Assembly: GCA_030057555.1 (NCBI GenBank)
Contig: JASGUU010000028.1
Location: 1 to 40,035 of the forward strand
DNA from: Bacillota bacterium
GTDB lineage: Bacteria; Bacillota; Clostridia; Saccharofermentanales; Fastidiosipilaceae
Length of the DNA: 40,035 bases
Direction of reading: 5' to 3'
The notes under the pieces: generated by a model
What the model saw: only the letters and a program-made list of their open reading frames with translations
Databases searched by the model: none
Told to the model about the DNA's origin: nothing
Program-made: the position numbers and the translations under genes
Part shown: piece by piece, positions 1 to 40,035 of the stretch
Layout: the number at the start of each line of letters is the position of its first letter
Numbering within the stretch: position 1 is the stretch's first letter

Positions 1-119
1 TAAACATCTGGTATTAGCAACCAAAGACGCCTTGAAGAGCCCGGTGCGGGAAAACCGCACGCCGGGTTCTGTGGGGGGCAGGCAGCTTCTTGAAGAAGAA
101 GCTGACCTGTCTACTCGAC
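1..119 (+). mobile_element. 3' end of a group II intron (domains V and VI)
   Basis: Positions 37-69 fold as a classic domain V: GAGC at the 5' side (catalytic triad AGC at 38-40), GGTTC at the 3' side, a short upper stem closed by a GAAAA loop, and the usual internal bulge. Domain VI follows: AGCTTCTT (83-90) pairs with AAGAAGCT (95-102), and CAGG pairs with CCTG across a bulge holding A105, the likely branch-point adenosine. The intron should end within about 114-119, where CTACTCGAC resembles known bacterial 3' ends; the exact splice site is not fixed. Any reverse transcriptase gene lies upstream, outside the window. The intron sits just past the 3' end of the convergent dehydrogenase gene, in non-coding sequence. 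Domain V is seen directly; mobility cannot be judged. Confidence 0.8.
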
Positions 120-224
120 AAAGTCCCAAACCTGACCCTGCGCGCCATGCAGCGGCACCCGGCGGCTGCAGGCGAAGGAGCCGCCGCGGCAGCTGCTGCC
201 GCCGGACGGCCCCTCACTGTGTCT

Positions 225-1061
225 TCAGGATCGTTTGAGCGTCGGCGCATTTAGGGGCGGCGGCGTCCCCCAGCCGGTTTCAGCCATCTCCTCGAAGTTG
301 CGCTCGGGCATGCCGGGCAGGACGAGGCCACCGTCGACGCGCAGAGTGATGCCGGTAATGTAGGTGGCACGGTCGCTGCAGAGGAACTCGACGGCGTTGC
401 CGATGTCGATCGGGGTGCCGAGGCGCTTCAGGGGTATGCGGCGGGCGAGTTCGGAGGGCTGCCCATAGGGCCAGCGCGTATAGGTCGCCCCCGGCGCCAC
501 GCAGTTGAGCCGGATGCCCTCCGGGGCGAGCTGCAGGGCGACGGATTCGCAGGCGCGCTTCAGGGCGGCCTTGAGCCCGCCGTACTGCGGGTCGGTGGGA
601 TAGGCGCGGTCGCCGCGCGAGGAGGTGATCCAGACCACCGAGCCCTGGATTTTGTTCTCCACCATGTGGCGCGTGATGGCGCCGGTGGTCAGCAGATAGC
701 TGCGGTAGTTCAGGTTGTAGAGGAAGTCGAGTTCCTCGCCGGTGACGGAGAGAATGTGGTGGTGGCGCGTCACGCCGGCGTTGCAGACCAGCACGTCAAC
801 CCGGCCGAGCAGGCGGATGGCCTCGGCCGCCGCGATCTCGGCCGCCTCCGGCTGATCCAGTGCCGCCGCGATGAGGTGGCAGGTCCCGCCCAGTTCCGTC
901 ACCTGTTCAGCTGTCCATTGAGCCCCTTCGGGCCGGGCATTGTAGGTGATCGCGATGTCATAGCCGGCCTCGGCCAGCACCAGGGCGATGCCCTGTCCGA
1001 TGCCGCTGCTGCCGCCGGTGATGTAGGCGGTCGGGCGGGTGGCGTTTCCTGTCTCTGTCAT
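225..1061 (-). CDS. Short-chain dehydrogenase/reductase (SDR), classical type
   Basis: This 278-residue protein is a cytosolic NAD(P)-dependent oxidoreductase of the classical SDR family. The cofactor motif TGGSSGIG is at residues 15-22, the structural NAG at 94-96, and the catalytic set is Ser147/148, Tyr160 and Lys164 (YGGLK). The C-terminal half carries the usual RLNCVAPGAT and VDGG elements. The ATG at 1061 has GGAGGA six bases upstream. It lies 63 bases after a hydroxypyruvate-isomerase-like gene on the same strand, so the pair is probably one operon. That context suggests a sugar, polyol or sugar-acid substrate, but the sequence does not identify it. The tail after VDGG is about 25 residues longer than in many family members. 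Confidence 0.9.
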   Translation of the reverse strand: MTETGNATRPTAYITGGSSGIGQGIALVLAEAGYDIAITYNARPEGAQWTAEQVTELGGTCHLIAAALDQPEAAEIAAAEAIRLLGRVDVLVCNAGVTRHHHILSVTGEELDFLYNLNYRSYLLTTGAITRHMVENKIQGSVVWITSSRGDRAYPTDPQYGGLKAALKRACESVALQLAPEGIRLNCVAPGATYTRWPYGQPSELARRIPLKRLGTPIDIGNAVEFLCSDRATYITGITLRVDGGLVLPGMPERNFEEMAETGWGTPPPLNAPTLKRS

Positions 1062-1124
1062 GTCAGTTCCTCCGTTGTGCCTTTGGCTGATTCACACGTT
1101 GAGCGAAGTTGGAAGTATACGTTT

Positions 1125-1898
1125 TCAGTGCGGCCGGGCCAGTACGCCGGACAGCCTGGCGGCGAAGTCCAGCAGTCCCGCGAGCGGATCGCCGAGCGGG
1201 GCGTACTCGAGCCCCACCGGGCCGCGGTAGCTGGCGGCATGGACCGCCTCCAGGATCCCGACCGGGTTCAGCTCGCCGATCCATGGCTCATGGCGTCCGG
1301 GATTGCCGGCGAGGTGGAGATGGCCGACATGGGGCAGCAGCTCCGTCAGGTGCCGGATGACATCGCCCTCGGTAATCTGCTGGTGGTAGATGTCAAAGAG
1401 CAGGCGCACATGGGGATGATGGACCGCCTGCATCAGTGCGAGGGCATCCCCGCTCGTACTGAGGTAGTAGCCCACATGGTCGACGCGGATGTTGAGCGGC
1501 TCGATGAGCAGGCGGATGTCGGCATCTGCGAGCATGGGCGCGGCTCGGCCGAGGCAGTCCACCATCGCGTCAAACTGGGCCCCGCGCGCGGCCCCGGTAT
1601 CCTGGCCCGTCTGGGTAATCAGAGAGGGGACACCGAGCCTGTTTGCCTGCCGCAGCGCGGCCTCGAGCCCGCGCAGCCAGTCGTCGTGGCCCGCCGGATC
1701 GACGAGGCTGCCGCCTTCGGTGACAAAGGTTGAGACCTCGAAGCCATCGCGCTCCATGAAGCCGCGCAGGGCATCCAGATCCTTGTTCGACCAGCTCCAG
1801 AACTCGACCAGGCGGAAGGGCGTCGGGCGCAGCAGCTCGAGCGCCTCCGTCAGAGAGAGGGCACCAAAGAGCATTTCGGTACACAAAGACAGACGCAT
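1125..1898 (-). CDS. Hydroxypyruvate isomerase-like TIM-barrel protein
   Basis: A 257-residue protein of the xylose-isomerase-like TIM-barrel superfamily (sugar phosphate isomerase/epimerase), closest by motif to hydroxypyruvate isomerase (Hyi). Likely metal ligands are Glu133 in IEPLN, Asp169 in LLFDIYH, His195 in HLHLAGNPGRHE and Glu231 in LEYAPLG. The PGRHEPWIGELN stretch is very like the PGRHEPGTGEIN loop of Hyi. I chose the ATG at 1898 because AGGAGG lies seven bases before it on the minus strand; a longer reading from 1934 has no comparable site. It heads a probable two-gene operon with the dehydrogenase. Isomerase and dehydrogenase together would fit catabolism of a small hydroxy-acid or sugar acid. 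The exact substrate is inference. Confidence 0.85.
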   Translation of the reverse strand: MRLSLCTEMLFGALSLTEALELLRPTPFRLVEFWSWSNKDLDALRGFMERDGFEVSTFVTEGGSLVDPAGHDDWLRGLEAALRQANRLGVPSLITQTGQDTGAARGAQFDAMVDCLGRAAPMLADADIRLLIEPLNIRVDHVGYYLSTSGDALALMQAVHHPHVRLLFDIYHQQITEGDVIRHLTELLPHVGHLHLAGNPGRHEPWIGELNPVGILEAVHAASYRGPVGLEYAPLGDPLAGLLDFAARLSGVLARPH

Positions 1899-1946
1899 GG
1901 GATGACCTCCTGACCGTGGCCCGGGGCGGGGCATTTCTTTCGCGCC

Positions 1947-1988
1947 TATAATAACTCAAGCCCGCAGCATCGGGTGAGGTGATACACT
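1947..1988 (+). promoter_or_regulatory. Candidate promoter region for the Mur ligase gene
   Basis: The divergent gap holds a perfect TATAAT at 1947-1952 without a clear -35 box, and a second candidate, the extended -10 TGATACACT at 1980-1988. The latter would start transcription near 1995, about 40 bases before the GTG at 2034. A TATAAT without a good -35 is weak evidence, and the same gap must also hold the minus-strand promoter for the isomerase gene. Confidence 0.35.
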
Positions 1989-2033
1989 CTGTTGAAGATA
2001 ACAAGCAGCCGCAGCACAGGGAGGAAGCAGCAG

Positions 2034-3569
2034 GTGACGATCCGCGATCCCAGACAACTTTACGACTGGCTCCAGGCTTCGCGCCGGGACGACTACCGCG
2101 GGGACGAATTCCGCCTCGCCCGCTGCAGCGGCATCGCGGCCGACAGCCGCCGCGTCGAGCCGGGGATGCTCTTTGCCGCCATCCGCGGGCTGACGGTGGA
2201 CGGACATCAGTTTTTGCCTGCCGTTGCCCGCCAGGGTGCCGCCGCCGCCCTCGTCGAAGTCCCCGATCCCGCCCTCGATCTGCCGCAGTTTGTCGTCCCC
2301 GACACGCCCGCCGCCCTCGGCGAGGCCTGCCGCACATTTTATGCCACGGCGACGCCGGGACTGCGGTATGTCGCTGTGACCGGCACCAACGGGAAGACCA
2401 CGACCACCGGGCTCGCCGCCCACATGCTCGGCGCCGCGGGCCTCCGGGTCGGCAGCGTCAGCACCAACGGCGTCCGCCACCCCCGGCTCACGAGCGGCCA
2501 TCTCGACCACACCACGCCCGACACGGTCTCGCTGCATCAGCTGCTCGCCCGCCTCATCGAACTCGGCAGCGATGTCATCCTCGTTGAAACGAGTTCGCAC
2601 GCGCTGGTGCAGCAGCGGGTGGCAGGCATCGACTTCGACGTCGCTGCCTTCACCAACCTGAGCCATGAGCATCTCGACTACCACGGCACGATGGAGGAGT
2701 ACGGGGCGGCGAAGGCCCTGCTCTTCGCCGGCCTGGGTCCCGATGCCAGAGCGGTTCTCAACCGCGACGATGCGGCGTATGGGCAGATGGCTCGGGCAGG
2801 CAAAGCTCCCATCCTCGACTGCTCCCTCACGGACACAAACGCCGCGGTCTTCCTCGTCCCGGGTTCGCGGCGGGTGACCGCCGACGTGCAGCATTTTGCC
2901 GTGCAGGTCGAAGGCCGCAGGCTGGACATCGAACTCGCCCTGCCGGGCCTCTACAACATTGCCAACTGCCTCACGGCGCTCGGCATCGTGGCGGCGCTGG
3001 GCGCGGATGTGGAGCAGGCCGCCGCCGCCGCCTCGAGCTTTCCCGGGGCCGGGGGGCGGATGGAGCGCGTCTGGGGTCCCGTGCCCTGCCGCACCTATAT
3101 CGACTTCGCCCACACGACCGCCGCTCTGGAGGCGAGTCTCGGCGCCCTGCGCGAGACGCTCGCACCCGGTGCCCGTCTTCACGTGCTGCTCTCGGTGCGC
3201 GGCGAACGCGAACGCGGGAAGCGGGCCGACATGGGCCGTGTGGCCTCCGAGCTCGCCGACCGCGTCGTGCTGACGCTGAAGGATACCGGCAACGAGCCCC
3301 CGCAGCAGATCCTGGCGGACACGGCCGCCGGCTTCAGCGGCCCGGCTGTGATCGAAACGGAAGCCAACCGCCCGCGGGCACTGCGCCGCCTCGTCATGGA
3401 AGCCCGGCCGGGTGACGTGGTCATGGTGCTGGGACTCGTTGGGCGCGACCGCATGACACTGGGCGACCGCCTGCTGCTGCTCGATGACGCCGCCGCGCTG
3501 CGGCTGGCGGGGGCGGAGCGTGAAATGGACCTCTATCTCGCCGGAGAGAGCCGTGACGGTCCCGGCTGA
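2034..3569 (+). CDS. MurE-family Mur ligase, divergent (third-residue specificity unclear)
   Basis: A 511-residue ATP-dependent ligase of the MurE type. MurE adds the third amino acid to UDP-MurNAc-L-Ala-D-Glu in peptidoglycan synthesis. Visible motifs are the P-loop TGTNGKTTT (116-124), TTPDTVSL (160-167), ETSSHAL (185-191), NLSHEHLDYHGTMEEY (208-223), the lysine expected to be carbamylated (Lys227), GLYNIANCLTAL and IDFAHTTAALE. The parts that select the third residue are unusual: DNPR of meso-DAP enzymes is replaced by DTGNEPP (417-423), and GKGHE by GLVGRDR (467-473). The GTG at 2034 is preferred because GGGAGGA ends nine bases before it; a TTG at 1992 has no such site. It precedes a MoxR/DUF58 cluster. 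It could be a true MurE with altered specificity or a paralogue acting on another substrate. Confidence 0.8.
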   Translation: MTIRDPRQLYDWLQASRRDDYRGDEFRLARCSGIAADSRRVEPGMLFAAIRGLTVDGHQFLPAVARQGAAAALVEVPDPALDLPQFVVPDTPAALGEACRTFYATATPGLRYVAVTGTNGKTTTTGLAAHMLGAAGLRVGSVSTNGVRHPRLTSGHLDHTTPDTVSLHQLLARLIELGSDVILVETSSHALVQQRVAGIDFDVAAFTNLSHEHLDYHGTMEEYGAAKALLFAGLGPDARAVLNRDDAAYGQMARAGKAPILDCSLTDTNAAVFLVPGSRRVTADVQHFAVQVEGRRLDIELALPGLYNIANCLTALGIVAALGADVEQAAAAASSFPGAGGRMERVWGPVPCRTYIDFAHTTAALEASLGALRETLAPGARLHVLLSVRGERERGKRADMGRVASELADRVVLTLKDTGNEPPQQILADTAAGFSGPAVIETEANRPRALRRLVMEARPGDVVMVLGLVGRDRMTLGDRLLLLDDAAALRLAGAEREMDLYLAGESRDGPG

Positions 3570-3578
3570 TGCTATACT
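3570..3578 (+). promoter_or_regulatory. Extended -10 promoter for moxR operon
   Basis: TGCTATACT is a good extended -10 element directly after the Mur ligase stop codon at 3569. Transcription would begin near 3585, upstream of the ATG at 3614 and downstream of an earlier in-frame start, which supports the later start. No convincing -35 box is seen, which is common for extended -10 promoters. Confidence 0.5.
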
Positions 3579-3613
3579 CAAAGGAGTTACGGAACGGATA
3601 CGAGGTGAATGCC

Positions 3614-4570
3614 ATGAACAGACCGCAGATGGTGGTGGAGCGCCTGAACCGCGTCATCCTCGGCAAGCAGGAGGTTATAGAGGACCTCATCGTCGCCGTT
3701 CTGGCCGGCGGACATGTTCTGCTGGAGGATGTGCCAGGTACCGGAAAGACGACACTCGCCAAGGCCCTGGCCCGCCTCCTCGACCTCGACTTCAAGCGCA
3801 TTCAGTTCACCCCCGACCTGCTGCCTTCGGAGCTTACCGGCATCACCTATTTCGACCAGAGCCGGAGCAGCTTTGTCTTCCGCCCCGGTTCGGTTTTCAC
3901 GCAGGTCCTGCTCGCCGACGAAATCAACCGCGCGACGCCCAGAACACAGTCGAGCCTGCTCGAGTGCATGGAGGAACGGCAGGTTTCGGTGGACGGCGAG
4001 ACCTACAGGCTCTCCGATCCCTTTATCGTTCTGGCGACGGAGAATCCGCTGGAAACGCAGGGCACCTTTCCGTTGCCCGAGGCCCAGCTCGACCGCTTCA
4101 TGATGCGCCTCGCGATCGGCTATCCTCCGGCCGCCGCCGAACTCGCCATGATTGACGCCTGGCTGGCCGACAACCCCCTCGAAGAGCTCGAGCCGGTGCT
4201 CGACGGGCCCGCCCTGCTGGAGCTCCGCGGGCGGAGCCGGCGCATCCATGTCGGCCCCGCCGTGCGCTCCTACATCCTCTCCATCATCCAGGCGACCAGG
4301 AGCAGCGACCGCCTGCTGCTGGGCGCGAGTCCCCGGGCGACGCTGGCGCTGACCCATGCCGCCCAGGCCCGGGCCCTGCTCGAAGAAGCCGACTTCGTGA
4401 CCCCGGATCATGTCAAGCGCGTTACCGTCCCGGTTCTGGCCCATCGCATCCTCCTGCGCGGCAGCCAGCTCGGCCGCTCCTCCGATGCCCAGCGCAGCCG
4501 CATCCGCGACCTGCTCGCCGAACTGCCGGTGCCCACCGAGGACCTTTCTGTCGGCAATCCGGAGGACTAG
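3614..4570 (+). CDS. MoxR-family AAA+ ATPase
   Basis: A 318-residue cytosolic AAA+ ATPase of the MoxR group, which usually acts as a chaperone-like partner of a DUF58 protein encoded next door. Walker A is PGTGKTT (41-47), Walker B is LLADEINRA with Asp102-Glu103, sensor 1 is FIVLATENP, and the arginine-rich LDRFMMRL helix follows. Length and motif order are normal for the family. The ATG at 3614 has GAGGTG six bases upstream and lies after a probable promoter at 3570-3578; an in-frame start at 3569 would precede the predicted transcription start. The DUF58 gene begins six bases after the stop. Function in cell-envelope or stress processes is known for some relatives, but no target can be named here. 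Confidence 0.93.
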   Translation: MNRPQMVVERLNRVILGKQEVIEDLIVAVLAGGHVLLEDVPGTGKTTLAKALARLLDLDFKRIQFTPDLLPSELTGITYFDQSRSSFVFRPGSVFTQVLLADEINRATPRTQSSLLECMEERQVSVDGETYRLSDPFIVLATENPLETQGTFPLPEAQLDRFMMRLAIGYPPAAAELAMIDAWLADNPLEELEPVLDGPALLELRGRSRRIHVGPAVRSYILSIIQATRSSDRLLLGASPRATLALTHAAQARALLEEADFVTPDHVKRVTVPVLAHRILLRGSQLGRSSDAQRSRIRDLLAELPVPTEDLSVGNPED

Positions 4571-4576
4571 TCTCCC

Positions 4577-5959
4577 ATGACCGTTCTGCTCGCCGTCGCC
4601 GCGCTGCTGGGCCTCGTCGTCTGGTTCCAGAATCTCGTCTTTCGCCGCTATGGCCTGAGACAGCTGCGCTATGACTGCTACCTCAACCGCCATGAGGTCT
4701 TCGAGGGCGAGGAGCTGCACCTGATCGAAATCGTACGCAACCAGAAGCCGCTGCCGCTGCCGTGGCTGAAATCGGAGCTCGCGACCTCGCCCTGGCTTGA
4801 CTTCGCCGGCTCAAAGGGCATACGCACCGACCGCCTGCGCCTCGTCTCCTCCGTCTTCATGCTGCGCGGCTGGCATCAGCTGCGCCGCGAGTGGCAGGTG
4901 CGCTGCCGCCATTTCGGCTGGCAGGGGATTGAGAAGGTTCTGCTGGTCTCGAATGATCTGCTCGGGAATGTCACGCTCTCGCAGCCGCTGCCGATCCAGT
5001 CCTGGATTCTGGTCCTGCCGCGGCCCTATGACATGGCGGCCCTGCCCTGGGAGGCCCGGCGCATCTTCGGCAACATGCAGGTCCGGCGCCTCTTCGTGCC
5101 CGATCCCTTTTTCATCGAGGGTGTCACCGAGTACAGCGGCCATGAGCCGCTGCGCTCGATACACTGGCTGGCCTCCGCGCGCGAGCAGCGCCTGATGGTC
5201 CACCGCCTGCAGGACAGTCAGGATCAGAGCGTGGCGGTCATCCTGAATCTCGAACCGCGGCGCTCGCTGACGCGCTTCGAGCGCTCGCCCCTCGAATATG
5301 CCGATGCCATACGGCTGGCGGCGACGGCCTTTGACCAGACCCTGGCCACGGGTGTGCCGGTCGAGTTCATCACGAATTCTCTGCCCCGGCCTCTGCCCGA
5401 GGGCCTCGACCTCGAGGCACGGCAGGCCTCCGCCTCGGGTGCCGCCAATCCCATGATCGAGGAGATCCTCGACGAGGATTTCGATACCGGACTCGCCCTC
5501 GAAAGCCGCGAACGCGGCTGGTACCGCAGCGAACGGGCACAGGGGAGGGCGCATGTCTATGGCCTGCTGCGGGTGCTGGCGACGCTGCAGAACCAGCCGA
5601 CGGTGTCTTTCGCCACTCTGCTGGAAGCGCTCGAGTACGAGCTCGCGGCTACGGACCTCATCATCCTGAGTTTCTACATCGACCCCGTCATCGAGGACTT
5701 CGTCCGGCGCCAGATCGCCCTCGGCCGCCGGCCGCGTATCGGCCTGCTGTCATCGGGTGAGGATGAGCACACGCGCCAGGTCAGCGCGGGTGACCTCGAC
5801 GGCTGCGTCATCCCTCTGTACCGCATCGCCCACAATCTCCGCGAGGCTGCTCTGGCGAGCGGCCTGACTGTGGGGGAGGCAGGAATTCCGGAGGCGCTGG
5901 GCGAGGCGCCGGAGAACGGCTCCGGAGAGGAGGCCGACGATGTCGCGGCGGCGTCCTGA
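4577..5959 (+). CDS. DUF58 domain protein (MoxR partner)
   Basis: A 460-residue protein with an N-terminal hydrophobic helix (about residues 2-18) and the DUF58 hallmark EYSGHEPLRSIHW at 185-197 followed by the SAREQRLMVHR-type basic stretch. DUF58 proteins have a von Willebrand factor A-like fold and occur beside MoxR ATPases. Here the gene starts six bases after moxR, with GGAGG lying on the moxR stop, and it overlaps the following membrane protein by 20 bases, so the three are probably co-translated. There is a single N-terminal anchor rather than the usual hairpin of two, and the acidic C-terminal tail (about the last 30 residues) is poorly conserved in type. Biochemical role unknown. Confidence 0.88.
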   Translation: MTVLLAVAALLGLVVWFQNLVFRRYGLRQLRYDCYLNRHEVFEGEELHLIEIVRNQKPLPLPWLKSELATSPWLDFAGSKGIRTDRLRLVSSVFMLRGWHQLRREWQVRCRHFGWQGIEKVLLVSNDLLGNVTLSQPLPIQSWILVLPRPYDMAALPWEARRIFGNMQVRRLFVPDPFFIEGVTEYSGHEPLRSIHWLASAREQRLMVHRLQDSQDQSVAVILNLEPRRSLTRFERSPLEYADAIRLAATAFDQTLATGVPVEFITNSLPRPLPEGLDLEARQASASGAANPMIEEILDEDFDTGLALESRERGWYRSERAQGRAHVYGLLRVLATLQNQPTVSFATLLEALEYELAATDLIILSFYIDPVIEDFVRRQIALGRRPRIGLLSSGEDEHTRQVSAGDLDGCVIPLYRIAHNLREAALASGLTVGEAGIPEALGEAPENGSGEEADDVAAAS

Positions 5960-7565
5960 AACGGTGGCCGAGCCGCGTCGCCTCGCCGGCTTCCGCCTGC
6001 TGCGGGCGCTCAACCTCAGCTGCGTCATTCTCTCCTTCTGGCCTCTGCTGCTGTTTATCATCTCCCTGCTTGGCTTCGGTTCGAAGGCGCTGCGGGAGCC
6101 CTGGCGCACGCCGCTGAGCACCGGCATCGACCTCGCCATGATCGCGCTGCCGGCCGTTCTGGCCTATCTCATCGAGCCGCTGCTGGTGGCCCGCGATCCC
6201 GTACTGCCGCCGCGCTACTACGACTGGAGCGATCCCAACGAACGCCTGCCGGAGCGCTCCTCGGAGCTGTTGACGGCGCGGGAGATGGCGCGCAGTGCGG
6301 AGCGCGCGAGGCGGCAGGAGGCGTCGCTCGAGGCCCGGCGGGCGGCGGGCCTGCGCGGCTGGGCCCGGGCCCGTGTCGTGCCGGCTCTGCGCCAGCTCGC
6401 CTGGTTCGCGGGGACGGCGGTTCTGGCGGGCCTGCGCGGCTGGCAGCTCAACATGCTGTACAGCATGCTGCTCACGCTCTGTGCGGTCGTGTTGATGAAG
6501 CTTTGCATCGATGCGCCGCTGCGGAGCTATGCCGACATCTATCGCTTCAGCTACTATGGCGCCTTCCTCGCCATCAGTCTGGTCCATCTCTTCATCGTGG
6601 GGCTCTTTGGCATCGAGCCCTGGGTCGAACTGCATCTGGTGCTCTTTTTCTACATCACCATGGTTCTGCTCGTGACACGCAATCAGGTGACCATCGATAC
6701 CGTGATGCGCCGCGGCAATCACAGCCTCGAGGATCTGCCGCGCGGTCTGCGCAGGCGCAACGTCCTGCTGGTGCTGCTGATGTGCGCCGCGATTCCGCTT
6801 ATCTATCTGCTGCGGCATTTCCTCTCAGGCCTGTTCATCTGGGGCTGGGATATGCTGGTGCTGGCCATTGGGGTCATCGCCGGCTGGATTGAGATGCTTT
6901 TCCGCGGCGAGGCGACGCAGATCGGTGACGGCGGGCAGCTGGGCCTGCCGGACATGGGCGGCCTGCCGGAAGAGAGCGGCCGCTCCTGGTTCTGGGATCT
7001 CTTCTATTACGCCATTCTGGCCGGTATCATCACCCTGCTCTGGTACAGGCGCCGCGAGGTGGCAGGAGTCCTGCGCAGTGCATGGCAGCGCTTCAGGCGC
7101 TGGCTCTCGAGCCTGGTGCAGCACGACGGGCCCGGCGGCGAGGACGTCGAGCGCCATGCGCTCTATTCGGATCACCACTCGAATATCGATCCCGCCCGGC
7201 AGCTGCGCCGCCGCAGCCGGCGCCGCCAGCGCCGCGACTGGCGCCAGAACGTGCGCCGCTATCTGCAGCACGGGGGAGACGCGCTCGCACCGGAGCGGAC
7301 GCGCGAGGGCTTCCGGCTGCTGCTGGACTGGCTGGAGCTCGAGGAGGCGGATCTCGAGCGTTCCTACACGGCGCGTGAGATCGGGCGCAACAACCGCGAG
7401 CGTCTCGCGGCGGATGCCGGTTTCGATGAGGCCGGGCGTGAGGCTGTGACGGCGCTCTATGAATGGGCGCGCTACGATGATACGGAAATGGTACCCGAGC
7501 CGACCCGGGAGCTGCGGGCGGCTCAGCGTCTGCTCGAGGAGCGCCTCGCGAGCCTCGTGGACTAG
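5940..7565 (+). CDS. Polytopic membrane protein with cytosolic tail (MoxR/DUF58 operon)
   Basis: A 541-residue membrane protein with eight or nine hydrophobic segments, roughly residues 27-47, 60-82, 150-190 (two), 205-225, 228-246, 275-293, 297-318 and 350-368. A basic, arginine-rich hydrophilic domain follows (about 370-541). Its last part (REAVTALYEWARY...PTRELRAAQRL) resembles the DUF4129 tail found at the end of transglutaminase-like proteins in MoxR/DUF58 operons, but no transglutaminase Cys-His-Asp core is visible. The ATG lies inside the DUF58 gene, behind GGAGAGGAGG, and the two genes overlap by 20 bases. It is likely the membrane component of the same assembly. The specific family assignment is tentative. 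Confidence 0.75.
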   Translation: MSRRRPETVAEPRRLAGFRLLRALNLSCVILSFWPLLLFIISLLGFGSKALREPWRTPLSTGIDLAMIALPAVLAYLIEPLLVARDPVLPPRYYDWSDPNERLPERSSELLTAREMARSAERARRQEASLEARRAAGLRGWARARVVPALRQLAWFAGTAVLAGLRGWQLNMLYSMLLTLCAVVLMKLCIDAPLRSYADIYRFSYYGAFLAISLVHLFIVGLFGIEPWVELHLVLFFYITMVLLVTRNQVTIDTVMRRGNHSLEDLPRGLRRRNVLLVLLMCAAIPLIYLLRHFLSGLFIWGWDMLVLAIGVIAGWIEMLFRGEATQIGDGGQLGLPDMGGLPEESGRSWFWDLFYYAILAGIITLLWYRRREVAGVLRSAWQRFRRWLSSLVQHDGPGGEDVERHALYSDHHSNIDPARQLRRRSRRRQRRDWRQNVRRYLQHGGDALAPERTREGFRLLLDWLELEEADLERSYTAREIGRNNRERLAADAGFDEAGREAVTALYEWARYDDTEMVPEPTRELRAAQRLLEERLASLVD

Positions 7566-7591
7566 GCGCATATGAAAGGAGAGCTGTACCT

Positions 7592-8245
7592 GTGACAAAA
7601 CTGGATCCGGACCTGCGCGCCGCACTGCCGGCGGATCCCGGCCGTCGCCGGGCGCCGCAGTTTACATGGACGGAGGCCCTGGCGCTGCTGGAACACTACA
7701 ACCGTGAGGCCTTTCATCTCGAGCACGCTCATACGGTGGCCGGCGTCATGGCCTGGTACGCTGTGGAACTCGGCTATGGTGAAGAGCGCGAGTTCTGGCG
7801 CCTGGTCGGCCTGCTGCATGACATTGATTTCGAGCAGTTCCCGGAGGAACACTGCGTCCGGGGCGAGACGCTGCTGCTCGAGGCCGGGGTGGATCCCGAA
7901 ATCGTGCGCGCGGCGATGAGCCACGCCTATGGTATCTGCTCCGATATTGAGCCTCTGCACGAGATGGAGAAGGTTCTCTATGCGACCGATGAGCTGACCG
8001 GCCTGATTTCGGCTGTGACGGTCATCCGCCCCAGCCGCTCGACGCTGGATCTGAAGCTTTCGAGCCTGAAAAAGAAGTTCAAGCAGAATTCCTTCGCCGC
8101 CGGCTGCTCGCGCGATGTCATCCGTGACGGTGCCGGGCGTCTGGGCTGGGAGCTCGACGAGCTTCTCGAGCGCACGATCGCGGCGATGCAGCAGGTCGAG
8201 CGCGACGCCGCGGCCGCGGAGAGCGACGGGGCTGATGGCGGCTGA
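7592..8245 (+). CDS. HD-domain phosphohydrolase family protein
   Basis: A 217-residue cytosolic protein with an HD fold. The probable metal set is His45 or His47 (HLEHAHTV), His76-Asp77 (LLHDIDFEQFPEEH), His111 (SHAYG) and Asp133 (ATDELTG). The HD core ends near residue 175, and an alanine- and acid-rich tail closes the protein. HD proteins hydrolyse phosphate esters, often of nucleotides; the substrate is unknown. The GTG at 7592 has AAAGGAG about ten bases upstream. The gene follows the membrane protein of the MoxR operon by 26 bases and is probably the last gene of that transcription unit. Confidence 0.85.
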   Translation: MTKLDPDLRAALPADPGRRRAPQFTWTEALALLEHYNREAFHLEHAHTVAGVMAWYAVELGYGEEREFWRLVGLLHDIDFEQFPEEHCVRGETLLLEAGVDPEIVRAAMSHAYGICSDIEPLHEMEKVLYATDELTGLISAVTVIRPSRSTLDLKLSSLKKKFKQNSFAAGCSRDVIRDGAGRLGWELDELLERTIAAMQQVERDAAAAESDGADGG

Positions 8246-8380
8246 CGGTGGCTGACAGACATTCGGCCGCCACGAGGCCGGCGGAGCCTGTGGCTGCAGG
8301 CATCATGAAGGCCGGCCGGAGCAGAAAACGAATGGCCCGAGCCGCTTTTTGAACCTGTACATTTTTGTCGCTGAAATGAC

Positions 8381-8409
8381 TTGTCAAGTTAGCGGCATCT
8401 TTGTAATAT
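8381..8409 (+). promoter_or_regulatory. Sigma-A-type promoter of the satD operon
   Basis: TTGTCA (8381-8386) and TAATAT (8404-8409) are separated by exactly 17 bases, a near-consensus housekeeping promoter. Transcription should start near 8416, giving a leader of about 115 bases before the GTG at 8533. The surrounding 100 bases are clearly more AT-rich than the genes around them. Confidence 0.75.
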
Positions 8410-8455
8410 TGCCTTGGATAAGGCAAGATGAGAAACATGCCTTAATAAAGGAAAG
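8409..8455 (+). promoter_or_regulatory. Duplicated palindrome at the satD start site (candidate operator)
   Basis: TTGCCTT-GGAT-AAGGCAA (8409-8426) is a perfect 7-bp inverted repeat overlapping the -10 box and predicted start. A second, weaker copy, GCCTTAATAAAGG, lies at 8439-8451; the two half-sites begin 28 bases apart. The arrangement suits binding by a dimeric regulator at two sites. The SatD protein has a helix-turn-helix-like C-terminus, so self-regulation is possible but unproven. Confidence 0.5.
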
Positions 8456-8532
8456 AGCGCCATTGTGCGCGGGAAGCAGGCCGCCCGGCCCGTGCTGCGG
8501 GTGGATGAGAAAGCTGAAGGGAGGGGAGGGAC

Positions 8533-9198
8533 GTGGCCAGATACATTGTCCTCATCGGCGATCTGATCGGGTCGCGGAAAATACGCAATCGCGGAGAGAT
8601 CCAGGAACGGCTGCGGGATGTCCTCGCCCAGCTGAACGAAAGATACAGCAGCATGCTGGCCTCCCGTCTGATGCTGACTCTCGGCGATGAGTTTCAGGGA
8701 ATCTTCAGGCCCGATCCCCGGCTGCTCCGGCTGCTCGATGAACTTTTTCTCGCCGCTCCGCATCCCTTTCGCCTGGGGCTGGGCTATGGTGAGATTGTCA
8801 CCGCGATAGATCCCGAGCTGAGCATCGGAGCGGACGGAGAAGCCTTCTGGCACGCACGGACCGCCATCGACAGGGCGCACAGGGAGACCTATGGCGGCAT
8901 CTGCCACATTTCCTTCGCCGGCGGCTGTGAGCGCGCCGACTCCACCATCAACACGCTCTTTTTACTGTCCGAGACGATCAAGACGCAGTGGACCAGACTG
9001 CAGCTTGAGACGTTCGCAGCTCTGCTGGCCAGCGATATCTACGATGAGGATTTTCATCAGGCGGATTTTGCCAGAACGCTTGGCATCAGCGAAAGCAGCC
9101 TGAGCAAGCGCCTCTCGCTTGGCCATATCAAGATCTATCTGAGAGCCCGAACGGAGATTACGCAGCTGCTGGAGGCCTACGATGCGCCAGCTGAGTGA
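8533..9198 (+). CDS. SatD family protein
   Basis: A 221-residue protein matching the SatD family by its motifs: VLIGDLIGSR (6-15), LTLGDEFQGIF (48-58), RLGLGYGEI (80-88), GADGEAFWHARTAID (99-113). A C-terminal helix-turn-helix-like segment (FARTLGISESSLSKRL, 179-194) suggests DNA binding. The spacing of the two aspartates and of the RxGxxxGE motif resembles nucleotide-cyclase palm domains, an observation of mine rather than a known activity. The GTG is preceded by GGGGAGGG. It overlaps the DUF3307 gene by 17 bases, and this pairing is common for the family. The name comes from an acid-tolerance locus in streptococci; the molecular function is not established. Confidence 0.85.
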   Translation: MARYIVLIGDLIGSRKIRNRGEIQERLRDVLAQLNERYSSMLASRLMLTLGDEFQGIFRPDPRLLRLLDELFLAAPHPFRLGLGYGEIVTAIDPELSIGADGEAFWHARTAIDRAHRETYGGICHISFAGGCERADSTINTLFLLSETIKTQWTRLQLETFAALLASDIYDEDFHQADFARTLGISESSLSKRLSLGHIKIYLRARTEITQLLEAYDAPAE

Positions 9199-9919
9199 TT
9201 TCACCGTCATTCTCCTGATCTGCCGGCTGCTCGGGGATTTCCAGCTGTGCATTCGGAAGGGCCCCGCCTGCCGGCCCCGAAGCGTCAGGCAACGGCTGCG
9301 GCAGGTCATGGTTCATGCGCTGCTTCTGCTGTATCCGTTCAGCCTCAGCCTGCGCAGCGGAGCTCCGCTGAGCGGGCTCGCCGTCCTTTCGCTTCTACTC
9401 GCGGCGTGCTCCCTGCTGGATCTCCTGACGGATCTTCTCTGCCGCAGGTACCCGCGCCGACGTCCGGGCATTTGCATCGTCAGCCGGCTGTTCTGTGTCA
9501 TGCTCATTCTGGGCGCGGGACAGCTCGGCCCGGTTCTGCTGGACCGGCGCCTGCTGACGCTCAGGCCTTTCTGGCTCAGCAGAGAGCAGCTCAACTGGCT
9601 CCTGCTCGTGGTCCTGGTGACGAAGCCTGCGAACGTCCTGCACGAACTCGCACTCGGCCGCTATGCGCCACTGAGTGCGGAAATGTCGCTGACGAAGAAA
9701 GGTGCCGGTGCCCTGATCGGCAGTCTGGAGCGGCTGCTGTCGGTGATTTTTCTGGCGGCCGGTCAGCCGGGTGCCATCGGCCTCGTCTGCACCGCGAAGT
9801 CCATCGCACGTTTCAAGCAGATCGAGGAGGACAAGGGCTTCGCCGAATATTACCTGATCGGTACCCTCTACAGCATTCTCTATGCCATTGTCTCCTATTA
9901 CCTGGTCATGCACAGCTAG
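9182..9919 (+). CDS. DUF3307 family membrane protein
   Basis: A 245-residue integral membrane protein with about six hydrophobic segments, starting inside the end of satD. The end of the protein carries the typical DUF3307 block: GALIGSLERLLSVIF, then AIGLVCTAKSIARFKQ and EYYLIGTLYSILYA. The N-terminal RLLGDFQLCIRK segment also fits the family. SatD and DUF3307 genes are often neighbours and presumably act together at the membrane; no activity is known. There is no obvious terminator after the stop. Confidence 0.82.
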   Translation: MRQLSDFTVILLICRLLGDFQLCIRKGPACRPRSVRQRLRQVMVHALLLLYPFSLSLRSGAPLSGLAVLSLLLAACSLLDLLTDLLCRRYPRRRPGICIVSRLFCVMLILGAGQLGPVLLDRRLLTLRPFWLSREQLNWLLLVVLVTKPANVLHELALGRYAPLSAEMSLTKKGAGALIGSLERLLSVIFLAAGQPGAIGLVCTAKSIARFKQIEEDKGFAEYYLIGTLYSILYAIVSYYLVMHS

Positions 9920-10153
9920 CGGGACTGGCCAGGTTCACCACTGAGAAGAGGCTGCAAGCCCCTGGCGGGTTGAATCAGGGACGCACGGGCCGGTCTGTAC
10001 TGCCAGCAGGTCCGTCCGAGATGAAGTGAGCCTGAAGTGAATGATGACGGGCGCTGGCGGCGGCAGGGAAGGAAGACAGGGGAAGGCAGACGGGGAAACC
10101 GGGCGCATGATCGCCGGCTGCTCTGAAAAGACCCTGCCGGCATGGTGTCTGGT
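9920..10153. other. Non-coding stretch after the DUF3307 gene
   Basis: No open reading frame here has a ribosome binding site or recognisable protein features, and no RNA gene or terminator with a T run is seen. It leads into the dispersed repeat copy at 10154 and, further on, to the tRNA promoter at 10557. Confidence 0.6.
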
Positions 10154-10362
10154 CTGTTGCATAGAGGGTGGGTGAGCAGGATTTCAACTTGTACACGGAC
10201 AACTGCGCATAAGTTGTAATTCTGAGCCCCAAATCACCACTCACGGCGAATTTTGTAGCAATAATTCAGGTTATGCGCGCCGGAACGTGTACAGGTCGCT
10301 TTTTTGCTCACTGCATACTGTACCCAGATCGAAAAATGCTGCTTTCTGCGAGCAAAGGAGCA
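10154..10362 (+). repeat. Dispersed intergenic repeat, copy A
   Basis: This AT-richer stretch aligns over about 200 bases with 32637-32850 on the same strand, at roughly 70% identity by eye. Shared blocks in order are GTGAGCAG, CAACTT, CACGG, GCATAAGTTG, TGAGCC, TCACCACTC, TTTTGT, GCCGGAA, CACTGCATA and TACCCAG. CAACTT (10185-10190) and AAGTTG (10211-10216) form an inverted repeat, but unlike copy B no T run follows. No protein is encoded. It lies between the satD operon and the tRNA operon. Function unknown: a mobile or regulatory element, or a non-coding RNA, are all possible. Confidence 0.75.
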
Positions 10363-10556
10363 GGCTGCAGCAGCCGAAAGAGGCAGGCGGCACCTAAAAT
10401 ACCCATAACAGGTGAAACAGAGCAGTCATCCGGAGTTCTGTCATACACCCTGGTGTGAGAACGGCTGGGATGCACGGCTTTCAGATGTCTCGCCCGTCTG
10501 TTGTCACATGGCCCGGAAAGTCCCGCCAGGCCAGGCCAGGCGCGCCGAAATGAAAC
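10363..10556. other. Non-coding stretch before the tRNA promoter
   Basis: No gene is supported. A short palindrome ACACC-CT-GGTGT is at 10445-10456, and CCAGG is repeated three times near 10527-10541. Neither has an evident role. Confidence 0.5.
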
Positions 10557-10585
10557 TTGCCAAGCTTCGATGTGATCACTATAAT
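10557..10585 (+). promoter_or_regulatory. Promoter of the tRNA operon
   Basis: TTGCCA (10557-10562) and a perfect TATAAT (10580-10585) are 17 bases apart. Transcription should start near 10592, about 25 bases before tRNA-His. This is the strongest promoter by consensus in the window, as expected for stable RNA genes. Confidence 0.85.
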
Positions 10586-10616
10586 GAGCTTCGCGTCTCA
10601 AATCAGGGACCAATAT

Positions 10617-10694
10617 GGTGAGATTAGCTCAGTTGGTTAGAGCGCCAGATTGTGGCTCTGGAGGTCGTGGGTTCGATTCCCATATCTCACCCCA
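10617..10694 (+). tRNA. tRNA-His (anticodon GTG)
   Basis: A complete cloverleaf: acceptor GTGAGAT pairs with ATCTCAC, the D arm is GCTC/GAGC, the anticodon loop reads ATTGTGGC, and the T arm contains GGTTCGATTCC. The G at 10617 is the extra G-1 that marks tRNA-His and faces discriminator C10691. CCA (10692-10694) is encoded. Confidence 0.97.
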
Positions 10695-10767
10695 GATTGC
10701 AGCACGAGGCTTCCGATCGCCACGGCTCAATACAGCCAGAGCGTTCGGGGGCCGCGTGTCCGTTACG

Positions 10768-10787
10768 GTACGGGTGGGCACCCGTAC
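10768..10787 (+). other. Perfect hairpin between tRNA-His and tRNA-Gln
   Basis: GTACGGGT-GGGC-ACCCGTAC is an 8-bp perfect stem with a four-base loop in the 125-base spacer inside the tRNA operon. No T run follows, so it is not a typical terminator. It could shape processing of the precursor. Confidence 0.55.
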
Positions 10788-10819
10788 ACGAGACAGCCGC
10801 ACCGGCACTTGATTTACAA

Positions 10820-10894
10820 TGGGGTGTCGCCAAGCGGTAAGGCACGGGACTTTGACTCCCGCATTCGCAGGTTCGAATCCTGCCACTCCAGCCA
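10820..10894 (+). tRNA. tRNA-Gln (anticodon TTG)
   Basis: A complete cloverleaf beginning with T, as usual for tRNA-Gln: acceptor TGGGGTG pairs with CACTCCA, anticodon TTG sits in ACTTTGACT, the T arm has GGTTCGAATCC, discriminator G, and CCA is encoded. Only one base separates it from tRNA-Lys. Confidence 0.97.
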
Positions 10895-10895
10895 T

Positions 10896-10971
10896 GATCC
10901 ACTAGCTCAGTCGGTAGAGCATCTGACTTTTAATCAGAGGGTCTCGGGTTCGAGTCCCGAGTGGATCACCA
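10896..10971 (+). tRNA. tRNA-Lys (anticodon TTT)
   Basis: A complete cloverleaf: acceptor GATCCAC pairs with GTGGATC, D arm GCTC/GAGC, anticodon TTT in ACTTTTAAT, T arm with GGTTCGAGTCC, discriminator A, and encoded CCA ending at 10971. Confidence 0.97.
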
Positions 10972-10976
10972 GAGCG

Positions 10977-11009
10977 AAACCCCTGCGGCCTCTACGTCTC
11001 AGGGGTTTT
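10977..11009 (+). terminator. Rho-independent terminator of the tRNA operon
   Basis: AAACCCCTG (10977-10985) pairs with CAGGGGTTT (11000-11008), followed by the end of the T tract. It lies six bases after tRNA-Lys, at the expected place. Confidence 0.85.
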
Positions 11010-11101
11010 GCCGTTACAGGGGAGATGGTGCCGGACGGCGAAAACCTCCCCGCAAGCTCCCCTCGCCATCTGGCCGGAGAGCTGCCGGCCCTGGACAGGC
11101 C

Positions 11102-11446
11102 ATGAGGAAGACGGAGAAAGGAAATGCGGGTTGCGTGGGAGAAAAGAAGACGACTAAAAAATGGCCGATAGATGAACTGCTGCAGAATCTGGAAAACAGA
11201 ATGGCGAACAGATACGCGCAGGTGGATATAGAATCAGATCGCTGCTATTTGCTGCCCAATGGCGTTGTTTTCAAATTCTACCGGCCACTCGGATTTCTAT
11301 CCCTGGTCATCGAGTACGCAGATAATCTGGAAGATGCTGAACGGAGCCTGTTCGAGGATGGAGACCCGTTTCCTCTGGTCTGGGGCGAAGAGAGAATCTT
11401 CGCAGCCATGGTCCGGGAGATTGAGGAGGAAGCCGGCGATTCTTAG
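11102..11446 (+). CDS. Small acidic protein of unknown function
   Basis: A 114-residue reading frame whose lower G+C and codon use differ from its neighbours. After a lysine-rich start (KTTKKWPIDELLQNLENRMAN) it has an alternating hydrophobic pattern (VDIESDRCYLLPNGVVFKFY, GFLSLVIEYADNLEDAERSLFEDGDPFPL) and ends in an acidic helix (AMVREIEEEAGDS). I recognise the general pattern of short uncharacterised proteins in Clostridia, but no named family. The ATG at 11102 has only a weak ribosome site; a GTG at 11135 behind AAAGGA is an alternative. It follows the tRNA terminator and precedes sbcD by about 150 bases. Confidence 0.6.
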   Translation: MRKTEKGNAGCVGEKKTTKKWPIDELLQNLENRMANRYAQVDIESDRCYLLPNGVVFKFYRPLGFLSLVIEYADNLEDAERSLFEDGDPFPLVWGEERIFAAMVREIEEEAGDS

Positions 11447-11598
11447 CCGCTCCCGTGCGCCGGCGGGATTTCCCCCGCGCCCCGGAATCCGGCAGCCGCT
11501 GAGGGCGAAAAACGTCATGAAACGGGATCTGGTCCCGGACCGGGTCTGTGCGATGATGACAGACAGCAGTGACTGTAAATGCAAAGGATGTATGCCTT

Positions 11599-12888
11599 GT
11601 GAATGATGATGGTGCAAAGGCTGTGGCGCCCTTCCGTGTCCTTCACAGCTCGGACTGGCATCTCGGGGCCCAGCTCGCCGGGAGGCGGCGTCATGAGGAG
11701 CAGAGAGCCTTTCTCGACTGGCTCACGGAGACGCTGAGACGTGAAGCGGTCGACTGCCTGGTGGTGGCAGGCGACATCTTCGACACGACGGTGCCGACGA
11801 ACCAGGCGCAGCGCCTGCTTTATGACTTTCTGGTGAGCGTTGCCCGCGGCGGCGCCTGTCGCCATGTGGTGCTGGTGGCCGGGAATCATGACTCCGTTTC
11901 CTTTCTCGAGGCGCCGCGGCAGCTGCTCGGGGCGCTCGATATCCATGTGGTGGCCGAGATCGGGGAGGGGCCGGAGGACGATGTCTTCGTGCTCGACGAT
12001 GCCTCTGGTCGTCCCGCCCTGATCGTGGGCGCGGTGCCCTATCTGCGGGACCGGGACATGCGGCGCCAGGCCGCGGGCGAGACGGCGGCGGACAAGGAGC
12101 GCCTGCTCCTCGAGGGAATTGCGGCCCATTACGCCAAAATCGGCCGCCGGGCCGAGGCCCTGCGCGCTGCGGAGCGCGGACGGTCGGGGCGGCGTCTGCC
12201 GATTCTGCTGACCGGGCATCTCTTCGCCGCCGGCGGGCGGACCGCGCTGGATGACGGTGTACGCGAGCTCTACGTCGGCAGTCTCGGGCGCGTGCCGCGC
12301 GAGGTCTTCCCGGCGGCGGCGGACTATGTCGCGCTCGGGCACCTGCACGCCGCCCAGACGGTGGCCGGCGACCCGGGCGTGCGCTACAGCGGGGCGCCGC
12401 TGGCGCTCGGTTTCGGGGAGGCCGGGCGGGAGAGGCAGGTTTTGCGGGTGGACTTTGCCGAAGGAGGCCCTGTGGTGGAGGCGATAGCGGTGCCGGTCTT
12501 TCAGCGGCTGGCCCGGATCGAGGGGAATCTCGCTGAACTCGGCCGCGAAGTGGCAGCGCTCGTGGCGGACGGCGAAAGCGTGCTGGTGGAACTGCGCTAC
12601 ACGGGCGACGAGATTGTGCCCGACCTCGCAGCCCGGATGGAGGACCTCGTCGAGGGATCAGCGGTCGAGCTGCTGCGTGTGCTCAACCCGCGGGCGCTGG
12701 CGCAGCTGCTGCCGGACGGCAGGGAGCGGCTGTCGCTGGGTGAACTCGAGCCGGCCGAGGTCTTCGAGCGCTGTCTGGAGGAAAATGAAGTGCCCGCGGA
12801 GCAGCGCGAGGAGCTGCGCCTCTGTTTCGCGGAGATTGTGGCGGCGCTGCAGGCGCATGATGCGGGGGATGGCGATGCAACTACATAG
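11599..12888 (+). CDS. sbcD: Exonuclease subunit SbcD
   Basis: A 429-residue Mre11-type nuclease, the metallophosphoesterase half of the SbcCD complex that cuts DNA hairpins and processes double-strand breaks. Metal-binding motifs are SSDWHLG (Asp19, His21), GDIFD (58-62), GNHDS (95-99), TGHLF and LGHLH. The C-terminal region matches the SbcC-binding cap. I chose GTG at 11599 because AAAGGA lies ten bases before it; another GTG at 11569 is possible. The gene overlaps the start of sbcC by 14 bases, a normal coupling. No LexA-type box is visible upstream. Confidence 0.95.
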   Translation: MNDDGAKAVAPFRVLHSSDWHLGAQLAGRRRHEEQRAFLDWLTETLRREAVDCLVVAGDIFDTTVPTNQAQRLLYDFLVSVARGGACRHVVLVAGNHDSVSFLEAPRQLLGALDIHVVAEIGEGPEDDVFVLDDASGRPALIVGAVPYLRDRDMRRQAAGETAADKERLLLEGIAAHYAKIGRRAEALRAAERGRSGRRLPILLTGHLFAAGGRTALDDGVRELYVGSLGRVPREVFPAAADYVALGHLHAAQTVAGDPGVRYSGAPLALGFGEAGRERQVLRVDFAEGGPVVEAIAVPVFQRLARIEGNLAELGREVAALVADGESVLVELRYTGDEIVPDLAARMEDLVEGSAVELLRVLNPRALAQLLPDGRERLSLGELEPAEVFERCLEENEVPAEQREELRLCFAEIVAALQAHDAGDGDATT

Positions 12889-15800
12889 CCTGGGTTTTAC
12901 AAACCTGAATTCGCTGGCGGGCAGCTGGCTGATCGATTTCCGGGTGCCGGACTATCGTAACGAGGGGCTCTTCGTCATCACGGGGCCGACGGGGGCGGGT
13001 AAGTCAACGATTCTGGATGCCATCTGTCTCGCGCTCTATGGCGAGACACCGCGGCTCGGGCGCATCACGGCGGGTTCGAACGAGGTCATGACGCGGGGGA
13101 CGGGCAGCTGCAGGGCCGAACTGGAGTTCGGCATCGGGGAGGATGTCTACCGCTGTACCTGGTCACAGCATCGGGCGCGGGGCCGGGCGGACGGGACGCT
13201 GCAGCCGCCGCGGCACGAGATCGCGCAGCTGGATGAGGACGGCGGGGGGCGCATTCTGAGCGACAGCTACAGCCAGGTTGCCAGGCGTGTGGCGGAGATC
13301 ACGGGCCTCGACTTCGATCGCTTTACCCGCTCCATCCTGCTGGCACAGGGGAATTTCGCGGCCTTTCTGGCGGCCAGCGCGGATCAGCGGGCGCCGATCC
13401 TGGAGCAGATTACGGGAACGGAAGTCTATTCCGAAATCTCGCAGGCCGTGCATGAACGTACGAGTGCGGAGCGGCGCGAGCTCGAGGCGCTGGAGCGCGA
13501 GCTGGAGGGGCTCGCAGGGCTGCCGCCCGGGGAGCGGGCCGCGCTGGAGCAGCGGCTGGGAACGCTGCAGGAGGCGCTCCGGGCGGCGGGGGAGGAGCTC
13601 GCAGCGACGCAGGCGGCCGTGACCCGGGGAGAGCGGCGGGAGGAGCTGAAGCACGCCGTGACCGCCGCGGCCGCGGGATTGGCTGCCGCACGGACCGGGG
13701 AGGAGGCCTTCGCGCCCGGGCGGACGCGTCTCGAACGGGGGCGGCGGGCGGCCGGGCTGCTGTCGCAGTTTGCCGGGCTCGAGGGGGCGAGGCGGGCCGC
13801 CGGAGAGGCCGGGCGCAGCGCTGCCGCGACAGAGGAGGAGCTGGGCAGGCTGGAGGAGCAGGTCGGCGCCGGCGAAGCGGCGGTGCAGGAGAGCGCCGCG
13901 GCGCGCCTGGGCGTCGAGCAGGAACTGCGGGAGGGTCAGCCGGCGCTGGCCGCGCTACGGGCCCTCGACGTACAGCGGCGGGAGGCCGCGTCGGCCTGGG
14001 AGGAGGCACGGCAGCGCTCCGGAGAAGCAGGGGAGCGCCTGCGGCAGCTGCGCGAACAGCAGGAGGGCGACCTGAAGGCGGCAGACAGGCTGCGGGCGGC
14101 GCTCGCAGAGCTGGAACGGCAGCTGGCCGGGACGGCCGGGGATCAGGCGCTGCTCGGGGAAATCGCCCGTCTTGAGGACTGGGCCGGAACCTGGATGGCG
14201 GGCGAGGCGGAGCTCGCGGCGGCACGCGACACGGAGAACCGGACGGCGAAGGCGCTGGAGGCCGCGGCAGCGGGCTGGCGGGAGGCAGAGGCGGCGCTGG
14301 GCTCTGCCCGCGGGGAGCTCGCCGCCCTGACAGCCGCGGTGGCGGAGTGGCAGCGGCAGCTCGAGGAGGTCACGGGTGCCGAGGATCCGGCCCAGCTGCG
14401 TCGACAGCAGCGGGAGACGGAGGCCAGAAGCCGCGCACTCGAGAATCTGAGGCGGATCTGTGCGGACAGGGAGGCGCTCGCGGCCGCACGGGAGGCGGCC
14501 GCCGGGGCGGAGAAGGAGCGCCAGGAGCGGCAGCGGTCTGCGGCTGCCGAGCTGGAGACGGCCCGGCGGGAGCTGGAGCACGCCGAGGAGCGGGTGGCGC
14601 TGCTGACCCGGCTGTGCGACCGCGCCCGTCAGGTGGCCGGCTTCGAGGCTCAGCGGGCTGCTCTGGTCAGGGGCGAAGCCTGTCCGCTCTGCGGCTCCGT
14701 CGAGCATCCCTATTGTCAGGAGGGTGAGGCCCTGCCTCTGGCGGAGGAGACGCAGCTCGCGGAGGCGCGCGCCGTCGGGCAGGACTGGCAGCGCAGCTGT
14801 CTGCGCCTCGAGAGTCAGCGGGAGTCGCTCGCCGCAGAGAGCAGGCGCTGGCGGGAGGGGGAGGAGCAGAGCCGGGCCGGGCTCGCGGAGCTGACCCGGG
14901 AGCTCGACAGCGAAACAGCCAGGCTGGATCTGGCGCCCGCTTCCGCCCCGGACTGGCTCGCTGAGGTACTCGAGCCCGCTCTCGGGGCAGCGGAGTCCGA
15001 CCTCGCGGCACTGGAGAAGCGCCTCGGCGACATCGATCGTCTCGGCCTGGAGCTGGGCGAAGCGCGCCGGCAGGCGGAGGCCGGGCGTGCCAGTGTCGCG
15101 GCGGCTGAGCAGCTGGAGCGCGATGCGGAACGTCTGCGTCAGGAGGGGGAAAATGCTGCCGGCGCGGCTCTCGAGAAGCGGCAGGCCCTGGAGGCCGGAC
15201 AGCTGAAACAGCGTGAACGCCTCGCCGCGGCGCTGGAAAATTATGGACTCACGCTGCGCGATGCCACTGCGCTCGAGGAGCAGATGAGCGGGCTGAGAAC
15301 ACGCGAAGAGACCTGGAGGAATCGCATCCTCCAGAAGTCGTCGCATGAGCGCAGCCTCGTGAGCCTCACGGGTCGTATCGGGCAGCGCGCCGAGACGCTC
15401 GCCGAACGCGGGGAAGAGGCGCAGGCGGCGGAGCAGGCGGTCGGGCTGCGCGAGGAAGAGAGGCGGGCACTCGACCGGCGCCGCCTCGAGGAGTACGGCG
15501 AGCTTGATCCGGATGCCGAGGAGAAGCGGCTCGGTGAAGCCTGTGAGGCGGCGCGGCAGGCGGAGCAGGAAGCTGCCGGGAACCTCGCCCGGCTGACGAC
15601 GGCGCGCGATCTGACGCGGCAGCGGATGACGGAGCTGCGTTCGGATCTTGAGCTCCGGACGGCGGCCCTGAAAGACGCGGAGGCGGACTTTGGCCGGGCT
15701 GCCGTGGAGCGCGGCTTCGCGGATGAGGCGGACTGGACTCTGGCCCGCCTCACAGCCGCGGAGCTGGCGGAGCTCGAGGCCGAGGACGGGCGCCTGCGCA

Positions 15801-16570
15801 TGCGGGTCGCGGAGGAAAAGGCCAGACATGAGCGCCTGCTGACGGAACTGGCCGCCGTGGAGAGGGAGGCGGCGGCGCCGCGTCCGCTCGCCGAACTGCG
15901 GGAGGAGGTTGTGGAGCTCGAGCGCCGCCGGGAAAAACTCAGCGAGGAGCGGGGTGCTCTGCGACAGCAGCTGGACGACGATGCCAAAGTCGCCGCCCGG
16001 CGTGCCGGGCTGGAGGAGCGCCGGCGCAGCCAGCGCGGGGATCTGCGGCGCTGGCAGGCTTTGCATGCGTTGATAGGCTCTGCCGACGGGAAGAAGTTCC
16101 GCAACTTCGCCCAGGGCCTGACGCTGGACATCGTGATCGCACTGGCGAACGAGCAGCTCGTAAAGCTTACGGACCGCTACCTGCTGCTGCGCAGCCGCAG
16201 CGAGGACCTCGAGCTGCGTGTGATCGACCAGCATCAGGCGGGGGTCGAGCGCCCGACCAGCAATCTCTCGGGCGGCGAGAGCTTCATCATCAGTCTGGCG
16301 CTGGCGCTGGGACTGTCGCAGATGGCCAGCCGGCGTGTGGAGCTCGGCTCTCTCTTCCTCGACGAGGGTTTCGGGACGCTGGATGAGGAAACACTCGGCA
16401 CGGCGCTCGAGGTGCTGGCGGGCCTGCACCGGGACGGCGGCCGGATGATCGGGGTCATCTCGCATGTGGCAGCACTCGAGGATCGCATCCGCACGCGCAT
16501 CCATGTCATCCCGGAACGTGGGGGGCGCAGCCGTCTCGAGGGGCCGGGCGTAAAGCAAGTTGTATCATAG
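12875..16570 (+). CDS. sbcC: Exonuclease subunit SbcC
   Basis: A 1231-residue Rad50-like SMC-type ATPase, partner of SbcD. Walker A is GPTGAGKST (37-45), the zinc-hook CPLC is at 603-606 in the middle of two very long alanine/glutamate/arginine-rich coiled coils, the signature LSGGE is near 1131, Walker B is LFLDEGFGTLDEE and the switch histidine is in VISHV. Length and layout are typical. The ATG at 12875 has GGGGGA just upstream; an ATG two codons earlier is equally possible. The stop is 70 bases before the TIR gene on the same strand, with no terminator seen between them. Confidence 0.95.
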   Translation: MQLHSLGFTNLNSLAGSWLIDFRVPDYRNEGLFVITGPTGAGKSTILDAICLALYGETPRLGRITAGSNEVMTRGTGSCRAELEFGIGEDVYRCTWSQHRARGRADGTLQPPRHEIAQLDEDGGGRILSDSYSQVARRVAEITGLDFDRFTRSILLAQGNFAAFLAASADQRAPILEQITGTEVYSEISQAVHERTSAERRELEALERELEGLAGLPPGERAALEQRLGTLQEALRAAGEELAATQAAVTRGERREELKHAVTAAAAGLAAARTGEEAFAPGRTRLERGRRAAGLLSQFAGLEGARRAAGEAGRSAAATEEELGRLEEQVGAGEAAVQESAAARLGVEQELREGQPALAALRALDVQRREAASAWEEARQRSGEAGERLRQLREQQEGDLKAADRLRAALAELERQLAGTAGDQALLGEIARLEDWAGTWMAGEAELAAARDTENRTAKALEAAAAGWREAEAALGSARGELAALTAAVAEWQRQLEEVTGAEDPAQLRRQQRETEARSRALENLRRICADREALAAAREAAAGAEKERQERQRSAAAELETARRELEHAEERVALLTRLCDRARQVAGFEAQRAALVRGEACPLCGSVEHPYCQEGEALPLAEETQLAEARAVGQDWQRSCLRLESQRESLAAESRRWREGEEQSRAGLAELTRELDSETARLDLAPASAPDWLAEVLEPALGAAESDLAALEKRLGDIDRLGLELGEARRQAEAGRASVAAAEQLERDAERLRQEGENAAGAALEKRQALEAGQLKQRERLAAALENYGLTLRDATALEEQMSGLRTREETWRNRILQKSSHERSLVSLTGRIGQRAETLAERGEEAQAAEQAVGLREEERRALDRRRLEEYGELDPDAEEKRLGEACEAARQAEQEAAGNLARLTTARDLTRQRMTELRSDLELRTAALKDAEADFGRAAVERGFADEADWTLARLTAAELAELEAEDGRLRMRVAEEKARHERLLTELAAVEREAAAPRPLAELREEVVELERRREKLSEERGALRQQLDDDAKVAARRAGLEERRRSQRGDLRRWQALHALIGSADGKKFRNFAQGLTLDIVIALANEQLVKLTDRYLLLRSRSEDLELRVIDQHQAGVERPTSNLSGGESFIISLALALGLSQMASRRVELGSLFLDEGFGTLDEETLGTALEVLAGLHRDGGRMIGVISHVAALEDRIRTRIHVIPERGGRSRLEGPGVKQVVS

Positions 16571-16624
16571 GATGGACCGGGCCGGCAGGCGATGAGCGCC
16601 CCGCGTCCGTCCAGCACAACTGTT

Positions 16625-16634
16625 GGAGGTGATC
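16625..16634 (+). promoter_or_regulatory. Ribosome binding site setting the TIR gene start
   Basis: GGAGGTGATC is complementary to the 3' end of 16S rRNA over ten bases. It ends six bases before the TTG at 16641, which I therefore take as the start in place of the TTG at 16623, which would lie upstream of the site. Confidence 0.7.
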
Positions 16635-16640
16635 CGCTCC

Positions 16641-19600
16641 TTGAATCCAGCACACACCGCTCCCGGTGGCAAACGCAAAAAATACGCCGCCTTTATCAGC
16701 TATCGCCATGTCGAACCCGACGCGACGATTGCCGCCCGCATTCACAGCCAGATTGAGCGCTTCAAAGTGCCCGCCGAGCTGCGCCCGGCCGGTGCCGCCG
16801 CGAACGCCCGCGTCTTTCGCGACCGCGAGGAACTGACTGCCCGCGATCTCTCGGATTCGCTGCTGGCGGCCCTCGCCGACTCCGAGTTCCTGATCGTCAT
16901 CTGTTCGCGGCGCCTGCCCCTGTCGCCCTGGTGTCTGCAGGAGGTCGAGACCTTCCTCTCGCTCAATGGTCCCGAGCGCATCATCCCTGTCCTGGTTGAG
17001 GGCGAGCCGGCCGAGTCCTTCCCGCCGGCCCTGCTCAACCTGCGCCGCGAGACGGTTCTGGCGGATGGCAGCCGGGGCGAAGAAGCGCTCGAGCTTCTGG
17101 CCGCCGATCTGCGCCCGGAAGCTGTCCGCAGCCCTGACTTTCCAGGCTATACGGCTCTCGAGGAAGCCCGGGATCCACGCCTCGCCAGATTGCGGCGTGC
17201 GGCGCTGCGTCAGCTGCGCTCCGAGAAGTATCGCATTCTGGCCACGATGCTCGGGGTCAGCTACGGCGATCTGCGCCAGCGTGACAGGATCCGCCGCAGC
17301 CGCCGCCTCACAGCCGCCTCCGCCGCGGCCCTCGTTGTCATGCTCGTCTTCGGCATCGTCCTCTTCCGTGCCTATACCCGGGCGGAAGAGGCCCGCCGTG
17401 CTGCTGTCGAGCAGAACTCCGCCCTCCTTATGAACACGGCCCTCGACCATCTCGCTGACGGTGACAGTGGACGGGCCGTTCTCATCGGCGGTCGCGCCAT
17501 GGCGCAGCTGGAGGCGGGCATGGAGACCTACGGGGACCTTGCCGCGAACTATGGCTATGTCCTGAACGAGAGTCTGCACAGCGACGGCCTCGCGTCGGAG
17601 ACCCGCATCCGGACCGAAAACTCATTCAGCTTCTCCTGCCTGAGCCCCGACGGAAGCCGGGTTGCCGCCGGCTACGGAGCAGATGCGGTCGGCGTCTGGG
17701 AGCTCGCGAATGGACGCCTCGAGATGCTGCTTACGGGGTTTCGCGCCCAGGTCAAGCTGGTCACATACAGTTCATCCGGTCATCTCCTCGCCGCCGGCGG
17801 CCTCGACAATCAGGTGCTGGTCTGGTCTGCGGAGGGTCATGAACAGCTGCGTTTCGAGGTTCCCGGGATACTCCAGCTGCTCGCCTTCAGCCCTGCCGGA
17901 GATGGCCTGCTCTATGCCTATGCGGGCGCCGACGGCAACTACATCGAGCATCGCTGGCTCGATGGCACGGCGTCCTCCGGAGTGCTGTCGCTGCCTGCCT
18001 CGACCTCGCGCATTCTTTTCCACCCGCGCACGGACACCGCCTATGTTCTCTACGATGACTACGCGAGCGGCACCAGCCTCAGCGCCTTTGACTGGCGCAG
18101 CGGTGTGAAGCTGCACGACTTCCCCATGCCGGACGAAGCCGATGCGCAGCAGCTGCTCACTTCGCCCTATCGACATCTTGCCCTGAGCCCCGACGGCGCC
18201 TTTCTATATGCGGCGACCGACGACACGATCTGCTGCTTCTCCACGGACCGCTGCGAGAAGATCTACGCTGTCTCCTGTCCGGGGATTGAGGACATCGCCC
18301 TCGCCGGTGACGGCAGCCTGCTCCATGTCGCCACGGCCCCGGACGAGGCGAACTACCGGCCGCCGCTGCTGCAGACCTTCTCCGTTCGACAGGGCGACAA
18401 AAGTCAGGGCGAGTGTGTGCGCAGACTGCAGCTGCCCACCCGTGTCACCCAACTGACTGCCGACCGGACGGACGGCGTCTACCTCCTCCTTGCTGACGGC
18501 ACGCTGCAGGCCTTTCAGGGCACCTGGCGCAGTGCGGCGGTACTGGGCAGGCCCGGTCTGACGGTCGACAGCCTCGAAGTCGCCGCCACCGACAGCCATC
18601 TGGTTCTGCTCTCGCGCCGGGACCAGAATCTGCGGATTGTCCGCATCGGCCAGTCCAACATGGGCGACCCGATCGCCGGCCAGCTGCTCGCCACGAGTCA
18701 GAACCACCGCTATGCCCTGCTCTATCGCGAAGGCGCCTATGTCATCTGGGACAGCACGGCGGGCCGTGACCATGCGATCATCCAGCCAGCCGACTCTGAC
18801 TCCGACGCGTCCGTCCCCTATTGCGACACGCGCTATCGCTATGCCGTCAGCGGCGATGGTGGCGCCTTCGCCCTGATCGACAGCGGGAGCGGCGCGACCG
18901 GCGGCCTCCTGAATTTTGTTCACCGCTTCCGCGTTTACCTGGCCGACGGAGAGCTGATTCACTACGAGGAGTATCCCATCGACTCGGAGGTGCCCTTTAT
19001 CGACTTCACCGCTGCCGGCGACGCTCTTTTCGTGCAGTGGTCGGATGGCCATGCCCGCCGCCTGCCCCGCGACACCTCGGCAGCCGAACAGATGTACACG
19101 GATCTCGCCCCCAGTCTCGCCCGCTCGCTGCGGGAGACGGCGGACGGGCGCCTCTTTTGCCTCAATCTCACCAATGGCAACTTCCACATCTATGAACGCG
19201 ACGGCGGCCGTGAGGTCATGAGCGGCAGCGGCACGGTCCTCCATCTCGAGGAGGAGGACGGTGTCCTCTGCTGTCAGGGCATCTACCTCGACCGCAGCTT
19301 CAGCATACGTGATGGTCACCGCGAAGAGGGTGCCCGGCTCAGCCGCATCCATCAGACGAGCGGCAGCTTCTTCGACGATGTCGACAGCCTGGATCCGGTG
19401 CATGACCTCTTCCTGCGCATCCGCCAGGGAGCCGATGGCTACACGGCGCTCCTCTATCGCTTCTCGACGGGCGACCTGCTGCAGCGCATTGCGATTGACA
19501 TCGACGGCTATCAGGCAAAGGGCTACCTCCGTCCGGACGGCCGCGAGCTCATCGTTTCGCGTCCGAACGCGCTCTACTTCAGCTGTGTCGACGGCAGTCC

Positions 19601-19727
19601 CGGCAGCTGCAACAGCCTCGCGCGCTACCTGATCCTGAGCGAGGAAGAACTCGCGGAAGAGGCCGCCCGCTTCAGCGCCGGACGCCAGCTGTCGACAGAC
19701 GAATGGCAGGGAGAGAATGATGAATAA
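16641..19727 (+). CDS. TIR domain, transmembrane, beta-propeller-like protein
   Basis: A 1028-residue protein. Residues about 15-140 form a TIR domain: KYAAFISYRH, VFRDREEL, DLSDSLLAALADSEFLIVICS, and SPWCLQEVE, whose Glu101 is at the place of the catalytic glutamate of NAD-cleaving TIR enzymes. A linker rich in basic residues (QRDRIRRSRR) precedes one membrane helix (about 223-244). The rest, about 290-1000, consists of repeated beta-strand units; the first resemble WD40 blades (FSCLSPDGSRVAAGYG...VGVWELANG and SGHLLAAGGLDNQVLVWS) and the later ones are degenerate. The positive-inside rule puts the TIR domain in the cytosol and the propeller outside. It overlaps the RyR-like gene by eight bases. 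Signalling or defence is inferred. Confidence 0.88.
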   Translation: MNPAHTAPGGKRKKYAAFISYRHVEPDATIAARIHSQIERFKVPAELRPAGAAANARVFRDREELTARDLSDSLLAALADSEFLIVICSRRLPLSPWCLQEVETFLSLNGPERIIPVLVEGEPAESFPPALLNLRRETVLADGSRGEEALELLAADLRPEAVRSPDFPGYTALEEARDPRLARLRRAALRQLRSEKYRILATMLGVSYGDLRQRDRIRRSRRLTAASAAALVVMLVFGIVLFRAYTRAEEARRAAVEQNSALLMNTALDHLADGDSGRAVLIGGRAMAQLEAGMETYGDLAANYGYVLNESLHSDGLASETRIRTENSFSFSCLSPDGSRVAAGYGADAVGVWELANGRLEMLLTGFRAQVKLVTYSSSGHLLAAGGLDNQVLVWSAEGHEQLRFEVPGILQLLAFSPAGDGLLYAYAGADGNYIEHRWLDGTASSGVLSLPASTSRILFHPRTDTAYVLYDDYASGTSLSAFDWRSGVKLHDFPMPDEADAQQLLTSPYRHLALSPDGAFLYAATDDTICCFSTDRCEKIYAVSCPGIEDIALAGDGSLLHVATAPDEANYRPPLLQTFSVRQGDKSQGECVRRLQLPTRVTQLTADRTDGVYLLLADGTLQAFQGTWRSAAVLGRPGLTVDSLEVAATDSHLVLLSRRDQNLRIVRIGQSNMGDPIAGQLLATSQNHRYALLYREGAYVIWDSTAGRDHAIIQPADSDSDASVPYCDTRYRYAVSGDGGAFALIDSGSGATGGLLNFVHRFRVYLADGELIHYEEYPIDSEVPFIDFTAAGDALFVQWSDGHARRLPRDTSAAEQMYTDLAPSLARSLRETADGRLFCLNLTNGNFHIYERDGGREVMSGSGTVLHLEEEDGVLCCQGIYLDRSFSIRDGHREEGARLSRIHQTSGSFFDDVDSLDPVHDLFLRIRQGADGYTALLYRFSTGDLLQRIAIDIDGYQAKGYLRPDGRELIVSRPNALYFSCVDGSPGSCNSLARYLILSEEELAEEAARFSAGRQLSTDEWQGENDE

Positions 19728-21597
19728 CGAAAAGCATGCCCCGCAGGCCGGAGCCTGGCCCTTTGTCCGGCGCCGCCTCCGCCTGCTGGTCTATCTCGCC
19801 GGCATCGTCCTGAGTCTGGTCGGCAGCTACCAGGTGGTCAGGCCGCAGACCGTGGGCGCCTGGGAGTTTGTGACGAACATGGTCAACAGCGTTGTCAAGC
19901 TCTTCATGTTTGCCCCCATCGTGCCCATCAGCGCGGTCGCTCCGCCGGCCTTTGAGCTGGCCACCTGGATCGCGCCACTCGGCACCGTGCTGGGCTTCTT
20001 TCAGGTCTTTACACGAGCCTGGCTGCGCCTGCGCCAGTGGCTGCGCCATGAGCGGCGGAGACATCTCGTTGTCCTCGGCGACGCTGTGTCAGCTGTACCC
20101 TTCCTGCTTGCACTCGCCCAGGATGACCCTGCGGAGCACCTGCTCTATCTGCTGCCGTCCGGGAGTGTTCTGGAGGCGTCCGAAGAGCTCGAGAAGCGCG
20201 GCATCCGTGTCCTGTCCTTCGATTTTGCCCACCCCCGCTGCCATGAGAATGAGATGCTGCGCCGCCGTTATCGTCTGCACGAGTCCACCGCCATCGTCTG
20301 CTTTGAGGACGCGACACATGGACTCGGCCGCCTCGCTGCGATGGACCGCCTGCTGGCTGCCACGACCAGCGAGCCGATTCCGACCCATGTTGAGAGCCAC
20401 AGTCTGCGGATGAGGGAACTGCTCGCCGAGCAGACGCCGGACTGGAGCAGCTTTGACGTGCAGTTCTTCGACCTTAACGAGCTGCGGGCACTTGAGCTGT
20501 TACAGTCGGAATGTTTTCCGCTGCATCGCACGGCGGGAATGGAACGTGCCTGGAGCAGGGACGATCTGGTGAGTGAAACAGCGCTGGCAGAAGCCATCGG
20601 CCATCCTCATCTGCTGATCGTCGGCTTTGGCGAACAGGGGCAGGCGCTGCTGCGTCAGGCCGTCAATCTGGGCACGGTCAACCCCGGACAGCCGCTTGCA
20701 GTCAGCATCGTAGACCGTGATGCCGGGCGGAACTACGATTTCTTCACCGCTGACATCGCTGACTTTGAGCGCATATGTACAGTTGAACTGTTGAATTATG
20801 ACGTCCGCGCCTGCTGTCTGCCGGCTGAACTGGAGCGCATCGCCGAGACCAGACCCTTTACCGCGGCTGCGTTCTGCCTGCCGGACAGCGAGGCAGCCGT
20901 GCTCGGCTGCGAGCGCCTGCGTCCTTTCCTTCTGAACAGGCCGACTGCCATCGCCTGTCGCCAGCCCGATGACATCAGGATCCTGTCCGCCGCCCTCGAG
21001 AAGCGCGGTGTCCGGCTGACTCTTTTTGGCTCCGACAGCGCCATCCTGAATCGGCGCGTTATCCTCAATGATGGCATGATTGAGCAGGCTCAGGCCTTCA
21101 ATGCCCGCTACAACCGTTCGGCCGCCGAGCTGGCGGGCACCCAGCCGGATTCACGCAGCCCGCGGCAGCAGTGGCAGGCGCTGAGCATGCTGGCCAAGGA
21201 ATCCAGCATCGCGCAGACTCTGCACCGGCCGGTGAAGCGTACCATCCTGGAGCAGATTGTGAGCGCGGATGATGGACTGTCGACAGTGGAGGAACTGGGT
21301 CGGAGCTGGAGCCGGAGGCTCGACGGTCTCGATATTGCGGCCCAGGTCAGCCTGATCGAATCCGACCCGGTGATGAATTTTCTGAGCGAACTGGAACACC
21401 GCCGCTGGAACAACTTCCATTATCTGCGCGGCTTCCGCTTTGCGGAAACGAAGGACTGGACGGCGAAGACTCATGACTGTCTGATTGACGACTGGGACGA
21501 CTTCCTGGCCGGCCCACAGCGGGAGAAGGTCATCTACGATTTTATTTCCGTCCTCGCTGCAGCGGAATCCGAGGATGCGGCTTCAGAGGTCGGATAA
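19720..21597 (+). CDS. Membrane protein with two Rossmann (TrkA-N/RCK-like) domains and a RyR-like C-terminus
   Basis: A 625-residue protein. Two or three hydrophobic segments (about 20-38, 52-74, 80-98) are followed by a first nucleotide-binding-like domain (HLVVLGDAVSAVPFLLAL, near 116), a second with HLLIVGFGEQGQALLRQA (GxGxxG-like, near 298-310) and an acidic VDRDA strand end, then a C-terminal helical segment SELEHRRWNNFHYLRGFRF...KTHDCLIDDWDDF (about 556-595) that matches the pattern of bacterial RyR domains. RyR domains are thought to bind nucleotides in some conflict systems. It starts inside the end of the TIR gene, with GGAG six bases before this ATG (another ATG is one codon earlier). 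Its partner role for the TIR protein is inference from this coupling. Confidence 0.8.
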   Translation: MNNEKHAPQAGAWPFVRRRLRLLVYLAGIVLSLVGSYQVVRPQTVGAWEFVTNMVNSVVKLFMFAPIVPISAVAPPAFELATWIAPLGTVLGFFQVFTRAWLRLRQWLRHERRRHLVVLGDAVSAVPFLLALAQDDPAEHLLYLLPSGSVLEASEELEKRGIRVLSFDFAHPRCHENEMLRRRYRLHESTAIVCFEDATHGLGRLAAMDRLLAATTSEPIPTHVESHSLRMRELLAEQTPDWSSFDVQFFDLNELRALELLQSECFPLHRTAGMERAWSRDDLVSETALAEAIGHPHLLIVGFGEQGQALLRQAVNLGTVNPGQPLAVSIVDRDAGRNYDFFTADIADFERICTVELLNYDVRACCLPAELERIAETRPFTAAAFCLPDSEAAVLGCERLRPFLLNRPTAIACRQPDDIRILSAALEKRGVRLTLFGSDSAILNRRVILNDGMIEQAQAFNARYNRSAAELAGTQPDSRSPRQQWQALSMLAKESSIAQTLHRPVKRTILEQIVSADDGLSTVEELGRSWSRRLDGLDIAAQVSLIESDPVMNFLSELEHRRWNNFHYLRGFRFAETKDWTAKTHDCLIDDWDDFLAGPQREKVIYDFISVLAAAESEDAASEVG

Positions 21598-21650
21598 GTG
21601 AACCCCGGCAAAGCAGCAGATGCAGCAGCGACGGGAAGAGGAGAAGACGG

Positions 21651-22700
21651 ATGATTGCCGGGAAGTATCTCGATGACATCGAGGCACGTCTCGACCGGGT
21701 GCAGGAGGAGAGGCTCCTCCGTGCCTGGCGTGAATTTGCCTGCGGACGTCTGACAGACGGCCCTTTCGATCCACCTGCCTGCGATCCCGCACCGTCCGCC
21801 CTCGAATGGCCGAACATCCACATCAATGATGCTGTCGCCGATCCCGGACTGATGCTGCTGCATCAGTTCCGGATGATCTCGGAGCAGCTCGCGGACGGTC
21901 ATCGCAATCTGCTTCAGGTGCGGGCGAACTACGGTGTTGGCATCATGCCGAGCTTCTGGGGTGTCCGCCCTTTCATCATGCCCCGCCATATGGAAACGCT
22001 GCCCAATGTCCATCCGCTCGACGGTGGGGAGCCGGAGATCCGCATGATTGTGGCAGGCACCAGCAGCGCAGACCATCGACATTGCGGCTACGGTCCGCAG
22101 ATCTTCGCCGTGGGCGAGCAGTTCGCGCGGATACGTGAACGTTATCCGAAGATTGCCGCGTTTGTACGGGTTGACCATCCGGACGCTCAGGGTCCTCTGG
22201 ATGTGGCCGAACTGCTCTGGGGGTGGAAGATCTTCTATGCTCTGGTGGATGAGCCGGAGCTGGTACACGGCCTGCTCGGCAGAATCTGTGACGTCTATGA
22301 GCGCTTCATCCGTGACTGGTACGACCTGGTTCCAATGGATGACGGCGATCATGCATACGGCGGCCGTCTGCACCGCGGCCTGATTGCGCTGCGCGATGAT
22401 TCCGCCATGAATATCTCCGCCGCGATGTGCCGCGAATATGTTCATCCCTATGATGGACGGCTGCTCGAGGCCTTTGGCGGCGGCCTCATTCACTTCTGCG
22501 GTCAGGGCCACCATCATATCGCCGACATGACGCGACAGCCCCTGCTTTACGCCGTCGACCTGTCACAGCCGGAACTCAACGATATGGAGCTGATTCTGAT
22601 CCATACAGTGGACCGCGGCATCAAGCTCCATACCTATGCGAATGCGGGTCAGCAGCCCTTCAGCTGCACCGGGCATGACGTCAGACATCTGATGTTCTGA
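21651..22700 (+). CDS. Uroporphyrinogen decarboxylase (URO-D) superfamily protein
   Basis: A 349-residue protein with the URO-D/methyltransferase TIM-barrel pattern: VRANYGVGIMPSFWG, RVDHPDAQGPLDVAELLWG, FYALVDEPELVHGLLGRICDVYERF, ALRDDSAMNISAAMCREYVHPYDGRLLEAFGGGLIHFCG and DLSQPELNDM. The N-terminal arginine motif of true HemE (RQAGRY type) is absent, so haem synthesis is unlikely. Such relatives occur beside carbohydrate genes or act in corrinoid-linked methyl transfer; the substrate here is unknown. The ATG has GGAAGAGGAG upstream. It follows the RyR-like gene by 53 bases and may be in its operon. No terminator is seen before the thrS promoter. Confidence 0.8.
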   Translation: MIAGKYLDDIEARLDRVQEERLLRAWREFACGRLTDGPFDPPACDPAPSALEWPNIHINDAVADPGLMLLHQFRMISEQLADGHRNLLQVRANYGVGIMPSFWGVRPFIMPRHMETLPNVHPLDGGEPEIRMIVAGTSSADHRHCGYGPQIFAVGEQFARIRERYPKIAAFVRVDHPDAQGPLDVAELLWGWKIFYALVDEPELVHGLLGRICDVYERFIRDWYDLVPMDDGDHAYGGRLHRGLIALRDDSAMNISAAMCREYVHPYDGRLLEAFGGGLIHFCGQGHHHIADMTRQPLLYAVDLSQPELNDMELILIHTVDRGIKLHTYANAGQQPFSCTGHDVRHLMF

Positions 22701-22822
22701 GCCGGAAGGGCGGTCAGCGAGACGAAAGCAGATGATCTGTCACCAGAAGCCAGGTTGAAATGCCGTCTCTGTGCTCTGCCGGTCAAAGCTGATGTCCCGA
22801 CATTTCCGTCCATGAGGCTCGC

Positions 22823-22851
22823 TTGACGCTGGCATCCGGCGGCGGTATCCT
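22823..22851 (+). promoter_or_regulatory. thrS: Promoter of the thrS T-box transcript
   Basis: TTGACG (22823-22828) and TATCCT (22846-22851) are 17 bases apart. Transcription would begin near 22858, at the 5' edge of the T-box leader. Confidence 0.75.
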
Positions 22852-22857
22852 AGCTCC

Positions 22858-23137
22858 CAGGCGTAGATGAGACTGTGTTTCGCAGCAGTCTGCCCCGGCA
22901 GAGAGCCTCTCCTTCGTCCCGGCGAAGGCTGCGAGAGAGGCGGGCAGGCGCGGAACCGACCACCTCGGAGCGGCAACAGCCCGGTGACTTCCGTTATCGT
23001 CAGTTTTGAGTGCCCGGTCAGGCAGGCGGATCTTCCGGATCCTGTGCTGTGCAGCCGGGAATTAGGGTGGAACCACGGATTCCCATTCGTCCCTTTTGTG
23101 CGCATCGACCCCGGTCGGCGGCAGGAGGGCTTTTTTC
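22858..23137 (+). promoter_or_regulatory. T-box riboswitch, threonyl-tRNA-responsive
   Basis: The leader upstream of thrS contains the conserved T-box sequence AGGGTGGAACCACGG (23064-23078), embedded in GAATTAGGGTGG. Its TGGA would pair with a tRNA ending UCCA, as expected for tRNA-Thr with discriminator U. Stem I begins near 22880, and ACC triplets at about 22954-22964 (in GGAACCGACCACC) are candidate threonine specifier codons; I could not decide which one lies in the specifier loop. Binding of uncharged tRNA-Thr would favour the antiterminator over the terminator at 23091-23136. Confidence 0.9.
23091..23136 (+). terminator. T-box regulated terminator before thrS
   Basis: CCCTTTT (23091-23097) pairs with AGGAGGG (23123-23129), with an inner CGACC/GGTCG hairpin, then a run of six T (23131-23136). 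It competes with the antiterminator formed by the T-box sequence. Confidence 0.75.
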
Positions 23138-23192
23138 TGTCTGCCGGCCGACAGAGGGAGGCGGCAGACGGTCGCCCTGACAGGAGAAAAGC

Positions 23193-25136
23193 ATGAACAT
23201 CAGACTATTTGACGGCAGCATTCGTGAACTTCCGGAGCGCAGCTCCGCTTACGACCTCGCTCTGAACATCGCCGAAGGCCTCGCCCGGCGCGCTACGGCG
23301 GCCGAAGTCAACGGCCGCATGGTCGATCTGCGCAGTGAGCTGCGGGATGGTGACGAGGTCCGTATTCTCAGCTTTGACGATGCAGCCGGGAAGGAGGCCT
23401 TCTGGCACACGAGCTCCCATGTCATGGCGCAGGCGGTGAAGCGGCTCTGGCCGGATGCGAAGCTCGCAATCGGGCCGGCGATTGAGTCCGGCTTCTACTA
23501 CGACATCGATTTCGCGAGTCCCATCGGCGAGGATGATCTGCCGCGGATCGAGGAAGAAATGCGGGCCATAGTCCGCGACGGCTTCGAGCTCGAGCGCGAG
23601 GTCTACACGCGCGAAGAGGCGCTGGCGCTGGTCGATGCAGCCGGCGAACCCTATAAGCGCGAACTGATCGAAGACCTGCCGGCAGATGCCGAAATCAGCT
23701 TTTATGCGCAGGGCGAGTTCCGCGATCTCTGCGCGGGCCCGCACCTGATGACGACGCGCCCGATCCGGGCCCTGAAGCTGACCATGATCGCCGGCGCCTA
23801 CTGGCGCGGCTCCGAGAAGAACCGCATGCTGACCAGAATCTACGGCATTTCCTTCCCGGATCGCAGGCAGCTCGCGGTCTGGGAGAAGCAGCAGGAAGAG
23901 GCGCGCGCCCGCGACCACAACCGCATCGGCAGGGAGCTCGGCTACTTTACGACGGCCGACATCATTGGCCAGGGCCTGCCCATTCTGCTGCCGCGCGGCA
24001 CGACGGTGATCCGGATTCTGCAGCGCTTTGTGGAGGATGAGGAGGCCCGCCGCGGCTATCTGGCGACGATGACCCCCCTGATGGCGAAACGTGACCTGTA
24101 TAAGGTCTCCGGCCACTGGGAGCACTACCGTGACGGCATGTTCATCATCGGCGATCCCGAGGCGCCCGAGGGGGAGGATGTCTTCGCCCTGCGTCCGATG
24201 ACCTGCCCCTTCCAGTTTCAGGCCTTCCTGACGCAGACACGCAGCTACCGCGACCTGCCGATGCGCCTGTCGGAGACATCGACACTGTTCCGCAACGAGG
24301 CGTCGGGCGAGATGCACGGTCTGATCCGGGTGCGCCAGTTCACGATCTCGGAGGCCCACCTCATCGTGCGGCCGGACCAGACGCAGGCGGAGTTCCTGGG
24401 TGCGCTCGACCTCGCCGTCTACATGATGGAGTCGATAGGCCTCATCGATGACATCAGCTTCCGGCTCTCGCTCTGGGATCCCGACAACCGGGAGAAGTAC
24501 ATCGGCGACCCGGTGCTCTGGGAGCAGGCGCAGACGGAACTGCGCGATATCCTCGACTCGCGCGGCCTCGAGTATACGATCGGGATCGGGGAGGCGGCCT
24601 TCTACGGGCCGAAGCTCGACATCCAGATCCGCAATGTCTGGGGCAAGGAAGACACCCTGATCACGATCCAGATTGACTTCCAGCTGGCGCAGCGCTTCGG
24701 CCTCTACTACACGGACCGCGACGGCGGGCGCAGGCACCCGACCATCATCCACCGCACCTCGATCGGCTGCTACGAGCGCACGCTGGCGCTGCTGCTCGAG
24801 AAGTACGCCGGGGCCATGCCGCTCTGGCTGGCGCCGGAGCAGGTGCGGCTGCTGCCCATCTCCGAGCGTTTCAACGACTACGCCGAGGAGGTGGCGGCCT
24901 CTCTGCGCGATGCCGGCCTGCGCGTGACGGTGGACCGCCGCGACGACAAGGTCGGCTACAAGATCAGCCAGGGCCGCCGCGAGAAGATCCCCTATCTGCT
25001 CGTTGTCGGCCAGCAGGAGGCCGAGTCGGGGCAGGTTGCGGTGCGCCGCCGCGGCAGCGAGGACCTCGGTGTCATGCCGCTGGAGGAACTGCGCGCGCGC
25101 ATCGTATCCGAGGTTGAGACGCGGGTGCTTGACTAG
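23193..25136 (+). CDS. thrS: Threonyl-tRNA synthetase
   Basis: A 647-residue class II synthetase that charges tRNA-Thr. An N-terminal TGS domain (1-60) is followed by the second additional domain for editing (FWHTSSHVMAQAVKRLWPD; DLCAGPHL), the catalytic core (about 240-535) and the anticodon-binding domain (LLPISERFNDYAEEV...YKISQGRREKIPYLLVVG). Zinc ligands are visible at Cys338 (RPMTCPFQ) and His375 (SGEMHGLIRVRQF), with the third in TIIHRTS. The RPMTCPFQFQ form, instead of PMNCPHH, marks a ThrRS subtype I know from some Clostridia. The ATG has GGAGAA nearby. Expression is controlled by the T-box upstream. Confidence 0.97.
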   Translation: MNIRLFDGSIRELPERSSAYDLALNIAEGLARRATAAEVNGRMVDLRSELRDGDEVRILSFDDAAGKEAFWHTSSHVMAQAVKRLWPDAKLAIGPAIESGFYYDIDFASPIGEDDLPRIEEEMRAIVRDGFELEREVYTREEALALVDAAGEPYKRELIEDLPADAEISFYAQGEFRDLCAGPHLMTTRPIRALKLTMIAGAYWRGSEKNRMLTRIYGISFPDRRQLAVWEKQQEEARARDHNRIGRELGYFTTADIIGQGLPILLPRGTTVIRILQRFVEDEEARRGYLATMTPLMAKRDLYKVSGHWEHYRDGMFIIGDPEAPEGEDVFALRPMTCPFQFQAFLTQTRSYRDLPMRLSETSTLFRNEASGEMHGLIRVRQFTISEAHLIVRPDQTQAEFLGALDLAVYMMESIGLIDDISFRLSLWDPDNREKYIGDPVLWEQAQTELRDILDSRGLEYTIGIGEAAFYGPKLDIQIRNVWGKEDTLITIQIDFQLAQRFGLYYTDRDGGRRHPTIIHRTSIGCYERTLALLLEKYAGAMPLWLAPEQVRLLPISERFNDYAEEVAASLRDAGLRVTVDRRDDKVGYKISQGRREKIPYLLVVGQQEAESGQVAVRRRGSEDLGVMPLEELRARIVSEVETRVLD

Positions 25137-26124
25137 CCGGATCCGGATTCGGGCGGCGGATCTGTCGCTGCCGCCCATCCGCAGCTGGAGCGACTGGGGG
25201 CGCATCCACCGCGATACGGAGCTGTTCCGGCCGCTGGTGCGGCGGGTGCTGGAGTGTGTCGCCGACCGGGCGCTGCCCGACATTGACCCCGCTGCCGGGA
25301 TCACGGCCTGTCCGCCCGGGACGCATGCCGTCTTTCGCGCGGGGCGGGCGGTGGTCAAGCTCTATGCGCCCGCCTCCAGCGGCATCGGCAGCCGCGAGGC
25401 ACCTGTTGAATGGGAGGCGGCACGGCTCGCAGCCGCTGCCGGTGTGGCGGTCGCTGCGCAGCTCGCCCGCGGGAGCCTCGAGATTCGCGGCTGCACACTC
25501 GACTTCGCCGTTACCGCCGCCCTCAATGCCGCGGACTGGGGATGTGCATTTCCGCGGCTCCCGCCTGCGGAACAGCGGGCGGCCGCGCGGGCTTTGCGTG
25601 ATTTGACCAGCCGCCTGCATGCATATCACAACGGCCTCGCAGCCATCGACCTCGTCGCCCGGGCCGGGCGCAACGAGCGCTGGCGGCGCTTTACACCGGC
25701 CTTCAACAGCGAACGCCAGGCCTGGCTGCGCGCGCGCCGGCAGCCGGCCGCCCGGGCGGATCTCGCCCGCCGTTCCCGTCTCTGCCACGGGGATCTGACC
25801 CGCGACAACTGCCTGATCGCCCGGGAGGGGGAGGAGATCCGGCTTCAGCTGCTGGACTTCGGCGATGCCCTCATGGCCCCGCCCGCCTACGATCAGCTGC
25901 TGGTGCTGCTGGAGCTGCTGCCCGGCCACCCGCATCTCTGGACGGAGGCGCTGGACCCTCTGCCTGCCGCCGCAGAGCTCGTGGAGGCGGCGCTGCTGCA
26001 CAATTTTGCCGGCGACTTCCTGCCGCAGTTCTTTCCGGGCATCGAAAAGCTGCCGGGCCTCGAGGAGCTCGGCAGCTTCTTTAACAACTGGCTCGCCCGC
26101 GCCGCAGGCACGGCCAGGCCCTAG
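25129..26124 (+). CDS. APH/choline kinase-like phosphotransferase family protein
   Basis: A 331-residue protein with a kinase-like fold. CHGDLTRDNCLI (catalytic HGDxxxxN) and LLDFGDA (DFG-type metal site) are in the C-terminal lobe; AVVKLYAP in the N-terminal lobe has the ATP-binding lysine. This is the aminoglycoside phosphotransferase (APH) superfamily, which also includes kinases of choline, homoserine and sugars; drug resistance should not be assumed. The start is uncertain: TTG at 25129 overlaps the thrS stop, and no ATG lies near. It is probably translated with thrS. The stop codon shares CTAG with the convergent phosphofructokinase. Confidence 0.72.
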   Translation: MTSRIRIRAADLSLPPIRSWSDWGRIHRDTELFRPLVRRVLECVADRALPDIDPAAGITACPPGTHAVFRAGRAVVKLYAPASSGIGSREAPVEWEAARLAAAAGVAVAAQLARGSLEIRGCTLDFAVTAALNAADWGCAFPRLPPAEQRAAARALRDLTSRLHAYHNGLAAIDLVARAGRNERWRRFTPAFNSERQAWLRARRQPAARADLARRSRLCHGDLTRDNCLIAREGEEIRLQLLDFGDALMAPPAYDQLLVLLELLPGHPHLWTEALDPLPAAAELVEAALLHNFAGDFLPQFFPGIEKLPGLEELGSFFNNWLARAAGTARP

Positions 26125-27365
26125 GGTCGGGCCTGAACCTTCTTCAGGCGGCAGAAGCGCGGCAGACCGTCCTCCTGCGGAACATCCGAGGTTTCGGCGA
26201 TCAGGGGCAGGCAGTAGTCGATGTACTCGCTCTTGACGAAGTTGCCTTCGGCGTTGATCCACTCGCGCGGGACCTTTTTCTCATGGTTGGCAACATCGAC
26301 GAGGGGCACGAGGATGTACTCGATCTCATAGGGCACGTTCGAGACGCGCTTCATGCCGATCATGTAATCCGTCTGACCGGCGAGGGCCTGACGCACGGCC
26401 TCGGCGCCGCACTCATAGGCCTCCTCGACATCGGACTTCGAGGCGATGTGGGCGGCGCAGCGCTGCAGAAGGGAGAACTCGATGCCGCGAACCTTCGCGC
26501 CGGTCTCTTTGGCGAGGTGATCGGCGAGAACCTGGGCGGCGCCGCCGAGCTGCTTGTGGCCAAAGGCGTCGGTGGAGACCGTGCCCACGAGCTCGGGGAT
26601 GTAGCGGCCGTCGGCGGTCCGGACACCCTCTGAGACGGCGACGATGACGTTGCCCTTTTCCTGATAGATGCGCTTGACATCTTCGACGAGCTGCTCGAGA
26701 CAGAACTCGACCTCGGGGAGATAGATGAGGTCGGGACCGGCGCCCCTGGCGGCGGCGAGGACGGTGGCGGCGGTCAGCCAGCCGGCGTTTCTGCCCATCA
26801 CCTCGAGAACGGTGATCTGGCCGGTATTGTAGACATTGGCATCCTGGAAGATTTCCATTGTCGAGGTGGCGATATATTTCGCCGCGCTGGCAAAGCCCGG
26901 GCAGTGGTCCGTGCCCGCGAGGTCGTTGTCGATCGTCTTCGGCACGCCCATGACGCGCATGTCGTAGCCGGCGTCACGGACGAACTTCGAGACCTTGCTG
27001 CAGGTGTCCATGCTGTCATTGCCGCCGTTATAGAAGAAGTAGCGGATGTCGTACTTCCTGAACACTTCCAGCAGACGGCGGTAATCGCTGTCGTCCTCGT
27101 CGGGGTCGGCCAGCTTGTAGCGGACCGAGCCGAGGGAGGAGGACGGCGTGGTCTTCATGAGCTCGAGCTCGCGGGGATCCTCCTCGCTCATGTCGTAGAA
27201 AACTTCGTCGAGGATGCCGCGGATGCCGTGAGCCGCCCCGAAGACTTTCGGAATGTGCTCGCTGTGCTTCAGCGCCTCAATGATGACACCGGCCGCGCTC
27301 GCGTTGATGACGGCGGTCGGTCCGCCGGACTGACCGATAATCGCGTTGCCCCTCAAAACTGTCAT
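26121..27365 (-). CDS. 6-phosphofructokinase, pyrophosphate-dependent type
   Basis: A 414-residue phosphofructokinase. It carries GGNDS (114-118), with Asp at the place of E. coli PfkA Gly104, and PKTIDND (142-148), with Lys at the place of Gly124. That combination is the established marker for use of pyrophosphate instead of ATP. The enzyme would phosphorylate fructose 6-phosphate reversibly in glycolysis. I chose the ATG at 27365 because GGAGG lies seven bases upstream. A second phosphofructokinase with the ATP-type residue is at 38778. Confidence 0.9.
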   Translation of the reverse strand: MTVLRGNAIIGQSGGPTAVINASAAGVIIEALKHSEHIPKVFGAAHGIRGILDEVFYDMSEEDPRELELMKTTPSSSLGSVRYKLADPDEDDSDYRRLLEVFRKYDIRYFFYNGGNDSMDTCSKVSKFVRDAGYDMRVMGVPKTIDNDLAGTDHCPGFASAAKYIATSTMEIFQDANVYNTGQITVLEVMGRNAGWLTAATVLAAARGAGPDLIYLPEVEFCLEQLVEDVKRIYQEKGNVIVAVSEGVRTADGRYIPELVGTVSTDAFGHKQLGGAAQVLADHLAKETGAKVRGIEFSLLQRCAAHIASKSDVEEAYECGAEAVRQALAGQTDYMIGMKRVSNVPYEIEYILVPLVDVANHEKKVPREWINAEGNFVKSEYIDYCLPLIAETSDVPQEDGLPRFCRLKKVQARP

Positions 27366-27397
27366 GTGAGAACCTCCATGTTTTGCGTGTTTGCCCA

Positions 27398-27415
27398 TGT
27401 CTCACAGTAGAGACA
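27398..27415. promoter_or_regulatory. Short palindrome in the divergent pfp/hflK gap
   Basis: TGTCTC-ACAGTA-GAGACA is a 6-6-6 perfect inverted repeat, 33 bases upstream of the phosphofructokinase start. It may be an operator or a leader hairpin on the minus strand. No regulator can be named. Confidence 0.35.
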
Positions 27416-27446
27416 CAAAATCGTGACTATTTTATCATAGCTGCTT

Positions 27447-27455
27447 TGTTATACT
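27447..27455 (+). promoter_or_regulatory. Extended -10 promoter of hflKC
   Basis: TGTTATACT is a good extended -10 element, matching in form the one before moxR at 3570. Transcription would start near 27462, about 32 bases before the hflK ATG. No -35 box is evident. Confidence 0.55.
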
Positions 27456-27493
27456 GACCAGCGTTCCAGAGAGAAGACAGACAAGGAGCGAAG

Positions 27494-28696
27494 ATGGCAA
27501 ATCAACAACCGGCAGGTCAGGATCCGGCCGAACTGATCGCCGAACTCAAGCGCCGCTGGCAGCAGCTGGCAGGCGGTTTCCAGCGCCGCCGCCGCCCTGC
27601 CTCACCGCCGCCCGGCCAGACGTCGGGCTCTCCGCGCCCGGCCCGGCCGGGCTCGAAGCGCCGCCTCCTGCTGCGCATTCCCGTGATCCTCGTGGTCCTG
27701 CTTGTCGGCTGGCTGCTGTGGACCAGCTGGTATACGGTGAACGAGTATGAGCAGGCGGTCGTGACGACCTTCGGCCGCTATACGGCCACTGTGTCGGCAG
27801 GACTGCATTTCAAGCTGCCCTGGCCGCTGCAGGACGCCGTCATGGTGCCGGCCAACCGCACCCACAAGCTCGAGCTCGGCTACCGCCAGCTGGCTGATGA
27901 CAGCTATGTCTCGGTGCCCGAGGAGAGTCTCATGATCACCGGCGACATGAACGTCGTATCGATCGACTTCTTTGTCGAGTGGCGCATCTCCGATCCCTAT
28001 CGCTATCTCTATGCCTCCTCCAATCCCGAGGCGGTGCTGAAGAACATGCTCCAGAGCTCGGTGCGCTCGGTGGTCGGTACACGTTCGATCGACGACACCC
28101 TGACGACGGGGAAGATCGGCATCCAGGCCGATGTCCAGACCCTGCTCAATGACAAGCTCTCCGCCAACGATATCGGCATCCAGATCATCGATGTGAAGGT
28201 CAACGATTCCGAGCCGCCAACCGAGGAGGTCGCCCGCGCCTTCCGCGATGTCGAGACGGCGAAGCAGGAGAAGGACACCGCGATCAACCAGGCGAACCAG
28301 TACCAGAACCGCGTGCTGCCGCAGGCGAGGGGTGACGCCGATGCCATCGTGCGGCGCGCCGAGGCCGCGAAACAGTCGCGCCTGAACGAGGCCAGCGGCG
28401 AGCACGACCGTTTTGTCGCCATCTACTCCGAGTACCGTAACTATCCCCTGATCACGAGGCAGCGCATGTACCTCGAGGCCATCGAGGATATTCTGCCCGG
28501 CGTCCGCGTCATCATCGACGACGGCAGCGGGATCACGAAGCTGCTGCCGCTGGACAGCTTCAGCCAGCCCGAGACGCTGCAGCCGGAGAGCACCGTCCCA
28601 TCGTGGACGACCGAGCCCGCACCAACTCCAACGCCGACACCGGTACCGGCTCCGACGCCGGAGCCCGAAGTCTGGGAAGAGGAGGATGCAGGATGA
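27494..28696 (+). CDS. hflK: SPFH/band-7 membrane protein HflK
   Basis: A 400-residue SPFH protein, the HflK half of the HflKC complex that surrounds and modulates the membrane protease FtsH. A basic, proline-rich cytosolic N-terminus (1-55) is followed by a membrane helix (about 59-77) and the band-7 domain, beginning YTVNEYEQAVVTTFGRY...AGLHFKLPWPLQ, then a coiled coil (VARAFRDVETAKQEKDTAINQANQYQ). The C-terminus has a threonine-proline-rich tail (PTPTPTPVPAPTPEPE) ending in acidic residues. AAGGAG is seven bases before the ATG. hflC starts within its stop (ATGA overlap). No ftsH is in the window. Confidence 0.93.
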   Translation: MANQQPAGQDPAELIAELKRRWQQLAGGFQRRRRPASPPPGQTSGSPRPARPGSKRRLLLRIPVILVVLLVGWLLWTSWYTVNEYEQAVVTTFGRYTATVSAGLHFKLPWPLQDAVMVPANRTHKLELGYRQLADDSYVSVPEESLMITGDMNVVSIDFFVEWRISDPYRYLYASSNPEAVLKNMLQSSVRSVVGTRSIDDTLTTGKIGIQADVQTLLNDKLSANDIGIQIIDVKVNDSEPPTEEVARAFRDVETAKQEKDTAINQANQYQNRVLPQARGDADAIVRRAEAAKQSRLNEASGEHDRFVAIYSEYRNYPLITRQRMYLEAIEDILPGVRVIIDDGSGITKLLPLDSFSQPETLQPESTVPSWTTEPAPTPTPTPVPAPTPEPEVWEEEDAG

Positions 28697-29613
28697 AACG
28701 GAAGGTTTTCGGCGTAGTCGGCATCGTAATCCTCGTCGCCGCCGTGATCACCATATTCAACGGCCTGTTCATCGTCCATGAGGGCGAATACGGCTTTGTC
28801 ACCCAGTTTGGCGCCATCGTCCGCATCGAGGAGACGCCCGGCCTGAAGTTCAAGATCCCCTTCATTCAGGAATCGAACACGATGACAAAGAAGATGATGG
28901 TCTACGACATCAATCCCTCGGAAGTCCTGACAGAGGATAAAAAGGCGATGGTCGTCGACAGCTACGCGCTCTGGCAGATCCAGGATGTCACCACCTTCGT
29001 GCGCACGCTCGGCAACCTCGCCGAGATGAACAAGCGCATCGACGCCTCCGTCTATTCCGTGATCAAGAACATCATGGGCACCATGGCCCAGGACGAAATC
29101 ATCACCGATGAGGAGACCAGCCGCAACAGCCTCAATCAGCAGATCACCGAGATCGTCCGCGAGCAGCTGCAGGGCTACGGCGTCGCCATCCATGCGGTCG
29201 AAATCCGCCGCTACGACCTGCCCGACGACAACCTCTCGGCCGTCTACAACCGCATGATTTCCGAGCGCGCCCAGATCGCCGCGATGTACAAGGCCGACGG
29301 CGAATACCAGGCCAACATCATCCGCAACCGTACGGACAAGGACGTCGAAATCGCCCTCGGCGAGGCCCGCGCCGCCGCCGAGCGCCTGGCCGGCGAGGGC
29401 GAGCAGGGCTACATCCAGACGATGTCCGAGATCTATTCCGATCCCGACATGGCCTCCTTCTACACCTTCGTCCGAGAACTGGAGGCGCTCCAGCGTTCAC
29501 TCGCCGGCACGGGACAGAAGACCGTTGTACTGGGCCCGGACAATCCGATCGCCCGCATCCTTTCGGGACTCGAGGCGACTCTTCCCGAGGCCGAGGCTGA
29601 CAGGGTGCCGTGA
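28693..29613 (+). CDS. hflC: SPFH/band-7 membrane protein HflC
   Basis: A 306-residue SPFH protein, partner of HflK. One N-terminal membrane helix (about 5-23) is followed by the band-7 domain (IVHEGEYGFVTQFGAIVR...PGLKFKIPFIQ) and a helical region (VYNRMISERAQIAAMYKADGE) typical of HflC. It begins four bases inside the hflK stop, so translation is coupled. The downstream MATE gene also overlaps its stop (TGATG), making an unusual three-gene run. Confidence 0.93.
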   Translation: MKRKVFGVVGIVILVAAVITIFNGLFIVHEGEYGFVTQFGAIVRIEETPGLKFKIPFIQESNTMTKKMMVYDINPSEVLTEDKKAMVVDSYALWQIQDVTTFVRTLGNLAEMNKRIDASVYSVIKNIMGTMAQDEIITDEETSRNSLNQQITEIVREQLQGYGVAIHAVEIRRYDLPDDNLSAVYNRMISERAQIAAMYKADGEYQANIIRNRTDKDVEIALGEARAAAERLAGEGEQGYIQTMSEIYSDPDMASFYTFVRELEALQRSLAGTGQKTVVLGPDNPIARILSGLEATLPEAEADRVP

Positions 29614-30995
29614 TGCGCAGCAGCGTAGCCACCGAGATCACCGAGGGCGTCATCTGGCGCCAGATCCTGCGCTATGCGACGCCCATCCTGCTCTCGAACC
29701 TCCTGCAGCACGGCTACAGCACCGTTAATCTCCTGATTGTCGGCCGCCATGCCGACCATGCCGCCATGGCCGCCATCGGGTCGACGGGCGCACTCGGCAT
29801 GCTGGTCACCGGGCTCTTCATCGGGCTCGGCACCGGCGCCTCGGTCGTGATGGCCCAGAGCTACGGCGCCCGCGATCACGAGCGGGTCCACCGCACCGTC
29901 CATACGAGCCTCGCCATGGCCCTGCTCGGCGGCGCCTTTCTGACGCTGGTCGGAATTCTCCTGACCCCGGTCATGCTGCGCCTGCTGGGCACACCGCCGG
30001 ACGTCTATGGCGGCGCCTGCGTCTACATGCGCATCTACTTCGCCGGCATCATCCCCTCGCTGGTCTACAACTACGGCTCGGCCCTGCTGCGCGCCGTCGG
30101 CGATTCGCGCCGACCGCTCTACTTTCTCGCCACTGCCGCCGTCGCGAATATTCTGCTCTCCTGGTTTTTCGTGGCCGTCTGCCGCTGGGGCGTATTCGGC
30201 GCCGGCCTCGCGACCGCCCTCGCGCAGCTGCTCGCCGCTGTCCTCACCGTGTCCAGTCTGATGCGTGCCAACGCCAGCTACCGCCTGCATCCCCGCGAGC
30301 TCGCCTTCGACGCCGCGATCGTACGTGCGAGCCTCGCCATTGGGGTTCCCAGCGGCGTGCAGGCGATGCTGATGTCCCTCTCCAACGCCTTCATTCAGTC
30401 ACGCATCAACCAGTTCGGCAGCGAGGCGGTCGCCGGAGCCACCGCCGCCAATCTCATCGACGGCCACCTCTACGTGCTGATGAATGCCTTCGGCCTCGCC
30501 GCGACCACCTTCACCGGCCAGAACATCGGTGCCGGAAAGCCCGGGCGTGTCCGCCGCGGCACCCTCATCGTTCTCGCCATGAGCATCGCCACGTCTTTTC
30601 TTATCGGCCTCCCGATCGGGGCCAACATGATGTCGCTGCTTTCCCTGTTTTCCGACGATGCCAGGGTGTTAGAATGTGGCCTGACGATGCTCAGCTACTA
30701 CCCGACGCTCTACTGGCTCTTTGCCATAGGAGAGGTGCTCTCCGGCGTCATCCGTGGCAGCGGCCGGGCTCAGGTGCCCATGCTGGCGACGCTGGTTTGC
30801 ATGACCGGCTTCCGCTTTGCCTGGAACCTCACGGTCCTGCCCGTTGTCCGGAGCTTCGATGTGCTCGCCGTCAGCTATCCGCTCTCCTGGATGCTGGTGG
30901 CCATCGTGATGTCGCTCTACTACTGTTTCGGCCGCTGGCTGCGGACCCCGGATGGCAGGTGGCTGCGCCTGAGGGATATGCGGACAAATACATAG
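29613..30995 (+). CDS. MATE family multidrug/cation exporter
   Basis: A 460-residue polytopic transporter with about twelve membrane segments in two similar halves. Typical MATE features are seen at the start (ILRYATPILLSNLLQHGYSTVNLLIVGRHA), the conserved glycine-rich GLFIGLGTGASVVMAQSYGA, and the second-half FGLAATTFTGQNIGAGKPGRVRRG. Substrate and coupling ion (Na+ or H+) cannot be told. The ATG at 29613 overlaps the hflC stop; a GTG three bases earlier is possible. The next gene follows after 51 bases with its own ribosome site. Confidence 0.93.
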   Translation: MRSSVATEITEGVIWRQILRYATPILLSNLLQHGYSTVNLLIVGRHADHAAMAAIGSTGALGMLVTGLFIGLGTGASVVMAQSYGARDHERVHRTVHTSLAMALLGGAFLTLVGILLTPVMLRLLGTPPDVYGGACVYMRIYFAGIIPSLVYNYGSALLRAVGDSRRPLYFLATAAVANILLSWFFVAVCRWGVFGAGLATALAQLLAAVLTVSSLMRANASYRLHPRELAFDAAIVRASLAIGVPSGVQAMLMSLSNAFIQSRINQFGSEAVAGATAANLIDGHLYVLMNAFGLAATTFTGQNIGAGKPGRVRRGTLIVLAMSIATSFLIGLPIGANMMSLLSLFSDDARVLECGLTMLSYYPTLYWLFAIGEVLSGVIRGSGRAQVPMLATLVCMTGFRFAWNLTVLPVVRSFDVLAVSYPLSWMLVAIVMSLYYCFGRWLRTPDGRWLRLRDMRTNT

Positions 30996-31046
30996 GCCGG
31001 AGCCCGGCAGGCCCAGCGCGCCCGGGCGGCCAAAGGAGGATTTTGC

Positions 31047-32576
31047 ATGCTTAACGAGCAGGGAATCTGGATCGGCCAGTCGTCGGAGCGGGCGGCCGTG
31101 CTGCTGCCGCAGATGGCGAACCGTCATGGCCTCATCGCCGGCGCGACCGGCACCGGCAAGACCGTGACCACCCGTCTCCTCGCCGAGGGCTTCTCGGAGC
31201 TGGGCATACCGGTCTTTCTCGCGGATGTGAAGGGCGACCTCTCCGGCCTCGCCAGGGCCGGCGGCCAGAGCGAGACGGTCAGCGAACGCGCCCGGCGGCT
31301 CGGTCTCGACCCGCTCACACCTGACGCTTATCCCGTCACCTTCTGGGATGTCTATCAGAAGACCGGCATTCCGCTGCGGGCCACCGTCGCCGATGTCGGC
31401 CCCATTCTGCTGGCGCGCATGCTCGACCTGAACGAGACGCAGGCCGGTGTCCTCAGCATCGCTTTCCGCATCGCCGATGAGAACGGCTGGGCCCTCCTGG
31501 ACCTCGCGGATCTGCGCACCATGCTCGCCCATGTCGCCGCGGAGCGCGGGGAGATCCAGCTGCGCTACGGCAACGTCTCGCCGTCTTCCGTCGGCGCCAT
31601 CCAGCGGCGCCTCCTGCAGCTGGAGGACCAGGGTGGCGAGCTGTTCTTCGGGGAGCCGATGCTGCAGCTCGAGGATCTGCTGGCGACCGACCGCGACGGC
31701 CGCGGCCGCATCCACATACTCGACGCGGTTGAGCTGGCCCGTCAGCCGCTTTTGTATTCCACGCTGCTGCTGTGGATGCTCTCCGAACTCTACGAGAATC
31801 TGCCCGAAGTCGGCGATCTCACGAAGCCGCGCCTTGTCCTCTTCTTCGACGAGGCCCATCTGCTCTTCACCGGCACCGACGGTGATCTCCTCGAGCGCAT
31901 CACCCAGGTGATCCGTCTCATCCGCTCAAAGGGCGTCGGCATCTTTTTCGCGACCCAGAATCCCCGCGATATCCCGGACGCCGTGGCCGCCCAGCTCGGC
32001 AACCGCATCCAGCATGCCCTGCGCGCCTGGACCCCGGCCGAGATGCGGGCCGTCTCCGCGGCCGCCGACTCCTTCCGAGCCAATCCCGCCTTCTCGACGC
32101 AGGAAGTCATCACCACGCTGGAGACGGGAGAGGCCCTGATCTCGCTGCTCGATGCCGACGGCGTCCCGACTGTCGTCGAGCGCTGTCTCGTACTGCCGCC
32201 GGCCTCGTCGCTCGAACTCCTTGATCCCCAGGAGCGCCTGCGCCTCGTTGTCGCCGACCCGCTCTACGATCGCTATGCCGATACCATCGACCCGGAGAGC
32301 GCCCACGAAATCCTGACCGCCCGCATCGAAGAGGCCGAAGCCGCCGCGGCGGAGGCGGAGGAGGCGGCGGTGCGCCAGAAGCAGGAGCGGGAGGAGGCGC
32401 GCCTGGCCACCATTGAAAAGCGCGAGGCCGCCCGTGAGGAGAGGGAGGCCCGGCGGGAGAAGGAGAAGAAGTACGGCTGGCTCACGCGCATGTCCAACTC
32501 CGCCGTCAGCGCCATCGGGCGCGAGATCGGCCGCAATCTCGTGCGCGGAGTTCTGGGCGGCTTCAAAAAGAAGTAG
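31047..32576 (+). CDS. HerA/YjgR-like ATPase (DUF853)
   Basis: A 509-residue P-loop NTPase of the HerA/FtsK superfamily, DUF853 type, like E. coli YjgR. Walker A is AGATGTGKTVTT (31-42), VFLADVKGDLSGL follows, Walker B is LVLFFDEAHLLF (Asp268-Glu269), and a sensor FFATQNPRDIP is present. The C-terminus (about 415-475) is a highly charged helical region rich in Glu, Arg and Ala, ending in a basic tail. Cellular role is not established; DNA translocation is suggested by the family. AAAGGAGGA precedes the ATG. Confidence 0.9.
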   Translation: MLNEQGIWIGQSSERAAVLLPQMANRHGLIAGATGTGKTVTTRLLAEGFSELGIPVFLADVKGDLSGLARAGGQSETVSERARRLGLDPLTPDAYPVTFWDVYQKTGIPLRATVADVGPILLARMLDLNETQAGVLSIAFRIADENGWALLDLADLRTMLAHVAAERGEIQLRYGNVSPSSVGAIQRRLLQLEDQGGELFFGEPMLQLEDLLATDRDGRGRIHILDAVELARQPLLYSTLLLWMLSELYENLPEVGDLTKPRLVLFFDEAHLLFTGTDGDLLERITQVIRLIRSKGVGIFFATQNPRDIPDAVAAQLGNRIQHALRAWTPAEMRAVSAAADSFRANPAFSTQEVITTLETGEALISLLDADGVPTVVERCLVLPPASSLELLDPQERLRLVVADPLYDRYADTIDPESAHEILTARIEEAEAAAAEAEEAAVRQKQEREEARLATIEKREAAREEREARREKEKKYGWLTRMSNSAVSAIGREIGRNLVRGVLGGFKKK

Positions 32577-32636
32577 CCCGCCCGCCGCGCTGTACGGCCG
32601 CCGGACAGCGGCTTTGTCGGCGGACTGGGCAGCCTC

Positions 32637-32850
32637 TGTGCATAAGCCGGTTGTGAGCAGAAAAGCAACTTATCCACGGAAACTAGTGCATAAGTTGCTT
32701 TTTTGAGCCGGAAGTCACCACTCGAAACGAGTTTTGTGCAAATATCCAATCTGTACACGCCGGAAATGCCCACAAGTCGAATTTGTGTGCACTGCATAAT
32801 ATACCCAGGTTAATGCGTGCTGTTTTTTCGTGCGCTTTGGCTGCGAAAGC
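32637..32850 (+). repeat. Dispersed intergenic repeat, copy B
   Basis: Second copy of the element at 10154-10362, same strand, about 70% identical over 200 bases by eye. Conserved order: GTGAGCAG, CAACTT, CACGG, GCATAAGTTG, TGAGCC, TCACCACTC, TTTTGT, GCCGGAA, CACTGCATA, TACCCAG. It is more AT-rich than its surroundings and has no coding potential. It fills most of the 339-base gap between the HerA-like gene and the convergent CorC gene. TTATCCACGG at 32670-32679 resembles a DnaA box with one mismatch. Confidence 0.75.
32665..32704 (+). terminator. Terminator-like hairpin inside repeat copy B
   Basis: GCAACTTAT (32665-32673) pairs perfectly with ATAAGTTGC (32690-32698) over nine bases, followed directly by TTTTTT. 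It could end transcription of the HerA-like gene, whose stop is 89 bases upstream. The 16-base loop is long for a simple terminator, and the stem is AT-rich. Confidence 0.5.
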
Positions 32851-32915
32851 TGAAAAACGGTTCAACATGCGCCGCTGTCCTCTCACAGACCATGTCAGCG
32901 CGTGCCGCCCGGCCT

Positions 32916-34340
32916 TCAGTCGTTCTCCTCGTCCTCCGTTTTTTCCGGCGGCTCGAGAATGGTCAGGCGCACACGGGCGATGCGCCGCTCGCAGACTTCC
33001 AGAACCTCGAAGCGATAGTTCTTATAGGTCACCACCGGGCGTTCATCCTCGTCGGGAATGCGGTCCAGCTGATGCAGAATCAGTCCGGCAACCGTGTCAT
33101 AGTCGATATCGTCGTCACTGACATGAATCTCCGGGATCTGGCGCTCGAGCGAGGAGAGCTCGGTCAGCCCGTCAATGGTGTACGAGCCATCGCTGTTGCG
33201 GGTGATGTCGTTCGTCTCCTCATCGTACTCATCGCGGATGTTGCCGACGATCTCCTCGAGCAGATCCTCCATGGTCACGATGCCGGCGACTCCGCCGTAC
33301 TCATCGATGATGACGGTCAGCGAGGTGTTGGATGTCTGCATCTCGCGGAAGAGGCGGTCGACCTGCTTGATCTCCGGGGCGAAGCTCGGCTCGCGAATCA
33401 GGGACGCGAGATCCCATTCCTCAGGCTTCCGGCGGGCGAGGAAGGCGAGCAGATCCTTGACATTCAGAATGCCGACGATGTTGTCAATGCTCTCCTCGTA
33501 GACCGGTATGCGGGTGTATCCCTCTTCGATGGCGAGGTTGACGGTCTCCTCGAGACTGGCGGTAATCTCAAGTGCTGACAGATTGACACGGTGTGTCATG
33601 ATCTCCGAGACTTCCTTGTCATTGAATTCGAAGATGTTCTGAATCATCTGCTTCTCCGAGCCGAGAATATGTCCCGAATCGGTCGAAACATCGACCATCA
33701 TGCGGATTTCCTCTTCGGTTACGGAGCGGTCGTTGCTGTCGGGCTTGATGCCAAAAATGCGCAGAATGGCGTTCGCGGAGACGTTCAGCAGGCTCGTGAA
33801 GGGTTTCACGATGCGCCCAAAGGCCGTGATCGGGCCGATGGCACGCCGGGTAAAGCCCTCCGGATAGGCGATGCCGATCTGCTTGGGAACCAGCTCGCCG
33901 ATGACGAGAGAGAGAAAAGAGATCAGGATGGTGATGAGAATCAGGGCCAGGGTCTGGATCCAGGGTCTCTGTCCGCCCGGATCGAGGAGACGGTAGAGAC
34001 GTGAGGCAAAGCGCTCCCCGGCAAAGGCCGAGGACAGAAAGCCGGCGAATGTGACTCCCACCTGAATGGTGGACAGGAAGCGTCCCGGGGAATCGATGAA
34101 GGGCAGTATGCGGCGCGCGAGCCTGTCGCCCTCTTCGGCCTGCCGGCGGACACGGTTGTCGTTCAGGCTGACAACCGCCATTTCCGAGGCCGAGAAAAAA
34201 CCGTTTACCGTGAGCAGAACGACGACAATAAAAATGTCGAACCAGATGGATGTGGTGGCGGCCTCAGGGGCCGCAGCAGAAGCGGCAGGGTGCAGCTGCG
34301 AGGTCAGATGAATCGTGCGTAACCAGTCAACGCCGTCCAA
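32916..34340 (-). CDS. CorC/HlyC family membrane protein (DUF21, CBS pair)
   Basis: A 474-residue protein. A DUF21 membrane domain (about 30-210, with NGFFSASEMAVVSL and LSLVIGELVPKQIG) is followed by a CBS pair (about 245-360, IMTHRVNLSALE; VIIDEYGGVAGIVTMEDLLEEIVG) and the CorC/HlyC C-terminal domain (about 385-465). Relatives are linked to magnesium or cobalt homeostasis; haemolysin naming is historical. The TTG at 34340 has AGGAGG nine bases upstream. A minus-strand promoter lies at 34479-34508. Confidence 0.92.
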   Translation of the reverse strand: MDGVDWLRTIHLTSQLHPAASAAAPEAATTSIWFDIFIVVVLLTVNGFFSASEMAVVSLNDNRVRRQAEEGDRLARRILPFIDSPGRFLSTIQVGVTFAGFLSSAFAGERFASRLYRLLDPGGQRPWIQTLALILITILISFLSLVIGELVPKQIGIAYPEGFTRRAIGPITAFGRIVKPFTSLLNVSANAILRIFGIKPDSNDRSVTEEEIRMMVDVSTDSGHILGSEKQMIQNIFEFNDKEVSEIMTHRVNLSALEITASLEETVNLAIEEGYTRIPVYEESIDNIVGILNVKDLLAFLARRKPEEWDLASLIREPSFAPEIKQVDRLFREMQTSNTSLTVIIDEYGGVAGIVTMEDLLEEIVGNIRDEYDEETNDITRNSDGSYTIDGLTELSSLERQIPEIHVSDDDIDYDTVAGLILHQLDRIPDEDERPVVTYKNYRFEVLEVCERRIARVRLTILEPPEKTEDEEND

Positions 34341-34478
34341 CGGGCGTATCCTCCTCTATGGCGAACCTGTTGTTGCGTCCACGAATGAGCGGCTTCGTGC
34401 CGGTGCGCGAGGCTCGGGAGTCAGCGCGGCAGGCGCTCCGCACGGAGCGTGCCCAGTGCGCTGAGTGTCGTAGGCAGA

Positions 34479-34508
34479 ATCATACTCGATTCAGTCGTTC
34501 TCCTGCAA
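34479..34508 (-). promoter_or_regulatory. Promoter of the CorC gene
   Basis: On the minus strand, TTGCAG (34508-34503) and TATGAT (34484-34479) are 18 bases apart. The -35 box lies inside the end of the ABC exporter gene. The -10 is in the palindrome GAATC-GAGTAT-GATTC, which could serve a regulator. The leader to the TTG start is about 130 bases. Confidence 0.55.
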
Positions 34509-36302
34509 GTTTCCGACCATTTCCCGGATCTGTGTGTAGTGCAGACTGGCATAGCGACCGTTCAGGGCGAGCAGCTCCTCGTGTGAGCCCTCCTCCGCGA
34601 TGCCGCGGTCGTCGATATAGAGAATGCGGGTGGAGTCGCGAATGGTCGAGAGGCGGTGGGCGATGACGAAACTGGTGCGACCCCGCTGCAGGGAGGCCAG
34701 TCCCTGCTGCAGCGCCAGCTCGGTGCGCGTATCGATGGAAGCGGTGGCCTCGTCGAGGATCAGGATGCGCGGCTCGGAGAGCATGACCCGGGCGAAGGAG
34801 ATCAGCTGGCGCTCGCCGGCGGAGACGCCGGCCCCGCGTTCAGCGATCCGGGTTTCGTAGCCCTGTGGCTGGCGCATGATGAAATCGTGGGCGCGGACGG
34901 CCTTCGCCGCGGCGATGCACTCCTCGTCGCTGGCGTCGAGGCGGCCGTAGCGGATGTTCTCCATGATCGTGGTCGGGAAGAGGAAGGGATCCTGCAGCAT
35001 GATGCCCATCTGGCTGCGCAGGCTGTCGAGCTGGACCTTCGCGATGTCGTGGCCGTCGATGGTGATACGGCCGCCGTCCAGATCATAGAAGCGGCTGATG
35101 AGGTTGACGACGGTCGACTTTCCGGCTCCGGTAGGCCCGACGAGGGCGATGCTGTCGCCGGCTGCGGCCGTGAAGGAGACGTTTTCGAGGATGGGTTTGC
35201 CTTCTTCATAGGCAAAGTCGACATTCTCAAAGCGCACCTCACCGTTGATCTGGGGCAGCGGATAGGCGTCCGGGGCGTCGACGATGACCTCCGGCTCCTC
35301 GAGGAACTCAAAGATGCGCTCGATGTAGGAGGCGCCGTTGAGCAGCTGCGAATAAAAGTTTGCGAGGTTCGTGATGGGAGCCCAGAAGCGGTGGACGTAG
35401 GCGATGAAGCCGACAATGACGCCAACCTCGATCTGCGGCCCCGACTGATCGCGCAGCCAGAGGGCGACAACACCATAGAGAATCATGACAGTCGTGGTAG
35501 AGATGATGTCCGTCATCGGCCAGAAGAGATAGTCGATATGGGCCGTGCGCATGAAGCGGCGGCCATATTCGTCATTGAGATCGCGATAGATGAGACGGTT
35601 CTCGGCCTCGCGTCCGAAGAGCTGGGTAATCTGCATGCCCTGGATCGACTCCTGCGTGTAGGCTGTGACGTTCGAGGAGGAGGCGTTCAGGCGGCGGCGG
35701 GCACGGCGCTGGAAACTTTTGATGGAGAAGATGCCGATGAAAAGGAATGGCAGGCCGATCAGGGCATAGAGCGTCAGCAGCGGATCCATGAGCAGCATGT
35801 AGATCAGGATGAGTGCGAGGCTGAGGAGGTCGACAACGGCCGAGATCAGGGAGCCCGACAACAGGTCGGAGACGTTGTTGACGTAGTGGACGATGCGAAC
35901 CAGGATCTTGCCGTGGGGCCGCGAATCAAAATAGTCGAAGGGCAGGCGCTGCAGGTGGCGGAACATGTCGAGGCGGATGTCGTGGATGATGCTCTGGCCG
36001 ACAAAGTTCATCGTGCGCATGCGCCAGCGGATGGACACCCAGCTGATGAGGATAATAACCACGAGGGCGCAGGAAATGAGAATCAGCAGACCGATGTCGG
36101 CATTGGGTATGGCGATGTCGATCGTCCAGGTGATCATCAGCGGGGTCAGGAGGCCCAGCGCGGTGATGACAAGCATGACGAGCAGCGTCAGGATGAGCTT
36201 CCGCGCATAGGGACGCGCGTAGTCGAGCATGCGCACGAACTGTCTGCCGTTGAATGGCGTCTCGAGTTCTTCGTCAATGTCGTAGCGGTTACGGCGTGCC
36301 AT
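34491..36302 (-). CDS. ABC exporter, subunit with canonical ATPase motifs
   Basis: A 603-residue half-transporter: six membrane helices (about 35-310) and an ATPase domain. Walker A is GPTGAGKST (389-397), the Walker B end is LILDEAT with catalytic Glu518, and the switch His549 is in FVIAHRLST. The signature is VSAGERQ (493-499) rather than LSGGQ. Paired with the upstream subunit, this is the pattern of heterodimeric exporters with one degenerate ATP site (TM287/288, BmrCD type): this subunit supplies the good Walker motifs and the poor signature. The ATG at 36302 overlaps the upstream subunit by 14 bases. Substrate unknown; drugs or lipids are typical. Confidence 0.94.
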   Translation of the reverse strand: MARRNRYDIDEELETPFNGRQFVRMLDYARPYARKLILTLLVMLVITALGLLTPLMITWTIDIAIPNADIGLLILISCALVVIILISWVSIRWRMRTMNFVGQSIIHDIRLDMFRHLQRLPFDYFDSRPHGKILVRIVHYVNNVSDLLSGSLISAVVDLLSLALILIYMLLMDPLLTLYALIGLPFLFIGIFSIKSFQRRARRRLNASSSNVTAYTQESIQGMQITQLFGREAENRLIYRDLNDEYGRRFMRTAHIDYLFWPMTDIISTTTVMILYGVVALWLRDQSGPQIEVGVIVGFIAYVHRFWAPITNLANFYSQLLNGASYIERIFEFLEEPEVIVDAPDAYPLPQINGEVRFENVDFAYEEGKPILENVSFTAAAGDSIALVGPTGAGKSTVVNLISRFYDLDGGRITIDGHDIAKVQLDSLRSQMGIMLQDPFLFPTTIMENIRYGRLDASDEECIAAAKAVRAHDFIMRQPQGYETRIAERGAGVSAGERQLISFARVMLSEPRILILDEATASIDTRTELALQQGLASLQRGRTSFVIAHRLSTIRDSTRILYIDDRGIAEEGSHEELLALNGRYASLHYTQIREMVGNLQEND

Positions 36303-38547
36303 GGCTGCCTGCCTTTCGCAGATCGTCGAGGGTCGTCTGGACCTGCCCCATCTGGGTGCGGAAAATATCGGCGTAGTAGGCGTCCAGCGCGAGGAGTTCC
36401 TCATGGGTGCCGGACTCGACGATCTCGCCGTTCTCCAGAATGTAGATACAGTCGGCGTCGCGGATGGAGGCGATGCGCGAGGCGACGATGAGCGTCGTGC
36501 GCTCGCCGCGCCGCACGTTGAGAGAGGCGCGGATCAGGCGGTCGGTCTCCATGTCGACCGCGGAAGCGGTGTCGTCGAGGATCAGGATGCGGGCATCAAT
36601 GAGCAGGGCGCGGGCCAGTGAAATGCGCTGGCGCTGGCCGCCGGAAAGCCCGACACCGCGCTCGCCGATGACGGTGTCATAGCCCTCGGACATGCGCGGA
36701 ATAAAGTCACCGGCCACAGCGGCACGGGCGGCGGCGACGACGGCCTCATCGCCGCTGTCGGGACGGCCGTAGGCGATGTTGTTGTGCACGGAATCCGAGA
36801 AGAGGAAGACATCCTGGGTCACAACCGCGATGTTGCGGCGCAGGGCCTCGAGCGGATAGCGGCGAACATCGACGCCGTCTATGAGGACCGTACCGGAGCT
36901 GGCGTCGTGGAGGCGCGGGATCAGCGACAGCAGTGTGCTTTTGCCGCTGCCGGTCGAGCCCATGATGCCGATTGTCGAGCCGGGAGGAACACGGAAGCTG
37001 ATGGATTTGAGGCTGTCCCCGGAAATCTGCCGGGTGCCGCTCTGGCGGTAGCGGAAGCTGACGTCGCGGAACTCAATCTCTCCCCGCAGAGGCTGGATCG
37101 CGAGCTCGGCGGCGCGGCGCTCGTCGTAGGCGCGCAGCCAGCGGGCATCCATGCCGTGGCGGTCGGCCTCTTCCGGTCCGGCCGCCGCGACCAGATCATC
37201 CGGATCGTCGCGGCGTCTGAGCGGGGCCGGATCGAGGGCGGGGGCGGTGATCTGTTCGGTGTCGTGCCGCGTATGCTCGAGGGCGACCTGGGCGGCGACG
37301 GAGTCTTCCGTCCCGGCCTGCACCTGCCTGATGAAGGGCAGCCCTTCCGTCCCGTCCGGCTCTTCCGTCTCTGTCCGGGCCTCCGCGGCGGGGGCGGGGT
37401 CGACCGGCGGCCGTTCGGCGGGATCGACAACGGCCGAGCGAGTGGCCAGCAGGTCGATGATCTTCGCGGCCGAGGTCGAAAAACGCTGAATGTCGTCGAT
37501 GCGGAAGCCGATGATGCGTGTCGGGTTCTGCAGAACCCAGAGCAGACCGTTGAAGGTGACGAGCTCGCCGATGCTGATCTGGCCCCGGATCACCAGATAG
37601 CCGCCCAGGATGATGATCGGAACACTCATGAAGCTGGCCACGGCGTCGAGGGCCGGGATGTAGCGGGCCCGCACCTGGGCGGCCTCGCCATGGGCGTTGC
37701 GGTAGTTCTGGTTCTCCGCCTCGAAACGGTCAATCTCATGATCGCGCCGGACGAAGGCGCGCGTGACGCGGTTGCCGGTGATGTTCTGCTGAACAACATC
37801 GTTTAGACGTTCGAACTGGCTGCGGATCTGGCTCCACATCGGGCGGATATAGCGGCTGAAGCGACGGATGAGGACAAAGATGGGGGGCACCATGGCCAGG
37901 GTGGCCAGCGCCAGCGGGATACTGACCGAGAGCAGGTAGCTGATGCCGATGACGAAGAGAAAGACCTGCTCAATCGTCGAGAAGGCGGCAAAGGCGATGA
38001 AGTGACGGATCGCCTCGAGGTCGCCGGTCATGTTGGCCATCACCGTACCGGTCGGTGTTTCGCTGTAGAAGGACTGGTCAAGCCGCTGCAGGTGGCGATA
38101 GATCGCATGACGGATGTTCAGCATCGCGTCCATGGCGATGCGGTCGAAGATGTGGCGGAAGGTATACATCATGCCCGAGCGGATAACCGGGATCAGGACC
38201 ATGAGTGTCAGGAAGACGGCGAGATGGCGGAAATCCCGGCCGCGCAGCACGGTGTCGACAAAGCGGCCGACGACGATGGCCGGCAGCAGCGCGAGCATGG
38301 AAAACAGCAGGTTCAGGATGCAGGCAAAAAGAAAGCCCCCGCGGTCACCGCGAAGAACTGCGAAAATCCAGGCAATGGGTCGGCCGGTAAAACGCCAGAT
38401 CTCGTCCGGGTCCAGTGCATCGGCAGCTACAAAGGGAAAGAAGCGACCGCCGCGTGAGTATTTTCGGATCTCCGGCTCAGCCGTCTTATGAGCTGACCTT
38501 CTCTCCGTCGCACGCGACCTGTGCAGTCGAGCGTCGTCATCGGTCAT
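36289..38547 (-). CDS. ABC exporter, subunit with degenerate ATPase motifs
   Basis: A 752-residue half-transporter. The membrane domain (about 65-365) and the ATPase domain (488-735) are joined by an unusually long hydrophilic linker (about 372-488), rich in proline and acidic residues and of low complexity. Walker A is GSTGSGKST (530-538) and the signature LSGGQ (634-638) is normal, but the Walker B residue is Asp659 (LILDDTAS) and the switch histidine is Ser690 (IVASRIAS). These changes mark the degenerate-site subunit of heterodimeric exporters. The ATG at 38547 has GGGAG upstream. An 8-bp inverted repeat and a likely promoter lie just upstream. Confidence 0.93.
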   Translation of the reverse strand: MTDDDARLHRSRATERRSAHKTAEPEIRKYSRGGRFFPFVAADALDPDEIWRFTGRPIAWIFAVLRGDRGGFLFACILNLLFSMLALLPAIVVGRFVDTVLRGRDFRHLAVFLTLMVLIPVIRSGMMYTFRHIFDRIAMDAMLNIRHAIYRHLQRLDQSFYSETPTGTVMANMTGDLEAIRHFIAFAAFSTIEQVFLFVIGISYLLSVSIPLALATLAMVPPIFVLIRRFSRYIRPMWSQIRSQFERLNDVVQQNITGNRVTRAFVRRDHEIDRFEAENQNYRNAHGEAAQVRARYIPALDAVASFMSVPIIILGGYLVIRGQISIGELVTFNGLLWVLQNPTRIIGFRIDDIQRFSTSAAKIIDLLATRSAVVDPAERPPVDPAPAAEARTETEEPDGTEGLPFIRQVQAGTEDSVAAQVALEHTRHDTEQITAPALDPAPLRRRDDPDDLVAAAGPEEADRHGMDARWLRAYDERRAAELAIQPLRGEIEFRDVSFRYRQSGTRQISGDSLKSISFRVPPGSTIGIMGSTGSGKSTLLSLIPRLHDASSGTVLIDGVDVRRYPLEALRRNIAVVTQDVFLFSDSVHNNIAYGRPDSGDEAVVAAARAAVAGDFIPRMSEGYDTVIGERGVGLSGGQRQRISLARALLIDARILILDDTASAVDMETDRLIRASLNVRRGERTTLIVASRIASIRDADCIYILENGEIVESGTHEELLALDAYYADIFRTQMGQVQTTLDDLRKAGSHGTP

Positions 38548-38567
38548 ATTTATCACTCCCGTCCCGC

Positions 38568-38589
38568 CCACGGTAACAGCGTACCGTGG
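38568..38589 (-). promoter_or_regulatory. Inverted repeat in the ABC exporter leader
   Basis: CCACGGTA-ACAGCG-TACCGTGG is a perfect 8-bp inverted repeat between the predicted promoter and the start codon. It fits an operator for a drug- or stress-responsive repressor, or a leader hairpin; no regulator gene is in the window. Confidence 0.5.
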
Positions 38590-38602
38590 CCAAGTCGACT
38601 GC

Positions 38603-38611
38603 ATTCTACCA
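38603..38611 (-). promoter_or_regulatory. Extended -10 promoter of the ABC exporter operon
   Basis: The minus strand reads TGGTAGAAT, an extended -10 with one mismatch to TATAAT. Transcription would start near 38596, placing the inverted repeat at the start of the message. No good -35 box is seen. Confidence 0.45.
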
Positions 38612-38777
38612 TCGTTCTCGTTACGTGCCAGTCCATTTACCAGCAGGGTGGAGGAATCTGCGGCCGTCATGCAAAAAATATCTGAAGACCAGCCAGTTCG
38701 TGCCTGTTCGAGTCACGGCAACTACGCTACACTTCATAAAAACAGAAAAATGCGCCAAGGCGCAGGAGGGCCAGGTC

Positions 38778-39857
38778 ATGTTGCGGGTAGGAATGTTGAC
38801 GAGCGGCGGCGACTGCCAGGGGCTCAACGCCGCCATGCGCGGCGTTGCCAAGACCCTGTATGAGCAGGTTGACGAAGTCGAAATCTACGGCTTTATCGAT
38901 GGCTATCGCGGTCTCATTGAATTTGATTATCGTTATATGAGTCCCGCCCAGTTCTCCGGCATTCTGACGCTGGGCGGCACCATACTGGGCACGAGCCGTC
39001 AGCCGTTCAAAAACATGCTTGACCCCATCGAAGGCTCCTCGATGACCAAGCTCGAGGCGATGATTACCTCCTACCGCCGCCTGAACCTCGACTGCCTGGT
39101 GACGCTCGGCGGAAACGGCACGCATAAGACGGCCAAGCTTCTCGCCGACCATGATCTCAACGTCATCGGTCTGCCGAAGACCATCGACAACGACCTCTGG
39201 GGCACGGATAAGAGCTTTGGCTTCCAGAGCGCCGTCGACATCGCAACCAGCGTAATTGACGGCATCCACACAACGGCCACGTCACATGGCCGCATCTTCA
39301 TCATCGAACTCATGGGACATAATGTCGGCTGGCTGACGCTGCATGCCGGCGTCGCCGGCGGCGCCGATGTCATCCTGATTCCGGAGATCCCCTATCGCGT
39401 TGAATCGGTGGCCCGTGCGATTTCGGCCCGCTCGTCGCAGAAAAAGCGCTTCTCCATCATCGCCATGGCCGAGGGCGCCATCGAGGCCAGCGAGGCGGAT
39501 CTGAGCAGGGAAGAGCTGAAGCTGGCCCGCAGCACCATGGAGTACCCTTCCGTCGCCTACCGGCTCGCGGCTCAGCTGGACGCCGAGATGGGGCAGGAAA
39601 TCCGCGTGACCGTACCCGGCCATTTCCAGCGCGGCGGTACACCCTGTCCCTATGACCGTGTACTGGCCACGCGCTGTGGCTGCTACGGTGCCGAGCTGAT
39701 CCTGAAAGGCGAGTTTGGCTACATGGTGGGTGTCCATGACAATGTCATGGTCAAAGTGCCGCTCGAAGAGGTTGCCGGGCGCCTCAAGTCCGTGCCTCTG
39801 GACAACGATCTGGTTACCTTTGCCCGCCGCAGCGGCATCTTCTTCGGCGACGAGTAG
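38778..39857 (+). CDS. 6-phosphofructokinase, ATP-type residue pattern
   Basis: A 359-residue phosphofructokinase. TSGGDCQGLNAAMRG is at the N-terminus, GGNGT at 111-115 (Gly at the E. coli PfkA Gly104 position) and PKTIDND at 133-139 (Lys at the Gly124 position). The Gly/Lys pair is known from ATP-using enzymes of the mixed group III phosphofructokinases, so ATP use is predicted. The C-terminal GHFQRGGTPCPYDRVLATR is typical. The ATG at 38778 has AGGAGGG eight bases before it; a longer reading from 38586 would start upstream of the likely -10 (TACACT, 38728-38733). A different phosphofructokinase of PPi type lies at 26121-27365. Confidence 0.92.
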   Translation: MLRVGMLTSGGDCQGLNAAMRGVAKTLYEQVDEVEIYGFIDGYRGLIEFDYRYMSPAQFSGILTLGGTILGTSRQPFKNMLDPIEGSSMTKLEAMITSYRRLNLDCLVTLGGNGTHKTAKLLADHDLNVIGLPKTIDNDLWGTDKSFGFQSAVDIATSVIDGIHTTATSHGRIFIIELMGHNVGWLTLHAGVAGGADVILIPEIPYRVESVARAISARSSQKKRFSIIAMAEGAIEASEADLSREELKLARSTMEYPSVAYRLAAQLDAEMGQEIRVTVPGHFQRGGTPCPYDRVLATRCGCYGAELILKGEFGYMVGVHDNVMVKVPLEEVAGRLKSVPLDNDLVTFARRSGIFFGDE

Positions 39858-39877
39858 TCCCCCTGAATTCCGAAGCC

Positions 39878-40035
39878 CGTCAGGGCCGTCCGTCCCTGGT
39901 TACGTCAGGGCCGCCCGTCCCTGAATACGTCAGGGCCGCCCGTCCCTGAATCCGTCAGGGCCGCCCGTCCCTGAAGACGGCAGGGGCGCCCGTCGCTGAC
40001 GGCGGGAGGGCCGCCCGGCCCTGACGGCGGAGGCG
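39878..40035 (+). repeat. Tandem array of 25-bp hairpin units (runs off the window)
   Basis: Six full units of 25 bases start at 39878, 39903, 39928, 39953, 39978 and 40003, with a partial one at 40028. Units 2-4 are nearly identical and differ mainly in the last two or three bases; units 5 and 6 are more diverged. Each holds CAGGG...CCCTG, a short stem, and neighbouring units can also pair (CCCTGA with TCAGGG across five bases). The CCCTGA at 39861-39866 just after the gene extends the pattern. There are no unique spacers, so it is not a CRISPR. It may act as a terminator or be a replication-slippage array. Confidence 0.85.

What the first reader, a model, noticed from the sequence alone, without database searches (positions are those of the whole stretch)
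16641..21597. Overlapping TIR-membrane-propeller and membrane-Rossmann-RyR genes: a candidate nucleotide-signalling system
Seen: a TIR domain with the expected catalytic Glu101, a membrane helix and a large repeat-rich C-terminus; the next gene overlaps by eight bases and encodes a membrane protein with two Rossmann-like domains and a RyR-like end. Known: TIR domains can cleave NAD and make ADP-ribose-derived signals, and bacterial RyR domains have been proposed as nucleotide sensors. Inference: the TIR protein detects something at the envelope and makes a signal that the RyR/Rossmann partner reads at the membrane, perhaps gating ion flow or harming the cell.
Basis: partly seen in the sequence, partly recalled or inferred. 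Interest (0 to 1): 0.82.

Follow-up and report, generated by a model that had tools for sequence, protein, structure and literature searches.

The report
TIR enzyme paired with RyR-sensor channel
Two overlapping bacterial genes encode a TIR enzyme of the kind that makes immune signals from NAD and a membrane protein built like a ligand-gated channel carrying the nucleotide-pocket domain of animal ryanodine receptors; the pairing recurs across many bacterial phyla, so it probably is a signalling or defence system in which the first protein makes a messenger that gates the second.

Summary
16641-19727 encodes a TIR domain with its catalytic Glu (E101), a membrane helix and a WD40-type C-terminus. 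19717-21597 overlaps it and encodes a membrane protein. Profiles and an AlphaFold model (pLDDT 87) resolve the second protein as TM1 - pore-type helix - TM2 - RCK1 - RCK2 - RyR, the layout of MthK, GsuK, CASTOR/DMI1 and BK channel subunits, but without the K+ filter. The RyR tail keeps all four residues that bind or cleave cyclic ADP-ribose isomers in the phage RyR protein RyDEP.

The pairing is conserved. Of 79 loci fetched by the RyR protein alone, 22 have a credible TIR gene on the same strand with at most one other gene between, and 8 have a DUF4062 gene directly adjacent. Among 223 genes further away there was one TIR and no DUF4062. A Butyrivibrio plasmid carries an independently annotated TIR-RyR pair.

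Most likely mechanism (inferred, not shown): the TIR makes an ADP-ribose-type signal that the RyR domain binds, gating the channel-like part as a Thoeris-like effector. PADLOC lacks the RyR protein and no held paper describes the pair. Rivals: the RCK2 NAD site senses NAD loss; RyR removes the signal. Catalysis, ion flow and phage defence are untested.

The parts
16625..16634 (+). Shine-Dalgarno match GGAGGTGATC for the TTG start at 16641
   Evidence: read directly in the sequence
16641..19727 (+). Gene 1: TIR - membrane helix - WD40-type propeller protein, 1028 aa (alternative TTG start at 16623)
   Evidence: congener G009 has a 77% identical copy in the same place
16692..17072 (+). TIR domain
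   Evidence: PF13676 over cut-off; pLDDT mostly 80-94 in this part of the model
16941..16943 (+). Codon of the catalytic Glu E101
   Evidence: aligns with Roq1 position 86; Glu in 40 of 45 TIRs aligned
17307..17363 (+). Membrane helix of the TIR protein
   Evidence: hydropathy, long helix in the model
17622..19700 (+). All-beta WD40-type C-terminus, probably tandem propellers (approximate bounds)
   Evidence: WD40 and propeller hits; Foldseek hits are WD40 and other propeller proteins but the model is low confidence there
19717..21597 (+). Gene 2: RCK-RyR membrane protein, 626 aa, overlapping gene 1 by 11 (ATG 19717) or 8 (ATG 19720) bases
   Evidence: model pLDDT 87, pTM 0.81
19756..20049 (+). 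TM1 - pore-type helix - TM2 (residues 14-111); no TVGYG filter
   Evidence: profile alignment to MthK, GsuK fold match, pore stretch
20056..20481 (+). RCK1 (about residues 114-255)
   Evidence: TrkA/MthK/KefC profile matches, fold matches
20608..21066 (+). RCK2 (about residues 298-450), with GFGEQG and invariant D333 (NAD-binding signature)
   Evidence: sequence and alignment; fold match to NAD-bound KTN 1lss
21367..21561 (+). RyR domain (residues 551-615)
21397..21399 (+). H561, equivalent of RyDEP H75
   Evidence: invariant in A3; spacing and alignment via RyR1 chimera 6uhi; residue roles from PMC13232231
21406..21408 (+). W564, equivalent of RyDEP W78
   Evidence: same as H561
21472..21474 (+). 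H586, equivalent of RyDEP H100
   Evidence: same as H561
21538..21540 (+). D608, equivalent of RyDEP D117
   Evidence: same as H561

Best explanation
The two genes form a nucleotide-signalling operon of the Thoeris type with a channel-like effector. Gene 1 is a membrane-anchored TIR enzyme whose propeller part receives a trigger. When triggered, its TIR (Glu101) converts NAD+ into an ADP-ribose-type messenger, possibly a cyclic ADPR isomer. Gene 2 is a subunit with a TM1-pore helix-TM2 membrane part and a double-RCK gating ring. Its RyR domain binds the messenger in the pocket H561/W564/H586/D608, and the change is passed through the RCK ring to the membrane part. That would open it and stop or kill the cell. 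Shown here: architecture, catalytic-residue and pocket conservation, operon layout, conserved pairing. Inferred: messenger identity, binding, gating, ion flow, defence role.
For: Pairing: of 79 loci found by the RyR protein alone, 22 with a credible TIR and 8 with DUF4062 close by on the same strand; background 1 TIR and 0 DUF4062 in 223 genes. Several pairs overlap by 4 bases. An independently annotated TIR gene lies directly upstream of an RCK-RyR gene on a Butyrivibrio plasmid. Co-occurrence in 390 class genomes: 17 hold both, about 3 expected, Fisher p 1e-11; at genus level p 8e-5. Catalytic Glu in 40 of 45 TIRs. RyR pocket residues invariant in 40 proteins and equivalent to the RyDEP residues that bind and cleave 2'cADPR/3'cADPR. 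Channel layout: MthK over profile positions 18-226 at 4.9e-8; GsuK Z 17.2, MtDMI1 gating ring Z 17.5.
Against: No biochemical data. No K+ selectivity filter, so conduction is uncertain. 48 of 79 RyR loci lack a close same-strand TIR or DUF4062, and many TIR-TM-WD40 genes stand alone. Neighbourhoods show no clear enrichment of known defence genes. DUF4062 partners are not detectably TIR-like by sequence. The co-occurrence test ignores phylogeny within genera.
Confidence: 0.55

Rival explanations
1. NAD-depletion sensing: the TIR simply consumes NAD+, and the RCK2 domain, which has a canonical NAD site, senses the drop in NAD or the rise in ADP-ribose/ADP and changes the channel-like part; the RyR domain is only a helper or anchor.
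For: RCK2 has GFGEQG plus an invariant Asp at the end of the second strand; closest full-length fold matches include NAD- and ADP-bound GsuK.
Against: The most conserved part of the protein is the RyR motif, including the four residues that contact cADPR isomers in RyDEP; small RyR-only genes sit next to several family members, which suggests that RyR itself matters.
Confidence: 0.18
2. RyR as off-switch: the RyR domain hydrolyses or sequesters the TIR product, so gene 2 limits rather than executes the TIR signal, as RyDEP does for phages.
For: The RyDEP catalytic dyad equivalents H561 and D608 are both kept; RyR-only proteins of 87-116 aa beside full-length ones resemble stand-alone sponges or enzymes.
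Against: A pure degrader needs no channel-like membrane part or double RCK ring; PMC13232231 reports that other RyDEP homologues did not cleave the signals and that six of eight tested bound them.
Confidence: 0.12
3. Non-enzymatic coupling: the TIR works as an oligomerising scaffold or touches gene 2 directly, without a small-molecule signal.
For: In tandem TIR pairs (L140, L155, L163, L164) the upstream TIR has lost the Glu (Arg instead), so some TIRs here are structural.
Against: In those same loci the second TIR keeps the Glu, as do nearly all others; partners also include DUF4062, which argues for a shared ligand rather than a TIR-specific contact.
Confidence: 0.08
4. Chance neighbours, or passengers brought together only by sitting in defence islands.
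For: Many family members are unpaired.
Against: Strength of enrichment, same strand and overlapping frames across phyla; no clear enrichment of other defence genes in the same neighbourhoods.
Confidence: 0.03

Closest known systems
Thoeris anti-phage systems (ThsB TIR + ThsA effector)
   Same: A TIR with catalytic Glu beside a putative signal-sensing effector; some TIR partners of the family match PADLOC ThsB models.
   Different: The partner is an RCK-RyR channel-like protein, absent from PADLOC 2023, not a SIR2-SLOG or Macro effector. The TIR is membrane-anchored with a propeller part.
RyDEP, phage RyR-domain proteins (PMC13232231)
   Same: Same R12/RyR domain family with the same four pocket residues.
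   Different: RyDEP is a soluble phage counter-defence protein that cleaves or sequesters the signal; here the domain is the tail of a host membrane protein encoded next to the signal maker.
MthK, GsuK, CASTOR/DMI1 and BK/Slo channels
   Same: TM1-pore helix-TM2 followed by RCK domains, double RCK as in GsuK, CASTOR and BK.
   Different: No TVGYG filter; a RyR domain is added at the C-terminus.
Animal ryanodine receptors
   Same: The RyR (Repeat12) domain in a membrane protein of channel-like build.
   Different: In animals it is one small peripheral domain of a roughly 5000-residue, differently built Ca2+ channel; no homology of the pore parts was shown here.

Membership tests
Thoeris | TIR (ThsB) with catalytic Glu | tested here: met
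   Glu aligned with Roq1 position 86; conserved in partners
Thoeris | Known ThsA-type effector beside it | tested here: not met
   ORF2 and 39 relatives match no PADLOC model
Thoeris | TIR-made nucleotide signal activates the effector | not testable with these tools
   needs biochemistry
Thoeris | Protects against phage | not testable with these tools
   needs phage challenge
RyR domain (PF02026) | Window protein scores over the Pfam cut-off on its own | tested here: not met
   no hit at E <= 1; four close architectural relatives (G055, G083, G135, G367) do pass
RyR domain (PF02026) | Homology by family profile to solved RyR domains | tested here: met
RyR domain (PF02026) | Ligand residues His, Trp, His, Asp | tested here: met
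   H561, W564, H586, D608 invariant, mapped via 6uhi
RCK-gated K+ channels | TM1-pore helix-TM2-RCK layout | tested here: met
RCK-gated K+ channels | K+ selectivity filter (T-V-G-Y-G) | tested here: not met
   absent from the pore stretch
TIR domain proteins | TIR_2 over the curated cut-off | tested here: met
   38.2 bits vs 28; 41.7 bits

The most novel reading that the evidence does not exclude
Bacteria have an ADP-ribose-gated channel in which the ryanodine-receptor R12 domain is the signal receptor and a TIR (or, in other operons, a DUF4062 protein acting as an unrecognised signal maker) is the synthase. The cADPR-like pocket of animal ryanodine receptors would then be inherited from, or parallel to, a bacterial immune module, and small RyR-only genes beside it would be its off-switch.
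Probability: 0.3. Interest if true: 0.92.

Novelty: new variant of a known kind. Interest (0 to 1): 0.78.

Why it matters
TIR signalling systems are shared by bacteria, plants and animals, but the effectors known to me are NADases, Macro-TM proteins and caspase-like proteases. A conserved TIR-RyR channel-like pair would add a membrane effector. It would also make a long-disputed question, whether the ryanodine-receptor domain is a receptor for ADP-ribose-type messengers, testable in a two-gene bacterial system. The alternation of TIR with DUF4062 beside the same receptor points to DUF4062 as a possible new signal maker.

Tried and rejected
Single-sequence Pfam, NCBIfam, PADLOC and PDB searches of ORF2 found nothing useful; only family profiles worked. 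Homology of DUF4062 to TIR: profile comparison not significant, so not claimed. K+ channel membership: rejected for lack of the filter. Defence-island context: no clear enrichment of PADLOC families among 91 flanking proteins; a retron-type RT and mad-like hits in one or two loci only. Phage copies: none in 50,697 records with this protein. Foreign-DNA signature: the pair's G+C is within the range of its surroundings. A constant neighbour for stand-alone TIR-TM-WD40 genes: none found. L135's TIR hit was dropped because it lacks the Glu and scores weakly. The full TIR model is poor outside the TIR and first helix (pLDDT 53.5), so propeller number and blade count are not claimed. A profile of the seven RyR-only proteins reached the window only at E 0.39. 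Earlier work by Burroughs, Aravind and colleagues (2015) may mention RyR with TIR neighbourhoods; it is not held and could not be checked.

Full report
What is there. Gene 1 (16641-19727) and gene 2 (19717-21597) lie between an sbcCD-like pair and a weak URO-D-like gene followed by a thrS-like gene (the sbcCD and thrS labels are my own reading of the frames). Gene 1 has a TIR domain (PF13676 2.3e-9), a single membrane helix and WD40/propeller hits. The Glu in WCLQEVETF aligns with position 86 of the plant TIR Roq1, from established knowledge its catalytic Glu. The AlphaFold model is good for the TIR (pLDDT mostly 80-94) and poor for the C-terminus, whose Foldseek hits are nevertheless WD40 and other propeller proteins.

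Gene 2 has no Pfam match by itself. With relatives it becomes clear. Profiles that exclude the window's genus find the full protein at 2e-59 and its RyR domain at 2.5e-14, against 0.36 for the best of 1000 shuffles. The 40-sequence profile matches MthK over profile positions 18-226 (4.9e-8), TrkA, KefC and solved RyR domains. The model (pLDDT 87, pTM 0.81) matches GsuK (Z 17.2), the MtDMI1 gating ring (Z 17.5), CASTOR, TrkA and BK. So it is TM1 - pore-type helix - TM2 - RCK1 - RCK2 - RyR. The pore stretch shows no TVGYG filter in the 40 aligned members, so it is channel-like but not a K+ channel by the usual definition. RCK2 has GFGEQG and an invariant Asp, an NAD-site signature.

The RyR pocket. 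RyDEP uses H75, W78, H100 and D117 to bind and cut 2'cADPR/3'cADPR (PMC13232231). In the RyR1 chimera 6uhi the equivalent residues stand at +3, +25 and +42 from the first His, the same spacing as in RyDEP. The family alignment maps these to H561, W564, H586 and D608 of gene 2. All four are invariant in 40 proteins.

The pairing. In 40 genomes that hold relatives or RyR-like hits, a TIR_2 match lies next to the RyR-RCK or shorter RyR gene in ten (G000, G009, G265, G373, G268, G337, G684, G764, G521, G283), while these genomes hold about 100 TIR_2 matches in all. A scan of named genomes with the RyR protein returned 80 loci, 79 usable. A same-strand TIR with at most one other gene between was found in 23, of which 22 are credible after the Glu check, and DUF4062 in 8. 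Among 223 genes more than five positions away there was one TIR and no DUF4062. Taxa with pairs include Fictibacillus, Metabacillus, Colwellia, Pseudoalteromonas, Muribaculaceae, Sphingobacteriia, Campylobacteraceae, Lentisphaeria and many Clostridia. Pfam on 86 other operon neighbours found DUF4062 in 7, CBS in 4, and no other family in more than 2. Plasmid records annotated by others show a TIR gene directly upstream of the RCK-RyR gene in Butyrivibrio pNP243, and NAD-binding + RyR + DUF4062 in a row beside a type I restriction gene and an integrase in an Arcobacter plasmid.

Co-occurrence. In 390 other class genomes, 34 hold a TIR-TM-WD40 relative, 34 hold the RyR family and 17 hold both, against about 3 expected (p 1e-11; genus level p 8e-5). 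In family f9, where the RyR-RCK gene stands alone, every sampled genome with it also has a TIR-TM-WD40 gene elsewhere, which fits action in trans. Counts within genera are not independent.

How it most likely works. The TIR makes a messenger from NAD+, the RyR domain reads it, and the RCK ring passes the change to the membrane part. The last steps are inference. Rivals are NAD sensing by RCK2 and signal removal by RyR. A defence role is plausible because TIR partners match ThsB and SAVED-TIR models, but flanking genes gave no clear defence enrichment.

Limits. The TIR profile was seeded from TIRs next to RyR genes, though the same profile was used for the background. Loci are cut at contig ends. 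The 80 loci were chosen by an EHxRW motif. Gene calls in loci are longest-frame calls. L093 and L119 repeat G009 and G373. No biochemistry was possible, and the 2015 comparative-genomics paper most likely to have noted such neighbourhoods was not available, so priority cannot be claimed.

Noticed in passing
L096, L110, L148, L152, L159, L160, L166, L172, L014, L173:5953-8687: DUF4062 proteins take the place of TIR next to RyR-RCK genes, also on an annotated Arcobacter plasmid; DUF4062 may be another maker of the same kind of signal.
   Followed up: partly
L140:13173-14021, L155:2309-3274, L163:11359-12204, L164:3041-3886: Tandem TIR pairs beside RyR genes in which the upstream TIR has Arg instead of the catalytic Glu and the downstream one keeps Glu.
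   Followed up: partly
L068:9328-9627, L099:6996-7346, L100:9104-9406, L101:6807-7091, L120:7260-7523, L121:8665-8955, L167:9040-9321: Small RyR-only genes (87-116 aa) next to the full-length RCK-RyR genes, possible signal sponges or degraders.
   Followed up: partly
L107, L137, L139, L140, L144, L155, L163, L164: Two RyR membrane genes in tandem, often overlapping by 4 bases; in most of these loci one is long and the other a shorter form of about 500-520 aa; possible hetero-oligomeric channel.
   Followed up: no
L192:4909-10177: A TIR-WD40 gene lies back to back with a 96-aa RyR-only gene followed by a 556-aa gene: a different TIR-RyR arrangement.
   Followed up: no
L015, L017, L020: Stand-alone RCK-RyR genes lie near ORFs that look like radical-SAM/SPASM peptide-maturation genes (own reading of one translated frame, not profile-tested).
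   Followed up: no
L018:3286-5183: The RCK-RyR gene of this TIR-paired locus is split by an apparent frameshift; the TIR frame next to it is also broken, so it may be a decayed copy or an assembly error.
   Followed up: no
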